Assembly (NCBI RefSeq): GCF_011043775.1
Contig: NZ_JAAKXY010000006.1
Span: 186,001 to 250,000 of the forward strand
Direction: 5' to 3'
From: Natronolimnobius sp. AArcel1
Lineage (GTDB): Archaea; Halobacteriota; Halobacteria; Halobacteriales; Natrialbaceae
DNA: 64,000 bases
Shown here: in pieces, positions 1-64,000 of the stretch
How the letters are laid out: each line of letters opens with the position of its first letter
How positions within the stretch are numbered: the first letter of the stretch is position 1
The notes under the pieces: generated by a model
The model's input: only the letters and a program-made list of their open reading frames with translations
What the model was told of the DNA's origin: nothing
Database searches by the model: none
Position numbers and translations under genes: made by a program

Positions 1-2
1 AG

Positions 3-815
3 CCGATCGATGCCGATGGAATCGAAATAATGAGTATCGAACTCATCGCGGACGACGGGCCGGTCGCCTGGCGCGGCGCGATGGTTCACGATGTCGTCAC
101 AGATCTGCTCGGAAATGCGGCTTGGAGCGACCGAGACATCTTGCTCGTTGATCTGCCGCCGGGGATCGGTGAGGCGGTGACCACCATCGTCCAGCAGGCA
201 CCGCTTGATGGCGCGCTGTTAGTGTCGACGCCGACCGATGCCGGAGCGCGAGCGACCGAACGGACTGGGGCGTTACTGACGGCAAACGACGTGCCGACGA
301 TCGGTGTCGTGGCGAATATGGTCGGCGACGAGGGGCCGTTCGCCGCCGACGGCACAGGGCTGCAAGACCGGATCAACGAGGAGGCACACGCCGCTGTCGA
401 CCCGATTCCGTTCGATCCGTCACTCCAAACCCCCGCGGCGTGTTCGTTTGCTGATCCCGAAACAGATGGGGAAGTCGCAATCGACGCACTCCGGGCCACG
501 CTCGAGTCGTTTTGTGCTGAGATTCAGACACCAGCGTATCCGGCGGACGCGGTCGACCTGCGTGGATTGCCGCCGTCGACGAGCCAACAACAGGCGATTA
601 CGGAACTCGGCGTCGACGGTACCGAATCAGTTTCCGTCTCAGCGCTCACGCGCGGTGAGCCTGATGACCTCATCACTGCCGTCCGCACGAGTCTCGAGCG
701 CGATGGGCGCGAACTGACGGCGACGACTGCTGACCTCGGGCAGGATGGCTGGCTCGTCGAACTCGAGGCAACAGCACGCACACAGTCTGCGTCGGAGTCC
801 GAGTCGGCGACGTGA
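3..815 (+). CDS. Mrp/ParA-family ATPase, 5' truncated by window edge
   Basis: The reading frame is open from base 3, so the N-terminal P-loop half lies outside the window; the ATG at 30 is internal to the family alignment (it is the M of the conserved LMS segment of Mrp). Visible are WRGAMVH, matching WRGPMVH of Mrp, and a Walker B-like DILLVDLPPGIGE. The CxxC pair that binds the shared Fe-S cluster in many Mrp/ApbC proteins, present as CPDC in the paralogue at 51634-52728, is absent here. The last ~85 residues start with VDLRGLPP and look like a DUF2249/TusA-type sulfur-carrier fold; that assignment is inference. It may help cofactor or Fe-S assembly for the molybdoenzyme genes that follow on the same strand. 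Confidence 0.8.
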   Translation, partial: PIDADGIEIMSIELIADDGPVAWRGAMVHDVVTDLLGNAAWSDRDILLVDLPPGIGEAVTTIVQQAPLDGALLVSTPTDAGARATERTGALLTANDVPTIGVVANMVGDEGPFAADGTGLQDRINEEAHAAVDPIPFDPSLQTPAACSFADPETDGEVAIDALRATLESFCAEIQTPAYPADAVDLRGLPPSTSQQQAITELGVDGTESVSVSALTRGEPDDLITAVRTSLERDGRELTATTADLGQDGWLVELEATARTQSASESESAT

Positions 816-912
816 AGACGCAGTCAGTACCCAGTTGCGGTTGGTCCGATACGTGCGTATTCGCGTTTTGGCTGCCCAGTCAGCATTGCGCTAATTGCGA
901 TCCTCAGGGGCG

Positions 913-988
913 CATATAAAGAACCACTATTGGAAGGGATTTGGCCGCAGAGTCCCCAATACGTGGGAAACCGCCTTCTCAGTTTAAG
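913..988 (+). promoter_or_regulatory. Two candidate TATA boxes before the molybdoenzyme operon
   Basis: The gap between the Mrp-like gene and the catalytic subunit holds CATATAAAG at 913-921 and GTTTAAGG at 982-989. Either could be the archaeal TATA box. Both would leave a leader of roughly 100-170 nt, which is long for a haloarchaeon and leaves room for regulation. No gene is seen in the gap. Confidence 0.4.
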
Positions 989-1111
989 GGTAGAGAGCGC
1001 AGGTCCGGGTGTGCATGGTACAGGGACGATCCACTTCACGACGACACGCTCCCCGCTGGAGGGCGGCTGTATCGCCCGCCGACTATCTTCACACCGGTGC
1101 GAGGTGGTTCC

Positions 1112-4100
1112 ATGAGTACTGATGATACTGACCCGGACGCAGAGTCCGGACTTGATCTGACGCGACGCGAACTCACCGCCGCGGCAGCTGGTATTGCCGG
1201 CGCCTCGGGGCTTGGACTCCTCGGGTATCGACGGCTCGGTCAGGAGGAGACGGCCGACGCCGACGAAGACGATGACGACACCCTGAATCCCTTCGAAGAG
1301 TACCCGAACGAAGACTGGGAAGAACACTATCGCGACGTGTGGGAGCCTGATGACTCGTACATCCTCACGTGTACGCCAAACGACACTCACAACTGCTATC
1401 TCGAGGCCTCGGTGAAAAACGGCGAAGTTACTCGCCTCGGCCCGTCGATGAATTACGGCGAAGCCGAAGGCCTCGAGGGCGAGCAGGCGACCCAGCGTTG
1501 GGATCCGCGAGTCTGTAACAAGGGCCTCGCGATGATCGAGCGATTTTACAGCGATCAGCGGGTGCAGGCCCCGATGGTCCGCGAGGGTTTCCGCGAATGG
1601 GTCGAGGATGACTTCCCGCGGGAGGACGACGGCTCGATGCCTGAGGAGTACGCCAACCGTGGCGAGGATAGCTGGGTCGAGATGGAGTTCGACGAGGCGT
1701 ACGAACTCGCCGCCCAAGCAATCCTCGAGATCGCCGACCATTACAACGGTGACGATGGCGTACAGGACCTCTTAGAACAGGATTACGACGAGCGCGTCGT
1801 CGAGGAAACTGGCGGCGTCGGCACGCAGACCCTGAAGTTCCGCGGCGGGATGCCCCTGCTTGGCATGATCCGGCTGATGGGCATGTATCGTGTCGCGAAC
1901 CAGATGTCGCTGGTCGATCAGCACATCCGTGATGTCGGCCCCGACGAAGCCGTCGGCGGCGTCGGCCTGGATAACTACTCCTGGCACACTGACTTGCCGC
2001 CGGGCCACACGATGGTCACGGGCCAGCAGACAGTCGACTTCGACCTCGTCAACGTCGAGTATGCCGACCACGTCGTGCTCGCGGGGATCAACTTCCTGAC
2101 GACGAAGATGGCCGACTGCCACTGGTTGACCGAAGCCAGACTGAAGGGCACGAAAGTCACCGGCGTCTTTACCGACTACAACGCGACCGCCTCAAAGTGT
2201 GACGAACTGATGGTCATCCGGCCAGCAACCGACTCCGCGCTCTTCCTTGGTGCAGCCAAGATCATCATGGAGGAGGGCCTGTACGACGACTACGTCCGCC
2301 GGAACACCGACCTCCCGATGCTCGTCCGGATGGACGACAAAAAGCTGCTTCGCGCGAGCGACGTCATCGAGGGCTACGAATCCGAAGAGCTGGAAAAGAC
2401 GAACGTCGTCGGGGACGACGACGAGCGCCCGGGCGAAGGCACGACGGACATCTGGGAACAGATCCTCACCGAAGACCTCCGCGAGGAATGGGGCGATTTC
2501 GTCGTCTACGACGAAGACACCGACGACCTCGAGCCGGTCACCCGTGATGAGATCGGCGATGACTTCGACGTCCCTGCCGCACTCGAGGGAAGCTTCGAGG
2601 TGGAGACGGTCGATGGCGAGACGGTGGAGGTCCGCCCGGTGTTTGACCTGATCAAGCAACATCTCGAGGACACCTGGGATGCAGAAGACGTTGCCGAGGT
2701 CACGGGCTGCTCGCCGGAAGCCGTCGAGAACCTCGCAGCTGACTGTGCGGATGCTCAGGAGGAGACGCTCATCCTGACCGGGATGGGGCCAAACCACTAC
2801 ACGAATCAGGACCAGAAAGACCGCGCGGTCTTCTTGCTGGCGTCGCTGACGAGCAATATAGGTCAGCACGCAGGCAACGTCGGCAGTTACGCAGGGAACT
2901 ACCGTGGTGCGTACTTCAACGGCCGTGATCAGTGGATCTACGAGGATCCGTTCAACCCCGAAACCGACCCCGACGTGACGGACGTCGATATCCGGAACAC
3001 GACGACGGCGCAGTCGGCTCACTGGTACTCTCACGGTGACCGGCCGCTGAAGGTCGAAGGCGAGTACCACATGGGCGACTCGCACATGCCGACGCCGACG
3101 AAGCTGCTGTGGGTCTCCGGTTCGAACTCGATCCTTGGCAACGCGAAGGGTTCCTACGATATCATCGAGAACATGCTCCGGAACGGCCGGATCGAGGCCT
3201 TCTTCACCAACGAGTGGTGGTGGACGGGAACCTGCGAGTACTCCGATATCGTCTTCCCCGCGGACTCGTGGGCCGAGCACCACCAGAACGACCTCACCGC
3301 GGCAGTGACGAACCCGTTCGTGATGGCGATGCCCACGACCCAGATGGAACGCATCTACGACACCCGCAACGACGCTGAAATCTATGCGGGCGTCGCGGAA
3401 GCGCTCGGTGACCTCCTCGATGACGACCGGTTCACCGACTACTGGACGTTCATCGACGACGAACACACGGCCAAGCCGTACCTCCAGCGGATTATCGATC
3501 ACTCGAACACGGTCAAGGGCTACGACATCGACGAGATGTTAGAAGAGGCCGAAGAAGGTATCCCGAAGATCATCCAGACCCGCACGTACCCGAAAAAGGT
3601 CGGCTCCGAGCAGGCGCTTGACGACCGGCCGTGGTACACGAAGACGGGTCGCCTCGAGTTCTTCCGCGAGGAGGACATGTTCGCAGAGGCTGGCGAGAAC
3701 ATTCCGCTCCACCGTGAGCCGATGGACGGGACCTTCTACGAGCCGAACGCGATCGTTTCCGGTGACGATCACCCGATGATCGATCCGGACACGCCCGAGG
3801 ACTTGGGCTGGGACGAGGATCGCCGCGACGGCGACGCTCGCCAGGTTCGCAACCGGATCTACACGCCCGAGGAACTCCTCGAGACTGAGCACCCGCTCAA
3901 GGAACTCGACGAGGGCTTCGACTACAGCTACATGACGCCGAAGTACCGCCACGGGACCCACACCTTCGCGAACTCGCTGCCCAACATCGCGGTGTGGTGG
4001 GGTCCGTTCGGTGACATGGAACGCCACGACGAGCGCAGTCCCTACTACGGCGAGGGCTACATCGAAATGAACCCCGCGGATATGGACGCGGAAGGGTTCA

Positions 4101-4654
4101 ACGATGGCGACTACGTCTGGGTCGACGCTGACCCTGAGGATCGGCCATATCGCGGTGCGGACTCCGAAGACGAGGACAACTACGCCCGCGCAAAGATGCG
4201 CGTTCGCAGCCAGCCGGCGATGCCCGAGGGCGTCACCCGGAGCTGGATGAACCTAAACGGTGCCTCTCACGGAACCGTTGAAGCTCACGATCCTGACGGC
4301 GAGGAAGGCGACGGGCTGGCGAAAAACGAGGAGACGGATTACCAGTCGCTGTACCGTCAGGGCAGCCACCAGAGTGCGACACGTACCTGGTTCCGGCCGA
4401 CCCTGCTGACCGACGATATGGCCCGGAAAAACTACGGCGGCCAGAACGTCGATGTTGGCTTCGAGATGGACGTCCACGTCGCCAACGGCGCACCAAAGGA
4501 GGCGTTCGTCAAGGTCGAGAAGGCCGAGGACGCCGCCCACGACGAGGACGAAGAACAGTGGATGCCCGACCGCAAGGGCTTGCGACCTAGCGGCGAGAAT
4601 GACCGAATGAACGACTACCTGAGCGGCGGCTTCGTCAGCCAATCCGACGACTAA
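1112..4654 (+). CDS. Type II DMSO-reductase family molybdopterin catalytic subunit (NarG-like), Tat-exported
   Basis: A 1180-residue protein. The start at 1112 is chosen over an in-frame upstream one because it follows GAGGTGG and places a Tat signal at the N terminus (DLTRRELTAAAAG, then a hydrophobic stretch), so the enzyme works outside the membrane. An Fe-S segment near residues 87-135 shows CTPNDTHNC and RVCNKG. SWHTDLPPGHT (residues 290-300) aligns with the DWYCDLPPASP segment of NarG; D294 is the expected aspartate ligand of molybdenum, which places it in type II (nitrate, selenate, chlorate reductases, DMS and ethylbenzene dehydrogenases). TDYNATASKCDELMVIRPAT matches the MGD-binding DYAEIAKLCD region of NarG. 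Fe-S subunit and chaperone genes follow. Substrate unknown. Confidence 0.9.
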   Translation: MSTDDTDPDAESGLDLTRRELTAAAAGIAGASGLGLLGYRRLGQEETADADEDDDDTLNPFEEYPNEDWEEHYRDVWEPDDSYILTCTPNDTHNCYLEASVKNGEVTRLGPSMNYGEAEGLEGEQATQRWDPRVCNKGLAMIERFYSDQRVQAPMVREGFREWVEDDFPREDDGSMPEEYANRGEDSWVEMEFDEAYELAAQAILEIADHYNGDDGVQDLLEQDYDERVVEETGGVGTQTLKFRGGMPLLGMIRLMGMYRVANQMSLVDQHIRDVGPDEAVGGVGLDNYSWHTDLPPGHTMVTGQQTVDFDLVNVEYADHVVLAGINFLTTKMADCHWLTEARLKGTKVTGVFTDYNATASKCDELMVIRPATDSALFLGAAKIIMEEGLYDDYVRRNTDLPMLVRMDDKKLLRASDVIEGYESEELEKTNVVGDDDERPGEGTTDIWEQILTEDLREEWGDFVVYDEDTDDLEPVTRDEIGDDFDVPAALEGSFEVETVDGETVEVRPVFDLIKQHLEDTWDAEDVAEVTGCSPEAVENLAADCADAQEETLILTGMGPNHYTNQDQKDRAVFLLASLTSNIGQHAGNVGSYAGNYRGAYFNGRDQWIYEDPFNPETDPDVTDVDIRNTTTAQSAHWYSHGDRPLKVEGEYHMGDSHMPTPTKLLWVSGSNSILGNAKGSYDIIENMLRNGRIEAFFTNEWWWTGTCEYSDIVFPADSWAEHHQNDLTAAVTNPFVMAMPTTQMERIYDTRNDAEIYAGVAEALGDLLDDDRFTDYWTFIDDEHTAKPYLQRIIDHSNTVKGYDIDEMLEEAEEGIPKIIQTRTYPKKVGSEQALDDRPWYTKTGRLEFFREEDMFAEAGENIPLHREPMDGTFYEPNAIVSGDDHPMIDPDTPEDLGWDEDRRDGDARQVRNRIYTPEELLETEHPLKELDEGFDYSYMTPKYRHGTHTFANSLPNIAVWWGPFGDMERHDERSPYYGEGYIEMNPADMDAEGFNDGDYVWVDADPEDRPYRGADSEDEDNYARAKMRVRSQPAMPEGVTRSWMNLNGASHGTVEAHDPDGEEGDGLAKNEETDYQSLYRQGSHQSATRTWFRPTLLTDDMARKNYGGQNVDVGFEMDVHVANGAPKEAFVKVEKAEDAAHDEDEEQWMPDRKGLRPSGENDRMNDYLSGGFVSQSDD

Positions 4655-4671
4655 CGACGAGGTGACTACCA

Positions 4672-5865
4672 ATGGCAGAAGTATACAACTGGCAGATCGG
4701 ACGCGAGATGGAATTCCCCTACGCCGAGTCCCGACCGGACCGGCAGTGGGGCGCAGTATTCGACATCAACAAATGCATCGCATGCCAAACATGTACGCTC
4801 TCGTGTAAGACCACGTGGACCCACGGCGAGGGCCAAGAGCACATGTTCTGGAACAACGTCGAGACCAAACCCTACGGCTCGCACCCTGTCGGCTGGGACG
4901 TCGAGATCCTCGAGGCACTCGACTATCAGGAGTGGGGCTCCGACGGCGTCTACGACGGTGATACGATCTTCGAGGCCAACGACATCAACTGGGACGACAT
5001 GCTGGTCGATGACGATCCGAGTAACTTCCATGGCGAGGGAATTGAGGGCTACCGTCCAGACGACGAAGACTGGGCGTACCCGAACCTCGGCGAGGACGAA
5101 CCGGCAGGCGAAGATATCGAGGCTGACACGCACATTGAGGAGAACCCACACCCGATGTGGTTCTTCTACTTGCCGCGGATCTGCAACCACTGCACGTTCG
5201 CGGCCTGTGCCGGCGGCTGCCCGGTTCAGGCGGCCTACAAGCGTTCGCAGGACGGCATTGTTCTCATCGACGAGGATAGCTGTGAGGCGCTGCAGGAGTG
5301 TGTTCGTGCCTGCCCATACGGGAAGTCGATCTACAACCCTGCCGAGCAGCGCTCACAGAAGTGTGTTGGCTGCTACCCGAAGATCGAGGAAGGGCTCGTT
5401 CCACAGTGTTTCGAGAACTGCCTCGGAAAGATCCGCCAACACGGTTGGATCAACCCGCTCGAAGACTACGATGCCTCGAACCCCATCGACTTCCTCGTTC
5501 ACGAAAAGGAAGTCGCACTGCCGCTGTACCCTCAGCTCGGCTTAGAGCCAAACGTCTACTACGTGCCACCGATCAACGTCCCGACGGACTACCTGTTCCA
5601 GATGTTCGGGCCGGGCGTCGAAGATGCCATCGAAACCTACCGCGAGGCGATGAACGGCGCCGAAGAACACCGCGACTTGCGCGGCCTCCTGCACCTGATG
5701 GGCTCGACCGAATGGCGCGTCGAGGAGTTCGAGGTCACTGATGAGGAGGCCATCGGCTACGACGGCAGCGGCTCGACCGTCGCCCGCGTGCCGATGGAGG
5801 AACCACAGTACGAACGCGACTCATACGACGCAGCGAACGACGTTTACCGACTCGACGTAACGTAA
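4672..5865 (+). CDS. Fe-S electron-transfer (beta) subunit of the molybdoenzyme
   Basis: A 397-residue NarH/DdhB/SerB-like protein, 17 nt after the catalytic subunit gene. Cluster-binding cysteines are complete: CIACQTCTLSC at residues 35-45, CNHCTFAACAGGCP, CEALQECVRACPYGK and CVGCYP...CFENC, so four clusters are expected. FWNNVETKPYG is typical of the family. It has no signal peptide and would be co-exported with the Tat-bearing partner. It should pass electrons between the catalytic subunit and the respiratory chain. No gene for a heme b or NrfD-type membrane anchor follows, so the membrane contact must be encoded elsewhere or differ in nature. Confidence 0.92.
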   Translation: MAEVYNWQIGREMEFPYAESRPDRQWGAVFDINKCIACQTCTLSCKTTWTHGEGQEHMFWNNVETKPYGSHPVGWDVEILEALDYQEWGSDGVYDGDTIFEANDINWDDMLVDDDPSNFHGEGIEGYRPDDEDWAYPNLGEDEPAGEDIEADTHIEENPHPMWFFYLPRICNHCTFAACAGGCPVQAAYKRSQDGIVLIDEDSCEALQECVRACPYGKSIYNPAEQRSQKCVGCYPKIEEGLVPQCFENCLGKIRQHGWINPLEDYDASNPIDFLVHEKEVALPLYPQLGLEPNVYYVPPINVPTDYLFQMFGPGVEDAIETYREAMNGAEEHRDLRGLLHLMGSTEWRVEEFEVTDEEAIGYDGSGSTVARVPMEEPQYERDSYDAANDVYRLDVT

Positions 5866-5903
5866 TCGAACCGCCCACCCACCACCCCCACGATCACGAC
5901 ACT

Positions 5904-6731
5904 ATGGATCCACACCAACACGTCCACCGCGCACGACTGTACAAACTCGCGTCACTGGCGTTTGACCGCCCCAGTGACGAACTCAGCGCCGCCCTCGAGC
6001 GCGGCGAGTTTCAACAGCAACTGGTCGAGTCGGCCCGCGCGCTCGAGTCTGAGGCCCTGCTCGAGCACGCTGAAACGATCGCCGAAGCAAGTCCGACGGA
6101 GCCGGCTGGCGTCGACGACCTCGCGACACAGTATTCGACGATCTTCGGGTTCGAACACGGTGGTGAGATTTCACAGTATGAGATCGAGTACAGTACCGGG
6201 ACAGTGCTCACCAGTACAGATACGATCGCCGATCTCTCGGGGTTCTACAACGCGTTCGGGCTCGAGAAAGTGGATGGGCGGCGTGATCGCTCCGACCACC
6301 TCTGTCTCGAACTCGAGTTCGTCTCGCATCTGGCGCTCCAGACGGCCGGACTTGCACTCGATGACGATAAGCAGGGTGTGACGATTCTCGAGAACGCCCA
6401 GGAGGATTTCCTCGAGGATCACCTCGGACGGTGGATTCCACAGTTCCGTACGACGGTCGAAGAGGGAACTGACGTGGCGTTTTACCGGGCGTTTGCCGCG
6501 CTGTGTGACGAACTGATCGCCGCGGACGCGGAGCGATTCGGTGCAGAGCCGACCGTCTTCCCGGAGACACCGCCGTCGCCGACGGAGCATTTCCTCGGCG
6601 GTGACGAGGAGGGAGACTTTCGCTGTAATGGCTGTGGTATCGACGATATACCGGGGCAGAATCCCTCACTGCCGAACGCACCCGGTGGCACCAACGGCGT
6701 CGATGCCGGTCGCGGCCCTGGACCGAACTGA
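5904..6731 (+). CDS. TorD/DmsD/NarJ-type molybdoenzyme chaperone
   Basis: A 275-residue cytoplasmic protein, 38 nt after the Fe-S subunit gene. The family core is plain: YEIEY, DLSGFYNAFGL and RSDHLCLELEFVSHL, followed by LGRWIPQF. These chaperones bind the Tat signal of the partner reductase and hold it until the molybdenum cofactor is inserted. The C-terminal ~45 residues are an extension with CNGCG, a possible metal-binding CxxC, ending in a Gly/Pro-rich tail that is not part of the usual fold. Its place as third gene after the catalytic and Fe-S subunits points to a dedicated chaperone for that enzyme. Confidence 0.9.
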   Translation: MDPHQHVHRARLYKLASLAFDRPSDELSAALERGEFQQQLVESARALESEALLEHAETIAEASPTEPAGVDDLATQYSTIFGFEHGGEISQYEIEYSTGTVLTSTDTIADLSGFYNAFGLEKVDGRRDRSDHLCLELEFVSHLALQTAGLALDDDKQGVTILENAQEDFLEDHLGRWIPQFRTTVEEGTDVAFYRAFAALCDELIAADAERFGAEPTVFPETPPSPTEHFLGGDEEGDFRCNGCGIDDIPGQNPSLPNAPGGTNGVDAGRGPGPN

Positions 6732-6881
6732 GAGGCGAATCAGGTCCGATTCACCAGTCGCTTTTTGAACGCGAACGTCTGTCTCCGTTCGAAGCCGACC
6801 AACCCTTTACAACGGCGCTTGAACCCGTCCTATGAACCAACGCAGGACACTCGCCACTCGAATCAGTTGGGTACGCCAACC

Positions 6882-7406
6882 ATGAAAGTCATCTCTCTCG
6901 TCGGCCCGAGTGACTCGGGTAAGACGACACTCGTTGAAGAACTCGTCCCACGCCTCACAGACGACGAGACTCGCGTTGGGACCGTCAAATCCATCCATCA
7001 CGATATCGAGATCGATACGCCAGGTGCAGATACGCATCGTCATCGCACGGCCGGCGCCGAAACCGTCGTCGGGATCACGCCTGAACTCACGTTCGAAATC
7101 TCGAGTCAGGGCAAACGAGAGCCGCCGGCTGTCCCCGACTCGGTCGCAGAACGTCTCGAGGATGATCCTGAGCAACAGGCACTTGGGGCGGCGCTTGCCC
7201 GCCTCGAGCGTCGTGGATACGATATCGTCCTCGTGGAGGGGTTCACTGCGGCCCCATTGCCGACGATTCTCGTCGGCGAGCGCTCGCCTGCCGACGTTGG
7301 TGGGTCCGTACTTGGCCACCGTGACGATGGTCTCGAGGCGCTCGTGGAGGCAATCACATCGCTCGAAGCGTGGGACGAGAAAGGAGCGTCCAGCACGTCA
7401 GAGTGA
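6882..7406 (+). CDS. mobB: MobB-like molybdopterin-guanine dinucleotide biosynthesis GTPase
   Basis: A 174-residue protein starting MKVISLVGPSDSGKTTLVEE with the P-loop GPSDSGKTT. KSIHHDIEIDTPGADTHRH matches the MobB K-x-x-H-H...D-x-x-G-K/A-D-x-x-R pattern, and VLVEGFTAAPLPTI is the conserved V-E-G-F segment. The upstream in-frame TTG at 6765 would add 39 unlike residues and is rejected. MobB helps attach GMP to molybdopterin to make the bis-MGD cofactor used by the enzyme encoded just upstream, so the location makes sense. The 150-nt gap before it suggests its own promoter. Confidence 0.9.
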   Translation: MKVISLVGPSDSGKTTLVEELVPRLTDDETRVGTVKSIHHDIEIDTPGADTHRHRTAGAETVVGITPELTFEISSQGKREPPAVPDSVAERLEDDPEQQALGAALARLERRGYDIVLVEGFTAAPLPTILVGERSPADVGGSVLGHRDDGLEALVEAITSLEAWDEKGASSTSE

Positions 7407-7502
7407 GTCATCGCGTCCGGCTGTTCGCGTGACTGGTGATCTTGCCACACCAATCTGAAACTAGATCTGGTTATTTTCCCATGCCATAGGAACGACTATT
7501 GG

Positions 7503-7509
7503 TTATATT
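7503..7509 (+). promoter_or_regulatory. TATA box of wtpA
   Basis: TTATATT lies about 25-30 nt before the ATG at 7534, the usual distance for a leaderless haloarchaeal transcript. No Shine-Dalgarno-like motif is seen next to the ATG. Confidence 0.6.
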
Positions 7510-7533
7510 GCGGGCCATGCTCGAGTACCCAGT

Positions 7534-8478
7534 ATGGACAGTCGTGACTGGCACTCGGCTGGGCGATGGAGTCGGCGTGCCGTCCTCGCTGGGGCCGCCG
7601 GAACAGCGGTCGGCAGTACTGCCGGCTGTCTCGCCGATAGCGACCGGGTTCGGGTGCTCGCAGCAGGCAGTCTCGCAGTCGCACTCGAGACGGATCTCGG
7701 ACGGGCCTTTCACGACCAGACGGGAATTGCTCTCGAGGGCGAGTATCACGGCTCGAACGTCGTGATGCGGATGGTCGAAGACGCCAGTGCACATCCGGAC
7801 GTGGTGATCAGCGCCGACGTGTCACTGCTTCGCGACCGACTCATCCCGGAGTATACGTCGTGGGACCTCTCGTTTGCAGCCAACGAGGTCGGGATCGCCT
7901 ACGAACCGGAGACAGACCTCGGCGAGCGGCTTGCGGCTGGTGAGCCCTGGTACGAGGTGTTTGCAGACGCCGAGACCAACGAAATCGCGATCAGTGACCC
8001 CGATCTCGATCCACTTGGATATCGCGCTGTCCACCTGTTCGAACTGGCTGAGCGCGAGTACGATCTCGAGGGCTTTCGCGAACAGCTCCTCGAGCGAACC
8101 TACTGGGAACCAGACGAACCCCAGTTGCTCGCGGGCATTGAGGCGGGTGATCGCGCCTGTGCGGTTGCCTACCGGAACATGGCGGCCGATCACGGACTCC
8201 CGTTTCTCGAGTTACCCGATGCGTACAACTTCGGGAATCCGGCGTACGACGACCACTATGCCGACGCCAGCTATACGACGGACGACGGCTACGAGACGAG
8301 GGGGTCATCGACCGTGTACAACGCGACGGTGCCGGAAGCAGCGGACCGACCCGATGCCGGCCGCGAATTCATCTCGTTTTTAGCGTCGAATCCCACGATA
8401 CTCCGCGAGCAGGGGCTTCGCGTCGACGAAACGTTTCCACAGCCAAACGGCTCGGTTCCTGCGGAGGTCCGACTATGA
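7534..8478 (+). CDS. wtpA: Tungstate/molybdate ABC transporter binding lipoprotein (WtpA type)
   Basis: A 314-residue protein with Tat motif SRRAVLAGAAG and lipobox STAGC, so a Tat-exported lipoprotein anchored outside the membrane. LAAGSL at the mature N terminus, DVVISADVSLL, RLIPEYTSW, FAANEVGIAY and SDPDLDPLGYRA follow archaeal WtpA (HAGSL, DIVASADY, IPEYADWYAAFATN, SDPNLDPCGYRA). It should capture tungstate or molybdate. The stop overlaps the permease start by 4 nt (ATGA). Its place after mobB indicates metal supply for the molybdoenzyme. Which oxyanion is preferred cannot be read from sequence. Confidence 0.9.
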   Translation: MDSRDWHSAGRWSRRAVLAGAAGTAVGSTAGCLADSDRVRVLAAGSLAVALETDLGRAFHDQTGIALEGEYHGSNVVMRMVEDASAHPDVVISADVSLLRDRLIPEYTSWDLSFAANEVGIAYEPETDLGERLAAGEPWYEVFADAETNEIAISDPDLDPLGYRAVHLFELAEREYDLEGFREQLLERTYWEPDEPQLLAGIEAGDRACAVAYRNMAADHGLPFLELPDAYNFGNPAYDDHYADASYTTDDGYETRGSSTVYNATVPEAADRPDAGREFISFLASNPTILREQGLRVDETFPQPNGSVPAEVRL

Positions 8479-9428
8479 CCACAGACACTAATCGAAAGCG
8501 GTCGTCGTCTTCGAACTCTCCGTCTCGCTCGGATTCGCCAGCGAACGGCGACGAAGACGATGCACTCGAGCGAGGGGCGACTCCGGCGCCAGCCACAGAG
8601 ACGGATTCAGCATCCCAAACTGCGCCGCTTGCCACACGGACTGTCACTCGCTGGCTTCCGTCTGGGCTGGCGATTCCTGCCCTGCTGGGGGCGGTGTTGC
8701 TCGGCTACTTCATTGTCCCCTTTGCCGTCTTCTTCCTGCAGGTCGGGTCAGTCGACGTGCTCTCGGGGCTGGCCGATCCGACCGTCCAGCAAGCGATCCA
8801 GTCGTCACTCCTGACGGCACCTATTTCGACGGCGATTGCGACCGTCTTTGGCGTCCCACTGGCGTACGTCCTCTCGAGAGCCTCGTTTCGCGGAAAACGA
8901 CTGCTCGAGGCGGCCGTGTTGATTCCACTTGTCCTCCCGCCGATCGTCGGCGGCGTCGTGTTACTGACCGTCGTAGGCCGGTATACGCCGATCGGCGCGG
9001 CGGCCGCAGCGCTTGGCTATCCGCTGACGGGCAGTCACGCCGGGGTAATTCTCGCTCAGACGTTCGTTGCTGCGCCCTTCCTCGTGGTCACTGCGAAAGC
9101 CGGTTTCGATAGTGTCGACCGCCGACTCGAGGAGGCTGCGCGAACGATGGGCTACGGACCGCTCGAGACGGCGCGGCTGGTGTCACTGCCGCTCGCACGC
9201 AACGCCATCGGGGCTGGAATTATTCTTACGTTCGTCCGCGCAATCGGCGAGTTTGGTGCGACGATGATGGTCGCGTACAACCCGCGGACGATGCCAACGC
9301 AGATTCGCGTCTCATACATCTCGCACGGACTCGAGGCAATCGTTCCGATAGCGCTTGCGCTGATTGCGATTACACTCGCGGTCACCATTGCGGTTCAGTT
9401 GCTAGTCGGAACACCTCGGCAGCTGTGA
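8475..9428 (+). CDS. wtpB: Tungstate/molybdate ABC transporter permease (WtpB/ModB type)
   Basis: A 317-residue inner-membrane permease. About 55 hydrophilic, Ser/Asp-rich residues precede the first TM helix (LAIPALLGAVLLGYFIVPFA). FGVPLAYVLSRASF and the EAA loop (EEAARTMGYGPLETARLVSLPLARNAI) that docks on the ATPase are clear, followed by FVRAIGEFGATMMVAYN, typical of ModB/WtpB. Translationally coupled to the binding protein. No ATP-binding subunit gene (wtpC) follows; the next gene is a regulator. The ATPase must be supplied from elsewhere, or the pair shares one. Confidence 0.9.
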   Translation: MTTDTNRKRSSSSNSPSRSDSPANGDEDDALERGATPAPATETDSASQTAPLATRTVTRWLPSGLAIPALLGAVLLGYFIVPFAVFFLQVGSVDVLSGLADPTVQQAIQSSLLTAPISTAIATVFGVPLAYVLSRASFRGKRLLEAAVLIPLVLPPIVGGVVLLTVVGRYTPIGAAAAALGYPLTGSHAGVILAQTFVAAPFLVVTAKAGFDSVDRRLEEAARTMGYGPLETARLVSLPLARNAIGAGIILTFVRAIGEFGATMMVAYNPRTMPTQIRVSYISHGLEAIVPIALALIAITLAVTIAVQLLVGTPRQL

Positions 9429-9541
9429 CTGTATGTTCGTCCAGAAAGAAGCGGTAAGGGATGATGAAAGTCGGCCTAATCGTTTCTAACCACTTTGGAA
9501 GTGAGATTAATGCAGTTCCTGCTGTACTGATAGACGGAATC

Positions 9542-10210
9542 ATGACATCGATCGCAGACATCGAAATTCCGGCCACTGGTACCGGACTGGGCGAACTCTT
9601 CGAGGCAGTCCCCTCGTTGAGTTGTGAGATGGAACGCGTCATCGCCTCGAGCGGCCACTGCCTGTGGCTTTCGGGTGCGACGCAAGACGAAATCGAACAC
9701 GCGCTTGCGACCTCGAGCGAGGTCGACGACTACGCGCTGGTCAGCGAGGATACCGACCGCTGGCTCTACGACATCGAGTTCGATCCCGAGACGGTCGATC
9801 CGTTCACAGTCGTCCTTGAGGAGGGCGGGACGGTGTTGTCCGCGTCGGCGTCGAACGGCTCGTGGCTACTGAGCGTCCGCGTTGTCGACCGCGAGAACGT
9901 CAGCACGCTATACGACCGGCTGGTCGACAACGACGTTGGCCCGACCATCGTCCGTCTGTTCGATATGGCCGAGGAGACTCACTCGCAGTGTGGGCTTACC
10001 TCCCGACAGTACGAAACCCTGGTCGCGGCCATCGATCACGGCTACTTCGAAATCCCGCGTGAAGTGTCGATGCAGGAACTCTCGGACGAACTCGGCATCT
10101 CGCATCAGGCGCTCTCGGAGCGACTTCGCCGTGCCTACCGCGCGCTGGTCACCTCCGAACTCAACGTCGCCGAAGAGGAGACGACCGCGCCGCCGATGCC
10201 ATCCGACTGA
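9542..10210 (+). CDS. HTH_10 (bacterio-opsin activator-like) transcription regulator
   Basis: A 222-residue protein. MTSIADIEIPATG at 9542 is the usual N terminus of this haloarchaeal family; the ATG at 9461 would add 27 atypical residues. The N-terminal ~140 residues are the ligand-sensing domain common to short Bat-like proteins. The C terminus (LTSRQYETLVAAIDHGYFEIPREVS, then ELSDELGISHQALSERLRR) is the HTH_10 DNA-binding domain. A related regulator, DmsR, controls the DMSO/TMAO reductase operon in Halobacterium. By position this one is a candidate regulator of the molybdoenzyme and transporter genes upstream. Confidence 0.88.
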   Translation: MTSIADIEIPATGTGLGELFEAVPSLSCEMERVIASSGHCLWLSGATQDEIEHALATSSEVDDYALVSEDTDRWLYDIEFDPETVDPFTVVLEEGGTVLSASASNGSWLLSVRVVDRENVSTLYDRLVDNDVGPTIVRLFDMAEETHSQCGLTSRQYETLVAAIDHGYFEIPREVSMQELSDELGISHQALSERLRRAYRALVTSELNVAEEETTAPPMPSD

Positions 10211-10353
10211 GATACCAGTTCCCATCTGACCGTCCCCTGCCCCGTCCGCTCCCCCGCGGCCGTATCTGATCGATTCTCTATTACGGCCACTCCTGTCCTA
10301 CCCGCACTCTCACCTGCTCACCCGCAGCGACAGCCTCACTCGCTACAGCAGAC

Positions 10354-10361
10354 GATATAAG
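10354..10361 (+). promoter_or_regulatory. TATA box of the enoyl-CoA hydratase-like gene
   Basis: GATATAAG sits about 25-30 nt before the ATG at 10385, giving a leaderless transcript. Confidence 0.6.
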
Positions 10362-10384
10362 AGCCTCGAGGCGGAGACTCGAGT

Positions 10385-11152
10385 ATGCACGTCGATTCCA
10401 GTGATGGCGTCCTCGAGCTGACGTTCGATCGTCCCGGTGTCCGAAACGCGATTTCGAAAGCCGTCGCCGAACAACTCGTCGAGTTACTCTCAGACGTTTC
10501 GCCTGCAGAGTACGATGCAATCGTCCTCTCGGGTGAGGGCGACGCCTTCAGCGCCGGTGGGGACCTCGAAGCGATGACAGCAGGCCCTGACGCGCCGCGT
10601 GCCGAGTACGAGGCGATCACCGACAGTTTCGGACAGGTCGTCGAAGCCATGCTCGAATGTCCAGTCCCAATTGTCGCGAAAATTGACGGTGACGCCGTTG
10701 GCGCCGGGTTAGCGATTGCAGCACTGTCGGATATTGCCTACGCGTCGACGGAATCAACATTTTCCTGTGCGTTCGTCCGCGTTGGCCTCATTCCGGACAC
10801 CGGCGGGACGTTCATGCTCCCGCGACTTGTCGGGCTGCGAACAGCGAAGAAACTCGCCTTTACCGGCGAATTTTTCGACGCGGAGTACGCCGCCGAGATC
10901 GACCTGATCAACGAGGCAGTCTCGTCTGCCGACCTCGAGGAGCGAGTCACAGAGACAGTCGAGCGACTTGGTCGTCGGCCAACCGACGTGATCGGCATGA
11001 CGAAGCAGGCGCTGCACGAAAACATGGGCCGGCCCTGGGATGACGCCCTCGAGTACGAGACTATGCTGCAGGTTCAGGCACGCCACAGCGATGCCCACGA
11101 GGAAGGCGTTACCGCGTTCATCGAGGGCCGTCAGCCGGAGTTTGACGTATAG
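10385..11152 (+). CDS. Enoyl-CoA hydratase/isomerase family protein
   Basis: A 255-residue crotonase-fold protein. RPGVRNAIS, the oxyanion-hole segment SGEGDAFSAGGDLEAM, KIDGDAVGAGLAIAALSDIAYAS and VGLIPDTGGTFMLPRLVG are in the expected order. The second catalytic glutamate of true hydratases lies in the GLIPDTGGT loop, where D is found, as in isomerases and related enzymes. So the reaction may be isomerisation or hydration in fatty- or aromatic-acid degradation. It is a single-gene unit by spacing, with no beta-oxidation partner next to it. Confidence 0.88.
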   Translation: MHVDSSDGVLELTFDRPGVRNAISKAVAEQLVELLSDVSPAEYDAIVLSGEGDAFSAGGDLEAMTAGPDAPRAEYEAITDSFGQVVEAMLECPVPIVAKIDGDAVGAGLAIAALSDIAYASTESTFSCAFVRVGLIPDTGGTFMLPRLVGLRTAKKLAFTGEFFDAEYAAEIDLINEAVSSADLEERVTETVERLGRRPTDVIGMTKQALHENMGRPWDDALEYETMLQVQARHSDAHEEGVTAFIEGRQPEFDV

Positions 11153-11211
11153 ACTCGAGTCGCAGGAACGATCTTGTTATTCCGTCGCAAGCTACCGCAA
11201 GCACCACCATC

Positions 11212-12174
11212 ATGGACGAATCCGTTGACACTCACATCGTAATGAGCCCAGAGTTTACCGACGACGACATCGGCAAGACGGTTATCAATGCAAACGGCGA
11301 AGACGTCGGCATCGTTGCAGATGTCGACCACGGGACTGCACACGTTGAACCAGACCCCGGCATTACGGATACGATCAAGGCCAAACTCGGCTGGGGCGGC
11401 ACTGATGACGATGCGTATCCGCTGCAGCACGAAGCCGTGTCGCAGGTGACCGACGACGAGGTCCACCTCGAGAGTGATCTGCAGGGACGAGGAACGGACG
11501 CCGGAACGAGTACCAGTGCGGGTGCCGGAGCCGGGTCGATGGGCGATGAGACAGCAGATAGGGGGATGGGAACGAGCGATTCGGCGATGGATACTGACAC
11601 GGACACAGATTCCGACATGGGTCGAGAGACCGGGACCGAAACCACCGGCGCAGGCGCGGGCGCTGGAACGGACACGGGTCGCGGCGGCGGCATTACTGAC
11701 GACGATGACAGCCTCATCGGCGACGATGAGAGCGAGATGCGCCGCGATGACGATACGGGTATGATGGGCGATGATGACGACGATGGACTGCTCGGGGATG
11801 ACGATGACAGCGGACTCATGGACGACGATGATGACGATCTCATCGGTGACGACGACGATACCCGTGCACGACACGACGACGATGACGACCTCATCGGAGA
11901 CGATGACGATAGCGGACTGATGGACGATGATGATGACGATCTCATTGGCGACGATGACGATAGCGGCCTCATGAGCGACGATGACGATGACCTCATCGGC
12001 GATGATGACGATACCCGTGCACGACGTGACGATGATGACGACCTCATCGGTGACGACGATGATAGTGGCCTCATAGACGACGACGATGATGACCTGATCG
12101 GCGACGATGACGACGACGAGCTACTCGGTGACGATGATGATGACGACGATCTCATCGGCGACGACAACAGATAA
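11212..12174 (+). CDS. PRC-barrel-like protein with long Asp-rich repeat tail
   Basis: A 320-residue protein. Residues ~12-85 (DIGKTVINANGEDVGIVADV, then HVEPDPGITDTIKAKLGWG) form a PRC-barrel-like domain common in haloarchaea. Next comes a Gly/Ser/Thr-rich linker, and from ~residue 163 to the end an almost pure Asp tail built on DDLIGDDDD alternating with SGLM/SGLI and TRAR segments. No signal peptide or TM. PRC-barrels mediate protein contacts (in archaea also CdpB division proteins), but no specific role can be given. The tail might bind cations; this is inference. Confidence 0.8.
   Translation: MDESVDTHIVMSPEFTDDDIGKTVINANGEDVGIVADVDHGTAHVEPDPGITDTIKAKLGWGGTDDDAYPLQHEAVSQVTDDEVHLESDLQGRGTDAGTSTSAGAGAGSMGDETADRGMGTSDSAMDTDTDTDSDMGRETGTETTGAGAGAGTDTGRGGGITDDDDSLIGDDESEMRRDDDTGMMGDDDDDGLLGDDDDSGLMDDDDDDLIGDDDDTRARHDDDDDLIGDDDDSGLMDDDDDDLIGDDDDSGLMSDDDDDLIGDDDDTRARRDDDDDLIGDDDDSGLIDDDDDDLIGDDDDDELLGDDDDDDDLIGDDNR
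11700..12172 (+). repeat. In-frame tandem Asp-codon repeat tract
   Basis: About ten copies of a 27-50-nt unit centred on codons for LIGDDDD or LLGDDDD, separated by SGL(M/I) or TRAR(H/R). GAC and GAT alternate irregularly, so the repeat is conserved at protein level more than at DNA level, although the tract is still a likely site of replication slippage. Confidence 0.85.
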
Positions 12175-12306
12175 TCACTGTTCGCCACCACACCGTTCCG
12201 GAACCGATTCCCAATCGCTGTTTTGCTCATCGCCCACGGTCGGTACACCACCCTGCACCGACTGCAGTTCTTTGCGCGCTCGCTCGAGATAGTGGTCCCG
12301 CTGTGT

Positions 12307-13140
12307 TCAGGACCCCGGTTCACCGAACGACTCGCCCTCGCGTTCGTCCGCCCGGCGTCGCCGTAACGCTGCACGAGCGTTCGACGCGTCGTAACCAAAG
12401 AAGACGTTCTCGCCATAGGCCTCTGCCACCTCGAGTGCGTGGAGCAGGTTCTCGATCTCGACGTTGACCGCGTACAGTTCGATGCTAAACGGCGTCTCGA
12501 GGGCGGTTTCGAAGCCCTTGGCAATCGTCTCGAGCCAGTAGGTCGTCTCGTAGGCCGTATCGTACAGCGGGACGACGAACTCATCGACATATGGCTCGAG
12601 TGCCTCGAGATCGATGCCGGCGCGCTCGTAGAGGTGGCCAGGATAGGGATCAGGATAGAGCGTCATGTACACCCGGCCGGGGATGTGCTCGACGGCCTCC
12701 TCGAGAAACTCCGTGATGACAGCTGCACGCCACTCGAGGCGGTCGTCGTACTCGCTCGCCTCGAAGCGCTGCTCACAGATGCCACAGCGACAGTACTCGC
12801 CTCGAGGAAAGCCAATGTCGTCGAGTCGAACGTCCTCGTTTTCGGCGACGCAGTCGTCGATAATCTCGAGCAGGCCTTCGCGATAGTCCTCGCGGCTGGG
12901 ACAGATGTACGCCCAGTCGAAGTAGGGCTGTTCCCTGTCTGCAGGCCGGCCCATGTCATCGACGGGAACGAGTGAGGGGTCTGCATCGGCGGCGGCGTTA
13001 TCGCCGAAACACGACACCATGTTCACCGCATTCTCGAGTGGTTCGGCGGACCGGCCGGTCACGTCTTTGACTTCGTAGAATCCGTGGTCGAACTCCGGCC
13101 AGTCGACTTCCTCGGCGTTTCGGGTGACGACGCCGTACAT
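12307..13140 (-). CDS. Conserved haloarchaeal protein of unknown function, Cys-containing, TIM-barrel-like
   Basis: A 277-residue protein starting MYGVVTRNAEEVDWPEFDHG; the longer frame to 13239 adds an unlike Ser/Asn-rich stretch. Features: YICPSREDYREGLLEIIDDC, then DIGFPRGEYCRCGICEQRF with a C-x-C-x2-C cluster, then VYMTLYPDPYPGHLYERAGI, FVVPLYDTAYETTYWLETI and FFGYDASNARAALRRR. The alternation of beta-like and helical segments with Asp/Glu at strand ends resembles glycoside-hydrolase-like TIM barrels that report conserved DIGFPRG and PLYD loops. This is an impression, not a family assignment. No signal peptide. Confidence 0.65.
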   Translation of the reverse strand: MYGVVTRNAEEVDWPEFDHGFYEVKDVTGRSAEPLENAVNMVSCFGDNAAADADPSLVPVDDMGRPADREQPYFDWAYICPSREDYREGLLEIIDDCVAENEDVRLDDIGFPRGEYCRCGICEQRFEASEYDDRLEWRAAVITEFLEEAVEHIPGRVYMTLYPDPYPGHLYERAGIDLEALEPYVDEFVVPLYDTAYETTYWLETIAKGFETALETPFSIELYAVNVEIENLLHALEVAEAYGENVFFGYDASNARAALRRRRADEREGESFGEPGS

Positions 13141-13198
13141 AGTGGAGGGTACGACGCCGACCCTGTAAGCCGTTCGGTTCGGAGGGGTAGTATCCGGG

Positions 13199-13318
13199 TT
13201 ATTCTGCTGGTTCGAACTCGACGTCGTCGATCTCGACATCTCCAGATCCGCCGGAGAACACCTTCCAGAGGACAGCGATGACGAACAGGGCGATCACAAT
13301 CTTGAGTGTGCGCGACAT
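13199..13318 (-). CDS. 39-residue single-TM small protein
   Basis: ATG to TAA with one N-terminal membrane helix (MSRTLKIVIALFVIAVLWKV) followed by Gly/Ser and an acidic tail ending EPAE. It lies between pyrI and the unknown gene downstream on the same strand. The positive start (SRTLK) and acidic exterior tail suit an N-in single-pass haloarchaeal protein. Too short for automatic gene callers. Function unknown. Confidence 0.6.
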   Translation of the reverse strand: MSRTLKIVIALFVIAVLWKVFSGGSGDVEIDDVEFEPAE

Positions 13319-13412
13319 GTACACGTCATACTTCGGGTGTCACCCACTTAGATATTCTGGATGGACTGCTAGAAATGAAGAACGGTCACAAATACAGATC
13401 GGTCGTGTGTGA

Positions 13413-13904
13413 TCAGGCGGTATCGATCAACGAGGCGATCTCCTCGCGGACAATTGTTCCACAGTACGAACAGCGAACCGCATCCTCGAGTACTTCGAAG
13501 CGAGACGTTACGGGCTCGTTACCGGTCGTGATACAGCCATCGTTCGGGCAGGAGAGAACGTCGACGACGACCTCCGGCCGTTCGACGCGGTGTTTCTCGA
13601 CGACCTCGTAGTCCCGAACGATATTGATCGTCGCCTCGGGTGCGATCAGTGAGAGGACATCGACTTCGTCCTGGCTCAACTCTCGGTCCTCGACCTTGAC
13701 GATGTCTTTGCGCGCGAACCGATTCGAGGGAACGTTCATCCCGACAGACAGTTCCTCGCCCCTGCTCCCGTCGATGCCCAAAATCGCGAGAACGTTCAGT
13801 GCCTGCCCGCCGCGCACGTGGTCGATAACGGTGCCGTCCCGAATCTTGCTGACGCGCAGTTCGTGATCCGCGTTCCCGTCGTGGTGGTCGTGATCGTCAC
13901 TCAT
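13413..13904 (-). CDS. pyrI: Aspartate carbamoyltransferase regulatory chain
   Basis: A 163-residue protein: [20 protein letters not shown], then [18 protein letters not shown] in the allosteric nucleotide-binding domain, and the zinc domain with CPNDGC...CSYCG (four cysteines) that contacts the catalytic chain. The start is the ATG overlapping the pyrB stop by 8 nt, preceded by GGAGGTGA, rather than one three codons upstream. It gives feedback control of pyrimidine synthesis through the 2(c3):3(r2) complex with PyrB. An extra His/Asp-rich N terminus ([12 protein letters not shown]) precedes the fold. Confidence 0.96.
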
Positions 13905-14829
13905 CGGTGTCACCTCCGTCGTTGCTCAACAGCAGATCAAGCAGCGCCATCCGCACCGGGACACCGTTGTGGGCCTGCTCGAAGTACGCGGCGTGCTCGG
14001 TGCCGTCGATTTCGGGCGCGATTTCGTCGACGCGTGGCAGCGGGTGCATGATCGTCAAATCGTCGCTCGCCGCCTCGAGAAGGTCCTCGTCGATCTGGTA
14101 CTCGCCGGCAACCTTCTGGTACTCGTCTTCGTCCGGGAAACGCTCGCGCTGGATTCGCGTCACGTAGAGCACGTCGAGCGAGGGGAGGATCTCCTCGAGC
14201 GTCTCGTGTTCGCGGACCTGGGCGTCCTGTTCTTGATGGAGGTCGTAGATGACCTCTCGCGGAAGTTGTAGGCTCTCAGGGCTGATGAAGTGCTGGCGCG
14301 CATCGAAGTTTGTCAGCGCGTGGGCCAGCGAGTGAACCGTTCGGCCGTACTTCAGATCGCCCATGATGCCGATGGTGAGGTCGTCGAGACCCGCGTTCTC
14401 TCGGATCGTATAGAGATCGAGCATCGTCTGTGTCGGGTGATGTCCCGCCCCGTCGCCGGCGTTCAACAGCGGCACGTCGACGTATTCGCTTGCCATCTTC
14501 GCGGCCCCCTGTTTGGGATGGCGCAAGACGAGCGCATCGGCGTAGCCTTCGATGACGCGGACCGTATCAGCCAGCGTCTCGCCTTTCTTGACACTCGAGG
14601 ATTCAACCGAGCCCATGTCGACGACGTCGCCACCGAGGCGTTTCATTGCGGTTTCGAAGCTCATCTTCGTTCGCGTGCTCGGTTCGAAAAAGAGCAATCC
14701 GAGCAACGATCCCGCGTGGCGGTCGGCGACGGCGGCGCGGTCAGCGTCGATTTCGGCCGCCCGGTCGAGGATGGTCTCGATATCCGCCCGCGAGAGTTGT
14801 TTGCTCGTGATGAGGTGATCGTGACGCAT
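13897..14829 (-). CDS. pyrB: Aspartate carbamoyltransferase catalytic chain
   Basis: A 310-residue protein starting [18 protein letters not shown]. The carbamoyl-phosphate motif [15 protein letters not shown], the HPKQGAA loop, and [14 protein letters not shown] are present, then [15 protein letters not shown] near the C terminus. It condenses carbamoyl phosphate and aspartate, the first committed step of pyrimidine synthesis. It is first in the pyrBI operon. An AT-rich stretch about 95-130 nt upstream (around 14920-14960) holds the likely promoter. Confidence 0.97.
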
Positions 14830-14983
14830 TCGTTTGTGTACGCTCTCGGGACCCCCTTGAATCCCTCCATTCACCGTGGTCGTCTACGGCAATTGATCCC
14901 GATCCGTCACACTCTAATCTGAATAATACCTGTTTAGATGTTCGAAAGTATTATCTTAACACCTATGTGTTCAATAAAATGAC

Positions 14984-15382
14984 ATGTATAAAGAGTTCAC
15001 CTCTGAAGAGGAGCGTGGACGGCTGATAGCCCGTCTCCGTCCTGATAGTTTCGGACGGTTATTCGGAAAAATGGCTGTTGCGGGTGCTAGTTCGTTTATG
15101 CTCTCGTTCTTTTCGATTTTCGCTTGGGCAATAGTGTACAACCCTCCAGATGGAGCGTCGCTTCCGCTTCCGATCACCGTTGTAGGGATTGGCTCATGGG
15201 CTTGCTTAGTTGTCTCATTATTCGGTTACGTAATCTGGGCGTCCCAGCAAATCCGGAAACATCCACATGATTCAGAATTATATGAGAAGCGAAAGCGCTT
15301 GATGCATTTGGCTCTTGGATTCGGGATACTCACTCTACTGGCACCTATTGGAATCCTATTTGGCGGTATCAGGACATCTTGA
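14984..15382 (+). CDS. Three-TM membrane protein, unknown
   Basis: A 132-residue protein with a hydrophilic N terminus (YKEFTSEEERGRLIARLRPD) and three hydrophobic segments (SSFMLSFFSIFAWAIVY; ITVVGIGSWACLVVSLFGYV; LALGFGILTLLAPIGILFGG) separated by charged loops. No family recognised. It is less GC-rich than its neighbours and sits alone between pyrB and the KaiC-like gene, consistent with later gain. Confidence 0.6.
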   Translation: MYKEFTSEEERGRLIARLRPDSFGRLFGKMAVAGASSFMLSFFSIFAWAIVYNPPDGASLPLPITVVGIGSWACLVVSLFGYVIWASQQIRKHPHDSELYEKRKRLMHLALGFGILTLLAPIGILFGGIRTS

Positions 15383-15624
15383 GGTCATTTAGTATGGTGC
15401 TCAGCCGGAAGTAAGAAAATCAGAAATACCGGGAAATTCCTTCGTTTCGGGATGGAAACTGCCAACCATGGATGACCGGATGTCGATGCTAGACCCGCTG
15501 AGGCGGTCGTATTCTGACACAGCCGTAACGGATCCGCTGCCTCAGTCGTTCAAACTCTAATCTGAACAGCGCCCGAAGTACGAAGGCAAAGAATTATGCG
15601 GGCACTGTGGCAAGTCGCCACCGT

Positions 15625-16251
15625 ATGGAGAATCGGTTGGAGACCGGAATCGACGTACTCGACCGGAAACTTGACGGCGGCTTGCCCCCGGGCTGTGTTA
15701 TCTCGTATACGGCGATTCCAGCCAGCCAGTCCGAACTGCTGCTGTACGAACTCACTGCCGCGCGTGGGACACTGTACATCACCACTGAGCGCTCGAAGCC
15801 CGTCCTCAAACGTGCCCTCGAGGATTCGCCGTCCTCTATCGGCTCCCCAACGATTCGTCACGTCACGGGTGACGACCCACTCGAGGAGGCACGCCAACTC
15901 GTTGCCGCCCTTCCCGAAGGTGCGAACCTCATCATCGACACGATGGACGTCTTAGAACGTGCACCGATGGACGACTACGTCTCCTTTCTGAACGACCTCA
16001 AGACGCGGATGGTCGAAACCGGCTCCGTCGCCGTTTTGCACTGCCTCGAGAGTGAGTCTCAACCTGAGAACCGGGCGCGGACCCACCACGCCGCCGACGC
16101 GGTCTTTACCCTCCAAACGGCGGTCACTGGCACCGAACTCGAGAATCGACTAACGATTCCGAAGTTCCGCAACGGCGGCCAGCCAACCGAGTCGATCAAA
16201 CTCGAGTTGACGGAGGAAGTCCAGATCGACACGAGCCGAGATATTGCCTGA
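15625..16251 (+). CDS. KaiC/RAD55-like RecA-fold protein lacking the Walker A lysine
   Basis: A 208-residue protein. METGID-like start, DVLDRKLDGGLPPGCVI and LYITTERSKPVLKRAL match the KaiC/RadA core around the P-loop, and NLIIDTMDVLE is the Walker B strand. Where GPPGSGKTT is expected the sequence is TAIPASQSELL, so the glycine-rich P-loop and its lysine are gone and ATP hydrolysis is unlikely. Haloarchaea have several such degenerate KaiC-like proteins, some next to signalling genes. Start ATG at 15625 chosen over 15607 because it gives the family N terminus. Confidence 0.75.
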   Translation: MENRLETGIDVLDRKLDGGLPPGCVISYTAIPASQSELLLYELTAARGTLYITTERSKPVLKRALEDSPSSIGSPTIRHVTGDDPLEEARQLVAALPEGANLIIDTMDVLERAPMDDYVSFLNDLKTRMVETGSVAVLHCLESESQPENRARTHHAADAVFTLQTAVTGTELENRLTIPKFRNGGQPTESIKLELTEEVQIDTSRDIA

Positions 16252-16341
16252 GACGGGCGGTCCGAACGTGTGAAACGGGCAGTGCGCTGGTGCCGAATTT
16301 ATTATAGGAGTGGACTCTCAGGTAGTCATGTATATCCCGCT

Positions 16342-16536
16342 ATGGCACACTCACAACACCCACCCGCGACGGAGCCGCCGCTGCAACGGCTTTTTGATAC
16401 CGTTCCGTCCCCAATCAGGCTCCTGATCCAGTACGCACTCGTCGGTGCAGTCCTCGCGACGCTCACCATCGCGTTCGCTGCGGTCCTCGATATAACCTGG
16501 GCGGCCCATTTCGTCCCACCGTGGTTCGGGAACTGA
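16342..16536 (+). CDS. 64-residue small membrane protein
   Basis: Starts MAHSQHPPATEPPLQRLFDT and has one long hydrophobic segment (LLIQYALVGAVLATLTIAFA) before a short WAAHFVPPWFGN tail. ATTTATTATAGG about 30-40 nt upstream is a plausible TATA region. The longer frame from 16270 is not supported. The HFVPPWFG tail looks conserved in character but no function is known. Confidence 0.6.
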   Translation: MAHSQHPPATEPPLQRLFDTVPSPIRLLIQYALVGAVLATLTIAFAAVLDITWAAHFVPPWFGN

Positions 16537-16638
16537 CTTCGGCGGCCGCCTGTCACTATTTTGAGGTCGGCAAAACCGCTCTACGCGTCGCTCTCGAGCA
16601 TGCTGAAGTAAGTAACGGATTGAAAAACGGAGCCGACG

Positions 16639-17589
16639 TTACTCTTCGGCGCCTTCGAGTTCTTCGACGATTTCGTCAGCATCGACGTCGGCGTCCTCGA
16701 GGGCTGCCTCGATGTCGCCGCCGCCCATGCCACCCATGCCGCCCATCATACCGCCCATGCCCATACCGTCGAGGACTTCCTGGACGATGACGCGGTCGAT
16801 GTCGACCTTGCCCATGATGTCCTGAGCGATCTGCTGTTTGCCCATCATCCACTGCTGGTTCATCGTCATCTGCGGCGTGGCCTCGAGATAGAGCGTCTCT
16901 TTCTCGACGAGTTCGGTTTCGAACTCGGGTTCGGCATCCTCGTCTTCGTCGTCTTCGTCGGGCTCGACTGGGACTTCTTCTTCGACTTCGTCCGTTTCGA
17001 TCCAGAGGTCGGGTTCCATCCCGAGGTACATCTCGAACAGACCGGCGGCTTTCTGCTCGCGGTCGTCGACCTCGCCGAGGATTTCGTACTCGTACTCGAC
17101 GTCTTCACCGGCGAGTGGGTGGTTGAAGTCCACGCGTGCACGGCCGCCGATGATGGTGCTGATGTAACCCTGCTGGCCGTCGACCTGGACGTTTGCGCCA
17201 GGGTAGCGGTCATCCTCGTCGATCTTCTCGGCGCTGACGGTCTGGACGTCGTCAGGATCGTACTCGCCGAAGGCATCTTCGGCGGCGATCGTCACGGAGC
17301 CCTCGTCACCGGCTTCGGAGCCAGTGATGGCTTCTTCGACGCCTTCGAAGATGTGACCCTCTCCGAGCACGATCGTGCGCGGTTTGAACTCCTGGCCCTG
17401 ATCATCGACGCCTTCTTCCTCGGCGACTTCAGGGTCGGTCGTATCGACTAACTGGTCGCCATCGGCCGTGTACGCGGTGTACTCGAGTTCGACGAAATCG
17501 CCGTTCTGGAGTCCGTCAGCGTCTTCATCAACATCCTCTGCAACGTCATCGGCCTGTTCTGCAGGCTCGGCTTCCTGTTCCTCGGTCAT
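16639..17589 (-). CDS. FKBP-type peptidyl-prolyl isomerase, SlyD-like, with Gly/Met-rich C-terminal region
   Basis: A 316-residue protein. Residues ~30-170 are the archaeal long-type FKBP: GDFVELEYTAYTADG, GEGHIFEGVEEAI, AEDAFGEYDPDDV, then the insert-in-flap (IF) domain and RVDFNHPLAGEDVEYEYEI. It catalyses proline isomerisation and acts as a chaperone. Beyond ~residue 185 come an acidic linker and a helical region with GMGMGGMMGGMGGMGGGD, followed by an acidic helix. This GGM-rich stretch recalls the flexible tails of GroEL-type chaperonins. ACTTAAATG about 30 nt upstream of the start is the TATA candidate. Confidence 0.93.
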   Translation of the reverse strand: MTEEQEAEPAEQADDVAEDVDEDADGLQNGDFVELEYTAYTADGDQLVDTTDPEVAEEEGVDDQGQEFKPRTIVLGEGHIFEGVEEAITGSEAGDEGSVTIAAEDAFGEYDPDDVQTVSAEKIDEDDRYPGANVQVDGQQGYISTIIGGRARVDFNHPLAGEDVEYEYEILGEVDDREQKAAGLFEMYLGMEPDLWIETDEVEEEVPVEPDEDDEDEDAEPEFETELVEKETLYLEATPQMTMNQQWMMGKQQIAQDIMGKVDIDRVIVQEVLDGMGMGGMMGGMGGMGGGDIEAALEDADVDADEIVEELEGAEE

Positions 17590-17680
17590 ACGTTGTACGT
17601 CCCGCCGTCTACATTTAAGTACGACGCTTTGGCCCGAGAGGACCGGTACTTACACCTGGTCGCTCGCACTCGAGTCACAC

Positions 17681-18244
17681 ATGTACGAGGTCGAAGTCAA
17701 GGTGCCAGCCGATCTCGAGGCCGTTCGCGAGCGCCTCGAGGGGCTCGACGCTGAACACGAACATACGGTCGTGCAAGCCGATACCTACTACGACGCGCCG
17801 CATCGCTCGTTTCCCGACACCGACGAGGCGCTTCGCATTCGTCGAGAATCGACACCAGACATGGACGAATCTGAGAGCCGCGTGACGTACAAAGGGCCGC
17901 TGCTTGACGACGAATCGAAGAGTCGCGAGGAACACGAGACTGGCGTTGCAGACGGTGAGACGATGGATGCTGTTTTGACGAATCTCGGCTTCGACCCGGC
18001 CGCCACGGTGCGAAAGGAACGCGAGCATTTTCATCTCACACTCGAGGCCCACGACTTTCCCTACACGATCACGCTCGACAGCGTCGACGACGTTGGCGAG
18101 TTCGTTGAGGTCGAAACCGACGTTGAAACCGAACGTGAACTCGAGCCCGCACGCGAGGGCGCATACGCCGTCCTCGAGGAACTCGACCTCGAGCCGGATG
18201 ACCAGCTTCGAACGTCCTATCTCGGGCTCTTGCTCGAGTCCTGA
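17681..18244 (+). CDS. CYTH-domain protein (class IV adenylate cyclase / thiamine-triphosphatase fold)
   Basis: A 187-residue protein starting MYEVEVKVP, the E-x-E-x-K hallmark that binds triphosphate and metal in the CYTH tunnel. DTYYDAPHRSF, EALRIRRE, VTYKGPLLDDESKSREEHE and VRKERE supply the remaining conserved Arg, Lys and Glu residues. It hydrolyses or cyclises a triphosphate substrate; in archaea the family (often called CyaB) is usually of unknown substrate. Divergent from the FKBP gene, with a 90-nt shared promoter region. The long in-frame upstream extension overlaps FKBP and is rejected. Confidence 0.9.
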   Translation: MYEVEVKVPADLEAVRERLEGLDAEHEHTVVQADTYYDAPHRSFPDTDEALRIRRESTPDMDESESRVTYKGPLLDDESKSREEHETGVADGETMDAVLTNLGFDPAATVRKEREHFHLTLEAHDFPYTITLDSVDDVGEFVEVETDVETERELEPAREGAYAVLEELDLEPDDQLRTSYLGLLLES

Positions 18245-18304
18245 CCGGTCAGCCACAAGAATCAATTACTATGGCGCATTTTCAAACGCAAATCTGTTTC
18301 CGCA

Positions 18305-18312
18305 AGTTATAG
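18305..18312 (+). promoter_or_regulatory. TATA box of the SAM synthetase gene
   Basis: AGTTATAG is about 26-33 nt before the ATG at 18338, consistent with a leaderless transcript. Confidence 0.6.
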
Positions 18313-18337
18313 AACCACGGTCTGCCAAGACCCGGTA

Positions 18338-19543
18338 ATGAGCGAGCGGAACATTCGGGTCGAGCCAATCGACCGTCAGGCAGTCGAAGACCAGGAGGTC
18401 GAAATCGTTGAGCGAAAAGGAATCGGGCACCCGGACTCGATCTGTGACGGCGTCGCCGAAAGCGTCGCCGGCGCACTGGCCCGCGAGTATCTGGACCGAA
18501 TCGGTAAGGTGCTTCACTTTAACACAGACGAAACGCAACTCGTCGCCGGTGAGGCCGCCCCTGCATTCGGCGGTGGCGAGGTCGTCGATCCCATCTATCT
18601 GCTGATCGTCGGCCGTGCGACCAAACGCTACGAGGGCGAACTCTTCCCCGCAGAGACTATCGCGCTGCGAGCCGCCCGCGACTATCTCGAGGAGACGATC
18701 CCACACCTGACCGTTGGCGAGGACATCGTCGTCGACGTGAAACTGGGCGAAGGAAGTGGCGACCTGCAGGATGTCTTCGGCGAGGACGAAGTCACCGTTC
18801 CGATGGCAAACGACACGAGTTTCGGTGTCGGCCACGCTCCACTGACCGAGACCGAGCAGATCGTCTCCGAAGCCGAGGCACGACTCAACGGCGAGTTCGC
18901 CGAGGAGAACCCGTATCTCGGACAGGACGTGAAGCTGATGGGCAAACGCGAAGGTGACACGATCGATGTCACCGTCGCCGCGGCGATGGTCGACCAGCAC
19001 ATTGCTGATATCGACGAGTACGCCGACGCCGTCGAATCGGTTCGCGAGTTCGTCGCCGATGTGGCGGCCGAACACACCGATCGCGAGGTCCACGTCCACG
19101 TTAACACCGCCGACGACTACGAGGACGGCTCGATCTACCTCACCGTCACCGGTACCTCCGCAGAACAGGGCGATGACGGCTCCGTTGGCCGCGGGAATCG
19201 TGCAAACGGCCTCATCACGCCAAATCGCTCGATGTCGATGGAAGCCACGAGCGGCAAGAACCCGGTCAACCACATCGGGAAGATCTACAACCTGCTCTCG
19301 ACCGAAATCGCCGAAGAAGTCGTCAGCGAGGTCGACGGCATCCGCGACCTGCGCGTGCGCCTCCTCTCGCAAATCGGTCGCCCAATCGACCAGCCCCACG
19401 TCGCCGACGTTCATCTCGTCACCGAGGATGGTGTTTCCCTCGAGGACGTCCAGAGCGATGTCGAAGCAATCGTCGACGAGGAACTCGCCGACGTGACGAG
19501 CATTACGCGCCGCGTCATCGACGGCGAACTCTCGACGTTCTAA
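18338..19543 (+). CDS. mat: S-adenosylmethionine synthetase, archaeal type
   Basis: A 401-residue protein of the archaeal MAT family, which is only distantly related to bacterial Met[19 protein letters not shown] near the N terminus, [51 protein letters not shown] and [15 protein letters not shown] are family-diagnostic. It makes SAM from methionine and ATP. The gene is convergent with the next one, with only 24 nt between stops. Confidence 0.97.
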
Positions 19544-19567
19544 TCCGATTTCCGCGCTGTTTCTGGT

Positions 19568-21484
19568 CTATACTGGCAGTCCCATAAGGTTCCAGTAGCG
19601 AAACACCCAGCACAACACGGCGAGTGCGAGGACGACTGCCGTGTAATGGATGCGACCGGCGACTCCCCAGTAGGACTCTCGCCACGCCTGAACAGCGTAT
19701 CCTGCCGCGACAACTGTTGCAATCGCTGCGAGCATTGGGACTGTAAACGCAAGCGACAGGCCTGATGGCGGAGCGGTCATCAGCGACCCCCTCCCAAGAA
19801 CTGAAAGCACGATCTCGAGGGCGAACAGCGCGATCACGACCCCGACGAGCAGCGCGCCTGCGCCTCCGGCTATGAGCCGAGCGCGATGGGGGGTGCTCGA
19901 GTCAGTCGGTGACGCACCCTCACCGCGAACCCGGCGAACGGCGGCGGCGAGCGGCCAGCCGAGGACTCCAGAGAGGACGACAAGTGCAGAGCCAAGCCCG
20001 AGCCCGACCTGCGTGTACAGGTCGTCGTACCACGATATGCGTGTGTATGTCCACACTGTGCTATCGGATGTGAAGTCGGTGATCTCGCCGTCTGTTTCGT
20101 GGAACACGATTGTTGCTTGGCCATCAACACGGCGGAACACCAGCGGCTCGAGTTCGACCCAGCGTGACTGGTTGCTCCCGTCTACAACTAGCGTGCCGTC
20201 ATCGTCGATCCAGATGTCTACGCCCGGACTCGTTCCCGAGAACAGGGTCTTCTCGTACGTCGTGAGTTCGTGGGTCATAAACGCCCGATAGCTTCCCTCG
20301 AGTTCGTCGGCACGGTGGGGTTGCCCGTCGGGGGTCAGTTCTGTATCAGTCGTCGGGACGTACCGCTCGAGAAATTCGTCTTCGAACTCCGAGACGGCCA
20401 GTTCGGGCGCAGCGCCCTGAAACGAGACGAACAGTCCGAGATCGAGTTCAGGGATGAAAAGAAACTGGCTGTGATATCCCATTCCCCCGCCGCCGTGGTA
20501 GAGGAGGCGGATATCATCGCGTGTTCGCACGAAGAGTCCGAACGCCATCCGCTCGAGTTCTTCGTGTGGGGCAAACGACTGTTTGTGCATCGTCGTCGCG
20601 GCGTCTTCGGAGAGCATTCGCCCAGTGTCGGTCGCGCCGCCCTCGAGGTGGGCGAGCAGGAACTGGGCCATATCGCTTCCGGTCGACCACATTCCCGATG
20701 CGGGTTCCACATTCGAGTGAAACTGAAGATCTCGCCGAATCCCTTCGCGAGTTTCGTCATCGACGTGACTGGGGATGACATCGAACGTCGTTCGGTCCAT
20801 GCCGAGCGGGTCGAAAATCGCGTCATCGACGTAGTCGGCGAATCGTATGTCAGCGACATCGGCGATCACCTGGCCAGTCAGTGCTGGTGCATAGTTCGTA
20901 TACCCCATCACTTCACCGGGTGGTCGAAGACGACTCGGCTGATGGGTGCCAACCGATTCCGCAAGTGGCTGGCGGTCGTCGGGATTTTCGACAGTGTCGT
21001 TTCGCATCCGCGGCTCGAAGCCGGCGGTGTGTGTTGCCAGATGCGAGAGCGTGATCGGCTCGTCGAACGTCTCCGGAACTGACACGGACTCGAGGTACTG
21101 ATTCACGTCCGCGTCGGGATCAATCGCATCGTCATCGATGAGGCGCATCGCCGCGGTGTACGTGGCAGCCTTCGAGACCGACCCCGTGTGGACTGGCGTT
21201 TCGTCCGGGGTGACCGCCCGCCCGTCGAACGACGTTTCCCCGTAGCCGCGCTCGAGCGCGACAGCACCGTCGTGGACGACGGAGACGACGGCACCCGACA
21301 CGTTGTGCGCCTGGAGTGCCGAGTCGATCGCATCGTCGACGAACGACTCGAGGTCGTCCCCGACGGGATCTGGCGGTTCGTCGGGAGTCGCTTGCACGGA
21401 AGCCGGCACACGACTGGCTGCGGCCGTCACGCCCACTGCGGTGGCTCCTGCAAGGACGCCCCGCCGTGAGTAGGAGGTGGGCAT
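19568..21484 (-). CDS. Exported beta-lactamase-family serine hydrolase with C-terminal membrane domain
   Basis: A 638-residue protein with Tat signal SRRGVLAGATAVGV. The catalytic domain has TGSVSKAATY (S-x-x-K serine), MGYTNYAPALTG (Y-x-N) and YHGGGGMGYHS (H-x-G in place of K-T-G), the pattern of class C beta-lactamases, DD-peptidase-like and esterase members. After a ~100-residue beta domain, about four TM helices follow (LGLGSALVVLSGVLGWPLAA; ALLVGVVIALFALEIVLSVL; VPMLAAIATVVAAGYAV; TAVVLALAVLCWVF), fixing the hydrolase to the outside face. Archaea lack peptidoglycan, so a peptide or ester substrate is more likely than a beta-lactam. Confidence 0.9.
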   Translation of the reverse strand: MPTSYSRRGVLAGATAVGVTAAASRVPASVQATPDEPPDPVGDDLESFVDDAIDSALQAHNVSGAVVSVVHDGAVALERGYGETSFDGRAVTPDETPVHTGSVSKAATYTAAMRLIDDDAIDPDADVNQYLESVSVPETFDEPITLSHLATHTAGFEPRMRNDTVENPDDRQPLAESVGTHQPSRLRPPGEVMGYTNYAPALTGQVIADVADIRFADYVDDAIFDPLGMDRTTFDVIPSHVDDETREGIRRDLQFHSNVEPASGMWSTGSDMAQFLLAHLEGGATDTGRMLSEDAATTMHKQSFAPHEELERMAFGLFVRTRDDIRLLYHGGGGMGYHSQFLFIPELDLGLFVSFQGAAPELAVSEFEDEFLERYVPTTDTELTPDGQPHRADELEGSYRAFMTHELTTYEKTLFSGTSPGVDIWIDDDGTLVVDGSNQSRWVELEPLVFRRVDGQATIVFHETDGEITDFTSDSTVWTYTRISWYDDLYTQVGLGLGSALVVLSGVLGWPLAAAVRRVRGEGASPTDSSTPHRARLIAGGAGALLVGVVIALFALEIVLSVLGRGSLMTAPPSGLSLAFTVPMLAAIATVVAAGYAVQAWRESYWGVAGRIHYTAVVLALAVLCWVFRYWNLMGLPV

Positions 21485-21567
21485 TGCAGGTCAAACTATC
21501 CACTGGGATAACATATTCTGACTGAAACACCGATAACTGTCCGCTAGCCGAAATGATTTTGAGAGTC

Positions 21568-21597
21568 CAGTTGAAGTTCTAGCACACAGTTCAACTG
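21568..21597. repeat. 8-bp inverted repeat, possible terminator or operator
   Basis: CAGTTGAA and TTCAACTG are separated by 14 nt in the gap between two minus-strand genes. It lies ~85 nt upstream of the serine hydrolase start. An operator for that gene fits better than a terminator, because no T-run follows. Confidence 0.35.
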
Positions 21598-21677
21598 AAT
21601 GACTAGTGGTGACACAAGACAGTGAGTGGCAACTGTTCCATCGGACCGACTCGGCTACTCAACGACCGATGTAAGAC

Positions 21678-22358
21678 TCAAAAGAGCCAGTCGTAGCCCT
21701 CGAGGAGGGCCTGCCGTCCGTTGGTGTCGATAATCTCGCCGTGGCCGGGGATGACGCGGTCGAACTCCCAGGCCAGAATAGCTCGAATCGAACGCCTGAA
21801 CGTGGCCTCGTTCGCAATCGTCAGTCGAAGTTCGACCGGCGGCCCGAGCTGGTTACGGACGCGGAGCGCTCGAGCGATAAGACGCGTTCGGAGCGGGCTG
21901 TCGTCGCCGATGTGAAAGCCGATATCGCCGAGAATCAGTGTTCGACTCGGTCGGTGAAAGAATGCGACTTCGGTGAGCCAGCGATGGCCGGCGACGACCA
22001 CCTGATCGATGTCGGTCCCCCAGCGCGGATCTGGCGTGCCACCCAACACGTGATCGAATTGGAGATCAGTCCGGCGCGCGGCGAGGCCGGGGGCAGCCAG
22101 CAGTTCGACATCTGGGTAGGCCGCTCGGTACTGTTCCATGTACAGATGGCCGTGGAGTTTGCTCGCCGGAGCGACGAACCGAACCTCGCCGAGGTCGTCG
22201 AACGCGGCTTTCAGTTCGGGCGTCAGTTCGGCTGGCGACTGGACGAACAGCTCGCCGCTCGAGAGCCGAATCACGGTCATGATCCGGCCGAGTTCGACGG
22301 TGCAAAACTCGAGTGGCTCTGCGTACGTCCACAGCTGTGGTCCCTGTTGCTCGAGCAT
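21678..22358 (-). CDS. DUF4336 domain protein
   Basis: A 226-residue protein: FCTVELGRIMTVIRLSSGELFVQSPAELTPELKAAFDDLG, FVAPASKLHGHLYMEQY, FFHRPSRTLILGDIGFHIGD and IPGHGEIIDTNGR. The layout resembles a degenerate metallo-beta-lactamase fold in which the HxHxDH metal site is missing while a late PGHGE turn is kept, as in DUF4336. Function unknown. Cytoplasmic, monocistronic by spacing. (Quoted segments are separate pieces of the family signature.). Confidence 0.8.
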   Translation of the reverse strand: MLEQQGPQLWTYAEPLEFCTVELGRIMTVIRLSSGELFVQSPAELTPELKAAFDDLGEVRFVAPASKLHGHLYMEQYRAAYPDVELLAAPGLAARRTDLQFDHVLGGTPDPRWGTDIDQVVVAGHRWLTEVAFFHRPSRTLILGDIGFHIGDDSPLRTRLIARALRVRNQLGPPVELRLTIANEATFRRSIRAILAWEFDRVIPGHGEIIDTNGRQALLEGYDWLF

Positions 22359-22474
22359 ACTCGAACCTCACTGTGACGACATATATACGCCTGCCCCGGC
22401 CTCGAGTGGGTGGGAACCAAGGAGACGAGACGTCAGGATAGGGTTCGACTGGTGGCGTCTCGGCTCGTAACCCC

Positions 22475-22482
22475 CTTATAGC
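22475..22482 (+). promoter_or_regulatory. TATA box of thiI
   Basis: CTTATAGC lies about 20-25 nt before the ATG at 22498 (and ~25-29 nt before the in-frame ATG at 22504), which slightly favours the second ATG as the leaderless start. Confidence 0.55.
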
Positions 22483-22497
22483 CCGAACCATCTATCC

Positions 22498-23682
22498 ATG
22501 GCCATGCACCCGCCGGGAGCCGACACCGTCCTCATTCGCCATGGCGACCTGAACACGAAGAGCAACCGGGTCAAACGCCAGATGGAGGGCCTCCTCATCG
22601 AGAATCTCGAGGCGCTGCTCGAGGACCGGTCGATCCCTGGCGAGGTCGAACGACGCTGGAACCGACCGCTGATCCACACCGACGAAGATGCCATTGCGGA
22701 GGCGACCGCGGCCGCGGCGGACGCCTTTGGCGTCGTCTCGGTGAGCCCGTGTGTGACGACCAGCATTGAGAAAGCCCAGATTCTCGAGGCGCTCGAGTCG
22801 ATGGCGCGCGAGTGCTACGACGGCGGCACATTCGCGGTTGATGCCCGGCGGGCGGACAAAACGCTCCCCTACACGAGCGAGGACTTGGCGCGCGAGGGCG
22901 GGACAACTATCTGGGAGGCCGTCGAAGACGAGTTCGAACCCGAAGTTGACCTTGACGATCCTGACCTCACGTTCGGAATTGAGGTTCGCGAGGATATTTC
23001 GTTTCTCTCCCTCGAGACCGTTACCGGACCCGGTGGGCTTCCGCTTGGCGCGCAAGAACCCGTCATCGCGCTGATCAGCGGCGGCATCGACTCGCCGGTG
23101 GCAGCCTACGAGATGATGCGCCGCGGCAGCCCAATCATCCCAGTCTACGTCGACCTCGGGGCCTACGGCGGTATCGACCACGAGGCGCGTGCAATGGAGA
23201 CAGTGCAGACGCTCTCACAATACGCGCCAAACTTCGATATGCCGGTGTACAAGGTACCGGGCGGAGAACTCGTCGACTTGCTCGTCACCGAAATGGAACA
23301 GGGCCGGATGCTCTCGCTGCGGCGATTCTTCTACCGCACCGCCGAGGTACTTGCCGGACGCGTCGACGCCCACGGAATCGTCACGGGCGAAGCGGTCGGG
23401 CAGAAATCGAGTCAGACGATGCAAAATCTCGCGGTGACCAGCCGCGCCACCAGGCTTCCGATTCACCGCCCGCTGCTCACTCGCGACAAACAGGAAATCG
23501 TTGCGCAGGCACGCGAAATCGACACCTACACGCAGTCGACGATTAACGCCGGCTGCAATCGCGTCGCTCCCGATCAGGTCGAGACCAACGCTCGACTCAA
23601 ACAGCTACTCGAGTACGAACCCGACGACCTGCTCGAGCGCGCCGAGGCGGTCGCAAGCGATGCGGAACTCGTTGAGCCTTAG
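22498..23682 (+). CDS. thiI: tRNA 4-thiouridine synthase ThiI
   Basis: A 394-residue protein. The N-terminal ferredoxin-like and THUMP part (residues ~1-175; IRHGDLNTKSN, FAVDARRADKTLPYTSEDL) binds tRNA. The PP-loop SGGIDSPVA near residue 194 activates U8 by adenylation. GEAVGQKSSQTMQNL and INAGCNRVAP follow. There is no C-terminal rhodanese domain, as usual for archaeal ThiI, so sulfur comes from another route. The last 21 codons and ~135 nt of downstream DNA are repeated about 1.1 kb further on, after the GGGPS-like gene. Confidence 0.96.
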   Translation: MAMHPPGADTVLIRHGDLNTKSNRVKRQMEGLLIENLEALLEDRSIPGEVERRWNRPLIHTDEDAIAEATAAAADAFGVVSVSPCVTTSIEKAQILEALESMARECYDGGTFAVDARRADKTLPYTSEDLAREGGTTIWEAVEDEFEPEVDLDDPDLTFGIEVREDISFLSLETVTGPGGLPLGAQEPVIALISGGIDSPVAAYEMMRRGSPIIPVYVDLGAYGGIDHEARAMETVQTLSQYAPNFDMPVYKVPGGELVDLLVTEMEQGRMLSLRRFFYRTAEVLAGRVDAHGIVTGEAVGQKSSQTMQNLAVTSRATRLPIHRPLLTRDKQEIVAQAREIDTYTQSTINAGCNRVAPDQVETNARLKQLLEYEPDDLLERAEAVASDAELVEP

Positions 23683-23813
23683 CAGAGTACGTCTAGAACG
23701 TTCGGAACTTTTGCTCAAAAAGTATTACTTGAACGCTTTTTGGTGGTAATTCAAAGGAAATCCGTAGGCAAACATCGGGCAACAACAGGTTTCGAACCTT
23801 TGATATCTCTTAA
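23615..23813 (+). repeat. Direct repeat copy 1: thiI 3' end plus downstream DNA
   Basis: Starts inside thiI at ACGAACCCGACGACC and runs past the stop through GTAGGCAAACATCGGG. Pairs with 24723-24920. The coding part differs only at synonymous positions, the non-coding part carries more substitutions and small indels (roughly 85% identity by eye overall). Confidence 0.85.
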
Positions 23814-23872
23814 CAGGTGTTTATGCTGCTGTAATGTGGTTTGTTCAGCTCATGTTTTTAATTCGATGACCT

Positions 23873-23890
23873 AAATAATATAAATACTAA
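23873..23890 (+). promoter_or_regulatory. AT-rich promoter region of the GGGPS-like gene
   Basis: TAAATAATATAAATAC and further AT-only stretches precede the ATG at 23935 by 45-60 nt; a second TATA-like AGAATATATG is at about 23903-23912, ~25-30 nt before it, and is the better-placed candidate. Confidence 0.45.
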
Positions 23891-23934
23891 TTAGTATAGG
23901 TGAGAATATATGAGTTAATCCTGTACAGTCACCC

Positions 23935-24702
23935 ATGCAGATCGATTGGACCGGAATTGACCACGTAACGAAGGTCGATCCGGAAAAAGCAATGCCGTCG
24001 AATTCGGAATCGCTGCTCACTGCAACGGACCTCGTGATAGTCGGTGGCTCTGACGGTGTCACCGAGAAAAATGCCATGGCGACCATCGAGGCGGTTCGCG
24101 ACGCCGTGCCAGATGTACCAATATTCCAGGAGCCCTTTCGCTCAGATCAGGTGTCAATGGATACGATCAACGCCGTCGACGTTCTCTCGATTGCAGCCGT
24201 CTATAACGGCGACCGTGATCACTTCGTCGGCAAGCACCTCTCGATGTACTCCGAGTTAGCGAGCAAGCCGTCCTCGCTACTTGGAACGAATCTCCCGATT
24301 GTTGGTAACGTAATTGAATCGAAGGGCGAGACGGTTCTTGAAAATGTTACTGAGAAAATCGTTGGTGAGGGCTACGTAATTCAGAACGTCGATTCGGCCG
24401 CAGCCACTACTAGTGGGGTAACGGAACCGCTTACGACCGAGGAGGTCGCAGGCGCTGCCCTCGCTACCGAGACGTTCTACGACTTCCCCATCTTTTACGT
24501 CGAGTACTCCGGGACCTACGGCGGCTCCGAGGATGTCACAGCCGCGGCGAACCACCTTGATGAAACCGTCCTCCTCTACGGCGGCGGCATCGACTCCGCA
24601 GCCAAGACCGAAGAAATCATCAATGCAGGGGCGGACGCAATCGTCGTCGGTGACTGCTTCCACGACGACCCCGATAGCTTCCTCGAAACGATCCCTGAGT
24701 AA
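23935..24702 (+). CDS. Geranylgeranylglyceryl-phosphate synthase-like protein (PcrB/GGGPS family)
   Basis: A 255-residue TIM-barrel protein. HVTKVDPEK near the N terminus matches the HITKLDP segment of GGGPS; VIVGGSDGVTEK, IVGNVIESKGE, FYVEYSGTYGG (the YxEYSG prenyl-site motif), LLYGGGIDS and AIVVGDCFHDD (phosphate-binding loops) follow in order. The family joins geranylgeranyl-PP to sn-glycerol-1-phosphate, the first ether bond of archaeal lipids. The sequence is divergent and longer in the middle than the usual haloarchaeal enzyme, so it is more likely an accessory paralogue, perhaps with another prenyl or polyol substrate. Lies between two thiI 3'-end copies and is AT-richer than its neighbours, which suggests acquisition. 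Confidence 0.85.
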   Translation: MQIDWTGIDHVTKVDPEKAMPSNSESLLTATDLVIVGGSDGVTEKNAMATIEAVRDAVPDVPIFQEPFRSDQVSMDTINAVDVLSIAAVYNGDRDHFVGKHLSMYSELASKPSSLLGTNLPIVGNVIESKGETVLENVTEKIVGEGYVIQNVDSAAATTSGVTEPLTTEEVAGAALATETFYDFPIFYVEYSGTYGGSEDVTAAANHLDETVLLYGGGIDSAAKTEEIINAGADAIVVGDCFHDDPDSFLETIPE

Positions 24703-24722
24703 GTCCAAGAGTTGGCAGCATC

Positions 24723-24920
24723 ACGAACCCGATGACCTGCTCGAGCGCGCCGAGGCGGTCGCAAGCGATGCGGAACTTGTTGAGCCTTAGCAGAGAATGT
24801 CTATAACGTTCGGCACCTCTGCTCGAAAAGCAGTATTTGAACGCCTTGCGGTGGCTTTCAAAAAAGTCCGTAGGCAAACATCGGGATAACAACGGTTCCC
24901 GAGCCTTTGAATGTCTTCTA
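24723..24920 (+). repeat. Direct repeat copy 2: duplicated thiI 3' end
   Basis: Begins ACGAACCCGATGACC and continues in parallel with copy 1 through the thiI stop and GTAGGCAAACATCGGG. It starts 20 nt after the stop of the GGGPS-like gene, so the two copies flank that gene tightly. From 24921 to 25086 nothing recognisable is seen. Confidence 0.85.
24725..24790 (+). pseudogene. thiI: thiI C-terminal fragment
   Basis: Encodes EPDDLLERAEAVASDAELVE and the final P then TAG, identical in protein sequence to the ThiI C terminus, without the rest of the gene or a start codon. Confidence 0.85.
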
Positions 24921-25086
24921 ATTCTCCGTTGAACAACTCGATAGTTGACATATATTGGCCGGTCGTGGTCAATACAGGTAACGCACGTATCGTTAAGTAC
25001 AGAGGATGAACTGACCATCGAGAGGCTATGACCATATCACTCGTGTACCTGATTTTGTAGAACGCGGAAGGAGCGATTACATTGCT

Positions 25087-25908
25087 TTAGTCTGACTGAG
25101 TTTGTTCCGAACGAGGGTCGTCCGGGACGAACCAGGACGGAAAACCATCAGCGGGTGCTGATCGTTCTGCGTGAAACCGACCTCGTTCAAGAGCAAGTTT
25201 TAGCGTCACAAACAGCGCGTAAGGGAGCACCCCCGCCAGTGAGTCTGAAGAGATGAATTCTGCAATCAGCAGTCCGACGAAAAACACAGGAATCAACATC
25301 ATGAGCCCACCCAAATAAATAAGGATAAAGCGGGCGGGTAACTCGAGTATGCTGTACGCTGACATCTCCTTGTATTTTTGCGGGCGAATGTAGATCCGAT
25401 AAGTAGTAGCGATATGAATGGCGATAAATAATAACGCCGTTCCAAATAGTGATGGAGAGGTTAACACTGAAAAGTTTGCGAGGAATGCCTCAGGATTACC
25501 TACTGTGTGTCCTGGCATCCCTTCGCCCGGAGTTCTTTCCAGTAGTGCGGCTCCAAGCACGAAACTTGCAAGCACGATAAAGACACCCGTCGGGATGATT
25601 ACTCGTAGATTCCGCGGATAGATCGGAGGAAGCGGACCAATCGTTCGAGGCGTATCACTCCAAAACTGATCTCCAAGGGGCTGGATAAGGATCTGCTGCT
25701 CCCGCTCTTCGTAGTGACTCCGTCGCTGGGCAAACAGAGCGCAACCGCAGTACACGAGCCACAATGCTACAATATCGACCCAGTAGAGCAGGAAAACAGC
25801 AGTATATCCCCAGCTGAATACGAAGTATCCGACGACCGGTAGCAAGTTGGCGAGGGCTATCGCGCCGAACTTGAAGTGGTCGCCCTCAGTTCGTTTCTTG
25901 TTCTCCAT
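25087..25908 (-). CDS. Multi-TM membrane protein, DUF6498-like
   Basis: A 273-residue protein with about six TM helices (FGAIALANLLPVVGYFVFSW; YTAVFLLYWVDIVALWLVYC; LRVIIPTGVFIVLASFVLGA; LFGTALLFIAIHIATTYRIY; LPARFILIYLGGLMMLIPVF; LLIAEFISSDSLAGVLPYAL). NLLPVVG, FLLYWVD(I/N) and a late FVTLKLALE recall DUF6498 haloarchaeal proteins; this is a by-eye match. Hydrophilic termini. Function unknown. It sits in the AT-richer pocket between the thiI duplication and an IS remnant. Confidence 0.7.
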   Translation of the reverse strand: MENKKRTEGDHFKFGAIALANLLPVVGYFVFSWGYTAVFLLYWVDIVALWLVYCGCALFAQRRSHYEEREQQILIQPLGDQFWSDTPRTIGPLPPIYPRNLRVIIPTGVFIVLASFVLGAALLERTPGEGMPGHTVGNPEAFLANFSVLTSPSLFGTALLFIAIHIATTYRIYIRPQKYKEMSAYSILELPARFILIYLGGLMMLIPVFFVGLLIAEFISSDSLAGVLPYALFVTLKLALERGRFHAERSAPADGFPSWFVPDDPRSEQTQSD

Positions 25909-25999
25909 TCAAGCTATAATATAGACTGATGATTATGCTATCATATACTTTGATACATTCTGACGACGCTTCCAGTAAGAAGAGATCCTGTACTGATCG

Positions 26000-26447
26000 T
26001 TAGAGGGCCCGGTCGAGATTATGGACGATACACGCAAGGGCGAGTTCACGAAACTGCTTCTACCAGCGTCGAGAACGAACGAGGGTCGAAGTCCAAGGCG
26101 TCGATACCCGCAATACCGCTAGTTGGAAGCAGTGAAACAAAGAGAGTGAGAAGCACCCGCTAGACTGCCATATCGAGTCTATCGAACGCGTTGTACAGCG
26201 TTGACGTGGCAGGAAGTTCAGTGAGGGTGATCGCGTTTCGAATACGAGGAATTTCGATGAGTTCGTTAAGTGTTCGATAGGTCGTACTCTTCCGAACTTT
26301 GAGACGTAACAGAACAACGTGCTGATGAAGCGTGTACGCTGTTTCGAGTACTTTGAGGAATCTCGTGAGACTGCTTGCTGGGCAAATGAAATGCTTGCTC
26401 GGCAAATCGGAGCAATCGAGACTTTGGGAGAGTCTGCATCTAGACAA
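26000..26447 (-). pseudogene. Decayed IS5-family transposase
   Basis: The N-terminal half reads LHQHVVLLRLKVRKSTTYRT, IEIPRIRNAITLTELPATST and FDRLDMAV, typical of haloarchaeal IS5-group transposases. A TAG replaces the expected Trp codon after LDMAV; the frame then continues RVLLTLFVSLLPTSGIAGID to LVEAVS. A +1 shift and the loss of most of the catalytic domain lead to KQFRELALACIVHNLDRAL and a stop at 26000, which is the normal C terminus of the family. No DDE core remains, so the element is dead. No clear terminal inverted repeats were found. The flanks at 25909-25999 and 26448-26618 hold no gene. Confidence 0.8.
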
Positions 26448-26618
26448 GCTTCCAACTGAATCTGTAACTCACTACAGATTCCAACAGAGTCGTCGAGCCG
26501 TAAGTCGATGGCACCCGAATGTCCTTCACGACGCCGGGTATAGGTAGATGGCATGGAGACGGCACTCGCCACTGCAGGTGCTGCGAACGGTGTCAACGCT
26601 CGAGGGCGGCCCACGGCG

Positions 26619-26972
26619 TCAGTACGTAATGACTTCGTAGCCGTCAGCAACGAGCGAGCGGATGCTCGGATGGCCTTCGTACTCGTCGAGTTGGTCAGCC
26701 GAACTGGCTTCGATTTCGTCGGCAACGTCGTAGGCGTTCGCACAGTAGTGACACGCCGACATAAGGTCGGTCAGCCCGGCGTAGAGGTCGTGATAGTCGT
26801 GGTTGTCGTCTTTGAGTTCGGGAACCCATTGCGTTCCCGCTCCATCAAAGATAATTTCGACGTCGTCACCTGCCTCGTCGAACTCCTGGGCGGTCTGGAG
26901 TGCGTTGACGACGCGGCCGAGTTCAGCGGGCGAGTCAGTACCGGCGAGTACGACGATAGCTGCGTCTGGCAT
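26619..26972 (-). CDS. DsrE-family protein
   Basis: A 117-residue protein: MPDAAIVVLAGTDSPAELGR, then FDEAGDDVEIIFDGAGTQWV and SACHYCANAYDVADEI. This is the DsrE/DsrF-like fold; the C-H-Y-C pair is in the place of the active cysteine of sulfur-transfer members. It may carry or sense persulfide sulfur, but many haloarchaeal paralogues are uncharacterised. Divergent from hutH with 116 nt between starts. Confidence 0.88.
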   Translation of the reverse strand: MPDAAIVVLAGTDSPAELGRVVNALQTAQEFDEAGDDVEIIFDGAGTQWVPELKDDNHDYHDLYAGLTDLMSACHYCANAYDVADEIEASSADQLDEYEGHPSIRSLVADGYEVITY

Positions 26973-27088
26973 ACACCCTCCAGTTACGACGCCATCCTTC
27001 TCACCCTTGTGCGCTCGTGTGCCTGTCGCGCCAGACCGACTCGCTCGAGCACCGCTGCTCAGCAGCGAGCCGACCGGGGTGGCCGCCG

Positions 27089-28690
27089 ATGACTGTCGTT
27101 CTCGACGGCGAAACGCTCACACCGGCAGACGTTGCGGCGGTCGCGCGAGATGACGAACGCGTCGAAATCGCCGACGCAGCCCGCGACCGCGTTCACACGT
27201 CCCGCGAGCGTGTCGAGGACGTTATCCAGAGTGGCGAAGCCGTCTATGGAATCAACACCGGCTTTGGCGAACTGGTCGACGAGCGGATTCCGCCCGAAAA
27301 GCGCGAGCAACTGCAGGTCAACCTGCTTCGGAGTCACGCGGCTGGTGCGGGGCGAGAACTTACGCGTGAGGAGGTCCGCGCGATGCTCGTCGCCCGAATC
27401 AATGCGCTCGTGAAGGGCTACTCCGGCGTCCGCGAACGGGTTGTAAACCATCTCGTGACCCTGTGTAACGAGGGCGTCCAGCCGGTTGTCTACTCTCGCG
27501 GGAGTCTTGGTGCGAGCGGCGATCTCGCCCCGCTTGCACACCTCTCGCTGGTGCTTATCGGCGAGGGTGAAGCCGACATCGACGCGACCGAGTCGACGGA
27601 CTCCCCACGCCGCGTTTCCGGTCAAAGCGCCCTCGAGGAGATTGGCCTCGAGGCGCTCTCGCTCGAGCCAAAAGAAGGACTGGCGCTGATCAACGGGACG
27701 CAGTTGACGACGGGACTGGCAGCGCTTGCGGTGGTCGACGGCGAGCGTCTCGTCACTGCGGCTGACGCAGCGGGGGCACTGACGACGGAAACGACGCTCG
27801 GGACGACTGCCACATCCGAGTCAGCGATTCATGACGTTCGCCCACACGCGGGCCAGCAAGCGAGTGCGGCAAACGTCCGTGCGTTCACTGCAGGGAGCGA
27901 CGTTGTCGAGGCTCACCGCAACTGTGATCGCGTGCAAGATGCCTACTCGCTGCGCTGTTTCCCGCAGGTTCACGGCGCGGTCCGAGACGCAATTGCACAC
28001 CTGCGAGACGCTGTGGAAGTCGAACTCAACAGCGCAACCGATAATCCGCTCGTCTTTGCCGCTGACCGTGTCGATGACCGGGCATCGGGCACCGACCGCG
28101 CCGCCGTGCTCTCAGGCGGGAACTTCCACGGCACGCCGCTTGCCCTTCGCCTCGAGTATGTGCGACTCGCGCTTGCGGATCTGGCGGCGATCACGGAACG
28201 GCGCATCGACCGCCTTCTGAATCCGAATCTGCAGGAGTCACACCTTCCGCCGTTTCTTGCGACCGACAGCGGCGTCGAGTCGGGGTATATGATCGCCCAG
28301 TACACCGCCGCAGCGCTCTGTACTGAAATTCGATCACTTGGCCCGGCATCGACGGATAATACACCCGTCAGCGGCGGGCAGGAAGATCACGTTAGCATGA
28401 GTGCGCACTCGGCGCTGTACGTTCGGCGTGCCCTCGAGTCAGCACGCTGGGTCGTCGCCGCTGAACTCGTCTGTGGAACCGAGGCAGCCGACTATCTCGA
28501 CGAGGCGTTCGATACCGACGAGTCGCTCTCACTCGGCACTGGCACGGCTGCCGCCCGCGATCTGGTCCGGGAGGTCGTCCCGCCACTTGCGGCGACCGGC
28601 GACCGGCCAGTGCGTCCCGATATTGAAGCCGTCGCTGCGTTGCTTGAGGACGGGCTTGTGACTGGGGCACTCGAGCAAGACACTGCGTGA
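27089..28690 (+). CDS. hutH: Histidine ammonia-lyase
   Basis: A 533-residue protein; the ATG at 27089 gives the family N terminus MTVVLDGETLTPADVAAVAR. YGINTGFGEL, the ASG triad at residues 142-144 (GSLGASGDLAPLAHLSL) that cyclises to the MIO electrophile, LALINGTQLTTGL, QDAYSLRCFPQVHGA and ATDNPLVF are all intact. It deaminates histidine to urocanate. In many haloarchaea hutH is grouped with hutU, hutI and hutG; none is adjacent here. It is followed head-on by the Bat-type regulator. Confidence 0.95.
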   Translation: MTVVLDGETLTPADVAAVARDDERVEIADAARDRVHTSRERVEDVIQSGEAVYGINTGFGELVDERIPPEKREQLQVNLLRSHAAGAGRELTREEVRAMLVARINALVKGYSGVRERVVNHLVTLCNEGVQPVVYSRGSLGASGDLAPLAHLSLVLIGEGEADIDATESTDSPRRVSGQSALEEIGLEALSLEPKEGLALINGTQLTTGLAALAVVDGERLVTAADAAGALTTETTLGTTATSESAIHDVRPHAGQQASAANVRAFTAGSDVVEAHRNCDRVQDAYSLRCFPQVHGAVRDAIAHLRDAVEVELNSATDNPLVFAADRVDDRASGTDRAAVLSGGNFHGTPLALRLEYVRLALADLAAITERRIDRLLNPNLQESHLPPFLATDSGVESGYMIAQYTAAALCTEIRSLGPASTDNTPVSGGQEDHVSMSAHSALYVRRALESARWVVAAELVCGTEAADYLDEAFDTDESLSLGTGTAAARDLVREVVPPLAATGDRPVRPDIEAVAALLEDGLVTGALEQDTA

Positions 28691-28740
28691 GCGCCAGGGT
28701 GCACGGACAGGAACTGCGACGGGGACTCTCGAGGATGCTG

Positions 28741-30885
28741 TCACTCAGTTGTGCCGCCGCCCTCTTCGAAGAATTCGCTGAGAATCGATTTGAGGCCTTT
28801 TCGGAGGTGCTGGTGCATCGTCGGCGGTGAGACGTCCATCGCCTCGGCGATTTCCTCGCCCGTACTCTCGCGGGGCCAATCGAAGAAGCCGCCGTAGTAT
28901 GCCAGTCGCAACGTCGTCAACTGCCGATCGGTGAGTTCATCGAGGATTCGATTTCGCCGTTCGGCGGCGGTTCGGACGGGGCGGTCGACCTCTCGGCGGG
29001 CGACGAGTTCCGTGTTTTCGTAGATCATCGCCAGTGCGTCGGCGACTTCCCGGACATCTGCACTCTGTGGCACGTCGACGAGGCAGGTTCCGACGCTGTC
29101 TTCGACCGTGATGTCGCGGATCGTTGCCCCGTGATTCGTGAGCATCCTCACGCCTGATTCAGCAAGGCGCATCTCGATCGTACACCGCTGGATGCCGTCA
29201 TGAATCAGCCGACACTCCTCGATCGAGTCGTGGTTGCGAGCCTCCTCGAGAGCGGTTTCTCCTTCGAGACCCTCGACGGTGACGTACTGGAATGTTCGCC
29301 CGTTCGCGGTTGCGCCAGCCCACTCGAGTGAGCACGTACAGTCGTACTCTCTGGAGAGGTCGAACGAGAACGAGTCGCCACCGTCGATTCGGAACTCGAG
29401 TTCGACGACAGTGTCGGCAAGCAGCAACTGCCGATTCTTGACGGCCATAATGGTGAAGCCGATGGTTTCGCCGAGTAGCTCGAACTCGGCTCTTTCACCC
29501 GGCGTAAACGCGTCTTTCCGACTTGCGAGGACCGTGAGTACGCCGTAGGTAACGTCCTCGTAGGTGATCGGGACGGCAATTGCAGCCCGGACGTCGTTTT
29601 CGCGGGCGGCCGTCTGGAGGGGGGAGGGCAACGAGTCAGACTCAAGGATTCGATTCGTTATCTGTACGTCGCCCGTTCGTGCGGCACGTTCAACTGGGCG
29701 CTCGTGATCGACCTCGAGTTCGCGTACGCAGTCGAGATACATCTCAGCGTCGCCGGCTTCGATACGGTGGGTGAGCGTGTCGTTTCCAGTCCGCTCGACG
29801 ATCCAGGCGCCACAGTAGAGCTCAGAGTCGACAAGCTGTTCGCAGACCTCCTGTTCGATCGTCTCTCGTGCTGGTGCTTCGACGAGGGTCTCGATGATCT
29901 GGTGGATAATCGCGTTGATTCGATTGAGCGTCTCGAGTTCGGATTGGCGCGACCGGAGTTGTCGCTCGCGTTGAGCGCGTTCGGTAATGTCTCGAGCCAG
30001 CCAGACGACTGCGCGGTGGCCATTGATGTGCTCATCCGTTGGGACAACTCGTGCTTCGAATCGCTGGCTGCCGTCGGTTGTCTCTCCTTTGTACTCGACA
30101 GTCTGAATCTCGTCTGTCTGAATCGCCTCGTCGATACAACGCTGTAGCTCCGTGGCAGTCGAATCGGGAAACACCTCGGTGAGGTGGGCCCCGATCATCT
30201 CCGCTGAGTCCATCGAGTACAACTCGGCGGACTCGGGTCGGAGTTGGGCCTCGAGATAGGTCCCGTTCTCGCTGATGACGAACGCTTCGTCCGGGAGTTC
30301 GTCGGCTAGAATCCGATGGTAGTCACGGTCGACTTCACCCGCTTCATCTTCGGTTGTGTCCGTCGCCGTCGAGACGGTCTCCAGAATTCGGTCGACTGCC
30401 TCGTCGCTCGTCGCCGGAACGTATTCATCAGCGTTCGTGCGGAGAGCAACGGTCGCTAGCCGTTCACTTCCGGTTGGCGGCGCAACGACAGTCGGGATCG
30501 ATGCTGGTGCGGTTTCGACCGCTCTGAGGAGCGTCCGAAGTCGTTCCGGCGTCGTGAGTTCGAGGATGATCGCTGCTGGCGAGTGGTCGACGGGCGTGGT
30601 GTCATCATCGGCGACGAACAATCGCTTCGGATCGTCGTCCTCGAGTGTCGCTTTCGGTTGTAGGTCAGTACGACTCGTCGTGTTTTTGTCGCCGTTGGTC
30701 GAGGTGTCCTGATCGGTCACACGCTGTAGCCGGCCGGAATCAGTGTCATCGAACGCCAGTTCCGTGACTGGGATCAAGTGCACCGCTCGATCAGTCTCAC
30801 GCTCGAGTGGAGTGTGGAGACGACTCTCACTGTCGCGCGACCTCGTCACGAGTACGATCGGTCCGCTGGTTAGTTTTGTTGTCAT
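28741..30885 (-). CDS. Bat-type regulator with PAS, GAF and HTH_10 domains
   Basis: A 714-residue protein. Order: a receiver-like N terminus without a clear phospho-acceptor (~1-170), a PAS domain (~190-305; ILADELPDEAFVISENGTYL, VVWLARDITERAQRERQLRS), a GAF domain (~330-490; YCGAWIVERTG, RAAIAVPITYEDVTYGVLTV), the haloarchaeal Bat sensor region (~495-640) and HTH_10 at the end (LTDRQLTTLRLAYYGGFFDW, GEEIAEAMDVSPPTMHQHLR). The start is the ATG at 30885, not an upstream GTG/TTG. A TATA-like CTTTTTATT is ~70-80 nt upstream. It likely senses a small ligand or redox state and activates target genes; targets unknown, though hutH is the convergent neighbour. Confidence 0.9.
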   Translation of the reverse strand: MTTKLTSGPIVLVTRSRDSESRLHTPLERETDRAVHLIPVTELAFDDTDSGRLQRVTDQDTSTNGDKNTTSRTDLQPKATLEDDDPKRLFVADDDTTPVDHSPAAIILELTTPERLRTLLRAVETAPASIPTVVAPPTGSERLATVALRTNADEYVPATSDEAVDRILETVSTATDTTEDEAGEVDRDYHRILADELPDEAFVISENGTYLEAQLRPESAELYSMDSAEMIGAHLTEVFPDSTATELQRCIDEAIQTDEIQTVEYKGETTDGSQRFEARVVPTDEHINGHRAVVWLARDITERAQRERQLRSRQSELETLNRINAIIHQIIETLVEAPARETIEQEVCEQLVDSELYCGAWIVERTGNDTLTHRIEAGDAEMYLDCVRELEVDHERPVERAARTGDVQITNRILESDSLPSPLQTAARENDVRAAIAVPITYEDVTYGVLTVLASRKDAFTPGERAEFELLGETIGFTIMAVKNRQLLLADTVVELEFRIDGGDSFSFDLSREYDCTCSLEWAGATANGRTFQYVTVEGLEGETALEEARNHDSIEECRLIHDGIQRCTIEMRLAESGVRMLTNHGATIRDITVEDSVGTCLVDVPQSADVREVADALAMIYENTELVARREVDRPVRTAAERRNRILDELTDRQLTTLRLAYYGGFFDWPRESTGEEIAEAMDVSPPTMHQHLRKGLKSILSEFFEEGGGTTE

Positions 30886-31062
30886 ACCCACCGAGTAGTT
30901 CCCACCCACACGTGTCCGCGATGCCACTCCCCTTTCTACCCGAAACGGGCGATTGGAATAAAAAGATGGTGGTTCAATTGATCACTGGGGAAACTGTCTC
31001 TTCCGAGACAGTCTGCCAGTTGAGTACTATCGTTCCGTGAGACTGTTTGTGAGGAACTACTC

Positions 31063-31314
31063 TTACAGTTCGTTCTGGTCTTTCAGGTCCTCGATGATGT
31101 CGTCGACGAGCGGTTCGGGGTCGTCGTACGGGAACTCCCCGCCGGACGTCTTCGTGTTCAGTTCCATCGCCGTCATCGAGAAGTCACCGGCTTCAAACGT
31201 CGTTCCGGGACCATCCGGTAGGGCCGGGACGAGATCCATCGGACTCGAGATCGGGTAGTTAGCGCCTTCGAAGGCGTCGATCATCTGCTCGCGGAGGTCA
31301 TCTTCAGCAGCCAT
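31063..31314 (-). CDS. MTH865-like family small acidic protein
   Basis: An 83-residue protein: EDDLREQMIDAFEGANYPIS, MDLVPALPDGPGTTFEAGDF, SMTAMELNTK, FPYDDPEPLVDDIIEDLKD. The layout (helical N terminus, a 'P-x-G-x-x-T-x-x-x-G' turn, a C-terminal paired helix) matches the MTH865 family of EF-hand-like small archaeal proteins. An AT-only run upstream (31330-31348) holds the TATA box. Function unknown. Confidence 0.75.
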   Translation of the reverse strand: MAAEDDLREQMIDAFEGANYPISSPMDLVPALPDGPGTTFEAGDFSMTAMELNTKTSGGEFPYDDPEPLVDDIIEDLKDQNEL

Positions 31315-31495
31315 TGTGCTTCACCATTACACACGATAAATAATAAATTTGTGGGTAGTTGGTGTTCTGTCTGGTCGTGGGGCTACTCGAGGGTTCCGTT
31401 GGTTCAGCATAACTGGCAGTGTCACTGCCGTTTCGCGCCGACATGTCAGGTAGTGGTCGAAACAGTAATTAATCATCGGTGTGGACTGTCTGGAC

Positions 31496-31888
31496 ATGGC
31501 CAAAGATACCGTCAGGTACCCCGACGCAGTCGTCGAGGAAATCGACGCACTCGTCGACGACGGTATGTTCGAGAGCAAATCCGAGTTCTATCGGTTCTCC
31601 GCGGAGTACGTGTTGACGCTCATCAACGCCGAACATGAGGTCGAGACGTTCAACTTCGACGAGATCAAATCCGAACTCGACATCTCTCGAGCGGACCACG
31701 CGAAAGCACTCGGCACCGACGGCGGCACCTTCTTCCTCGATGCCGTCATCACCGTCCGAAAGCACGGGCTTCGCGGCGACTATGAGGCTGCCGAGCGCTA
31801 CATCGATACGCACTACGAATCTACCGATCAGGAGTGTATTATTCTCGAGGAGTTGCTCGGTACCTACCGCAGCGGACCGTCGACGTAA
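31496..31888 (+). CDS. Ribbon-helix-helix (CopG-like) regulator with C-terminal effector region
   Basis: A 130-residue protein. MAKDTVRYPDAVVEEIDALV, then FESKSEFYRFSAEYVLTLI is a standard RHH N-terminal DNA-binding module (~1-45). The remaining ~85 residues, with DAVITVRKHGLRGDYEAAER, are helical and acidic. The N-terminal module resembles that of the haloarchaeal CdrS/CdrL cell-division regulators, but the likeness is general to the fold. AGTAATTAATC about 25-30 nt upstream is a good TATA box. Start at 31496 preferred to 31481 on this spacing. Confidence 0.82.
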   Translation: MAKDTVRYPDAVVEEIDALVDDGMFESKSEFYRFSAEYVLTLINAEHEVETFNFDEIKSELDISRADHAKALGTDGGTFFLDAVITVRKHGLRGDYEAAERYIDTHYESTDQECIILEELLGTYRSGPST

Positions 31889-32017
31889 GAACACGTTCCG
31901 TTTGCTGTCGTTTCCAATCGTGGGTTCTGAGCTGTCATACCACACTGTCCCGATGTACTGATTGCCACATCGGGGGGTCCCAGTTGCATCGACACTGACG
32001 GACCCAGTCCGCATCGG

Positions 32018-34864
32018 TCACCGCGTTGCCCGCCGACCGAAGACGAACACCAAGATTGCGAGTAAGATCACGCCCGAAGCGGTTTCTGCGACTGCGAGTA
32101 CCTGTCCACCGCGGGTTGTCGGTCTGAAATCCCCGTATCCCAGCGTCGTAAACGTGAGCGCGCTGAAGTAGAGGCCGTCGAACAGCGAGATGGGATCACC
32201 GCTGTCTCCAACCCGCTCGATGAGGTCGAACACCCAGTACGCCAGTCCACAGAGGACAACCGTGAGCGTCCCCGTTCCAAGCACGCGCCACGGGCTTTCG
32301 CCGTATCTGGCGACGACACTCGGTACGATTGACCGACAGACCATTTGCCAGTCGGCCTCCCGTCGATACTGCCGCAACTGAATATCTTTCCGCCCGAGAA
32401 AACACTGACTTGCCAGCCGTGAGAGGCTGTTCTCACGGGCCAGCGACTCGAGAGTTCCGTACGTCTCGGCGGCTTTTTCCACGGCGTCTCCCTCGTTCGG
32501 CGCTCCACCGTCTGCAGTGACGGTCTCACCCATCTGGGGATACCGAGGGTCGTACACACAGTACGGTAGCATTCCACCGCGAGCCACCGTCTTGATGCGC
32601 TGAAGGAAACTCCCCTGGAGCGCCGACTCGGCGGGAGAATAGAGGTGTTGGAGTCGCCCGTCTGTCGTTGTTTCCGGCCAGAACCGCGTTTTGCGATTGA
32701 TTCGTGCATCGCCGAGCAACGCGCCGTACAGGGCGGCACCGACGAGGTCTGCATCCAGCAAATAGGCCCTGCTAAGCCGTGCACCTTCGAACGAAGCCCC
32801 GGTGAGGATCGCTCCTGACAGATTGGCTCCTGACAGATCCGCTCGGTTGAAGGTCGCTCGAGACACGTCGCCGTCGCCCGTAAAATCGGCCCCGGCGAAG
32901 TTCACATTTGAGAGATCGGCCCGATCGAACGTTGCGTTCGCGGGGAACCTGGCGTCGCTAAAGTCTACACCGGCCAGAAACGTCACGTCGCGACAGTCGA
33001 GTCGGTCGCCGAAGACCGGCGTTCGGTCGCGAGTGCGTCCGGTCGTCTCTGTCGACTGGCCGTCGGCCGGCGTCTCCAGAAACGTCGGCTCATGACGGAA
33101 GGTCGCCCCGCTGAAGTCGAACCGACCTCGTGTCCAGTCATCCGCGGTAAGTGCGAACGTAGATTCCATCTGCCCGCCGGCAAACGAGAGGTCCGTGGTC
33201 GAATCGAATTGCTGCTCGCGAAACGACGTTTCGGAGCGAAAGATGACGTTGGCGAACGAGATCTGGCCGTTCCAGTCCATCTCGTCGAACTGCGCGCGCC
33301 CGGTTCCCGCGGTGGTGAACCTCGAGTCAGCGAACGTCAGCGTTCCCTCGTCCTCGATGAGGTCTGCGTCGACGAACAAAATACTCCCATCGCCGTCAGT
33401 TTCGAACCGTGACTTGGCGAACGTCACCGTTCCGCCGTCAGCGCGAAATTCCACGCCGGCAAACGAGATGCTCTGGGCTCCGGTCGTCATGAACGTCGCC
33501 TCCTCGAACGAGGTCCGTCCGCCGGATGCGGTAATGTCTGCATCGTCGAAGAACAGCCGATTCGATGCCTCAAACGTCGTTTCATCGAACGAGATCCCCG
33601 TGTCGTCCGACGCGGAGAACGTTGCGTCTCGAAACGAGATGTTACTGCCGGCGAGGAACGCCGCGTCGTCGAACGACACAGTACCCGGTCCGCTGGGTTC
33701 GAACGTCGCATCGTAGAACGAAATGTTGGCGTCGCCTTCGGTGTGAAACCGTGCCTCGTCGAATCGAATGTCTCCGTCGCCGCGGGCCGAAAACGCCGTG
33801 CGGACGAAGCAAACGGTCCCACGTCCCGCGGTCGTAAACGACGCCTCGTCGAACGAGAGATTGCCTGACCCCTCGGTGCGGAACGTCGCATCATCGAACG
33901 CAACGCTACCGTCGTCATCGCCCGCGGCGACGAACGCCGTGTCGTGGAACGAAACCATCCCGCTCGAGGCGGGTGCGAACGTCGCATCGGCGAACGAGAC
34001 GGGTCCTGCCGTCGCACGGAACGTCAGCCCGTGAACGAACACGTTACCTGCGTCAGCGGTCCTGAACGCTGTTTCCTCGAAGGAAATCCCCGCTTCTCCC
34101 TTGGCTAGGAAATCGGTGTCGTAAAACCAGATGTGACCCGCACCGGTTGCGTTGATCATCGCGCCGTCGAAGGAGACGCCCGAGGATGCGGTGACCGACG
34201 CGTTCCGAACTGATACTGTGCCGCCCGCCGCGGTCGTGAACACAGCATTGTCGAACCGAACGTCGCCGTTGCTCTCGGTGAGAAAACGCGCGCCATCGAA
34301 GACGATGTCGCCGTCACCGTCGGTCCTGAACGTCGCCTCCTCGAACGAAATGTCGCCGCCCGCAGCGGCGAACGTCGCACCAGCGAACGAAACCGGTTGC
34401 TCACCGGTCGTCCGTATCGTTGCCCCTTTGAACGAGACGTCGTCCTCGTCGCCTCGAAAGACGGCGTGATCGAACCGCAGATCCCGAGTCCCGTCCGCGA
34501 CGATTTCGAGGTCGTCGGCCTCGAGCGAGGCGAACGTCGCGCCGACAAACTGGCCGCGGTGTTCCTGCCGGTCGTCCTGTGGGGCATCCCCGACCGCGTC
34601 GATTGCGCCCAGCAGCGCGGCTCGCTCGTCTACGTCGTCGGGGCGCTCGTCGGGTGGCGTATGAAAGATGCAGCGATGCTCGTCGTCGCTGCTCGAGTCG
34701 TCGACATCCGCGAGCGGCGGGTGAGGGCAGACCCAGACTGTCGTGTCAAGTCCACCGCGGTCCGGCTCTCTGTCGAGCATCCACTGCTCCTGGGTTTTCC
34801 CGTGCCACGTTTCCGGCTCACGTTTGCGAGCCACGTATCCACAGACGGTTTCGCTGTCGCACAC
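32018..34864 (-). CDS. Giant repeat-solenoid protein fused to a two-TM potassium channel pore
   Basis: A 948-residue protein. The GTG at 34864 is chosen because the N terminus then starts with a Cys/His cluster (CDSETVCGYV...VWVCPHPP...HRCIFH), usual in haloarchaeal pentapeptide proteins. Residues ~128-545 are about 26 copies of a 15-residue unit of the form (I/V)SF(D/E)(D/E)ATFxxxGxG. Residues ~640-730 are classical pentapeptide repeats (NRADLSGANLSGAILTGASF). After a ~110-residue cytoplasmic region come TM1 (LGTGTLTVVLCGLAYWVFDL), pore helix and filter SALTFTTLGYGDFRP (K+-type TxGYGD) and TM2. Expected to be a tetrameric cation channel with four large beta-solenoid arms. No neighbouring partner is evident. 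Confidence 0.9.
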   Translation of the reverse strand: MCDSETVCGYVARKREPETWHGKTQEQWMLDREPDRGGLDTTVWVCPHPPLADVDDSSSDDEHRCIFHTPPDERPDDVDERAALLGAIDAVGDAPQDDRQEHRGQFVGATFASLEADDLEIVADGTRDLRFDHAVFRGDEDDVSFKGATIRTTGEQPVSFAGATFAAAGGDISFEEATFRTDGDGDIVFDGARFLTESNGDVRFDNAVFTTAAGGTVSVRNASVTASSGVSFDGAMINATGAGHIWFYDTDFLAKGEAGISFEETAFRTADAGNVFVHGLTFRATAGPVSFADATFAPASSGMVSFHDTAFVAAGDDDGSVAFDDATFRTEGSGNLSFDEASFTTAGRGTVCFVRTAFSARGDGDIRFDEARFHTEGDANISFYDATFEPSGPGTVSFDDAAFLAGSNISFRDATFSASDDTGISFDETTFEASNRLFFDDADITASGGRTSFEEATFMTTGAQSISFAGVEFRADGGTVTFAKSRFETDGDGSILFVDADLIEDEGTLTFADSRFTTAGTGRAQFDEMDWNGQISFANVIFRSETSFREQQFDSTTDLSFAGGQMESTFALTADDWTRGRFDFSGATFRHEPTFLETPADGQSTETTGRTRDRTPVFGDRLDCRDVTFLAGVDFSDARFPANATFDRADLSNVNFAGADFTGDGDVSRATFNRADLSGANLSGAILTGASFEGARLSRAYLLDADLVGAALYGALLGDARINRKTRFWPETTTDGRLQHLYSPAESALQGSFLQRIKTVARGGMLPYCVYDPRYPQMGETVTADGGAPNEGDAVEKAAETYGTLESLARENSLSRLASQCFLGRKDIQLRQYRREADWQMVCRSIVPSVVARYGESPWRVLGTGTLTVVLCGLAYWVFDLIERVGDSGDPISLFDGLYFSALTFTTLGYGDFRPTTRGGQVLAVAETASGVILLAILVFVFGRRATR

Positions 34865-34926
34865 GACCGATCGGTACGCAGAACCGCCGCATAACGCTTA
34901 TCGCCGATCAACCGTTGATGGATCGG

Positions 34927-36534
34927 CTATGGATCGAAATCGGGTCCTAACCCCAGTCTTTCGAGATCGACGTGCTCGCGGACGAGCGCTGCTGCACGGT
35001 CGGCAGGTGTTTCTCTCGACTCCGTGCCAGTTGAGTCACATCCGTCAGTTCCACCCGGCGGCCACTCGACGCCCGCCGACGCCGCGACGGACTCGAGAAA
35101 CGCCGTTCGAATCGGTGCGTTGTCGAACAGGCCATGCAAGTAGGTGCCACACACCTGTCCACAGGCCGCGCTTTCATCCTCGAGCGGGCTCGAAACGTCC
35201 CCAAGTGCCCGTGTTCGGCCGGCGTGAATCTCATAGCCTGTAACCATCTCGCCATCCGCGGCCGCGAGCAACGGGCTTGCGTCACCGTCGACCGAGACGG
35301 CGGTTCGCTCGAGACATTTGCTGTCCTCAAAGCGGGTTTCGACCGGGAGCAGTCCCAGTCCGGTGACTGTGTTGGCGTCATCGGTGCCCTCGAGTGCGGC
35401 GTTCGTGAGCCGCTCGCCCAGCAACTGGTAGCCACCACAGAGGCCGATGATTGGCCCCTCAAACGCCGAGATTGCGTCACCGACCGGCGACCCGCGGAGT
35501 GCGCGCAGGTCATCAACCGTGTTCTTCGTCCCCGGAACGACGACCGCATCGGCCCCAACGGCCTCGAGCGGATCATCGCTTCGAGTGTGCTCGCGCTCGA
35601 GCGGGACGAATACGACCGAGACACCCGGTTCACTCGCCAGCGCCTCGAGATCAGTCGCGTTCGAGAGTCGCGGGAGTCTCGGAACGGCGATTCGAACGCG
35701 CTGGTTGGCCGGGACCCCATCATCGTCACCGAGCGAACCACGCTCGTCCGTCGCAGGAAGCGAGACGCTGTCTTCTTCGGGGAGTCCGGGGTCGTCATAC
35801 GGTATGATACCCAGTATTGGAACGCCAGTTCGCGATTCGATCTCCGCGATGCCGTCCTCGAGCAGCGACGGATCGCCGCGGAACTTGGTGATGACTGCGC
35901 CAACGACCTGCTCGCGCAACTCTGTTGGCATCAACTCGAGGGTACCGTAGAGGCTGGCGAAGGCACCGCCGCGTTCGATATCGACCAGTACGAGAATATC
36001 GGCGTCGGCGAAACGAGCCGTCTCAACGTTCGCCAAGTCGCGGTCATGGAGATTGATTTCGGCGATGCTGCCCGCACCCTCAGCAATGATAACATCGTTG
36101 TCGGCTGCCAGTCGCTCGTAGGATTCGACCGCGCGCTCGCGTGCGAACTCCCAATGGTTGTCGTAGTAGTGAGATGCTGGAACGTGCTCGCGGGCCTCGC
36201 CCTGAATAACGAGTTGGCTTTCGCCATCGCCGCGCGGCTTCAATAGAACGGGATTACAGTCCGTCGTCGCCGTCGTTCGCGCTGCTCGAGCCTGGACGAA
36301 CTGCGAAACGCCGATTTCGCCCCACTGGGCACTCGAGTCGGCAGTCTCAGTCTCCAGCCCGTCGCTCGAGGGCGGGGACGGACTGGGAACGACTCGAGCG
36401 TTGTTACTCATGTTCTGTGCTTTGAAGGGTGCGACCGCTTTGTCCTGATCTGCAAGGAGGCGACAGAGACCGGCCGCGACGGTCGATTTGCCAACGTGGC
36501 TTGCAGTGCCAGCAACCAGCAGGGTGCGTGTCAT
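34927..36534 (-). CDS. cobQ: Cobyric acid synthase
   Basis: A 535-residue protein starting [20 protein letters not shown] with a P-loop-like [48 protein letters not shown] and [21 protein letters not shown] mark the synthetase half. [22 protein letters not shown] (glutaminase Cys) and [12 protein letters not shown] mark the GATase half. It amidates side chains b, d, e and g of adenosylcobyrinic a,c-diamide in B12 synthesis. The 6-codon upstream extension is rejected. Same strand as cobO further downstream of the ABC genes. Confidence 0.95.
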
Positions 36535-36596
36535 CCGCGTACCAGACGCCACGCGGAGAGGGTGTATCGGCGTATCGGTTTCAGCCGTCGGTGACG

Positions 36597-36809
36597 CTAT
36601 TCCTCATCGTGGGCTGGCTCCGGTGGCATGCCATCGTCATACGCAACCGCTTCGCCAGCGTGTGGCTCGATATGGCTCAGGATTTCGTGGGGAACGTAGC
36701 CGATGTTGTACCCCTCCTCGTTGTGCAAGACGATGCCGTGTTCGTACTCACGGAAGTCGTAGCAGTTGATTTCCTCGTAGGCGTTCCCGGGTTTGAACAC
36801 TACTTTCAT
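36597..36809 (-). CDS. Small conserved protein of unknown function
   Basis: A 70-residue protein starting [20 protein letters not shown], with [20 protein letters not shown] and a Pro/Glu-rich tail. The pattern of alternating strands (KVVF, GIVLH, NIGYVP) suggests a small beta fold. It lies 62 nt upstream of cobQ on the same strand and may be co-transcribed. No TM, no signal, no family name recognised. Confidence 0.7.
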
Positions 36810-36939
36810 AGCTGCACTGACCACGGAGCAGCGGTTGCGCCTACTCCCTGCAGATGAAAGGTACTGTCAGGATTGACGATATGAGCCTCCACAACAACTT
36901 CCCCACGACCCACTGTCCTCCGAGTTGGATGGAGTCTCC

Positions 36940-38424
36940 TCAGTCGCTCGCAGTCCCTGCTCGGTACTGGCGTTCCCAGCGCGGCCCAGCCCAACTCGAG
37001 AGGGCGTAGCCAAGCGCGCCAACACCGAGACCGCCAACGGCGAGCGCCGCGGCGATTTCCGGTGTCGGTGCTGGGGTGACGAAACCGGCGACGAGCGCCG
37101 GGACGAGGGGGATGGCGATGCCGACGGTGAAGCCGGTAAAGCGGACCGAATCGAACAGGAACTCATTTGGATCGAAGCCGGCGATAGCGACCGTGAGCCC
37201 GTAGTAGTACAGGCCATAGCCCCCAAGCAGTATCGCACCGACGAGGGCGTCAAGCAGTGTGGCCTCGTACCAGAGCACTGCCGCGAGATACGGCACGGCA
37301 ACGGCTGGCGCGCCGACGAGGACGAACGCGAGCCGCTTCGCCCGAAACACGTCTGTGATCGAAACCGGGTAGATTCGATACGCCTCGAGCGAGTCGAACT
37401 GGGTCAACCAGTTGTAGGTCGTAAACGCCGAAAGCCCGAGGACGCCGCCAAAGAGGATTCCCGGCGCGGGTTCGATGCCGGTGATCGACTCGACGACGCC
37501 GACGAGGCCGACGACGAGCGCGAACAGGATGCCAGCCGAGACGAACGGCTTCCAGACGCCGCCAGCCGACCGCGTGAGATCGAGGAGGCTCTTCGCGACG
37601 AGCGCGTCAGTTCGCGATCCGGTCGGCAACCGGTCGCGAATCCGGCCGAATCGGTCGCCCGCTACAACTCTCTGTGTGGGACGGCCATCCGTCGGATTGA
37701 ACGCGCAAATCGCTCCAATGCTGATGACACCGGTTCCAAGAGCGAGGACGACTGCCGTCGACAACGAGCCCGACATCGGGACGACCACGCCTCGAGCGGG
37801 TTCGAGGAGCCCGGTTGTCCACACACCAATAGCGAGGATCACGCCCGTCAGGCCAATGACCCAGACAGGGACGTTCCGGCTGCGTGCGGCGATTAGCGCG
37901 ACGGTCACTGCCATTCCCGCGGCAAAGACGAGCGTCAGCGAGAGCCACAGTAGGGGCACGCCGGTGAGTACCGGGAATGGGAGCGTCCCGGTCGCTGCGA
38001 GCGGGACGGCAGCCAGCGCCATCGGGAGCACGACGACGAGGGCGTAAAACAGCAGATCCTTCAACAAAAAGAGTCCAAGCAATCGTCGGCGCGAAAGCGG
38101 TAGCGTTCCCGCCGTCGACAACACGAGCGAGAGCCGCCCGAAGACGTTCTCGAGCATCGACGACCCCGCGAAGGCGGCCGTGCCGCTGTAGAGACCGAAT
38201 CCGAGTGCGAGTACGTGCAAACCAGTGATGATGGTTCCCGAGGCGGTTCCAGTCGTTTCGAGGGCGAGGACGCCGCCGGTTGCCAGCGCGGCGATAACAA
38301 CCGGGAAGCCAGCGAATCGCCAGCCGCCAAAGAGGCGGACGTGGAGTCGCCACTCTTCACGGACTAACGCGGCGAACAGTCTCCGGGTCGTTGCGCCTCC
38401 GGTTGTCTGGCCCATCGCGCTCAT
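36940..38424 (-). CDS. ABC transporter membrane subunit, 12-TM
   Basis: A 494-residue membrane protein with about twelve hydrophobic segments (for example FAGFPVVIAALATGGVLAL, GTIITGLHVLALGFGLYSG, DLLFYALVVVLPMALAAVPL) and LENVFGRLSLVLSTAGTLPL in a cytoplasmic loop. Its start overlaps the stop of the ATPase gene (ATGA), which fixes it as the partner of that ATPase. It resembles ABC-2-type exporters by arrangement. Substrate unknown. Confidence 0.85.
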   Translation of the reverse strand: MSAMGQTTGGATTRRLFAALVREEWRLHVRLFGGWRFAGFPVVIAALATGGVLALETTGTASGTIITGLHVLALGFGLYSGTAAFAGSSMLENVFGRLSLVLSTAGTLPLSRRRLLGLFLLKDLLFYALVVVLPMALAAVPLAATGTLPFPVLTGVPLLWLSLTLVFAAGMAVTVALIAARSRNVPVWVIGLTGVILAIGVWTTGLLEPARGVVVPMSGSLSTAVVLALGTGVISIGAICAFNPTDGRPTQRVVAGDRFGRIRDRLPTGSRTDALVAKSLLDLTRSAGGVWKPFVSAGILFALVVGLVGVVESITGIEPAPGILFGGVLGLSAFTTYNWLTQFDSLEAYRIYPVSITDVFRAKRLAFVLVGAPAVAVPYLAAVLWYEATLLDALVGAILLGGYGLYYYGLTVAIAGFDPNEFLFDSVRFTGFTVGIAIPLVPALVAGFVTPAPTPEIAAALAVGGLGVGALGYALSSWAGPRWERQYRAGTASD

Positions 38425-39245
38425 GGCTGTGGCCGCGACTGTCGGTCGGGTGGCGCTGTCTCAGCGTCGAGAACAGGCATGTCCCGCGCCGCCTCCGCAT
38501 CGACGTGCTCGAGAAAGACCTCGAGCAGCGATGTCTCCGATGGGGCGTCTTCACCAGTTTCATCGTTACTATCGGTGCGACCATCGGCGGAGAGGGTTCG
38601 CTCGGTCACGATCGTCCCGTCAGCGACGATGCCGACCCGCGTACAGATTTCCTCGGCGACGTCGATGTTGTGCGTCGAGACGAAAACGGCGTTGTCATCG
38701 GCTGCGTACGCGGTGAGAAAGTGTTTGACCTGCTCTTGAACTAAGGGGTCGAGGTTCGCGAGTGGCTCGTCGATCAGAACGAGATCCGGATCGTGGATGA
38801 ACGCCTGTGCGATCATCACCTTCTGTTGCTGGCCCCGCGAGAGATCCGTATGCAACGTCTCGAGTTTCCCGCGAAAGCCGAGTCGATCTGCCCAGTGGTC
38901 GATCGCATCCGCGATTGCCGCTGGCTCGAGATCGCGGACGTCGCCGACGAACTCGAGGTACTCACGCGGTGTGAGAAAGCTCGGCGGTGAGCCGCGCTCA
39001 GGGACGATTCCGACGCGGCGGCGCGTTTCGATCGGGTCGGCTATCGGATCGGTTCCGAGGACGCGAATCGTCCCCGAATCCGGCTCGAGTTGACCTGTCA
39101 ACGCCTGGAGCGTCGTGGTCTTTCCGGCACCGTTCGGGCCGAGAAAGCCGAACACCTCGCCGCGGTCGACGTGAAAATCCATCTCATCGACCGCCTGCAC
39201 GCTCCCATAGGACTTGCAGAGTCCATCTACCTGTATCGTGCCCAT
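38421..39245 (-). CDS. ABC transporter ATP-binding protein
   Basis: A 274-residue ATPase: Walker A GPNGAGKTT, Q-loop (TALTGQLEPDSG after it), signature LSRGQQQKV, Walker B and D-loop VLIDEPLANLDP, switch His in VSTHNIDVAE. The type (DLCKSYGSVQAVDEMDFHV start, GIVPERGSPPSFLTPREYL) is that of drug/antibiotic or Na+ exporters. The last ~55 residues are a hydrophilic tail with no known role. The pair with the overlapping permease gene splits the two cobalamin genes. Confidence 0.93.
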   Translation of the reverse strand: MGTIQVDGLCKSYGSVQAVDEMDFHVDRGEVFGFLGPNGAGKTTTLQALTGQLEPDSGTIRVLGTDPIADPIETRRRVGIVPERGSPPSFLTPREYLEFVGDVRDLEPAAIADAIDHWADRLGFRGKLETLHTDLSRGQQQKVMIAQAFIHDPDLVLIDEPLANLDPLVQEQVKHFLTAYAADDNAVFVSTHNIDVAEEICTRVGIVADGTIVTERTLSADGRTDSNDETGEDAPSETSLLEVFLEHVDAEAARDMPVLDAETAPPDRQSRPQP

Positions 39246-39359
39246 TCAGCGGCACTTATCAACGATCGGTAATAACTATGCTGGCATCGGCAGTTGGCGT
39301 GACACACTGGAAATTTGGGTCGGTGACTGCGTTATACTGCCGGACAAAACGAGTTACAG

Positions 39360-39387
39360 ATTTTCGACCGAACGGCTGGTCGAAAAT
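39360..39387. repeat. 10-bp perfect inverted repeat between cobO and the ABC operon
   Basis: ATTTTCGACC and GGTCGAAAAT flank an 8-nt spacer. It begins 26 nt after the cobO stop and ends ~115 nt before the ABC ATPase start (both minus strand). It may be the cobO terminator hairpin or an operator for the ABC genes, whose TATA candidate (AGTTATTACC, 39271-39280) is closer to the start. Both readings are inference. Confidence 0.6.
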
Positions 39388-39412
39388 ATGTACTGACTTT
39401 TGTCTGGTAGTA

Positions 39413-40102
39413 TTAGAACTCCGTTCCCTGCCGGGCGCGCTGGCCGTGGTCGATCGGATGGCGATCTTTCCGAACGTTCGTCAGGAGGTCGACGTGATCC
39501 TCGAGATATGCTGGCTTTTCGTGACTGCCTGAAAGCACTAGTTCGAGATTGTCGGGTTTTTCCTCGATCAACTCGAGGACGTCATTCTCTTCAATTAGCC
39601 CGCGGTCAGCAGCGTACAGCACCTCATCGAGGATCAGCATGTGAACGCCGTCTTCGGGCGGCCCGTCGAGATCGAGCGGTGCCGTGAGGTCGGCGGTATC
39701 GGCTGCCTCGAGTAGTTCTCGTGCGCGCTCGAGTCCAGCCTGTGCTTCGGCTTCGTGGCCCTCGTCGTCACTGCCGTCGGCCATGCCATGCCAGCCGTAG
39801 TGGCCGAGGTTTTCGTAGCTGATTCCGGGGAGTGCGTCGATGGTGTTGTACTCGCCACGGACAGCGTCGACGCTCGAGGCACCGCCTTTCATGAACTGCA
39901 GGAGGTGGACGCGATAGCCGTGTCCAGCGGCGCGGACGCCCATTCCGAGTGTCGCGGTTGTCTTGCCTTTGCCATCGCCCCACCAGGCTTGGACGAGACC
40001 GAACTCTTCGGGAGCGTCGGGTTCAATAGGCGCTGCTTTGGGAGTCTGACCACCGCCGGGTGTGTTCTCGATCGGTGACTCGATGGACTGATCGTCGCTC
40101 AT
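39413..40102 (-). CDS. cobO: Cob(I)alamin adenosyltransferase, CobO/BtuR type
   Basis: A 229-residue protein. P-loop WGDGKGKTTATLGMGVRAAG and HLLQFMKGG, then ARELLEAADTADL and MLILDEVLYAADRGLI (Walker B region), ending VTEF-like RARQGTEF. It transfers the adenosyl group from ATP to cob(I)alamin or cobyrinate. Start ATG at 40102 is used: the upstream in-frame extension is not family-like. ~45 residues before the fold are hydrophilic (SDDQSIESPIENTPGGGQ). Its product is the cofactor form needed by glutamate mutase (mamAB) in this window. Confidence 0.94.
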   Translation of the reverse strand: MSDDQSIESPIENTPGGGQTPKAAPIEPDAPEEFGLVQAWWGDGKGKTTATLGMGVRAAGHGYRVHLLQFMKGGASSVDAVRGEYNTIDALPGISYENLGHYGWHGMADGSDDEGHEAEAQAGLERARELLEAADTADLTAPLDLDGPPEDGVHMLILDEVLYAADRGLIEENDVLELIEEKPDNLELVLSGSHEKPAYLEDHVDLLTNVRKDRHPIDHGQRARQGTEF

Positions 40103-40218
40103 ACCGTCGCCCTCGCGTCGATGGCACATGTAGCCACCGACTGCGTATCTCTTGGCACTCGAGTCAGCCAAGTGACCAAACGTGTCTTTACGCTCCGACC
40201 CTAACGTGTTCGCAGTTC

Positions 40219-40581
40219 ATGCCACTCGAGTGGTCGCGGATTGCTGACGACGGCGAGGATACTGGCCCCAGCCTCGAGACGGTCGTCGCTGTGCTCGAGG
40301 ACGATGACTGCCGGCAGATTATTGCCGTACTCGAGGAGCCATTGACAGCCGAAGCGATCGCCGACGCGGCGGGGATTGCGCTCTCGTCGACGTACAAAAA
40401 GCTCGATCGACTGGTGGACGCCGGGTTAGTTGAGAAGACGACTGGCGCTCGTCAGGGTAGGAAGCAGACAGCGCACTACATTACTGCGGTCGATCGGATT
40501 GCGATTGGACTTGAGGATGATCGGTCATTCCGTATCGACATCGATCAGTCCGCGTCGCTCCCGTTTTGGCTTTCACAGTGA
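40219..40581 (+). CDS. Winged-helix (ArsR-like) transcription regulator
   Basis: A 120-residue protein starting MPLEWSRIADDGEDTGPSLE. ETVVAVLEDDDCRQIIAVLE, then EAIADAAGIALSSTYKKLDR (recognition helix) and LVDAGLVEKTTGAR form the wHTH. The C-terminal ~40 residues (HYITAVDRIAIGLEDDRSF) are a short dimer or effector region. No cysteine is present. It is divergent from cobO and meets the zinc permease gene tail to tail at 9 nt, so it could control either; the zinc link is speculative. Confidence 0.83.
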   Translation: MPLEWSRIADDGEDTGPSLETVVAVLEDDDCRQIIAVLEEPLTAEAIADAAGIALSSTYKKLDRLVDAGLVEKTTGARQGRKQTAHYITAVDRIAIGLEDDRSFRIDIDQSASLPFWLSQ

Positions 40582-40590
40582 CTGGGGTCC

Positions 40591-41571
40591 CTAGTGACTG
40601 CGCGACTGAGACGGTGTTTCCGCACGGACAACAGCCCCTAGGTACACTGCGATGGCGACGATCACGATCGTCCCGCCAGGGCGGAGACTGTACTGCCAGG
40701 AGAGCCAGATACCGCTGAGGACGGCGAACTCGCCGATGACGATTGCGGTGTACAGTGTCTCTCGAAAACTGGTGGCGAGCAATGAGGCTGCAGCGACGGG
40801 GACGACGAGCATCGCGGCGACGAGGATTACGCCGAGAATCTGCATCGCGCCGACGACGACCAGCGCGGTGAGGACGATTAGCAGGCCGTTGTACGCTGAA
40901 ACGGGGATACGAGCGACACGGGCGGCGCGTTCGTCGAACGTAATAAACAGCAGTTGCTTGTACGCAAGCGCAACGACGCCGACAACGACGAGACTCAACA
41001 CCGCCATCAGCGTGACGCTGCGCTCGTCAGTCACGGAAATGTTCCCGAACAGGTAGCTGTTGATGTCGACGAACGCGAAGCCGCCGCCGATGTCGATAAA
41101 CAGTGTGCCAAGCGCAAAACTGCCGGTGAGCATGATCGCAATCGGAACGTCGCCGTACGCGCCGGTGCGAGTCGCAAGCAGTTGGACGCCGAGCGCGCCG
41201 ACGATCGCTGCAGCCAGCGCGACGACCAACAGCCGCGCGCTCCAGCCAGAGGCCGCAAACAATAGTGTTCCGAACGCAACGCCGGCAAACGCCGTATGCG
41301 CAAGCGTTTCCCCAATAAGCGCCATCTCACGGTGAACAAGGAACGTCCCGATCACTGGCCCGACGATCCCGATGAAGACACCGACCGTGACCGTGTTCCA
41401 CATGAATCGATAACAGGCCAGTTCCGTCCCGAGGATCCGGCCTGCGCTACAGCCCGCGTCGAAGAATCGATCGGGAACCACTCCGAACGCAAGCGGGAGA
41501 AAAAGAGCCACAACAGCGACGCCGATGACGCCAAGCAGCGCTCGCAGAAGCAGCCCCAGTGATCGTCTCAT
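40591..41571 (-). CDS. Zinc/manganese-type ABC transporter permease (ZnuB-like)
   Basis: A 326-residue membrane protein with about nine TM helices. FLVHREMALIGETLAHTAFA is the ABC-3 family signature region, followed by VLGVQ-like GVQLLATRTGAYGDVPIAIM and ILGVILVAAMLVVPVAAASL near the C terminus. The ATG at 41571 is taken; the frame stays open to 41748 but overlaps the binding-protein gene. ABC-3 permeases import Zn2+, Mn2+ or Fe2+. The usual ATPase gene between binding protein and permease is missing: only 94 nt separates them. Confidence 0.9.
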   Translation of the reverse strand: MRRSLGLLLRALLGVIGVAVVALFLPLAFGVVPDRFFDAGCSAGRILGTELACYRFMWNTVTVGVFIGIVGPVIGTFLVHREMALIGETLAHTAFAGVAFGTLLFAASGWSARLLVVALAAAIVGALGVQLLATRTGAYGDVPIAIMLTGSFALGTLFIDIGGGFAFVDINSYLFGNISVTDERSVTLMAVLSLVVVGVVALAYKQLLFITFDERAARVARIPVSAYNGLLIVLTALVVVGAMQILGVILVAAMLVVPVAAASLLATSFRETLYTAIVIGEFAVLSGIWLSWQYSLRPGGTIVIVAIAVYLGAVVRAETPSQSRSH

Positions 41572-41665
41572 CGGTGTGTACTCGTAGGCATCACGCTCTC
41601 GAAAGTCGTCCGTCGGGTCTGTCTCGAGTCCGAAGTAGTCCGTTGATGGTCGATTTTGGTGGGTC

Positions 41666-43072
41666 TCACTCGGCGCCGAGTGCGCGCTCGAACGCTGGCA
41701 GATTAATTGATTCCATCTGTCCGAGATAGCTTCCGTGGCCGTCTTCAACCCACTCTTCGACGACGCTTTCTGCCGGCGAAACCATCACGGTGTCGGTCGC
41801 CGTCTCAGCTTCGGCGACGATCGTTTCAGCGGTATCCGGCCCATCGAAGTAGTCCCAGAGGACGTACTCGAGGCCGTGTTCCTCGACGAACTCGACGGCA
41901 GCGGCGATCTCTCGGCCGCCCGGTTCGTCATCCGGAGAGAGTCCCACTGGCGTGTGGATTTCGAAGCCGTAGCGTTCGGCGAGATACTGAAAGGAGTCGT
42001 GGCCGGCGAGGACGACGTGGTCGTGCGCTCGGTCCGCGAGGGCGTGTTCGAAGCGCTCATCAAGCGCCTCGAGATCGTCAATATAGCTGGCTGCGTTGTC
42101 CTCGTAGACCGACTCATTGTCCGGATCGAGGTCGATCAGTGCGTCACGGATGGTTCTGACGCCATCCTGTGCCAGGACCGGATCGGCGAAGAACTTGGCG
42201 TCGTACTCGCCGTGTGCGTGATCGTGGTCATGCTCGTGACCATGGTCTGCCTCTCCATCACTGCCATCGCCAACGCGAACCGCAAGCGCTGGTGCCTCCC
42301 AGCCACCCGAGCCGTCGTCGAGCACGCGGAGGGAGACTGTCACCTCACCGTCCTCGAGACCCGAGAAATCGAGCGTGTCAGCAGCTGTCTCGACTGCGAG
42401 CGCGTCGCCGTCGACCTGTGCCTCGAGTTCGTACTGGTCGTCCTCGAGGTCGATGTCGCCGTCCGTTGTGTCGAGAAGCACGGTGACAGACATGTCATCG
42501 ACCGGCACCTCGAGTGGGACGCCGTGCCAGTGGTCACCGTGTGCGTCCGCGACGCGTTCGCCGTCTTCGTTCTCGAGGTCGATCGCACGAATCGGGAGCG
42601 TGTTGTCGCTATCGTCGTAGTCGTGATCGGTATCACCGTGTCCGTGGTCGTGATCGTGTGCATGCGCGTGGTCGTCGTACTCGCGCAATTCGATCCCAGC
42701 CGCAGCATCGATCAGGACCACATCATCTTCGTGATCGGCTTCGACGCGTTCGATTGCCTCGTCGACCCAGGGCTGGAATCCCTCAACATCGAAGTAGACG
42801 AACGCATCGGATTCGACGACGTTCGGCAACATATCGGTCGTCGGCCCCCACTCGTGGCCGTGTTGACCAGATGGCACGGCGTTTTCGACCGTCCCTGCGT
42901 CGCCGATGACGTTGCGCGTAAACTCATAGAGGGTAAAAAACGAGGCATAGATATCGGTTCCGTCGGAAGTTCCGAGATCACTGCCATCGTCACCGAGTTC
43001 GCTGAGACAGCCGGCGAGGCTGCCAAGACCGGCAACACTCACACCACAAAGGATAGATCGTCGTGTGTTCAC
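41666..43072 (-). CDS. znuA: Zinc-binding lipoprotein ZnuA/AdcA type with an inserted domain between His-rich loops
   Basis: A 468-residue protein with a GTG start. Lipobox SLAGC (Cys22) makes it a surface lipoprotein. The cluster 9 binding-protein fold is present in two halves: ASFFTLYEFTRNVIGD and SGQHGHEWGPTTDML (first metal His), then AGHDSFQYLAERYGFEI and LWDYFDGPDTAETIV. Between them lie a His-rich segment at ~135-150 (DHAHAHDHDHGHGDTDH), a ~110-residue beta-rich insertion (157-270, with AHGDHWHG), and a second His-rich segment at ~277-288. Ordinary ZnuA has one His loop and no such insertion. It should collect Zn2+; the extra domain may hold or sense metal. Confidence 0.9.
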   Translation of the reverse strand: MNTRRSILCGVSVAGLGSLAGCLSELGDDGSDLGTSDGTDIYASFFTLYEFTRNVIGDAGTVENAVPSGQHGHEWGPTTDMLPNVVESDAFVYFDVEGFQPWVDEAIERVEADHEDDVVLIDAAAGIELREYDDHAHAHDHDHGHGDTDHDYDDSDNTLPIRAIDLENEDGERVADAHGDHWHGVPLEVPVDDMSVTVLLDTTDGDIDLEDDQYELEAQVDGDALAVETAADTLDFSGLEDGEVTVSLRVLDDGSGGWEAPALAVRVGDGSDGEADHGHEHDHDHAHGEYDAKFFADPVLAQDGVRTIRDALIDLDPDNESVYEDNAASYIDDLEALDERFEHALADRAHDHVVLAGHDSFQYLAERYGFEIHTPVGLSPDDEPGGREIAAAVEFVEEHGLEYVLWDYFDGPDTAETIVAEAETATDTVMVSPAESVVEEWVEDGHGSYLGQMESINLPAFERALGAE

Positions 43073-43085
43073 AATATCTCGCTCT

Positions 43086-43121
43086 CGTAGTGGATTCTAC
43101 GCCAATCTGCCAACTTATATC
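43086..43121 (-). promoter_or_regulatory. znuA promoter with small dyad
   Basis: On the minus strand GGATATAAG (complement at ~43114-43122) is a TATA box ~45 nt before the GTG start. CGTAG-6-CTACG (43086-43101) sits between it and the start, where a repressor could bind. The 5-bp arms are short, so it may be chance. Confidence 0.4.
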
Positions 43122-43165
43122 CTCTGTTTCATACTAAATGGTGCCGTCTCGTGACGGATGGTCGG

Positions 43166-43705
43166 TCACGAAAACCGGGAGGCAATATCCGCTTCAGTGA
43201 TGATGCCGATCGTCTCGCCTGCTTCCGTGATCATTACGGCTTTGTAGTGCTCGAGCAGGTTACTGATCTCGTCCAGCGTCGCGTCTTTCGAGACGGTCGG
43301 AAAGCTCTCGCTCATGTGTTCCTCAATGGGTTCGTCGCGGGCTTCGGAGTCGAGATGCACGAGATCGCCCTGGCTAATCGAGCCGACGGGGATTCCATCC
43401 TGAATCACCGCAAGCTGGGAGTAGGCTTCCTCTTCCATCTTTTGTGCGGCGACCTTGACCGCATCTGACGGTGCAACGTTGACGACGGCTTCGTTCATCA
43501 GATCTTTCGCACGGACAACGTCACTCTCTGCTTTCTCGAGGGCATTGACGATTCGACGCAGTGTCGAGAGTCGCGGATCGACGTCACCGCCTTCGATTCG
43601 GGCAATCAGTGGCTGGGAGACGTCGGCTTTCTCGGCAAGCTCACTCTGGGTCAGCCCGAGTTCGGTTCGGCGCTGGCGAAGATCAGCAGGCGTCGGAAGT
43701 TCCAT
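43166..43705 (-). CDS. XRE-type HTH protein with two CBS domains
   Basis: A 179-residue protein. DLRQRRTELGLTQSELAEKA, then VSQPLIARIEGGDVDPRLST is a XRE HTH (~8-62). Two CBS motifs follow (VVRAKDLMNEAVVNVAPSDA, LAVIQDGIPVGSISQGDLV; SESFPTVSKDATLDEISNLL, AVMITEAGETIGIITEADI), which bind adenosyl ligands such as AMP, ATP or SAM. The family is common in archaea, and the ligand probably tunes DNA binding. The ATG at 43705 is preferred to a TTG nine bases upstream. Confidence 0.93.
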   Translation of the reverse strand: MELPTPADLRQRRTELGLTQSELAEKADVSQPLIARIEGGDVDPRLSTLRRIVNALEKAESDVVRAKDLMNEAVVNVAPSDAVKVAAQKMEEEAYSQLAVIQDGIPVGSISQGDLVHLDSEARDEPIEEHMSESFPTVSKDATLDEISNLLEHYKAVMITEAGETIGIITEADIASRFS

Positions 43706-43712
43706 ACGAGCC

Positions 43713-43729
43713 AATAACTACCGGTTATC
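43713..43729. promoter_or_regulatory. Possible autoregulatory operator
   Basis: AATAACTACCGGTTATC is a near-palindrome (arms ATAAC and GTTAT, 5-nt centre) directly upstream of the XRE-CBS start and overlapping its promoter. XRE proteins often bind such dyads on their own promoter. Confidence 0.4.
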
Positions 43730-43892
43730 AAAAGTACTTTGGGTCGGTGGCAGTTGTAGCCACTCTCGAGGACTCGAGTGTGTCCCCAATACTGATTGAG
43801 TTGACAGTGCCACCGCTTTTGGAGTAGTACTGTCGGAAAACGTATGAAACGTTTCTCACTGGTGTCGCCGTCAGGCGACGGTCAGTTCGTTA

Positions 43893-44087
43893 TTAGTTGC
43901 GGACGACGTTCGTCGCGCGTGGGCCCTTCGGGGCCTGTTCGATGTCGAATTCGATCTCGGTCCCTTCCGTCAGATCCTCACCGCCAACGTCCTCCATGTG
44001 GAAGAATACGTCGTCGTCAGCATCCTCTGTGTCGATGAAACCGTAGCCGCCTGTGTCGTTGAAGAAATCAACTTTACCGTTTGCCAT
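43893..44087 (-). CDS. cspA: Cold-shock domain protein
   Basis: A 64-residue CSD protein: MANGKVDFFNDTGGYGFIDT with RNP1-like GGYGFI and RNP2-like DVFFHMEDV, then VEFDIEQAPKGPRATNVV-like tail. It binds single-stranded nucleic acid and acts as an RNA chaperone. The 8-codon upstream extension in the frame lacks family likeness. A TATA candidate (complement of ...GGTTAAGG) is ~25-35 nt upstream. Confidence 0.95.
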   Translation of the reverse strand: MANGKVDFFNDTGGYGFIDTEDADDDVFFHMEDVGGEDLTEGTEIEFDIEQAPKGPRATNVVRN

Positions 44088-44349
44088 TACAACTCTACAA
44101 ATACCCACCACACGGTTAAGGCTTCCGCATCTGTCCGGAAATAGCTAGAAATGATTTGGGATTTTTCTATATGGTCTCCCTCTGGCGGCCATTTGTCTAC
44201 CAGTGGTCGCCAATCCGCTGAGTCGTGTCCGATTCAGGTAGTCCACGGCTGTTTTCTGTGGAACCAGCACTTCTACTCAGCGCACTCACAGTCTCGCTAC
44301 CAGAGACTGCACTCCAAGAGGTTTTACGTCTCTCCTGCGAACATTAGCT

Positions 44350-44988
44350 GTGGATTCTCACGATGTTCGGCGTCAGTGGGCAGACCGTTCCGGTGAGTAC
44401 TCTCCGATGTACTACGCCTACTACGGCCCGAACGAAACGAGCGATGTCGTCCGCCGGATGCTCGAGCAGTTCGTCGACCAAGATGCACCTGTCCTCGAAC
44501 TCGGGTGTAGCTCCGGCCGGCATCTCGCACATCTTCACGAGCACGGGTTCGAGGACCTATCCGGGATCGAACTCAACGACGACGCGCTCGCAGTGATGGA
44601 AGACGCCTACCCAGGGGTCGCCGGAGACGGCGAGTTCTACCTCGATTCGATCGAATCTGTCATCGGCGACTTTGCGGACGATCAGTTCAGTGCAGTTTAC
44701 TCCGTCGAGACGCTCCAGCACCTCCACCCCGATACGACCTGGGTGTTCGATGAACTCTCGAGGATTACGGACGAGGTACTCATTACTGCCGAAATTGAAA
44801 CGTGTGAAGACGACGATGCCGTCGAAGACGACGACACGGGTGTCACCTACGTTGACGAGGGGATGCCACTCTACCATCGAGACTGGGAGGCTATTTTTAC
44901 TGACCGCGAGTTCGAAGCTGTCGCTGTCACGCAGGAACAACGGGATACAATTCGAACGTTTCGCGCACCGTCCTCGAGCGACGAGTAA
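44350..44988 (+). CDS. Class I SAM-dependent methyltransferase
   Basis: A 212-residue protein with GTG start. SAM motif I is VLELGCSSGRHLAHLHEHG, with acidic end of strand 2 at LSGIELNDDALAVM, motif II/III around FSAVYSVETLQHLHPDTTWV. The substrate-binding insertion is short and acidic (EDDDAVEDDDTG). YAYYGPNETSDVVRR near the N terminus may cap the substrate. Small molecule or protein target cannot be told. GGTTTTACG about 25-30 nt upstream could be the TATA box. Confidence 0.88.
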   Translation: MDSHDVRRQWADRSGEYSPMYYAYYGPNETSDVVRRMLEQFVDQDAPVLELGCSSGRHLAHLHEHGFEDLSGIELNDDALAVMEDAYPGVAGDGEFYLDSIESVIGDFADDQFSAVYSVETLQHLHPDTTWVFDELSRITDEVLITAEIETCEDDDAVEDDDTGVTYVDEGMPLYHRDWEAIFTDREFEAVAVTQEQRDTIRTFRAPSSSDE

Positions 44989-45164
44989 GCCAGTCTGGTT
45001 CTGAGTGCTCTCTGTCCTGACTCGAGTCACACTGATGGCGCACAAAATGTGTTGGTTGCCGAACGCACGGCCAGTGAAAACTCGAGTGCCTCGTGCAGTG
45101 TTTTCGTCCTTACACTGCTCGTCTAGCACGCGAAACTGTCGCGTGCGCTCGTGCGTGCGTGTTT

Positions 45165-45521
45165 CTATTCGTCTTCTTCGCCGGTCTCGATGACCTGGAG
45201 AACCGACAGCGGCACGTCTCGAAGGGCGCCGCCGACCTCGCTTTTTGCGATTCGGGAGGCGTGTTCCTCGCCCTCCGCGTTGAAGACCTCCATCTCGAGG
45301 CCGAGTCCCACGAGCGCGGTCCCTGCGGCGACGAACGCGGAGTCGAAGGGTTCTCCGCAGGCGGGACAGCCCGTCGCGCCGACTTCGACCTCCACGTAGT
45401 CCATATTCTCGCTGTTGAGTCGCTTTCCGGCTTCGCTGACAGCGACACCGATTGCATCATCGATCGCATCAACGTCACGAACGAGCCATGCGGCTTCCAT
45501 CGCGACGAGATAGTTTCCCAT
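45165..45521 (-). CDS. UPF0212 (DUF555) family protein
   Basis: A 118-residue protein starting MGNYLVAMEAAWLVRDVDAI. GVAVSEAGKRLN, YVEVEVGATGCPACGEPFDS (CxxC, perhaps zinc) and FNAEGEEHASRIAKSEVGGA are near-invariant in this archaeal family. The start is clear from the family N terminus; the 53 upstream codons are not conserved in type. Function unknown. Confidence 0.93.
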   Translation of the reverse strand: MGNYLVAMEAAWLVRDVDAIDDAIGVAVSEAGKRLNSENMDYVEVEVGATGCPACGEPFDSAFVAAGTALVGLGLEMEVFNAEGEEHASRIAKSEVGGALRDVPLSVLQVIETGEEDE

Positions 45522-45839
45522 ACGTGGATGTGGGGCCGAAGGGTTTCCTTCTTTGCGGTTCATCCCCGCCAGCAGGTGCATGCACATGCTAAACCCTGCC
45601 ATAGGTCTGTGAGCGTGCGCACGAACGAGGGATAATGCGCATAAGTTACGAGAATTGGCCAGGTCAACTTCGGCCACCATAGCCGGATCCGGGAATGAAT
45701 ACAGTCCCAGTTGTCTCTCTTACAACTACAGTTGAATCGCACGACTGCGTCGACCTGATAGCTAATTTAAAACCGTTATAATTTTCGCTGTTCAGGAAAG
45801 CTTATATACAACCCTGGTCTCAGCCTCGCCTGAACGCTG
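45522..45839. other. Intergenic region without a gene
   Basis: Promoter region for two divergent genes. The right half becomes AT-rich (AGCTAATTTAAAACCG, then the TATA box below). Short frames here look non-coding. Confidence 0.5.
45801..45809 (+). promoter_or_regulatory. TATA box of the 56-residue gene
   Basis: CTTATATAC, a near-perfect haloarchaeal TATA element, lies ~31-39 nt before the ATG at 45840. Confidence 0.65.
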
Positions 45840-46010
45840 ATGATATCCCGCGTGTACCGCGCAACCCTGTTCGCACTGTATCAACTGTGCATTGTGGTCG
45901 GCATCACCATGATGCCGCTTGCCATCGCCGCCCGACAGGCTGGCTTCACCCTGCCAATCCACCGCCTCCTCGAGAACGTTGAGGACGCATACACCGCCGC
46001 CCAACCCTAA
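45840..46010 (+). CDS. 56-residue small membrane protein
   Basis: Encodes a single hydrophobic helix (LYQLCIVVGITMMPLAIAAR) after a short basic N terminus (MISRVYRATLFA) and before an amphipathic tail (LPIHRLLENVEDAYTAAQP). The strong TATA box, the codon usage typical of the neighbourhood and the position 167 nt before psmB support a real gene. Function unknown; no similar name recalled. Confidence 0.65.
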   Translation: MISRVYRATLFALYQLCIVVGITMMPLAIAARQAGFTLPIHRLLENVEDAYTAAQP

Positions 46011-46145
46011 TCACACAATCCCTTTTCGGCTGTTTTCACCCACGTAGCGACGTCGTTTGCGCTGCGTTGGTTTCGTCCACCCCTGTTGAGTCGTCGACTC
46101 TCGAGACATGATTGATAGCGGAAACGACGGTGGTGAACGCCGGTC

Positions 46146-46153
46146 TTTTATAC
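46146..46153 (+). promoter_or_regulatory. TATA box of psmB
   Basis: TTTTATAC lies ~25-32 nt before the ATG at 46178. Confidence 0.6.
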
Positions 46154-46177
46154 CGTTCCGGTCGTAAGGTACGGTCA

Positions 46178-46909
46178 ATGCGTACACCGAATCACAACAC
46201 GGACTTCTACGGGACGGTCGATCAGTTGGCTGACGACACGGACCCGTACGCGCCTGAAGTTGGTCCAATGCCCCAGAACGACCTCTCGTTGAACGATCTG
46301 GACAACGTCAACAAGACCGGAACGACGACGATTGGCATCACGACGACCGACGGCGTCGTCATCGCGACGGACATGCGCGCCAGCCTCGGCGGCCGCTTTG
46401 TCTCGAACAAGAACGTCCAGAAGGTCGAACAGATCCACCCAAGCGGCGCGCTGACCCTCGTCGGTAGCGTCGGCGGCGCACAGTCGTTCATCTCGACGCT
46501 GCGCGCGGAAGTCAACCTCTATGAGTCCCGACGCGGCGACAAGATGAGCATCGACGCACTCGCGACGCTCGCCGGCAACTTCGCCCGCGGCGGCCCATTC
46601 TTCGCCATCCACCCAATTCTGGGCGGCGTCGACGACGAAGGCAGTCACGTCTACAGCATCGACCCAGCCGGCGGTGTCATGAAAGACGACTATACCGTCA
46701 CCGGTTCCGGTATGCAACTCGCCTACGGTCACTTAGAGCAGGCCTACGAAGACGGTCTCTCGAACGACGAGGCGACGACCATCGCCGCCCGCTCGATCAA
46801 ATCCGCCGCCGAGCGTGACACTGGCTCCGGGAACGGTGTCTTCCTCTGTGAGATCACCGAGGAAGGCGTCGACATCCACGGCCACCACGACTTCGACGAA
46901 GTCGTCTAA
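46178..46909 (+). CDS. psmB: Proteasome beta subunit
   Basis: A 243-residue precursor. A 48-residue propeptide (MRTPNHNTDFYGTVDQLADD...) ends at NKTG, before the catalytic Thr49 in TTTIGITTTDGVVIATDMRA. The catalytic partners are in place: D at VIATD, K in GGRFVSNKNVQK, and GGSVGG-like LVGSVGGAQ. Self-cleavage exposes the N-terminal threonine inside the 20S core particle, which needs the alpha subunit encoded elsewhere. The upstream in-frame extension is excluded by the family N terminus and the TATA spacing. Confidence 0.97.
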   Translation: MRTPNHNTDFYGTVDQLADDTDPYAPEVGPMPQNDLSLNDLDNVNKTGTTTIGITTTDGVVIATDMRASLGGRFVSNKNVQKVEQIHPSGALTLVGSVGGAQSFISTLRAEVNLYESRRGDKMSIDALATLAGNFARGGPFFAIHPILGGVDDEGSHVYSIDPAGGVMKDDYTVTGSGMQLAYGHLEQAYEDGLSNDEATTIAARSIKSAAERDTGSGNGVFLCEITEEGVDIHGHHDFDEVV

Positions 46910-47062
46910 AGCGTAGTCTCACCCTCTTTTCTTCGAGACGCAGGTGTTGCGAGCCTGCCCTGTTGCTCGAGTCAGTGCTCCGTTCGCCTCGAGCGAGCGC
47001 GCCAGCAGTCGCTCACCGACTCGAAAATGGAACACTGCCGCCGAAATCGATACTGGGAGTCC

Positions 47063-48232
47063 CTACTCGAGGCGCGTCGACGCTTCGGCCTCGGGTTCAG
47101 GGTCGCGCTCTGTTTCGGTCGTTGGGTCCGTCTCCGCTGCCATCTCCAACTCCGGCATCTCGATGGCTTCTGCCTGGCCGCTCTCGCTCGAGCGGTAGAT
47201 GGCGTCGATGACGCGCTGGACGAGCAGCGCCTCTTCGATTGTGTTCGTCTCCGGTTGGCGACCGGCTGCAATTGCAGAGAGGAACTGCTCATCTTGTTGT
47301 GCGTAGCCAGTGATCGACGGATCACCGGTCAGTTCGGTGTCCGCGTAGTGTTCGACGCCAGCCGTGCCGGCCTCGAGCAACTCGATGTCGGTATCACCGA
47401 TATCGAACTGCGCACCGGCCTCGGTGCCACGAATCCGGAAGTCCATACTCTCCTCGCGGTTGGTTGCCCAGGCGGCCTCGAGTGAAATTGTCTGGCCGTC
47501 AGCGGTGCGGATGAAGGCGCTGACGGAGTCGTCGACCTCGTACGTTTCGGCTTCGGCGTCCCAGTTATCCCCAAAGCCGTCGGGATCGGCGTACTCCTCG
47601 CGGGTGCCGAACGTGGTGCGGGCAACGCCCGACACTTCGGTAATCTCCGGGAAGTCAAGCGTGTAGAGGGCAAGATCGAGCGCGTGGACGCCGATATCGA
47701 GGAGCGCGCCGCCACCGGCGAGGTCGGGATCGGTAAACCACGAGCCAGGACCGGGAACGCCGCGTCGGCGGACGTAGTTCGCTTCGATGTGGGTCAACTC
47801 GCCAAAGCGACCCCGTGCGTGTTGTTCACCGAACATTGCCATCGAGCCGGCGTGTCGGTTGTGAAAGCCGACCATACAGATCCCATCGCTCTGTTCGGCA
47901 GTCGCTGCGATGCGCTCGGCACTCTCGAGTGTGTGTGCGAGTGGCTTTTCGACCAGCACGTGACAGCCTGCCTCGAGTGCGGCGACCGTGATCGGTTCGT
48001 GGAATCGGTTTGGCGTCGTGACGATGACAGCGTCGACGTCGTCATCGACGACGAGATCCTCGTGGGTTTCGTACGTTGTCGCGCCGAATTCGCTGGCGAA
48101 TCGGTCACGTTGTTCGGGAACTAGATCCGCGCCGGCGACGACGTCGCCGCCGAGTTCGTCAATACTTCGTGCGTGGAGGTGGCCCATACCGCCGAGTCCG
48201 ACGATGCCGACACCGATTCCGGTGCCGATCAC
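47063..48232 (-). CDS. Gfo/Idh/MocA-family oxidoreductase
   Basis: A 389-residue protein from the GTG at 48232, which has GAGGTG seven bases upstream; a further GTG at 48268 in the same frame is an alternative without such a motif. VGIVGLGGMGHLHARSIDEL is the Rossmann NAD(P) site and VLVEKPLAHTLESAERI carries the EKP motif with the catalytic lysine. AGGGALLDIGVHALDLALY, with the conserved D-x-x-x-H, completes the active site. It oxidises a sugar, inositol or similar polyol; substrate not predictable. Ends in a Thr/Glu-rich tail. Confidence 0.92.
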   Translation of the reverse strand: MIGTGIGVGIVGLGGMGHLHARSIDELGGDVVAGADLVPEQRDRFASEFGATTYETHEDLVVDDDVDAVIVTTPNRFHEPITVAALEAGCHVLVEKPLAHTLESAERIAATAEQSDGICMVGFHNRHAGSMAMFGEQHARGRFGELTHIEANYVRRRGVPGPGSWFTDPDLAGGGALLDIGVHALDLALYTLDFPEITEVSGVARTTFGTREEYADPDGFGDNWDAEAETYEVDDSVSAFIRTADGQTISLEAAWATNREESMDFRIRGTEAGAQFDIGDTDIELLEAGTAGVEHYADTELTGDPSITGYAQQDEQFLSAIAAGRQPETNTIEEALLVQRVIDAIYRSSESGQAEAIEMPELEMAAETDPTTETERDPEPEAEASTRLE

Positions 48233-48517
48233 CGTGAAACACCTCGTTTCTGGGCTCGGAACGGACACTGTTGAGGAGAAAGCTGCCGTTTCGGTCCAGA
48301 ATGTGTGCGGTCCCAGTTCATACAGACACGCAGGCAGCCACCGAAATAAGGGTTGTGACCGATCCCGCTCATTGTCACATAAACGGACACTACAGCGCCT
48401 TATACAGTCACTTTCGTTTTGATATCTCCGTGTCTGAAACGGAACGTAAACACTGATTATCGGGATCGACTACGGGCAGATGGATTATCGGTCACCACCG
48501 CGGTACAACCTCCCATC

Positions 48518-49804
48518 TCACCCACTGCGTTGCGTCTCCACTAGTTCAACGACTACCTCGAGTGAGACACCGGTTGCGGCCTCGAGACGCTCGCGAACGT
48601 CAGTAGCGACGTCGGTGGGGAGTTCCTCGCCGGGCGGATGCTCGACGAGAACGGTGACGACCGGCTGTCCATCGGAATAGACGTCGATGAGCTCGTACTC
48701 GACGGCGAGTTCCTGAAACGCCACGCCTTCAGCCGGTGGATCTGCGCTCATAACTGCGAGTTCGGTCTGGACGTCGTGTTCGACAGCGGCGGTCTGGTAC
48801 GTACCGTAGGTGACGCCGCCGAGGACAGCCGTCAGAAGTAAAATTGCAACGCCGAGAACGAGCACTCGAGACTGCAGGCGACCGTAGGCCCGCTCGAGAT
48901 CCGTCTCCTGGGCGGGTCGGTAGCCCGAGAGCCAGAGCAAGAGCAAGGCGGTGAGGTTGATCGAGAGCATGTTGACGAGGACGAGCGTCCCGGCAGTGAT
49001 GACGACGGTTGGGTCGCCCCACGCAATGCCGAGTCCTGCGGTCGCGGCGGGCGGGATCAACGCGACAGCGATTGCGACGCCGACCAGCACGGAGCCAACG
49101 TCGCGAACGAGGCTGATGACGCCGGCGACGCCGGAGCCGAGTGCGAGAAACAGCGCGAGAATCGTCGGACTGATTCGCTCGTCGACCTGCGGAATCGTCG
49201 TGATATCGAGCCCGGGGGGCAACAGGACCGTGCCCCGGAGAATCCATCCGAGGACGGCTGCCGTCACGACGGCGAGGACGAGCCCGCTTATCTGGAGTGT
49301 GACACCACGCTGTGCGAGATTCTCGTCGTCGACGACAACACCGACGCTCGCGGCCAGTGCCGGCCCCATAAGCGGTGCGACGACCATCGCACCGATGATC
49401 GTCGCCGCCGAATCGAGCAACAATCCAGCGGTCGCAATCACTGTACTCACCACGAGCAACGCGTAGTACGTTGAGGCCGCCGGCGCGAGATCCGCCGCTC
49501 GAGCCTGTAACTCCTCGCGCGAAATTCGGGTACCGCTAAACTGTCCGTGGAGCTCCTCGGCCCGACTCGAGACGATGGTCTCCGCGGCGGTAACGACCGT
49601 ATAGGCCTGCTCGTCGAGGCCGGCTTCCCGGAGCGCCTCGAGCAGTGGCTCGATGCCGGTTGGCGGTGCTGGAATCGAGACGATTGCCTCGAACTCGTCG
49701 TGACTCGTTTCCGCGGCGACGCCGTAATCGAGGCCGGTCGACTCGACCGTCTCGAGGACGAGGTCCAGTTCCCCCCGTGGAACGAACACCTGTACCAGAC
49801 GCAT
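48518..49804 (-). CDS. DUF389 (TIGR00341) membrane protein
   Basis: A 428-residue protein. The N-terminal ~105 residues are soluble and ACT-like (MRLVQVFVPRGELDLVLETV). About seven TM helices follow with the DUF389 signature LLLDSAATIIGAMVVAPLMG and GVVVDDENLAQRGVTLQISG. A loop with IPQVDERISPTILALFLALG precedes a helix with ALIPPAATAGLGIAWGD. The C-terminal ~100 residues are soluble. Function unknown across bacteria and archaea; transport is suspected. Confidence 0.92.
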   Translation of the reverse strand: MRLVQVFVPRGELDLVLETVESTGLDYGVAAETSHDEFEAIVSIPAPPTGIEPLLEALREAGLDEQAYTVVTAAETIVSSRAEELHGQFSGTRISREELQARAADLAPAASTYYALLVVSTVIATAGLLLDSAATIIGAMVVAPLMGPALAASVGVVVDDENLAQRGVTLQISGLVLAVVTAAVLGWILRGTVLLPPGLDITTIPQVDERISPTILALFLALGSGVAGVISLVRDVGSVLVGVAIAVALIPPAATAGLGIAWGDPTVVITAGTLVLVNMLSINLTALLLLWLSGYRPAQETDLERAYGRLQSRVLVLGVAILLLTAVLGGVTYGTYQTAAVEHDVQTELAVMSADPPAEGVAFQELAVEYELIDVYSDGQPVVTVLVEHPPGEELPTDVATDVRERLEAATGVSLEVVVELVETQRSG

Positions 49805-49888
49805 ACCGCTCAGACGACGGCTGCGGGGATAATCTGTGTGCCAGACTCACACACCGGTGAGAGTCACAGAAACGAGTGAAAGTCCGCC

Positions 49889-50740
49889 TTAGAACGTCTC
49901 TCGGCCGTCGTCAGTGATGACGCTCTCGAGCAACTCGACCGGCGTCGCATCGTAGTTTGGATTTGCGACACCGAAGCCCTCTGCGGGTTCGGGCATGACT
50001 TCGCTGCCTGGCCGATGCTCATTTTCGAAAACGAACCCTTCGGTGACGATCTTCGAGGCGGCTCCGAGGACGGTCACCGGCACCTCGAGTTGGGCTGCCG
50101 TCGCCGCAATCGGGAACGTGCCGACGCGGTTGTACAGCGTGTCGTCGACGATACAGTCCATGCCGACGATGACCCGATCACATTCCGGCAGATAGTGGCC
50201 GTGTGCGCTGTCGGTAATCAGCGTCGGCTCGACACCCTCGAGATCGGCGAGCGTGCGGGCGGTCTTGCGGCCGATGTAGCGCGGGCGCGCTTCGGTAACG
50301 TAGACGTCGAAGGTCTTGCCCGCCTCGACGGCCTGCTCGAGCGCTTCGATGATCGTCGAGGAGTAATCATGTGTCAGCAGCGTCGCGCTATCCTCGAGGG
50401 AGTCGACGGCGTTTTCGGCGGCTCGCTGCTTAGCCGATTCGACCCGCGAGATGACAGCGTCGATACGCTCCTGTGTCAGTTTCTTTGCCTCCGCGACGCT
50501 GTCCGGGTCGGCGTCTGCAACCGCCTCAACGACCGCCCGAACTGCGTTCTGTAACGACGCGTGCGAGGGATTCGCTCGTCGTAACACCGAGCCGTTGCGC
50601 TCAAGGTCGCGAACGTACTCTTCGACGGTGGCAAACTCCCGCTCGAGCAACTCCTCGAGTGCTCGGGTGGCGCGTACGGCGACTACCGAGGAGCTGTGTG
50701 TCTGCATTTCCTGGATCTCCTCGACCGTCTCGTCGATCAT
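49889..50740 (-). CDS. eIF-2B alpha/beta/delta-like protein (possible ribose-1,5-bisphosphate isomerase)
   Basis: A 283-residue protein starting MIDETVEEIQEMQTHSSSVV. A helical N terminus is followed by the Rossmann-like C-terminal half: THDYSSTIIEALEQAVEAGK, YVTEARPRYIGRKTARTLAD, VIVGMDCIVDDTLYNRVGTF and VTVLGAASKIVT. In archaea this family includes ribose-1,5-bisphosphate isomerase of the AMP salvage pathway with AMP phosphorylase and form III RuBisCO. The Cys and Asp of GMDCIVDD fit the isomerase (Cys-Asp pair) better than a translation factor. The partner genes are not in the window. Confidence 0.85.
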   Translation of the reverse strand: MIDETVEEIQEMQTHSSSVVAVRATRALEELLEREFATVEEYVRDLERNGSVLRRANPSHASLQNAVRAVVEAVADADPDSVAEAKKLTQERIDAVISRVESAKQRAAENAVDSLEDSATLLTHDYSSTIIEALEQAVEAGKTFDVYVTEARPRYIGRKTARTLADLEGVEPTLITDSAHGHYLPECDRVIVGMDCIVDDTLYNRVGTFPIAATAAQLEVPVTVLGAASKIVTEGFVFENEHRPGSEVMPEPAEGFGVANPNYDATPVELLESVITDDGRETF

Positions 50741-50814
50741 ACTGCAACGGATTCCCGTCAGCGGCAAAGGTGTTCCGGGTATTGTCAGGCCTCGTGTCGG
50801 GTTGGGTGGACGAG

Positions 50815-51150
50815 CTATCCGTCGGACTCGAGGCCAAAAATCCGCTGAAGTTCCCGTTCGATTCGCTCACACAGTTCCTCGAGGACGGGCTCGAACTGCT
50901 CGTGGTCGGCGACAGAGCCGACGCGCTCCTCGAGATCGTCCGGAAGCTCGACGCGAAACTCGCCGTCGCCAGTGTAGAACGGCTCACTCTCGGCTAAGAC
51001 CTTCCGGTCGATTGCCTTGAGCACCCGCGAGTCGTATCGGCCGTGGAGTTGGTTGTACGCACTCGAGTACGCCTCCTGCAGTTCGTCGAAGTAGTGGACG
51101 TACTTGTCCTCGAACTTGTCGGGGTCGAACTCGGTCGTGCCGTTGCTCAT
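50815..51150 (-). CDS. DUF5783 family protein
   Basis: A 111-residue haloarchaeal protein: FDPDKFEDKYVHYFDELQEA, YSSAYNQLHGRYDSRVLKAI, then FYTGDGEFRVELPDD and a helical end LEELCERIERELQRIFGLE. All-helical apart from one short strand pair. Function unknown. The 74-nt gap to the eIF2B-like gene downstream on the same strand allows co-transcription. Confidence 0.85.
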   Translation of the reverse strand: MSNGTTEFDPDKFEDKYVHYFDELQEAYSSAYNQLHGRYDSRVLKAIDRKVLAESEPFYTGDGEFRVELPDDLEERVGSVADHEQFEPVLEELCERIERELQRIFGLESDG

Positions 51151-51248
51151 GCCCGACTCTGTGGCCGCGAGCGGGTAAACCTCCCCGGTTCAGGCTGCAC
51201 CAAGTGGGCGACCGCAGGCTTACGGTTCACACGCGCGTAGGAGTATCC

Positions 51249-51572
51249 ATGTCCGTCACCGTTCGATACACCTGTCCCTACTGCGACGCCGTCGTCAGCG
51301 TCGAGCGCGCACTCTCCCTCGCGGACCGGTCGGTCACCACGAGCCCCCAACCCGGCTGGGAGTACGCCGACCCGACCGACGACGACCTCGAGTCAGCCGA
51401 TGGAATCGAGTTTCGCTGCGGCGAGGACGGCCCCGTCACCGATCTCGAGGGCGAGCCAGTCGAGGGCTGTGGGCGGCTCTTTTACCTGAATTTCGTGCGC
51501 TACGAGCAGGGCGTCGAACTCGAGCCGGATCCGCCGACGTATGGCGGGCCGCGATTCGATTTCAACGCGTAG
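51249..51572 (+). CDS. Zinc-ribbon-like small haloarchaeal protein
   Basis: A 107-residue protein starting MSVTVRYTCPYCDAVVSVER. The first CPYC and later FRCGEDG...EGCGRLFYLNFVRY (two more Cys) make a probable four-cysteine zinc site. The middle (SVTTSPQPGWEYADPTDDD) is an acidic loop. It lies 61 nt before mrp on the same strand. Function unknown. Confidence 0.75.
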   Translation: MSVTVRYTCPYCDAVVSVERALSLADRSVTTSPQPGWEYADPTDDDLESADGIEFRCGEDGPVTDLEGEPVEGCGRLFYLNFVRYEQGVELEPDPPTYGGPRFDFNA

Positions 51573-51633
51573 GGTTCGAGTAGAGCAGTCCGGCGAACAC
51601 AACTCTTTTCGACGCTGCGACGGACGATTCTGT

Positions 51634-52728
51634 ATGGACGAAGCCGCTGTTCGCGACCGCCTCCGGACGGTCGATGATCCGGAACTCGGCGACGATATTG
51701 TCTCGCTCGGGCTCGTCAACGACATCAGCGTTGCGGAGGGCGAGGATGGCCCCGAAATCGCCATCGACCTTGCACTCGGTGCGCCTTACTCGCCAACCGA
51801 ATCCGACATCGCCGCGGAAATTCGGGAGTTGTTCCTCGAGGATGGGATCGACCCTGATCTCTCGGCGAGCATTCCCGACCGCGACGACGTGGTGACCGAC
51901 GAGCAGGTGTTACCGGGCGTCAAGAACGTCATCGCCGTCTCCTCGGGGAAGGGTGGCGTCGGGAAATCGACTGTCGCAGTCAACCTCGCGGCAGGACTGT
52001 CGCAGTTGGGTGCACGCGTCGGCCTGTTCGACGCGGACATCTACGGGCCGAACGTGCCGCGGATGGTCGATGCCGACGAGCCACCGGGTGCGACAGAGGA
52101 CGAGACGCTCGTTCCGCCCGAAAAGTACGGCGTGAAGCTGATGAGCATGGCCTTCCTGACTGGCGAGGACGACCCCGTCATCTGGCGCGGTCCGATGGTC
52201 CACAAGGTCATCACGCAACTGACAGAGGACGTCGAGTGGGGCGCACTCGACTACCTCGTTGTCGACCTCCCGCCGGGCACCGGCGACACCCAGTTGACGA
52301 TGCTCCAAACGATGCCCGTCACCGGCGCAGTGATCGTCACGACGCCACAGGACGTCGCACTGGATGACGCGCGCAAGGGCCTCGAGATGTTCGCCAAACA
52401 CGATACCGTCGTGCTGGGGATCGCCGAGAACATGTCCTCGTTTGCCTGTCCCGACTGTGGCGGCCAGCACGATATCTTCGGCTCCGGCGGCGGCAAGGAG
52501 TTCGCAGACACCCACGAGATGCCGTTCCTCGGTTCGATCCCGCTCGATCCGAGTATTCGGGAAGGCGGTGATGGCGGGACGCCGACTGTGCTCGAGGACG
52601 ACAGCGAAGCGGGTGATGCCTTCCGGATGCTCACTGAAAACGTCGCGAACAACACAGGAATCGTTCACCGACGCGGGGCGTCGCAGTCCCGTCGTAACGA
52701 GACTGCCTCTCGCTCGCCGGAGCAATGA
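51634..52728 (+). CDS. mrp: Mrp/ApbC Fe-S cluster carrier ATPase with N-terminal DUF59 domain
   Basis: A 364-residue protein. Residues 1-85 are a DUF59 (MIP18-like) domain (VDDPELGDDIVSLGLVNDIS). The deviant Walker A SSGKGGVGKST at ~104-114, LFDADIYGPNVPRMV, MSMAFLTGEDDPVIWRGPMV, VVDLPPGTGDTQL and SSFACPDCGGQHDIFGSGGG (CxxC cluster ligands at the dimer interface) follow. It transfers [4Fe-4S] clusters to target proteins. The start at 51634 gives the family N terminus; the longer frame overlaps the upstream gene. The next gene overlaps its stop by 4 nt. Confidence 0.96.
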   Translation: MDEAAVRDRLRTVDDPELGDDIVSLGLVNDISVAEGEDGPEIAIDLALGAPYSPTESDIAAEIRELFLEDGIDPDLSASIPDRDDVVTDEQVLPGVKNVIAVSSGKGGVGKSTVAVNLAAGLSQLGARVGLFDADIYGPNVPRMVDADEPPGATEDETLVPPEKYGVKLMSMAFLTGEDDPVIWRGPMVHKVITQLTEDVEWGALDYLVVDLPPGTGDTQLTMLQTMPVTGAVIVTTPQDVALDDARKGLEMFAKHDTVVLGIAENMSSFACPDCGGQHDIFGSGGGKEFADTHEMPFLGSIPLDPSIREGGDGGTPTVLEDDSEAGDAFRMLTENVANNTGIVHRRGASQSRRNETASRSPEQ

Positions 52729-52964
52729 CGAGCGACGACGCCGACGGATCGTTCGACGCCGACCCGGACCCCGAACGCGTCGCGGTCCTGCGGGAGGTTG
52801 CAGATGACGTTCGCGGCGAGACGAGCGAGAGCAAGCAACTCGCGAACATCCTCTATCGCACCAGTGACCTCTACGACGAAGACGAGGAGACCACACCCGA
52901 GGAAATCGTTCGCAACGTAAAGTTCATTCTCGAGGTCAACGAGCGCGGCGGGCTGGGTCGCTGA
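52725..52964 (+). CDS. Small acidic protein coupled to mrp
   Basis: A 79-residue protein whose ATG overlaps the mrp stop (ATGA), so translation is coupled. MTSDDADGSFDADPDPERVA is a disordered acidic start, followed by an all-helical part: VLREVADDVRGETSESKQLA, then EEIVRNVKFILEVNERGGL. It has no Cys. The pairing with mrp suggests a role near Fe-S cluster carriage, but no family function is known to me. Confidence 0.75.
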   Translation: MTSDDADGSFDADPDPERVAVLREVADDVRGETSESKQLANILYRTSDLYDEDEETTPEEIVRNVKFILEVNERGGLGR

Positions 52965-53045
52965 TCGGGCGGCCCCAAAGGCGGGTATCGGAGGCGCTCG
53001 AGTGCCAGTCGCGTCGTTTTTACTCTCGGCGCTCGAGACTCGAGT

Positions 53046-53720
53046 GTGGACGCGAATCAGCAAACCTGGGCGAACCCGTTCAATATGGACGAGGCGTGTC
53101 GGAACTGTCCCGAACTCTGTGAGCCGCGCACGCAGGTCGTCCACGGCTACGGCGATGTGGGTGCCGATTTCCTGTTCGTCGGCGAACGCCCCTCGGCGGC
53201 GGCCGACGAGACGGGCATTCCGTTCGTTGCGAGTCCGGACGATGCGGACGGCAACGCCGAAGATAGCGACGGTACAGGCGATAACGGCGGACTCCGGCGC
53301 ATCCTCGAGCGTCTCGCACTCTGTGATGCAACGTCGCCAGCCGAGCGACCGGAACTCGAGAACGTCTATCTGACGAATCTCACGCGGTGTCGCGACCCCG
53401 AGCGGCCGCCGACGGACGAGGAAATCGGCACCTGCGAGCCGTATCTCAACGCCGAAGTTCGGATGATCAACCCCGAAATTTTGATTCCGGTTGGCGAGCG
53501 CGCGCTTGCAGAACTGGGCACGGAGTATACGACGACGCCGGTCGACGAACTCGAACTGCCCGACGCTCACGCGACGACGATCCGTGGTCGGGGCTTCGAA
53601 CTCGTCCCAATGATCAAGCCGCGAGACCAGACGGACGAGCAGACACAGACCTGGCTCGAGCACTTCGTGTCGCTGATGGCGTCGGATTATCGCCAGACGA
53701 AGGGCCGACAAGAACGGTAA
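53046..53720 (+). CDS. Family 4-like uracil-DNA glycosylase with altered catalytic motifs
   Basis: A 224-residue protein with GTG start. Four cysteines in the family 4 arrangement are kept (CRNC near residue 18-21; TRCRDPERPPTDEEIGTC with 14 residues between), so a 4Fe-4S cluster is likely. Motif 1 is GERPSAAADETGIPFV where GEAPGxxEDxxGxPF is usual, and the motif 2 region reads VPMIKPRDQ in place of the HP(S/A) histidine. An Asp/Gly-rich loop (~62-78) is inserted after motif 1. Binding to DNA damage is plausible, but base excision by the standard mechanism is doubtful. Confidence 0.8.
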   Translation: MDANQQTWANPFNMDEACRNCPELCEPRTQVVHGYGDVGADFLFVGERPSAAADETGIPFVASPDDADGNAEDSDGTGDNGGLRRILERLALCDATSPAERPELENVYLTNLTRCRDPERPPTDEEIGTCEPYLNAEVRMINPEILIPVGERALAELGTEYTTTPVDELELPDAHATTIRGRGFELVPMIKPRDQTDEQTQTWLEHFVSLMASDYRQTKGRQER

Positions 53721-53751
53721 GTTGCTTCTGTCACTTCGGATTCGTCCGTGA

Positions 53752-53970
53752 CTACCAGTATGGCGTCGACAGCCAGTGCCCACCTCGAGCGCCCAGTGCG
53801 ATCAACGCGCCGACGACACCGACTGTCAGCACGACAGTTGCCACAGTTGGAGCGAGTAACTCGCTGGCAGGCTCGAGGGCGTAGCCGTCTGCGAAGCCAT
53901 AGATGCCGATTACTGCGAGCCCGAGGATGCTCGCAATGGCGAAGGTGCTGGTGAGGGTTCGGTTGTTCAT
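53752..53970 (-). CDS. 72-residue membrane protein
   Basis: Starts MNNRTLTSTFAIASILGLAV and has two TM helices (FAIASILGLAVIGIYGFADG; LAPTVATVVLTVGVVGALIA) joined by YALEPASELL. The C terminus is ARGGHWLSTPYW. The longer frame to 54216 runs over the start of the divergent gene and is rejected. Tail to tail with the glycosylase gene at 31 nt. Function unknown. Confidence 0.65.
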   Translation of the reverse strand: MNNRTLTSTFAIASILGLAVIGIYGFADGYALEPASELLAPTVATVVLTVGVVGALIALGARGGHWLSTPYW

Positions 53971-54064
53971 GGTCTCTCTTCTCGAGCAAGTCGGATAACT
54001 CTCAGCGTCGGCGCGTGCACCATGAAGCGCCGCGTTCAAGGCCGGCCGTGCCGGATGGTCGGCT

Positions 54065-54832
54065 ATGATTGTCGTCGTTCCCGTCACCACACCTCGAGCG
54101 GGCCATGTTCTGTCCGCACTCGTTGAGTCGACACCGGTGAGTGCCTCGGAGGCTGCGATGCTGTACGAAGCCGCAGTCAGCGACGTGTTGCGCGCAGCAG
54201 CGGCGAGCGGTGGCACGCTGCTGGTGAACTACCGTGACGAGGAGACGCTCCCCGAGTCGGTCGTCTCAGAACTGGAATCAGACCCAGAAACTGTCATCCG
54301 AGAACTCGCTGCAGCCGCACTCGAGGACACCGAGGACGTCCGATTCGAGCGCCAGGTCGGCTCGACGCACGCTGCGCGAGTTGGAAATACTGTCACGCAC
54401 TTGCTCGAGCGCGAGGAGGTCGACACTGTGGGCGTGCTCGAGCCGACGGCCCCGCTCGTAGAACGCTCGCAGGTCGACGGCGCGGCGATGTCCCTGCGGA
54501 GACACGATGTTGTGCTTGGACCGTCTTCTGGCGGGCGGACGTATCTCGCAGCGTTTACCAAGCCGATTGATTTCACCGATGCGTACGCGCCCCCATCGCT
54601 GTCGACGCTCGCCGAGCGGACGAAAACGGCCGGGCTGGGACTTGGCTTCGCGCCGATGGTACCGACGGTTGCGACCGAGTCCGGTCTCTGTGCAACCCTC
54701 GCGGCGCTCGAGGCGCGTGCGGAGACGGATCGGCCGGGCGCGCCGGCGACTGCCGCAGCGCTCGAGGAGATTGGGATGGAAGTAGGTGGGGACGAGTCAC
54801 TCGAGCGGCGAGAGACCGACAACTCTTTTTAA
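54065..54832 (+). CDS. Nucleotidyltransferase-like (DUF2064/CofC-type GT-A fold) protein
   Basis: A 255-residue protein. MIVVVPVTTPRAGHVLSALV, LLVNYRDEETLPE, RFERQVGSTHAARVGNTVTH, VGVLEPTAPLVERSQVDGAA and DVVLGPSSGGRTYLAAF follow the order of the DUF2064 and CofC-like GT-A folds (N-terminal VxPxK/R, EPT in place of a metal-binding DDD, LGPSxDGGY-like loop). The weak acidic motif leaves catalytic activity open. Its last codons contain the tRNA promoter. Confidence 0.65.
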   Translation: MIVVVPVTTPRAGHVLSALVESTPVSASEAAMLYEAAVSDVLRAAAASGGTLLVNYRDEETLPESVVSELESDPETVIRELAAAALEDTEDVRFERQVGSTHAARVGNTVTHLLEREEVDTVGVLEPTAPLVERSQVDGAAMSLRRHDVVLGPSSGGRTYLAAFTKPIDFTDAYAPPSLSTLAERTKTAGLGLGFAPMVPTVATESGLCATLAALEARAETDRPGAPATAAALEEIGMEVGGDESLERRETDNSF

Positions 54833-54835
54833 TCG
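54826..54835 (+). promoter_or_regulatory. TATA box of the tRNA-Ser gene
   Basis: CTTTTTAATC at the very end of the preceding gene lies ~20-30 nt before the tRNA 5' end. Confidence 0.55.
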
Positions 54836-54855
54836 GGCCGGATACTCATGGGTGC

Positions 54856-54939
54856 GGTGGGGTAGCGAAGCGGCCCAACGCGCCTGCCTTGAGAGCAGGT
54901 GGCTGTATAGCCTCAGGGGTTCGAATCCCCTCCCCACCG
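54856..54939 (+). tRNA. tRNA-Ser(UGA)
   Basis: Acceptor GGTGGGG pairs with CCCCACC, discriminator G. The D arm (GCGAAGCGGCCCAACGC) is followed by an anticodon stem CCTGC/GCAGG closing the loop CTTGAGA with anticodon TGA. A long variable arm (TGGCTGTATAGCCTC) marks a type II tRNA, as expected for serine. The T arm is AGGGG-TTCGAAT-CCCCT. No intron; CCA is not encoded. Confidence 0.95.
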
Positions 54940-54995
54940 TTTTCTCACGAGTACTACGCGACGAGCGCAGCGAGGAGCGTCGCGAGTGAGAAAAC
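54939..54995. repeat. Nested hairpin directly after the tRNA
   Basis: GTTTTCTCAC (54939-54948) pairs perfectly with GTGAGAAAAC (54986-54995), and inside it GCGACG pairs with CGTCGC around AGCGCAGCGAGGAG. The outer arm begins at the discriminator base and T-run that would end tRNA transcription. Confidence 0.75.
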
Positions 54996-55000
54996 GAAAC

Positions 55001-55080
55001 GGAGGGATTTGAATCAGACCGAGGTTCTGCGAACGCAGTGAGCAGGTTCTCGGGCGTGGTTCAAATCTCCTCTCTACCAT
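55001..55080. repeat. Palindromic unit 1 ending in a degenerate copy of the tRNA-Ser 3' end
   Basis: Starts GGAGGGATTTGAATC and ends GTGGTTCAAATCTCCTC followed by TCTACCAT. The two ends are near inverted copies (11 of 13 bases). The right end resembles the tRNA T arm and acceptor 3' strand with a few C-to-T changes and adds an encoded CCA-like ACCA. Confidence 0.7.
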
Positions 55081-55119
55081 TTTCGCGACGAACAATACGT
55101 GAGGAGCAAAGCGGATATA

Positions 55120-55209
55120 GGGAGATTTGAATGAGGCCAGTCGCGCGCAGCGAACGGCGCAGCCGTGAGCGAGCACGTCTGGACGTGGTTCGAATCCCCT
55201 CCCCACCAT
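55120..55209. repeat. Palindromic unit 2 ending in an exact 21-nt copy of the tRNA-Ser 3' end
   Basis: Starts GGGAGATTTGAATG and ends with a stretch whose 55187-55207 is identical to tRNA bases 54918-54938 (T loop to acceptor 3' strand). Between the ends is CGCGCGCAGCGAACGGCGC, similar in type to the matching part of unit 1 (GCGAACGCAGTGAGCAGG). Confidence 0.75.
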
Positions 55210-55672
55210 CGTTCCTCCCAAATTTTGTGAAGAGCACCGATTGCTCGAGTAGGCTCATCTCCCGCGACAAGTGAGTATTTCGTATTCCCTGAAAGCCCTC
55301 ACCGCGCTCGACTGTCGGCGACTCGCTGTCGTTCGGAAGACCAAACTCTTCCGTGATGACGAGAGAGTGAAACTCTCTCGAACCATGCGCGCTCGAGACG
55401 CTCGCGTGCTCGCGTCGTCGGGGACAGATCGACCACGCCGACCCCTTTCAATCCCACCCCACCCACGCCTCCCCAGCCGACTCGTTCGCTCGTGAACTCG
55501 CTCACTCGCCCCTCGCGCGGGGAACGGTGTCTCTCGCTCGAGGAGACTTGAGACGCCGCCAGCACGCGCCGCGATTGTGGTTGTGAGACTGTGTCTGTAT
55601 TTCTGTGAGTCTATGCGTCTGTAGGTGCCATTGGTGGGCACACCCCCTGGATAAAGTCACTGAGGCGCGTCT
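55210..55672. other. GC-rich stretch without a convincing gene
   Basis: Open frames exist on both strands, but they are Arg/Ser-rich, overlap each other and lack an initiation context. The text is full of short repeats such as GCTCGAGACGCTCGCG and CTCGTTCGCTCGTGAACTCG. Stretches of this kind often follow tRNA or rRNA genes in haloarchaea and are over-annotated as small proteins. Confidence 0.5.
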
Positions 55673-56563
55673 GTGCTGTATGGCGACGGCTGGCCTCGAG
55701 GAATTGGGAGGTGTGCGACAATAGCCACGCCTGGCACCGTCGCGGCGACGCAGTTGCCTGCCGACGGCGTGCTGGCGGCGCTCGCGATGGCATACGCGCT
55801 CGCGCTCGCGTTAGTCCATCTACTGGTCGGGAAGCTGCCGTTTATCGACGCCGTGCCGCGCAGTCGGTGGCTGTCGATTGCAGGTGGCGTGTCCGTCGCG
55901 TACGTCTTCGTTCACATCTTGCCGGAGGTTGGCGACGCAGCAGACACCGTCGACGAGAGCGGGACGATTCTAGCCGCTATCGACTACCACATCTACCTCA
56001 TCACGCTCGCCGGATTCGTCGTCTTCTACGGCCTCGAGCGCTTTGCCGTGATTGGTATCGGCCCGGGAGCGGGCCTCGAGTCGGACGACAACGATCAATC
56101 GGCGTCGGCTCCGCATGGCGGCGTCGCGGGTGGGGGTGGCGAGCGCCCGGATCGGTTCCCGGACGGCGTCTTCTGGATCCATACAGGCTCGTTCGGATTG
56201 TACAACGCTCTCATTGGCTACCTACTGGTCCATCAGGAAGAGCCGGGAGTGACGAGCGTCACCTTCTTTTTCGTCGCGATGGCGCTGCACTTCATGGTGA
56301 ACGATGTTGGCCTTCGCGAGCATCACGGCCGGGTCTATCACCGATACGGCCGCTGGTTGCTCGCCGGAGCCGTGCTGCTTGGCTTTGCCGTCGGTGCCGT
56401 CACGGAAATCAGCGAGTTCGCTCTCGCGCTGTTGTTCGCGTTTCTCTCCGGCGGCGTAATTTTGAACGTCGTCAAAGAGGAACTGCCGTCCGAGCGCCAG
56501 AGCCGCTTTTGGGCGTTCGCCGCCGGTGCGGCGGGCTATTCGCTCGTGTTGTTGACCGTGTGA
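55673..56563 (+). CDS. ZIP-like multi-TM membrane protein
   Basis: A 296-residue frame with GTG start; the true start may be further in (for example the GTG at 55768), because the first ~30 residues are not membrane-like. Eight or so TM helices: VLAALAMAYALALALVHLLV, LSIAGGVSVAYVFVHILPEV, YHIYLITLAGFVVFYGLERF, then after a Gly-rich loop LYNALIGYLLV, TSVTFFFVAMALHFMVNDVG, WLLAGAVLLGFAVGAVTEIS and LALLFAFLSGGVILNVVKEE. FVHILPEV, ALHFMVND and GGVILNVVKEELP recall ZIP transporters, though the metal-binding His-x-x-x-Glu is only partly kept. Its stop directly abuts the stop of citE. Confidence 0.75.
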   Translation: MLYGDGWPRGIGRCATIATPGTVAATQLPADGVLAALAMAYALALALVHLLVGKLPFIDAVPRSRWLSIAGGVSVAYVFVHILPEVGDAADTVDESGTILAAIDYHIYLITLAGFVVFYGLERFAVIGIGPGAGLESDDNDQSASAPHGGVAGGGGERPDRFPDGVFWIHTGSFGLYNALIGYLLVHQEEPGVTSVTFFFVAMALHFMVNDVGLREHHGRVYHRYGRWLLAGAVLLGFAVGAVTEISEFALALLFAFLSGGVILNVVKEELPSERQSRFWAFAAGAAGYSLVLLTV

Positions 56564-57613
56564 CTATCGGTACGCCAACTCGAGGCCGAGCGCGCGCTCG
56601 AGGAGTTCGGCGTCGTAGTAGTCTGTGGTCTGTGCCGGTCGCGTCTCGTCGATTGTCCGCACCGTCTGAACGGTGTTCACGAAGTTTTTGAACGTCGCTT
56701 CGTCGACCATCTGGCCGTTGAGCGTGACCGCGCCGGTGCCCTCGCGTTTGGCGGCGTTGAACCGCTCGATCTTGTCCACGTCGCGCTCGAGTTCGTCGGG
56801 GGTGGGCATGTGGACGGTGTTCGCCTGAATCGTCTGTTTTGGGTAGAGGGACCACGAGCCGTCGAGGCCGAGTCGGGCTTCGTGTTCGACCTGGTCGGCA
56901 TACGCGTCGGCGTTGTAGAACGTCAGCCCGGCACGTTCTGTAAAGAGGTCGTCGAACGGGCCGCCAATCGCGAGCAGCCCCGCAGCGCTTGCTTCGTTCG
57001 AGAGCGCCTCGAGCAGGCCGTCCCAGCGCGGACGGCCGTCACCGAGGTCGCGGCCACCGAGTTCGGCGGTGTAGTCGACGGGGCCAAAGACGAGCGCGGT
57101 GAGCCGGGACTCCTCGCCGAAGCGGGCGATTTCGCGCAGATCTGAGCGCGCGCAGCCTGTTTCGACGATGATCGAGAGGCCAATCGAGTTGTCCGCGTAG
57201 CCGTGGGCTTGCTCAGCTTCTGCGACGGCTTCTGTGGCGCGGCGCACGTCCTCGAGGCGACCGACTTTTGGGACGACGACGCCGTCGATTTCGTCTCCAA
57301 TCTCGCTTACGAGGCGGTCGATCTGCTCGCGCCCCTTCTCGCGGTAGGTTTCGTCCTCGTAGCTCCACTCCACGCGGGGCCAGATCTCGCCCGTGAAGTC
57401 GTGGTCGGGGACGAGATCGAGTGTATTCTCGAGGCCCTCGGCTTTCATATCGGGCGCAGTGCCGTCCTCGAGATCGGGGACGAGCCAGTCGGGAGCCTGA
57501 AAGCCCGCTGCGGTGAGCCCGGAGCGGAGGTATTTCGCCGAGTCCTCTTTGGGGACGGCGGCCGGTGCGGTCTGGAAGGTTCGGCAGAGTCGGATGTCAG
57601 TGTCGTCTGTCAT
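56564..57613 (-). CDS. citE: HpcH/HpaI (CitE-like) lyase, probable beta-methylmalyl-CoA lyase
   Basis: A 349-residue CitE/MCL-type aldolase: FQAPDWLVPDLEDGTAPDMK, RVEWSYEDETYREKGREQID, GVVVPKVGRLEDVRRATEAV, IVETGCARSDLREIARF, FGPVDYTAELGGRDLG and DGSWSLYPKQTIQAN in family order. By context it cleaves beta-methylmalyl-CoA to propionyl-CoA and glyoxylate, the step after mesaconyl-CoA hydratase in the methylaspartate cycle. It is last in the minus-strand operon, 26 nt after mch. Confidence 0.9.
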   Translation of the reverse strand: MTDDTDIRLCRTFQTAPAAVPKEDSAKYLRSGLTAAGFQAPDWLVPDLEDGTAPDMKAEGLENTLDLVPDHDFTGEIWPRVEWSYEDETYREKGREQIDRLVSEIGDEIDGVVVPKVGRLEDVRRATEAVAEAEQAHGYADNSIGLSIIVETGCARSDLREIARFGEESRLTALVFGPVDYTAELGGRDLGDGRPRWDGLLEALSNEASAAGLLAIGGPFDDLFTERAGLTFYNADAYADQVEHEARLGLDGSWSLYPKQTIQANTVHMPTPDELERDVDKIERFNAAKREGTGAVTLNGQMVDEATFKNFVNTVQTVRTIDETRPAQTTDYYDAELLERALGLELAYR

Positions 57614-57639
57614 CGGTGAGTGGTGAGTGAGTTGTGTGT

Positions 57640-58731
57640 TCAGGATTGCGTCCGGATTTCGGCGGTTCGCGTGCCCGAGTAGACGGGCTCCTCGCGCTGG
57701 TTGAACGCGATGTGTTCGAAGCGGACCGTGCCCGCGTCGGTAGGCGAACTCGAGTCGGCGTTCGCCTCGAGTACGCGCGTGAACGCGTAGATGGTGTCGC
57801 CGGGCATCACGAAGGTGTGGAACTGTTCGTCGTCGAAGCCGACCTCGCGCCAGGTCTGCTCGTCTGAGCGGGCGTGGCCGAGCGCGCTCGAGCGGGTGAC
57901 GTCGCCGTAGGTGACGATCTCGCCCGAGGGCGCGTCGCTCATGGCATCGGCGTTGTGGTGCTGTTTGGCTGTGTTGAGCGTCGCGAGCGGCAGGGATGCG
58001 ACGGTGACGTCGTCCTGCGTGCGCCCGCGTTCGTGCCTGTAGGCCACGGTGGCGTGTTGCTCGTCGGCGCGCTCGAGGGCCGCGACGAAGTCCTCGAAGT
58101 GCTCTCCGTCGGGGGTGATGAACGTGTCCGGAAGCGTGGGCTGGGGGTCGTCGGCATCGTCATCGTCAGCAGCCTGTGCGCCGCCATCGGTCTCGAGCGG
58201 GTCACGTCGCGGGATCATATTCGTGCGCTTGTAGGAACACAGCAGTTCGCCAGTCGCGGCGTCTCGCCCGCGCGTTCGCCAGGTGACGATGCCGTACTGG
58301 GGGCGCGAACTCGAGGTAGCCGTGCTCACGACCTCGCTTTCGACCCGCAGTTCGGTGCCCGGTGTAACGGGCGCGCCGGGAAAGCGCACGTCCGTTCGGC
58401 CGAGGAAGTAGCCGCCCTTCTCGCTCAGGTCTTCGACAGTGATCCCGAGGGTTGCGGCGGTGAGGTAGTCCGGGTGAATCGGCGGTTCGTCGAACCCGCG
58501 CTCGCGGGCGGCGTCCGTGCGCCAGTAGGCCGGATCGTGATTCAGCGTCTGGCTCAGCCACTGTTCGTTGCCCCAGCGAGTGAGCGTCAGTCCAGGGTCG
58601 TGCTCGAGCAGGTCGCCCTCTGCGAACGCCTCGAAGTAGTGGCCTTTCTCGCGCGTGTCGGCACGCTCGAGTGCGTGGCTGAACGTCTCGGGGTCAGTCC
58701 AGTCGACCGGATCGGATGTGCCGTCAGTCAT
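57640..58731 (-). CDS. mch: Mesaconyl-CoA hydratase, double MaoC type
   Basis: A 363-residue hot-dog fold hydratase. The N-terminal half contains HYFEAFAEGDLLEHDPGLTL, WLSQTLNHDPAYW and FPGAPVTPGTELRVESEVVS, the C-terminal half ALGHARSDEQTWREVGFDDE and FVMPGDTIYAFTRVLEA. This is the organisation of haloarchaeal Mch, which hydrates mesaconyl-C1-CoA to beta-methylmalyl-CoA. Start overlaps the mal stop by 8 nt. An acidic linker (QAADDDDADDPQPT) joins the halves. Confidence 0.92.
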   Translation of the reverse strand: MTDGTSDPVDWTDPETFSHALERADTREKGHYFEAFAEGDLLEHDPGLTLTRWGNEQWLSQTLNHDPAYWRTDAARERGFDEPPIHPDYLTAATLGITVEDLSEKGGYFLGRTDVRFPGAPVTPGTELRVESEVVSTATSSSRPQYGIVTWRTRGRDAATGELLCSYKRTNMIPRRDPLETDGGAQAADDDDADDPQPTLPDTFITPDGEHFEDFVAALERADEQHATVAYRHERGRTQDDVTVASLPLATLNTAKQHHNADAMSDAPSGEIVTYGDVTRSSALGHARSDEQTWREVGFDDEQFHTFVMPGDTIYAFTRVLEANADSSSPTDAGTVRFEHIAFNQREEPVYSGTRTAEIRTQS

Positions 58732-60007
58732 CCGCGGTCACCTCGTCGGCATCCGGACATGCGACCCGAACCTCTCTGGCGCGTCTGGCGACGGTTCGGC
58801 GCATCTCGTTTTCGACGATCATGTAGCCCTCGTCGAAGCCCATGCCGGGTTTGGCCAGCACCTGCGCAGCGTCGGTCGCGAGCGCGACGTGGGCGCAGGC
58901 TCGAGCCGACGTTTCGGTTTCGTTGCAGGTGCCGCCGAGATAGGCACGGGTGTCGGTTCCCTCGCAGTAGCGGACGGCCTGCCCACTGCGGTGGAGGCTG
59001 CCCAGATCCGGCGTTTTGATCTGAACCACGTCCGCTGCGCCCGCGTCGACGAACGCCCGCACGTCCTCGAGTGTGTTGCACCACTCGTCGGCGACGATGT
59101 CGACAGTGGCGCCGGCGCTTTGGAGACCCTCACGGAGTTCAGCCATCGCCTGAATCTGCTTGGCGCGGCTGCCGGCATCCATTGGCCCCTCGATCTGGAT
59201 GGGGAACGGCGACGCGGCGTCCTCGAGTGTCCGGAAATAGTCGACCACCTCGGCGCGGTCGTACGGCGCGCCGAACAACTCGCCGATCATCCCGTAGACG
59301 TCGATGTGGAATCGGGGCGCGTAGTCTGTTTGACCCAATTCTTGTGCGCGTGTTTGAAGCCACTCGACATACTCGAGTAGCGCCTTTCCGTTCTCGCCAA
59401 TCTTCTCGCGGCTGTTGATCAGGCCGTGAGGGAGGACGGGAACGCCCTTGACGAACATCTTCTCGGCGTTCGTGTAGCGGTCGTCGCCGGACTGGCCGAA
59501 GACGGGCACCGGCTCGGTCGCGGGCTCAGTCCCGAGGGCGTCGGCGAGCACGTCTGTCCGCGTCGTGTTCGTCGCTGTCGCGGCCGCAGCGAGCAACGCC
59601 TGCGAGACGCCGTAGCGAATCGCCGTGTGCAGTTGCGTCCCTCCCACCTGGAGCGTCTCGAGGATCGCCGCATTCTCGAGGAATCGGGTTGCGTCGCGGC
59701 CCTCGAGCGCGTCGGTGACGGGGCCTTCGACGACAGGGGCGTATTCGTCGGCGCGAAAGAGGGGGTCCCGCCCGCCAGCGCCGGAGTACTGGACGGCGGC
59801 GCAGTCGCCCCGGACGACAGTGCCATCTGCGAGCTCGAGGTCGACGATAAGCGTCTCGCCGGCTTGTCGGATCTCCTCGAAGCCGTCGGTGACTGGGTCG
59901 CCCTCGTAGGTGACGCCATCCTGCGTGGCTCCCTGTTTGATTGCGCGCTGGTCGTCGAAGAAGAACCCGCTGTAGCCGGGTGTCGTGCGAATGTCGGTGA
60001 TTTGCAT
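58724..60007 (-). CDS. mal: Methylaspartate ammonia-lyase
   Basis: A 427-residue enolase-superfamily protein: TPGYSGFFFDDQRAIKQGAT, GRDPLFRADEYAPVVEGPV at the N terminus, VFGQSGDDRYTNAEKMFVKG, FHIDVYGMIGELF, PFPIQIEGPMDAGSRAKQIQ, VADEWCNTLEDV and DVVQIKTPDLGSLHRSGQAV (base lysine). D, E and D at strands 3-5 bind Mg2+. It eliminates ammonia from (2S,3S)-3-methylaspartate to give mesaconate. Its start uses the A of the mamB stop (TGATG). Confidence 0.96.
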   Translation of the reverse strand: MQITDIRTTPGYSGFFFDDQRAIKQGATQDGVTYEGDPVTDGFEEIRQAGETLIVDLELADGTVVRGDCAAVQYSGAGGRDPLFRADEYAPVVEGPVTDALEGRDATRFLENAAILETLQVGGTQLHTAIRYGVSQALLAAAATATNTTRTDVLADALGTEPATEPVPVFGQSGDDRYTNAEKMFVKGVPVLPHGLINSREKIGENGKALLEYVEWLQTRAQELGQTDYAPRFHIDVYGMIGELFGAPYDRAEVVDYFRTLEDAASPFPIQIEGPMDAGSRAKQIQAMAELREGLQSAGATVDIVADEWCNTLEDVRAFVDAGAADVVQIKTPDLGSLHRSGQAVRYCEGTDTRAYLGGTCNETETSARACAHVALATDAAQVLAKPGMGFDEGYMIVENEMRRTVARRAREVRVACPDADEVTADD

Positions 60008-61446
60008 CAGGCGTCACCTCCGGTCTGTGGCCGGCCGATCAGTTTCCCGTCACTGATCGCATCGACGTCGTCTGCGACCATTCGGAACGACTGGTCGCGA
60101 CCCTCCGTCGCGGCTCGCTGTGAGAGTCGTGCCGCATGAATCTCCTTAATCTCGTCGTCCATTGCGAGGTCGCCCCACTCGAGGATGCGGACGCGGCCGT
60201 CGTCGTCTCGCGCCGGGAGAACGGCCCCCTTCGCGCTGTCACTCGGGGCGAACGGCACGTCGAGTGCGCCGGCGTCGAACGCGGCGAGCGTTCCCTGGAC
60301 CACGTCGCCGTCGCCGCACTCGAGGACGGTCTCGAGAAGCGTCCGGGTTTCGCGTTCGATTAAGTCCTGTTCTGCCTGAATGCCGTCGATGTCGATATCC
60401 TGTTCGATTGCCATATCGATGACCTGTCGCGTGGTGCGGAGTCCGGCGGCGTTTGCCTCCTTGGTCGGAACGCCCTGGAACTCCTGGGGTGATTTCGTGA
60501 TGACCTTATCGGGTTGGGCGATGGCGGCGGTCAGCCCGCCGAGGCTGATGACGCCGTTGGCGCGTGCCTCGTCCGGCGGGAAGCCGCCCATCCACTCGTG
60601 GAAGACGGTGGTGACTGTGACCTCGTCGGGCAGGAACTCCGTACCGAGTGCCTTGAGGGCGCGCAGTGCGGCCACGTCTTGGACGACGTTGCCGACCTGC
60701 CCGTAGCCGAGCGTGAGCGAGCGCACGCCCTGTGTGGCGGCAAGTTGCCCTTCGATCAGCATGATCGTGATCGCGATTGACGGCGGGACGAGCGTCCCGG
60801 TAAGCGGGCCGAACGGCTCGCGGTTGATCCGCACGCCGCGTTCGGTGTAGGCCCCCGCCAGCCGGTCGACGAACTGCCAGCGTTCAATCGTCTCCGCAAG
60901 GCCGTGGCGATTCGTATAGGGAATGTTGTACGAAATCGGCCCACCCTCGAAGCTCTGGAAGCCGCCCGCAAAGGTGATCGCCGCGAGCAGGCGGGCGTCA
61001 GGCGTTCCGTGACGCACCTCGATTGGGGCGTCGACTGCGTCGATCAGCTTTCGACAGCCCTCGACGCCGTGGTTGACCGCTGGAAAGCCATTCAGCGTGT
61101 CATCGCCCGTCTCGCGGGCGTTTGCGAGTCCTTCCTTTGCGTTCTCGTACGCGTTGTCGCGCGTGTAGGAGTCAATCGTCGTCGGGAGGAGGTCGGCGTT
61201 ACCCTCGCCGTGGAGGTACTCGAGGAGGTCGATCTGATCCTCGAGTTGGGGGACGCCGGCTCGTGGCTGCAAGAGTGGGGCGTCGGCTGACTCGAGGACA
61301 TCCGCGAATCGCTTGTGTGCGGGCAGCGACTCGTGGTATGCGAGTGCGTCCTCGAAGTCGACCGCCGCGCCGGTGGGCCAGTTCGACCGGATTTCGTCGT
61401 CGATGCGCCGGAGCTCGTCGCCTGGAATGCGTTCGTCGCGTTGCAT
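60007..61446 (-). CDS. mamB: Glutamate mutase epsilon subunit
   Basis: A 479-residue TIM-barrel subunit: PLLQPRAGVPQLEDQIDLLE, TTIDSYTRDNAYENAKEGL, GFPAVNHGVEGCRKLIDAVD, QVRHGTPDARLL-like VRHGTPDARLLAAITFAGGF and GPISYNIPYTN. With MamA and adenosylcobalamin it rearranges (S)-glutamate to (2S,3S)-3-methylaspartate by a radical route. The B12-dependent start of the cycle explains a need for the cobQ/cobO products. Five nt downstream of mamA. Confidence 0.96.
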   Translation of the reverse strand: MQRDERIPGDELRRIDDEIRSNWPTGAAVDFEDALAYHESLPAHKRFADVLESADAPLLQPRAGVPQLEDQIDLLEYLHGEGNADLLPTTIDSYTRDNAYENAKEGLANARETGDDTLNGFPAVNHGVEGCRKLIDAVDAPIEVRHGTPDARLLAAITFAGGFQSFEGGPISYNIPYTNRHGLAETIERWQFVDRLAGAYTERGVRINREPFGPLTGTLVPPSIAITIMLIEGQLAATQGVRSLTLGYGQVGNVVQDVAALRALKALGTEFLPDEVTVTTVFHEWMGGFPPDEARANGVISLGGLTAAIAQPDKVITKSPQEFQGVPTKEANAAGLRTTRQVIDMAIEQDIDIDGIQAEQDLIERETRTLLETVLECGDGDVVQGTLAAFDAGALDVPFAPSDSAKGAVLPARDDDGRVRILEWGDLAMDDEIKEIHAARLSQRAATEGRDQSFRMVADDVDAISDGKLIGRPQTGGDA

Positions 61447-61451
61447 CGATG

Positions 61452-61892
61452 TTAGGAGGTAACGGTGGCCCGTTCGGATTCGGTTGGGCTGAGTGTGAGG
61501 TCGCGCCGCAGGGCAGCAATGGCCTCCTCCGGGTCGGTCTCGGAGTCGAAGACGCGGTCAAACCCGAGTTCTCGGAAGGTTCGCCGGGTCTGCTCGAAGT
61601 CGTCCTGGCCGACGGCGAGGTTGCCACCGATGTAGGTGACCGCGTCGGCACCGGCGTCCTCGAGTTCCTGCTGAAAGCCCTGGCAGTCCTGCTCGGCGTG
61701 GCCGTAGAGCGAGGAGACCAGTACAGCAGCTGCGTCGTGTTCGACTGCGGCCTCGGCGAACTCCTCTTTGGAGGTTTGCACACCGAGGTTGACGACGGTG
61801 AAGCCTGCTGCACTGAACGCGTGCTCGAGTATCGTGATGCCAACGACGTGAGCGTCCGAGCCGATCACGCCGAGGACGACGGTTCTAGACAT
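61452..61892 (-). CDS. mamA: Glutamate mutase sigma (B12-binding) subunit
   Basis: A 146-residue flavodoxin-like cobalamin-binding protein. GSDAHVVGITILEHAF contains D-x-H-x-x-G, whose histidine replaces dimethylbenzimidazole as lower ligand of cobalt. VLVSSLYGHAEQDCQGF (the S-x-L loop) and YIGGNLAVGQDDFE (GG near the nucleotide tail) complete the site. First gene of the operon. Slightly longer than usual at the C terminus. Confidence 0.96.
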   Translation of the reverse strand: MSRTVVLGVIGSDAHVVGITILEHAFSAAGFTVVNLGVQTSKEEFAEAAVEHDAAAVLVSSLYGHAEQDCQGFQQELEDAGADAVTYIGGNLAVGQDDFEQTRRTFRELGFDRVFDSETDPEEAIAALRRDLTLSPTESERATVTS

Positions 61893-61917
61893 CGTACTCG
61901 GGACGATGAGAGTCGGC

Positions 61918-62005
61918 AGTATAAAGTTAATGATTGTCCATGATAATATTCTTTAATGGTGTTTAGGGAACGGGTGTGAGAAGCAACCACAACAAAATTA
62001 TTAAT
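61918..62005. promoter_or_regulatory. Divergent promoters of mamA and mct
   Basis: For mamA, TTAACTTTATAC (minus strand, 61919-61930) is ~26-38 nt before the start. For mct, AAATTATTAATAG (61995-62007) is ~37-49 nt before the ATG at 62044. The 150-nt region is AT-rich and could carry a shared operator, allowing one regulator to control the whole pathway. Confidence 0.55.
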
Positions 62006-62043
62006 AGTGAAGGTTTTTGGCGTGGCGTCGGGATGGTCCGGCC

Positions 62044-63213
62044 ATGGGTGCGCTATCGAACCTGCGCGTGCTAGATCTGACGCAGGTGCTGGCCGGCCCG
62101 TACTGTACAATGGTGCTTGCGGACATGGGCGCAGACGTCGTCAAGATCGAACGCCCTGGCGGCGACCTCATCCGCTCGAACCCACCGTTCGTCGAGAGTG
62201 ACGACGAGCCCTACGGCGGCTACTTCCAGAGCGTCAACCGCGGGAAGCGAAGCCTCGAGCTCGACTTCGGGGATGCGGCTGATCGCGAGGACTTCCTCTC
62301 GCTCGTGGCCGACGCCGATGTCGTCGTCGAGAACTATCGTGCTGGAACGATGGAAAAGTACGACCTCGAGTACGAAACCCTGCGCGAGCACAACCCGCAG
62401 CTGATCTACTCCTCGATTCGGGGCTTTGGCGATCCCCGCACGGGCGAGACGGCTCGACAGGGCCAGCCCTCCTTCGACCTCATCGCGCAGGCACTCGGCG
62501 GCGTCATGGAGATTACAGGGGAAGAGGATGGGGCGCCGACCAAGGTGGGACCGGGTATCGGCGATCTGTTCACCGCAACGCTAAATTGTATTGGGATTTT
62601 GGCCGCGGTGAACCACCGCGCACAGACGGGCGAGGGCCAGTACGTCGACACCGGCATGTACGACGCCATGCTCAGCATGACCGAGCGCGCGATCTACCAG
62701 CAGTCGTATACTGGTACCGCGCCGACTCGGCAGGGAAACTCCCATCCCACGCTCTTTCCCTACGATGCGTTCGAAACCACCGACGGCTACGCCGTCATCG
62801 CCGCCTTCGGGACGAACCACTGGCAAGAACTCTGTACTGCGATGGATCGTCCGAATCTGGCTTCGGCGTATCCCACCGCTGCGGACCGCCTCGAGAATCG
62901 AGAGACGCTTCGGGACGACATTTCGACGTGGGCCAGCGGGCTCGAGACTGCGGAACTTGTGGACCGACTCGAGGGTCGTGTCCCCGCTGCGCCGGTCCAG
63001 AGTACTGAGGAGATTTTCGACGATCCGCATGTGCATGCGCGGGAGATGCTGATTCCGGTCGAACAGCCCGGCTCCGGGGCGGACGTGGAGATTGCTGGGA
63101 ATCCGATCAAGATGACCGAGACGCCGCCGGAGCCACGGGGCCGAGCGCCGCTGTTGGATGAGCACCGCGAGGAGGTGTTGGGCGAAGAGTGTGAGGTGGC
63201 AGCGGACGATTGA
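62044..63213 (+). CDS. mct: Succinyl-CoA:mesaconate CoA-transferase, class III
   Basis: A 389-residue class III CoA-transferase starting MGALSNLRVLDLTQVLAGPY. KIERPGGDLIRSNPPFVESD, RGKRSLELDFGD, DVVVENYRAGTMEKYDLEY, LIYSSIRGFGDPRTGE and TGMYDAMLSMTERAI (Asp nucleophile in the VDTGMYDA segment) mark the family. By context it activates mesaconate with CoA from succinyl-CoA. Divergent from the mam-mal-mch-citE operon. The ATG at 62017-frame extension (GTG) is not family-like. Confidence 0.92.
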   Translation: MGALSNLRVLDLTQVLAGPYCTMVLADMGADVVKIERPGGDLIRSNPPFVESDDEPYGGYFQSVNRGKRSLELDFGDAADREDFLSLVADADVVVENYRAGTMEKYDLEYETLREHNPQLIYSSIRGFGDPRTGETARQGQPSFDLIAQALGGVMEITGEEDGAPTKVGPGIGDLFTATLNCIGILAAVNHRAQTGEGQYVDTGMYDAMLSMTERAIYQQSYTGTAPTRQGNSHPTLFPYDAFETTDGYAVIAAFGTNHWQELCTAMDRPNLASAYPTAADRLENRETLRDDISTWASGLETAELVDRLEGRVPAAPVQSTEEIFDDPHVHAREMLIPVEQPGSGADVEIAGNPIKMTETPPEPRGRAPLLDEHREEVLGEECEVAADD

Positions 63214-63248
63214 TTTTGGTCCGTTACCGGATGAACTGGGCCGCTTCG

Positions 63249-63818
63249 TTATCGTACTTGCTCGAGGATCTGCAGAAACCGAAACGCAGGCTCACCATAG
63301 GATTTCGTTTCCTCGGCTGCGAGTTCCCGAAGTTCGTCGACGCGTTCGGTGTAGGTTTCGTTGACGATGAGATCGATTTCCGTTCCGATTTCAGGATCAT
63401 CCTTGAGCTCGGCGGAAAGTTGCTCGAGGCCGTCAGTAAGATAGCCGTCCGAGAGATACGGTGCCCAGAGCTGGAGGACGTACTCGTCGGCGTCGTCGAA
63501 CACGCGCGTCACGTAGTCGTAATCGGCTCGGAACTTGGTCTCGAGTTTTTCGAGTGAGAACTGGTAGCTGTCGTTGCCGTAGTCGGCCCACTTGTCGGTC
63601 TTCGGGGTTCCCGAATACGCCGAGCCGTTCAGGTGGGTGATGACCTCACAGGCGTAGACGGTCTGGGTGCCGTTGCTCGAGTCGACCGCGACGACATCGA
63701 TCTCCATCTGTTCGCCGGCTTCCTTGGATCTCGAGTTGTAGCTGACGACCTCGGCGTCGGTGATGATTTTGTGGTACGCGCCGACGATGAGTTCGCCAGT
63801 TTGTGCAGTTGCTGTCAT
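63249..63818 (-). CDS. Unknown protein with a nuclease-like alpha/beta core
   Basis: A 189-residue protein. GELIVGAYHKIITDAEVVSY leads to EQMEIDVVAVDSSNGTQTVY and ACEVITHLNG, an E/D-x(n)-ExT arrangement like the PD-(D/E)xK nuclease fold but without the usual lysine. A basic/aromatic helix (FSLEKLETKFRADYDYVTRV) follows. No signal or TM. Divergent from the truncated gene at the right edge, with an AT-rich 125-nt gap between. Family not recognised. Confidence 0.65.
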   Translation of the reverse strand: MTATAQTGELIVGAYHKIITDAEVVSYNSRSKEAGEQMEIDVVAVDSSNGTQTVYACEVITHLNGSAYSGTPKTDKWADYGNDSYQFSLEKLETKFRADYDYVTRVFDDADEYVLQLWAPYLSDGYLTDGLEQLSAELKDDPEIGTEIDLIVNETYTERVDELRELAAEETKSYGEPAFRFLQILEQVR

Positions 63819-63943
63819 AGTTCGTAGTTACATTGGAGACAAATAGTAATATCAATAAAGATGGTAATTCGCTGCCGTTGTCTTATGTCACGACACACTG
63901 GCCGACCAGTGGTTTCTTAGTGTGACAATTCAAGGTGACAGCT

Positions 63944-64000
63944 ATGAGTCAGGCGACGCTGTCGGATCGGCCATATACGAATTCGAATCTGTTCTCCGGC
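63944..64000 (+). CDS. Start of a gene cut by the window edge
   Basis: Nineteen codons are visible: MSQATLSDRPYTNSNLFSG. The preceding 125 nt is AT-rich and holds AGGTGA ten bases before the ATG. The NLFS/YTN flavour recalls N termini of some large haloarchaeal DNA-methyltransferase or type IIG-like proteins, but this is a weak impression from 19 residues. Confidence 0.5.
   Translation, partial: MSQATLSDRPYTNSNLFSG

Follow-up and report, generated by a model that had tools for sequence, protein, structure and literature searches.

The thiI locus and its three gene ends

The window analysed here, a 64,000-nt stretch of contig C6 of the haloarchaeal genome G000 (4.56 Mb), contains on its plus strand an intact thiI gene (22498–23682), which encodes a protein of 394 amino acids and is the receiving gene of the insert described below. 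The ThiI, THUMP and ferredoxin-like Pfam domains of the product all score over their cut-offs; the score against the NCBIfam model TIGR00342 is 239 bits, under the model's own cut-off of 264.5. The counterpart in G001, the only congener compared, shares 94% of its amino acid residues. Downstream of thiI follow, in this order, an intact gene for a GGGPS-like protein, a second thiI end, a degenerate transposon and a third thiI end.

The present 3' end of thiI, designated copy A, comprises the final 68 nt of the gene and 129 nt of flank (23615–23811, plus strand), as detected by repeat search and BLAST. Copy B (24723–24921, plus strand) is a displaced thiI end of 68 nt including the stop codon (24723–24790), followed by flank up to the transposon edge, and is connected to the stop codon of the GGGPS gene by a junction at 24703–24722 (plus strand). 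The repeat search paired 23615–23746 with 24723–24854 (89% over 132 nt) and 23758–23811 with 24864–24917, while BLAST merged 23615–23811 and 24723–24917 into a single match of 198 columns (85%, E 6e-54). Both copies are in direct orientation, spaced by 1106–1108 nt, and are identical over one stretch of 44 nt. Their similarity continues at 78% for about 130 nt beyond thiI and stops where the transposon starts. A 19-mer common to both occurs in the window at these two sites only (0.02 expected).

The coding part of the repeat consists of 22 complete codons, the stop among them, and 2 additional nt. Within these 68 nt only two sites differ between A and B, both synonymously (GAC/GAT and CTC/CTT), and a further difference immediately outside of the repeat exchanges Tyr for His. 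An earlier note on this DNA had described the direct duplication at a distance of about 1.1 kb as well as the synonymous conservation of its coding part, and both observations were confirmed. In the noncoding flank, 28 of 127 sites differ and 4 columns are gapped, i.e. coding and noncoding parts diverged to different degrees (2/68 vs 28/127; Fisher p 2.7e-4). If A had been limited to synonymous change and B released from constraint by a local duplication, about 9 differences would be expected in the coding part as compared to the 2 seen (P ~0.003 for two or fewer). Since the coding part stayed nearly unchanged while the flank diverged, both copies appear to have evolved as ends of working thiI genes. 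Most likely, A and B diverged as functional thiI ends in different lineages, a pattern that gene conversion could mimic.

Among 56 thiI-end entries, in which a few genomes are counted twice, A and B are nearest to each other (66/68). The next entry is the thiI end of G001, to which both copies are equally close (57/68 each), so that this comparison, from which the earlier note had hoped to recognise the native copy, marks neither of them as native. As no thiI end is nearer to A and B than that of G001, their source lineage is evidently absent from the genomes compared. The flank of A and B points in the same direction: elsewhere in the order only short chance matches were found, in 4 of 391 other genomes; the own genome has no sites beyond A and B; plasmids and phages have none, and the 19-mer of the flank is absent from viral contigs. 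A dispersed repeat was ruled out by these searches, and a donor lineage that is unsampled would account for them. A structured or known RNA in the flank was likewise rejected: a comparison of 23600–26600 with Rfam gave nothing at E<=1, and the flank folds hardly better than shuffled sequences (z −1.3 to +0.6).

The native thiI end is instead found further downstream. Positions 26492–26503 (plus strand) read GTCGAGCCGTAA, coding for Val-Glu-Pro-stop, and are followed from 26504 on by native chromosomal DNA. This copy C represents the native end (GTCGAGCCG TAA), truncated by the transposon and collinear with the thiI stop and downstream DNA of G001. The match between window and G001 DNA runs to 23681, where the thiI stop of G001 is located, and restarts at 26490, and in G001 just 12 nt separate the two aligned blocks. 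The site is thus empty in this single congener, which lacks the GGGPS gene; a search for such an empty site in sister strains had been proposed in the earlier note. No clear identity step that would mark a donor tract was visible within thiI in comparison with G001, the sole congener. Beside the native thiI end, a gene for a conserved small protein lies on the minus strand (26619–26972), which has no Pfam match and is about 90% identical to G001 at the DNA level.

The insert accordingly measures 2.8 kb, and the strain has three thiI ends, of which A terminates the functional gene, B follows the GGGPS gene and C is the truncated native end. The earlier note had placed the end of the insert at 24920, which copy C disproves, and it had considered a lipid-synthesis gene to be the only cargo. 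As the whole insert includes a transposon and three thiI ends, this is true of the first unit only.

The transposon between B and C occupies 24922–26491, with a weak left terminal repeat at about 24922 and a clear right one at 26476–26491. It is 80% identical to copies at loci L134 and L135 and lacks about 380 bp internally in comparison with full copies. The latter, L134 in another genome and L136 and L138 elsewhere in G000, have terminal repeats of the GGCTCTGTTGAAATC type and 8-bp target duplications, whereas the sequences flanking the window copy do not match as a target duplication (left TCTTCTAA, right GTCGAGCC). A DDE transposase remnant (25987–26447, minus strand) remains in the window copy; its 95-aa fragment has no Pfam match, and the domain (DDE_Tnp_1, PF01609) was found in the intact transposase of copy L139. 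These elements come closest to the ISH/IS5-type DDE transposons of haloarchaea, which they resemble in transposase, terminal repeats and, in full copies, the 8-bp target duplication. They differ by their varied passengers and, in the window copy, by internal deletion and the missing target duplication. Indeed, the passenger changes from copy to copy of this family with common terminal repeats: a DUF6498 membrane protein in the window (gene at 25087–25908, minus strand) and in L134 (4225–6184), a BAT/HTH_10 regulator together with a DUF7344 protein in L138 (213–2696), a small putative lipoprotein, judged by inspection, in L136 (5238–6673) and a small membrane protein in L139 (4792–6214). We infer that the transposon inserted into the flank following B and came to abut C through an adjacent deletion; recombination between two transposon copies would leave the same appearance.

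Identity and origin of the GGGPS-like gene

The gene between copies A and B (23935–24702, plus strand) encodes an intact protein of 255 amino acids. The preceding region (23812–23934, plus strand) is AT-rich, with a GC content of 0.39 in 23801–24000, and by inspection contains a TATA-like stretch (TATAAATACTAATTAG) at about 23880, which marks a putative promoter. The protein scores 118 bits against Pfam PcrB (cut-off 23.9), matches the NCBIfam model for geranylgeranylglyceryl/heptaprenylglyceryl phosphate synthase and can be aligned over its full length to the A. fulgidus GGGPS (2f6u), including the motifs YVEYSGTYG and YGGGIDS. Genome G000 possesses two more PcrB-family genes, namely a paralog at C3:709903 (60% identity) and the canonical gene at C1:80912. 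The earlier note was hence right about the position of the gene between the two copies and wrong in counting it as the second of its kind, as it is the third in the genome.

In a tree calculated from 58 sequences (82 sequences reduced to 62 distinct ones, of which four over 330 aa, L028–L031, were dropped), the window protein groups with five sequences from genus g12 (support 96/97), while the G000 paralog at C3:709903 groups with its G001 counterpart. Identity to the g12 sequences amounts to 75–77% over the full length, and dN/dS against them is 0.12–0.16, pairwise values that include selection in g12. From the grouping with g12 and the low dN/dS, we conclude that the GGGPS gene is a xenolog, foreign to the genus by its sequence affinity and under constraint. 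More distantly related PcrB-type sequences (34–41% identity) form a separate group (G007:C11:67475–68212, G027:C3:30317–30964 and L028–L031), which in some genomes sits in open frames of 428–493 aa.

A genome in which thiI is followed by this GGGPS gene, i.e. a donor, was not found among the relatives searched; in G012 and G027 both genes are on one contig but far apart. Mobile carriers gave no near relatives either: 19 plasmid records matched with less than 60% identity and 5 phage records with about 30%.

GGGPS paralogs are treated in PMC3533463 and PMC9385802. According to the review PMC9385802, haloarchaeal GGGPS enzymes occur as type IaH1 with a Trp limiter and type IaH2 with Leu, in makers of C20–C25 lipids. 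At the position of this chain-length limiter (W99 in A. fulgidus) the window protein has Met104. The 56 sequences of the window type, this one included, carry L (40), M (9), F (6) or I (1), whereas the canonical-type sequences L032 and L033 carry Trp, and so apparently does the canonical GGGPS of G000 (AHKEWV, by inspection). The window protein resembles IaH2 in being a Group I GGGPS/PcrB homolog beside a canonical Trp-limiter GGGPS and in having a limiter other than Trp. It differs by Met in place of Leu and by being an extra, xenologous copy beside a resident IaH2 gene. We file it as IaH2-like. It probably acts as a G1P prenyltransferase of the IaH2 type alongside the canonical enzyme and the IaH2 enzyme already resident, and it possibly favours C25 chains.

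PcrB matches of any kind were found in 123 family genomes, of which six have only the weaker, IaH2-like type (best E 1e-37 or weaker, compared to 3.5e-48 or better in the remaining genomes): the five g12 genomes G012 and G078–G081, and G022. As these six lack a canonical GGGPS match, the IaH2-like type can apparently stand alone or replace the canonical enzyme.

Displaced thiI ends in a second genus

A search with thiI gave matches in 124 of 125 family genomes. Three of them, G000, G142 and G145, have a further copy of the thiI C-terminus near the gene; the remaining secondary matches fall in other parts of the protein. G142 and G145 belong to genus g6. Here, the displaced thiI end is located 1.93–1.95 kb downstream of thiI (82 nt at 87% and 85 nt at 81%), and the cargo between both ends (L145, L146) is one PQQ beta-propeller gene. 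The repeat starts at about −89/−93 in these genomes as compared to −68 in the window.

In both genomes, the right edge of the region behind thiI holds fragments of an M24-peptidase-like gene, so named from reading the sequence. In G142, a fragment of 108 nt matching this gene is fused directly to the displaced thiI end. Its source gene is located 2.4 kb further downstream, and four nucleotides (CGTC) at the joint are common to the peptidase fragment and the displaced thiI end. The related genome G143 (L148) has the beta-propeller gene without a thiI copy and kept a different fragment of the M24-peptidase-like gene. The presence of a peptidase-gene fragment at the joint points to a chromosomal donor fragment and not to a closed element, and the joint fits a broken donor fragment, comprising thiI, the beta-propeller gene and part of the peptidase gene, that was illegitimately joined to the resident thiI end. 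The displaced copy of G142 agrees with the G143 thiI end at 73/82 sites vs 68/82 for the upstream copy, and with the G006 end at 69 vs 67 sites, which weakly suggests that the displaced copy is the native end.

Scanning 63 regions (918 kb) for duplicated gene ends yielded five rows: thiI in the window, in G142 and in G145, and two fragments from peptidase regions. The last two (L145 and L148, plus strand) were rejected, as they are pieces of the M24-peptidase-like gene translated in a spurious reading frame. As the regions were centred on thiI, GGGPS genes and transposon copies, these numbers are not an unbiased genome rate.

Histories of the insertion

The empty site in G001, the apparently separate evolution of A and B and the foreign affinity of the cargo uphold the central proposal of the earlier note, namely that incoming DNA with a diverged thiI end was joined to thiI, leaving the gene complete. 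Foreign DNA was received at the thiI 3' end at least once and probably twice.

We favour, with reasonable though limited confidence, a repeated integrase-free insertion anchored by thiI homology, i.e. homology-facilitated illegitimate recombination. In this scheme, a related haloarchaeon would have supplied a linear DNA fragment with thiI and a downstream gene. The fragment would pair with the resident thiI by homology, and its far, non-homologous end would be attached by illegitimate joining within the end of the resident gene. Each such event would leave a complete thiI with the donor's end, add the donor's downstream gene and shift the former thiI end further down, where it stays behind as a scar. 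ThiI end A and the GGGPS gene would then constitute the newest unit, B the older scar and C the native one; the transposon with its DUF6498 passenger would have inserted next to B and then probably been joined to C by an adjacent deletion of the IS type. Two features that this proposal involves are seen directly. The homologous anchor is intact upstream, thiI being continuous through copy A into the new DNA, and beyond the new gene lie leftover 3' pieces of the anchor gene, as B and C in the window and as the second thiI end in G142 and G145. No microhomology is visible at the A/B joint of the window, which is too short and decayed.

A comparable process was proposed for the T6SS arrays of Vibrio cholerae, in which successive insertions push old 3' ends back and homology-facilitated illegitimate recombination is invoked (PMC5361080). 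Those T6SS/Rhs loci share with the present one the constant upstream anchor, the new downstream gene, the displaced 3' end as a scar and the stacking of such scars. In V. cholerae, the end of the anchor gene is itself variable cargo under toxin/immunity selection, whereas here a haloarchaeal housekeeping gene, thiI, is fully restored and followed by unrelated cargo.

The 3' ends of genes are common integration targets, and the target gene is restored upon integration. Integrative elements that use such ends are known, and integrase-less, CIME-like derivatives exist. A small element or satellite could have used the thiI 3' end as attachment site with an integrase provided in trans, possibly twice in tandem (attL at A, a hybrid at B, attR at C), and the integrase could have been lost later, e.g. 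through the transposon deletion. We regard this history as unlikely, even though the target is of the usual kind and was restored, the direct duplication marks both edges, the 44-nt identity between A and B would suit an attachment site, three tandem ends fit accretion and an integrase could have been lost where the transposon now borders C. No integrase was found in the window or within 120 kb, the nearest PF00589 match on the contig being about 145 kb away, and the scanned ORFs of the insert contain no integrase domain. The independent insertions have no attachment core in common, as the breakpoints differ between window and genus g6. The similarity of A and B extends far into the flank, unlike an att core, and the G142 joint holds a fragment of a chromosomal gene. 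Moreover, no related element was found in plasmids, phages or the 392 genomes of the order. The circular or mobile element suggested by the earlier note is possible but gained no support, given that an integrase is lacking, the flank is unseen in these 392 genomes and the breakpoints vary. A literature search for thiI as an archaeal integration site returned dndDB and no paper on thiI in this role.

The one-time import of a ready-made array (thiI, GGGPS gene, thiI end and transposon), which would have replaced the resident region by homologous recombination with one crossover in thiI and another in a transposon copy of the recipient, comes next and is rather improbable. It would leave the same DNA and would explain the missing target duplication, since the transposon would be a hybrid of two copies, and movement of whole arrays is described for V. 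cholerae in PMC5361080. Yet the array would still have had to arise in some other strain, and none that carries it is present among the 125 family genomes.

Very improbable in our judgement is a circularised donor fragment, not a true element, that recombined once with the chromosome through the short homologous thiI end, as in the proposal of the earlier note. A circular donor and one crossover would give the same final structure, which counts against the integrase-free joining favoured above; however, the crossover would have had to take place within only 68–90 nt of homology although full-length thiI was available, and the three ends are not explained by it alone. Least probable of all is that the thiI end was duplicated in tandem at its own site and that the GGGPS gene entered between A and B afterwards. 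This agrees with A and B being each other's closest relatives among the 56 entries but predicts that the freed fragment drifts like the flank, against the 2 coding differences seen, unless gene conversion mimicked this pattern, and it also needs separate origins for copy C and the cargo.

Homology-anchored joining without an integrase, to return to the favoured history, suggests gene gain at the end of a housekeeping gene in haloarchaea, as read from the genomes of two genera and from three stacked ends in this strain. Haloarchaea may thus gain single genes without a mobile element, leaving legible scars. Scanning for stacked gene ends of this type could show how frequently archaea gain genes through illegitimate joining anchored by homology. 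The cargo bears on the chain length of membrane lipids, the IaH2-like enzyme being the sole PcrB type in the five g12 genomes. More tentatively, and as a possibility that we rate well below the mechanism itself, the thiI 3' end could be a recurrent integrase-independent docking place in this family, at which single genes from relatives are added and old ends are stacked as a record of transfer. If so, one of these transfers gave the strain a third lipid prenyltransferase, which may alter its C20/C25 lipid ratio.

Follow-up and report, generated by a model that had tools for sequence, protein, structure and literature searches.

The gene on the reverse strand at positions 32018-34864 of the window (the whole stretch of 64,000 nucleotides analysed here, from Natronolimnobius sp. 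AArcel1) encodes a predicted two-transmembrane (2-TM) K+ channel subunit with a very long N-terminal arm of pentapeptide type, and we lean slightly towards the reading that this arm is cytoplasmic and gates the channel. The order of the modules, the K+ filter, the fold of the arm and the kinship to the channel protein HalA are read from the sequence or from structure prediction; the features are as follows:

32018..34864 (-): whole gene, predicted K+ channel with pentapeptide arm, 948 aa (open reading frame, domain matches, dN/dS 0.21)
34535..34864 (-): residues 1-110, N-terminal Cys/His module, probable zinc knuckle (motif in 58 of 67 relatives, alignment)
33299..34483 (-): residues 128-522, 27 predicted loop-extended pentapeptide units (unit parse, AlphaFold2, HetL superposition)
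33035..33298 (-): residues 523-610, transition of irregular beta-helix coils (AlphaFold2 strands)
32690..32992 (-): residues 625-725, canonical pentapeptide repeats (PF00805 / PF13576; Foldseek, VIA)
32297..32689 (-): residues 726-856, linker and helical hairpin, with RYGESPWRV before TM1 (AlphaFold2; YGE-P conserved)
32021..32296 (-): residues 857-948, 2-TM pore, the inner helix being the end of the protein (GRRATR) (PF07885; fold matches)
32129..32146 (-): residues 907-912, TLGYGD selectivity filter (sequence; G-[YF]-G-D conserved in three alignments)

The reading frame starts with GTG and has no internal stops. Its homologue in a congener (genome G096, locus L017; 956 aa, 72% identity) has the same start and organisation, and the dN/dS values between the two (0.21 for the whole gene, 0.26 for the 15-residue array, which is thus also constrained, and 0.09 for the pore, where constraint is strongest) indicate that the protein is under purifying selection.

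The Cys/His cluster that had been noticed at the N-terminus is real: it consists of C8, C46, C65 and H68, and the motif C...C...Cx[FW]H stands at the start of most of the collected pentapeptide-channel proteins of Archaea and Bacteria (58/67), from Halobacteria to Pseudoalteromonas, Vibrio and Nitrospinota. The module is probably a zinc knuckle, with zinc as its presumed ligand. It is followed by the array, in which the distances between phenylalanines alternate between 5 and 10 residues. Phe periodicity at 5 and 15 is well above that of shuffled sequences; the protein has 29 Phe pairs at a distance of 15 residues, where 6.6 are expected and the best of 2000 shuffles reaches 15. Dynamic programming parses residues 128-522 into 27 units of about 15 residues, bearing out the roughly 26 copies of the original prediction, and places Phe at register position 4 in 25 units and at position 9 in 22; this is the same five-residue pair that had been assigned to positions 3 and 8. 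The consensus of the unit is (D/N)(V/I)SF(D)(D)ATF-xTxGxG and its composition by position, (D/T/N)(V/I)SF(D/E)(D/E/G)(A)(T)F(R/T)(T)xGxG, reads as two pentapeptides followed by a Gly-rich stretch. Sixteen steps are exactly 15 residues long and the remainder 13, 14 or 17, the variation falling after the second Phe and before the Val/Ile that follows.

The array of the window protein stays below the Pfam pentapeptide cut-offs (Pentapeptide_4, 15.0 versus 38; Pentapeptide_3, 10.3 versus 27), and the array of a Natrialba homologue has no match to these models. The window array does score above the cut-off of VirK (PF06903; 29.9 versus 23.7 bits), and arrays also match DUF7289; in the absence of other evidence for either, both matches were taken as compositional. 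For the VirK match at 33299-34483 of the window, the alternative is that VirK carries a similar repeat. Ca2+-binding loops of the DGDGD or RTX type were ruled out, as the loops of the window protein conserve only Gly and not Asp.

The C-terminal half is as originally described. The short run of true pentapeptide repeats lies at residues 625-725, with at least eight contiguous five-residue repeats, a PF00805 match of 2.9e-13 (49.5 bits, cut-off 20.2) and matches in Foldseek and VIA to HetL, Rfr23 and beta1 designs. Three linker helices (791-811, 815-835 and 839-854 in the AlphaFold2 model) lead to the motif RYGESPWRV, which precedes TM1 and of which YGE-P is conserved across the alignment. The pore is matched by Ion_trans_2 (PF07885; residues 870-947, 4.2e-14, above cut-off) and modelled as two transmembrane helices and a pore helix (858-878, 894-906 and 918-947) with the GYG filter; its fold matches KirBac, NaK and HalA. 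In the aligned family members no domain follows the inner helix, and as the protein ends there, regulation must come from the N-terminal side.

Relatives were found by profile query of genome contigs; direct protein query gave no match. Among 596 candidate stretches of GTDB contigs, at least 389 are relatives with a pentapeptide-linker-pore fusion, and such fusions are found in 74 of 391 Halobacteria genomes at 1e-25, with many weaker matches covering linker and pore only. Other members are annotated as 'pentapeptide repeat-containing protein' or 'potassium channel family protein'. The architecture of zinc knuckle, pentapeptides, linker and pore is thus widespread in Archaea and Bacteria: the original prediction was right that pentapeptide-channel fusions exist and that the 15-residue version has a restricted spread, but the fusions in general are not rare. 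The search with the 15-residue array matched 8 of the 391 Halobacteria genomes at 1e-8, one of which (G244) has the 13-residue version of Halogeometricum, and in a wider draw across the phylum the array was matched only in the genus of the window. The six channels with 15-residue units form one Natrialbaceae clade (support 100/99), outside which no such channel was found. Relatives in Bacteria are about 325 residues long and lack the 15-residue array, and unit number among relatives ranges from about 6 to 31-34. In the homologue of Natrialba sp. SSL1 (L026:5213-6622), a 45-bp unit is repeated 31 times in tandem in the DNA and codes for near-identical 15-residue units. In Halorarius halobius, a single chromosome encodes at least five pentapeptide K+ channels that are paralogues of one another (L028, L029, L031, L032, L033).

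The genome of the window has a paralogue on contig C3 (L016:4519-6450 (-)) that is 48% identical over window residues 6-212 and has the same Cys/His module, 17 array units and a 2-TM domain without the K+ filter (AFTVAPPRIPS). An orthologue of this paralogue is present in another family (genome G315, L166:3293-4876 (+)). In a tree of the C-terminal halves, a branch of 3.8 changes per site separates these two from the channels. Rapid divergence may have cost them the filter; otherwise the arm would have been fused to another kind of membrane domain. A third relative in the same genome (L171:3504-5498 (-)), cut by the end of contig C7, combines the Cys/His motif with degenerate repeats rich in F and a membrane end that lacks the filter.

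The neighbouring genes were named from their translations. A cobQ gene (cobyric acid synthase, 34927-36552 (-)) is located on the same strand, 62 bp upstream of the channel gene, and the two may be co-transcribed. Downstream and convergent is the gene of an RHH regulator (31481-31888 (+)), followed by those of a small MTH865-like protein and a Bat-type regulator. This arrangement around cobQ recurs in the congener and, in part, in Natronorubrum, but Natrialba SSL1 and G089 lack it; no conserved partner gene was found across these neighbourhoods.

The gene product would be one subunit of a tetrameric 2-TM K+ channel with neither a voltage sensor nor a C-terminal RCK domain. All regulatory parts would be cytoplasmic and N-terminal to the pore: the zinc-knuckle-like cap, the long beta-helix and the helical hairpin, which leads directly into the outer pore helix. 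A ligand or a partner protein would bind the crown formed by the four arms and shift the hairpin and the outer helix, so that the pore opens or closes, as in HalA; given the kinship with a channel family that includes HalA, the rod is probably the gating sensor. It could instead be a passive spacer or anchor that binds a cytoplasmic structure or stabilises the tetramer, the array expanding and contracting nearly neutrally and gating occurring through the short canonical crown only, a reading we consider rather unlikely. The array-less bacterial relatives, the weaker constraint on the arm than on the pore and the tandem repeat of Natrialba SSL1, a sign of recent slippage, would all agree with a spacer, and a unit number that ranges from about 6 to over 30 is as compatible with a spacer as with a sensor. 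However, every complete relative in the clade retains the array in an open frame, and the array is itself under selection (dN/dS 0.26) and is present in two different membrane-protein backgrounds. Against the gated-channel reading we counted the absence of a conserved gene neighbour, the variable number of units and the non-significant result of a parity test on the array (described below).

For residues 610-948 (AlphaFold2, pLDDT 85.6, pTM 0.81), the best fold in the PDB is that of HalA, the effector channel of the Hailong anti-phage system, solved with oligodeoxyadenylate (entry 9nyi; Foldseek 1.2e-7). HalA is a DNA-repressed, nucleic-acid-gated defence channel, in which a ligand on the crown acts on the pore. 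VIA superimposes the whole model on HalA residues 37-356 (Z 15.9, 266 residues) with the same order of modules. The NCBIfam model of HalA has sub-cut-off matches in 20 of 49 family members, its profile positions 50-156 falling on the pentapeptides and 165-336 on linker and pore. HalA is absent from the best 60 PDB sequences found with the linker-pore profile, so the link to HalA rests on the fold and on the NCBIfam model. The window protein could accordingly be imagined as a HalA-type antiviral effector, its channel kept shut by a nucleic-acid signal on the crown and the loss of this signal causing ion flux and growth arrest; the identical module order and the patchy distribution within the taxonomic family (8 of 125 genomes) fit, but we regard this role as improbable. 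The window gene is not HalA itself, because it reaches only 11.3 bits with the HalA model NF051894 (cut-off 250) and because no HalB above cut-off was found anywhere in the genome, the adjacent genes being cobQ and the RHH regulator. PADLOC gave zero matches for the gene and five neighbours. The arm is also strongly acidic (net charge of the array -42 over 395 residues), which does not favour the earlier suggestion that the solenoid binds DNA; this argument is weakened by the general acidity of halophile proteins and by the DNA ligand in the HalA structure. The HalA channel is reportedly blocked by poly-dA adducts of HalB (PMC13275509). Gating through the crown thus has a precedent in HalA, which is no proof that it occurs here.

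AlphaFold2 prediction of the full protein, built on an alignment of 35 sequences, has a mean pLDDT of 87.2 and a pTM of 0.76. The array is modelled as a parallel beta-solenoid with two four-residue strands per unit (pLDDT about 90-97, mostly above 90), which supports the claim that a very long, ordered solenoid of non-standard type is joined to the channel pore; residues 523-610 are also modelled as strands, mostly with pLDDT 76-96 and with low values near 600-620. VIA superimposes the array on HetL, a pentapeptide protein of the canonical four-sided type, with Z 16.2 at 2.6 A, aligning 227 of the 237 HetL residues over model residues 144-488. As these 345 residues are 23 units, 9.9 residues of every 15 are aligned: about 10 residues per unit would follow the pentapeptide helix and five would be looped out, two units closing one coil with loops at two opposite corners. 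Some right-handed helices, tailspike among them, exceed the Z score of HetL (maximum 21.7), but they superimpose at 3.5-5 A and were taken to share the general architecture. The model thus predicts a right-handed four-sided beta-helix of pentapeptide type with 30 residues per coil, in which each 15-residue unit would consist of two pentapeptide sides (VSFDD, ATFRT) and a Gly-rich corner loop of roughly five residues, and the loops would line up in two rows on opposite corners of the rod. In the sequence, identity at outward positions is slightly higher at a lag of two units than at one or three, a difference that is not significant, so the four-sided reading rests on the prediction. A three-sided solenoid in which every unit forms a complete coil, as originally suggested, is very improbable: the fixed period of 15 residues equals three pentapeptide lengths and three-sided relatives of pentapeptide proteins exist (PMC13123833), but the HetL superposition fits 30 residues per coil, and the presumed third pentapeptide, a corner loop in the model, varies in length by several residues, leaving the F-x4-F pairs undisturbed.

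The four-sided reading agrees with relatives that have other unit lengths. Plasmid proteins of Streptomyces have a 12-residue repeat (GGTVSFRSATFS), Halogeometricum limi a 13-residue repeat (GDGDVSFSGAEFT) and Natrialbaceae archaeon Tc-Br11 a 16-residue repeat; units of 12, 13, 15 and 16 residues differ in the loop only, which bears out two pentapeptides plus a loop and makes a three-sided coil unlikely. The 12- and 13-residue versions match Pfam Pentapeptide_3 at 1e-45 to 1e-22, whereas the 15-residue version is below cut-off; tblastn with the 15-residue array retrieves 12-residue arrays. Nature thus offers a series of pentapeptide helices with corner loops of about 2, 3, 5 or 6 residues beyond the canonical turn, which is useful for solenoid design. 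Tentatively, the regularly loop-decorated solenoid and its zinc cap may be a portable sensor that was joined to at least two membrane effectors, the K+ channel and the filter-less 2-TM protein, with the two loop rows forming a repetitive surface to which a polymeric ligand or partner would bind, thereby gating the channel.

We found no study of prokaryotic pentapeptide K+ channels in a literature search, and ion channels are absent from a 2021 review of pentapeptide proteins; comparison is possible with four known groups of proteins. The Streptomyces plasmid proteins (NZ_CP109263, NZ_CP108037) resemble the window array in their F-x4-F units, Gly loop and tens of copies; unlike the window protein, they have 12-residue units, N-terminal membrane helices and no channel. 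The two loci (L134:2284-3843 and L135:1254-2969) each encode some two dozen loop-extended units. With HetL and other Rfr-fold proteins (PF00805, PF13576), the array shares the predicted right-handed four-sided beta-helix, the Phe core and the A-x-F sides. HetL has two isolated corner loops (PMC8145042), whereas the window array would have a loop at every second corner and does not reach the Pfam pentapeptide cut-offs. The other pentapeptide-repeat K+ channel proteins have, like the window protein, the C...C...Cx[FW]H motif, pentapeptides, YGE-P and a TLGYGD pore at the protein end, but their repeats have a periodicity of five residues and not of 15. Together these pentapeptide-armed channels are a broad family of Archaea and Bacteria with a zinc-knuckle-like cap, a pentapeptide crown, a helical hairpin and a 2-TM pore. 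HalA shares pentapeptides, helical linker and 2-TM pore, in this order, with the C-terminal half of the window protein, which adds the 15-residue array, for which the HalA chain of 333 residues has no room. As HalA, the one relative found with a solved structure, is a nucleic-acid-gated defence effector, the other members of the family are concrete candidates for ligand-gated K+ channels.
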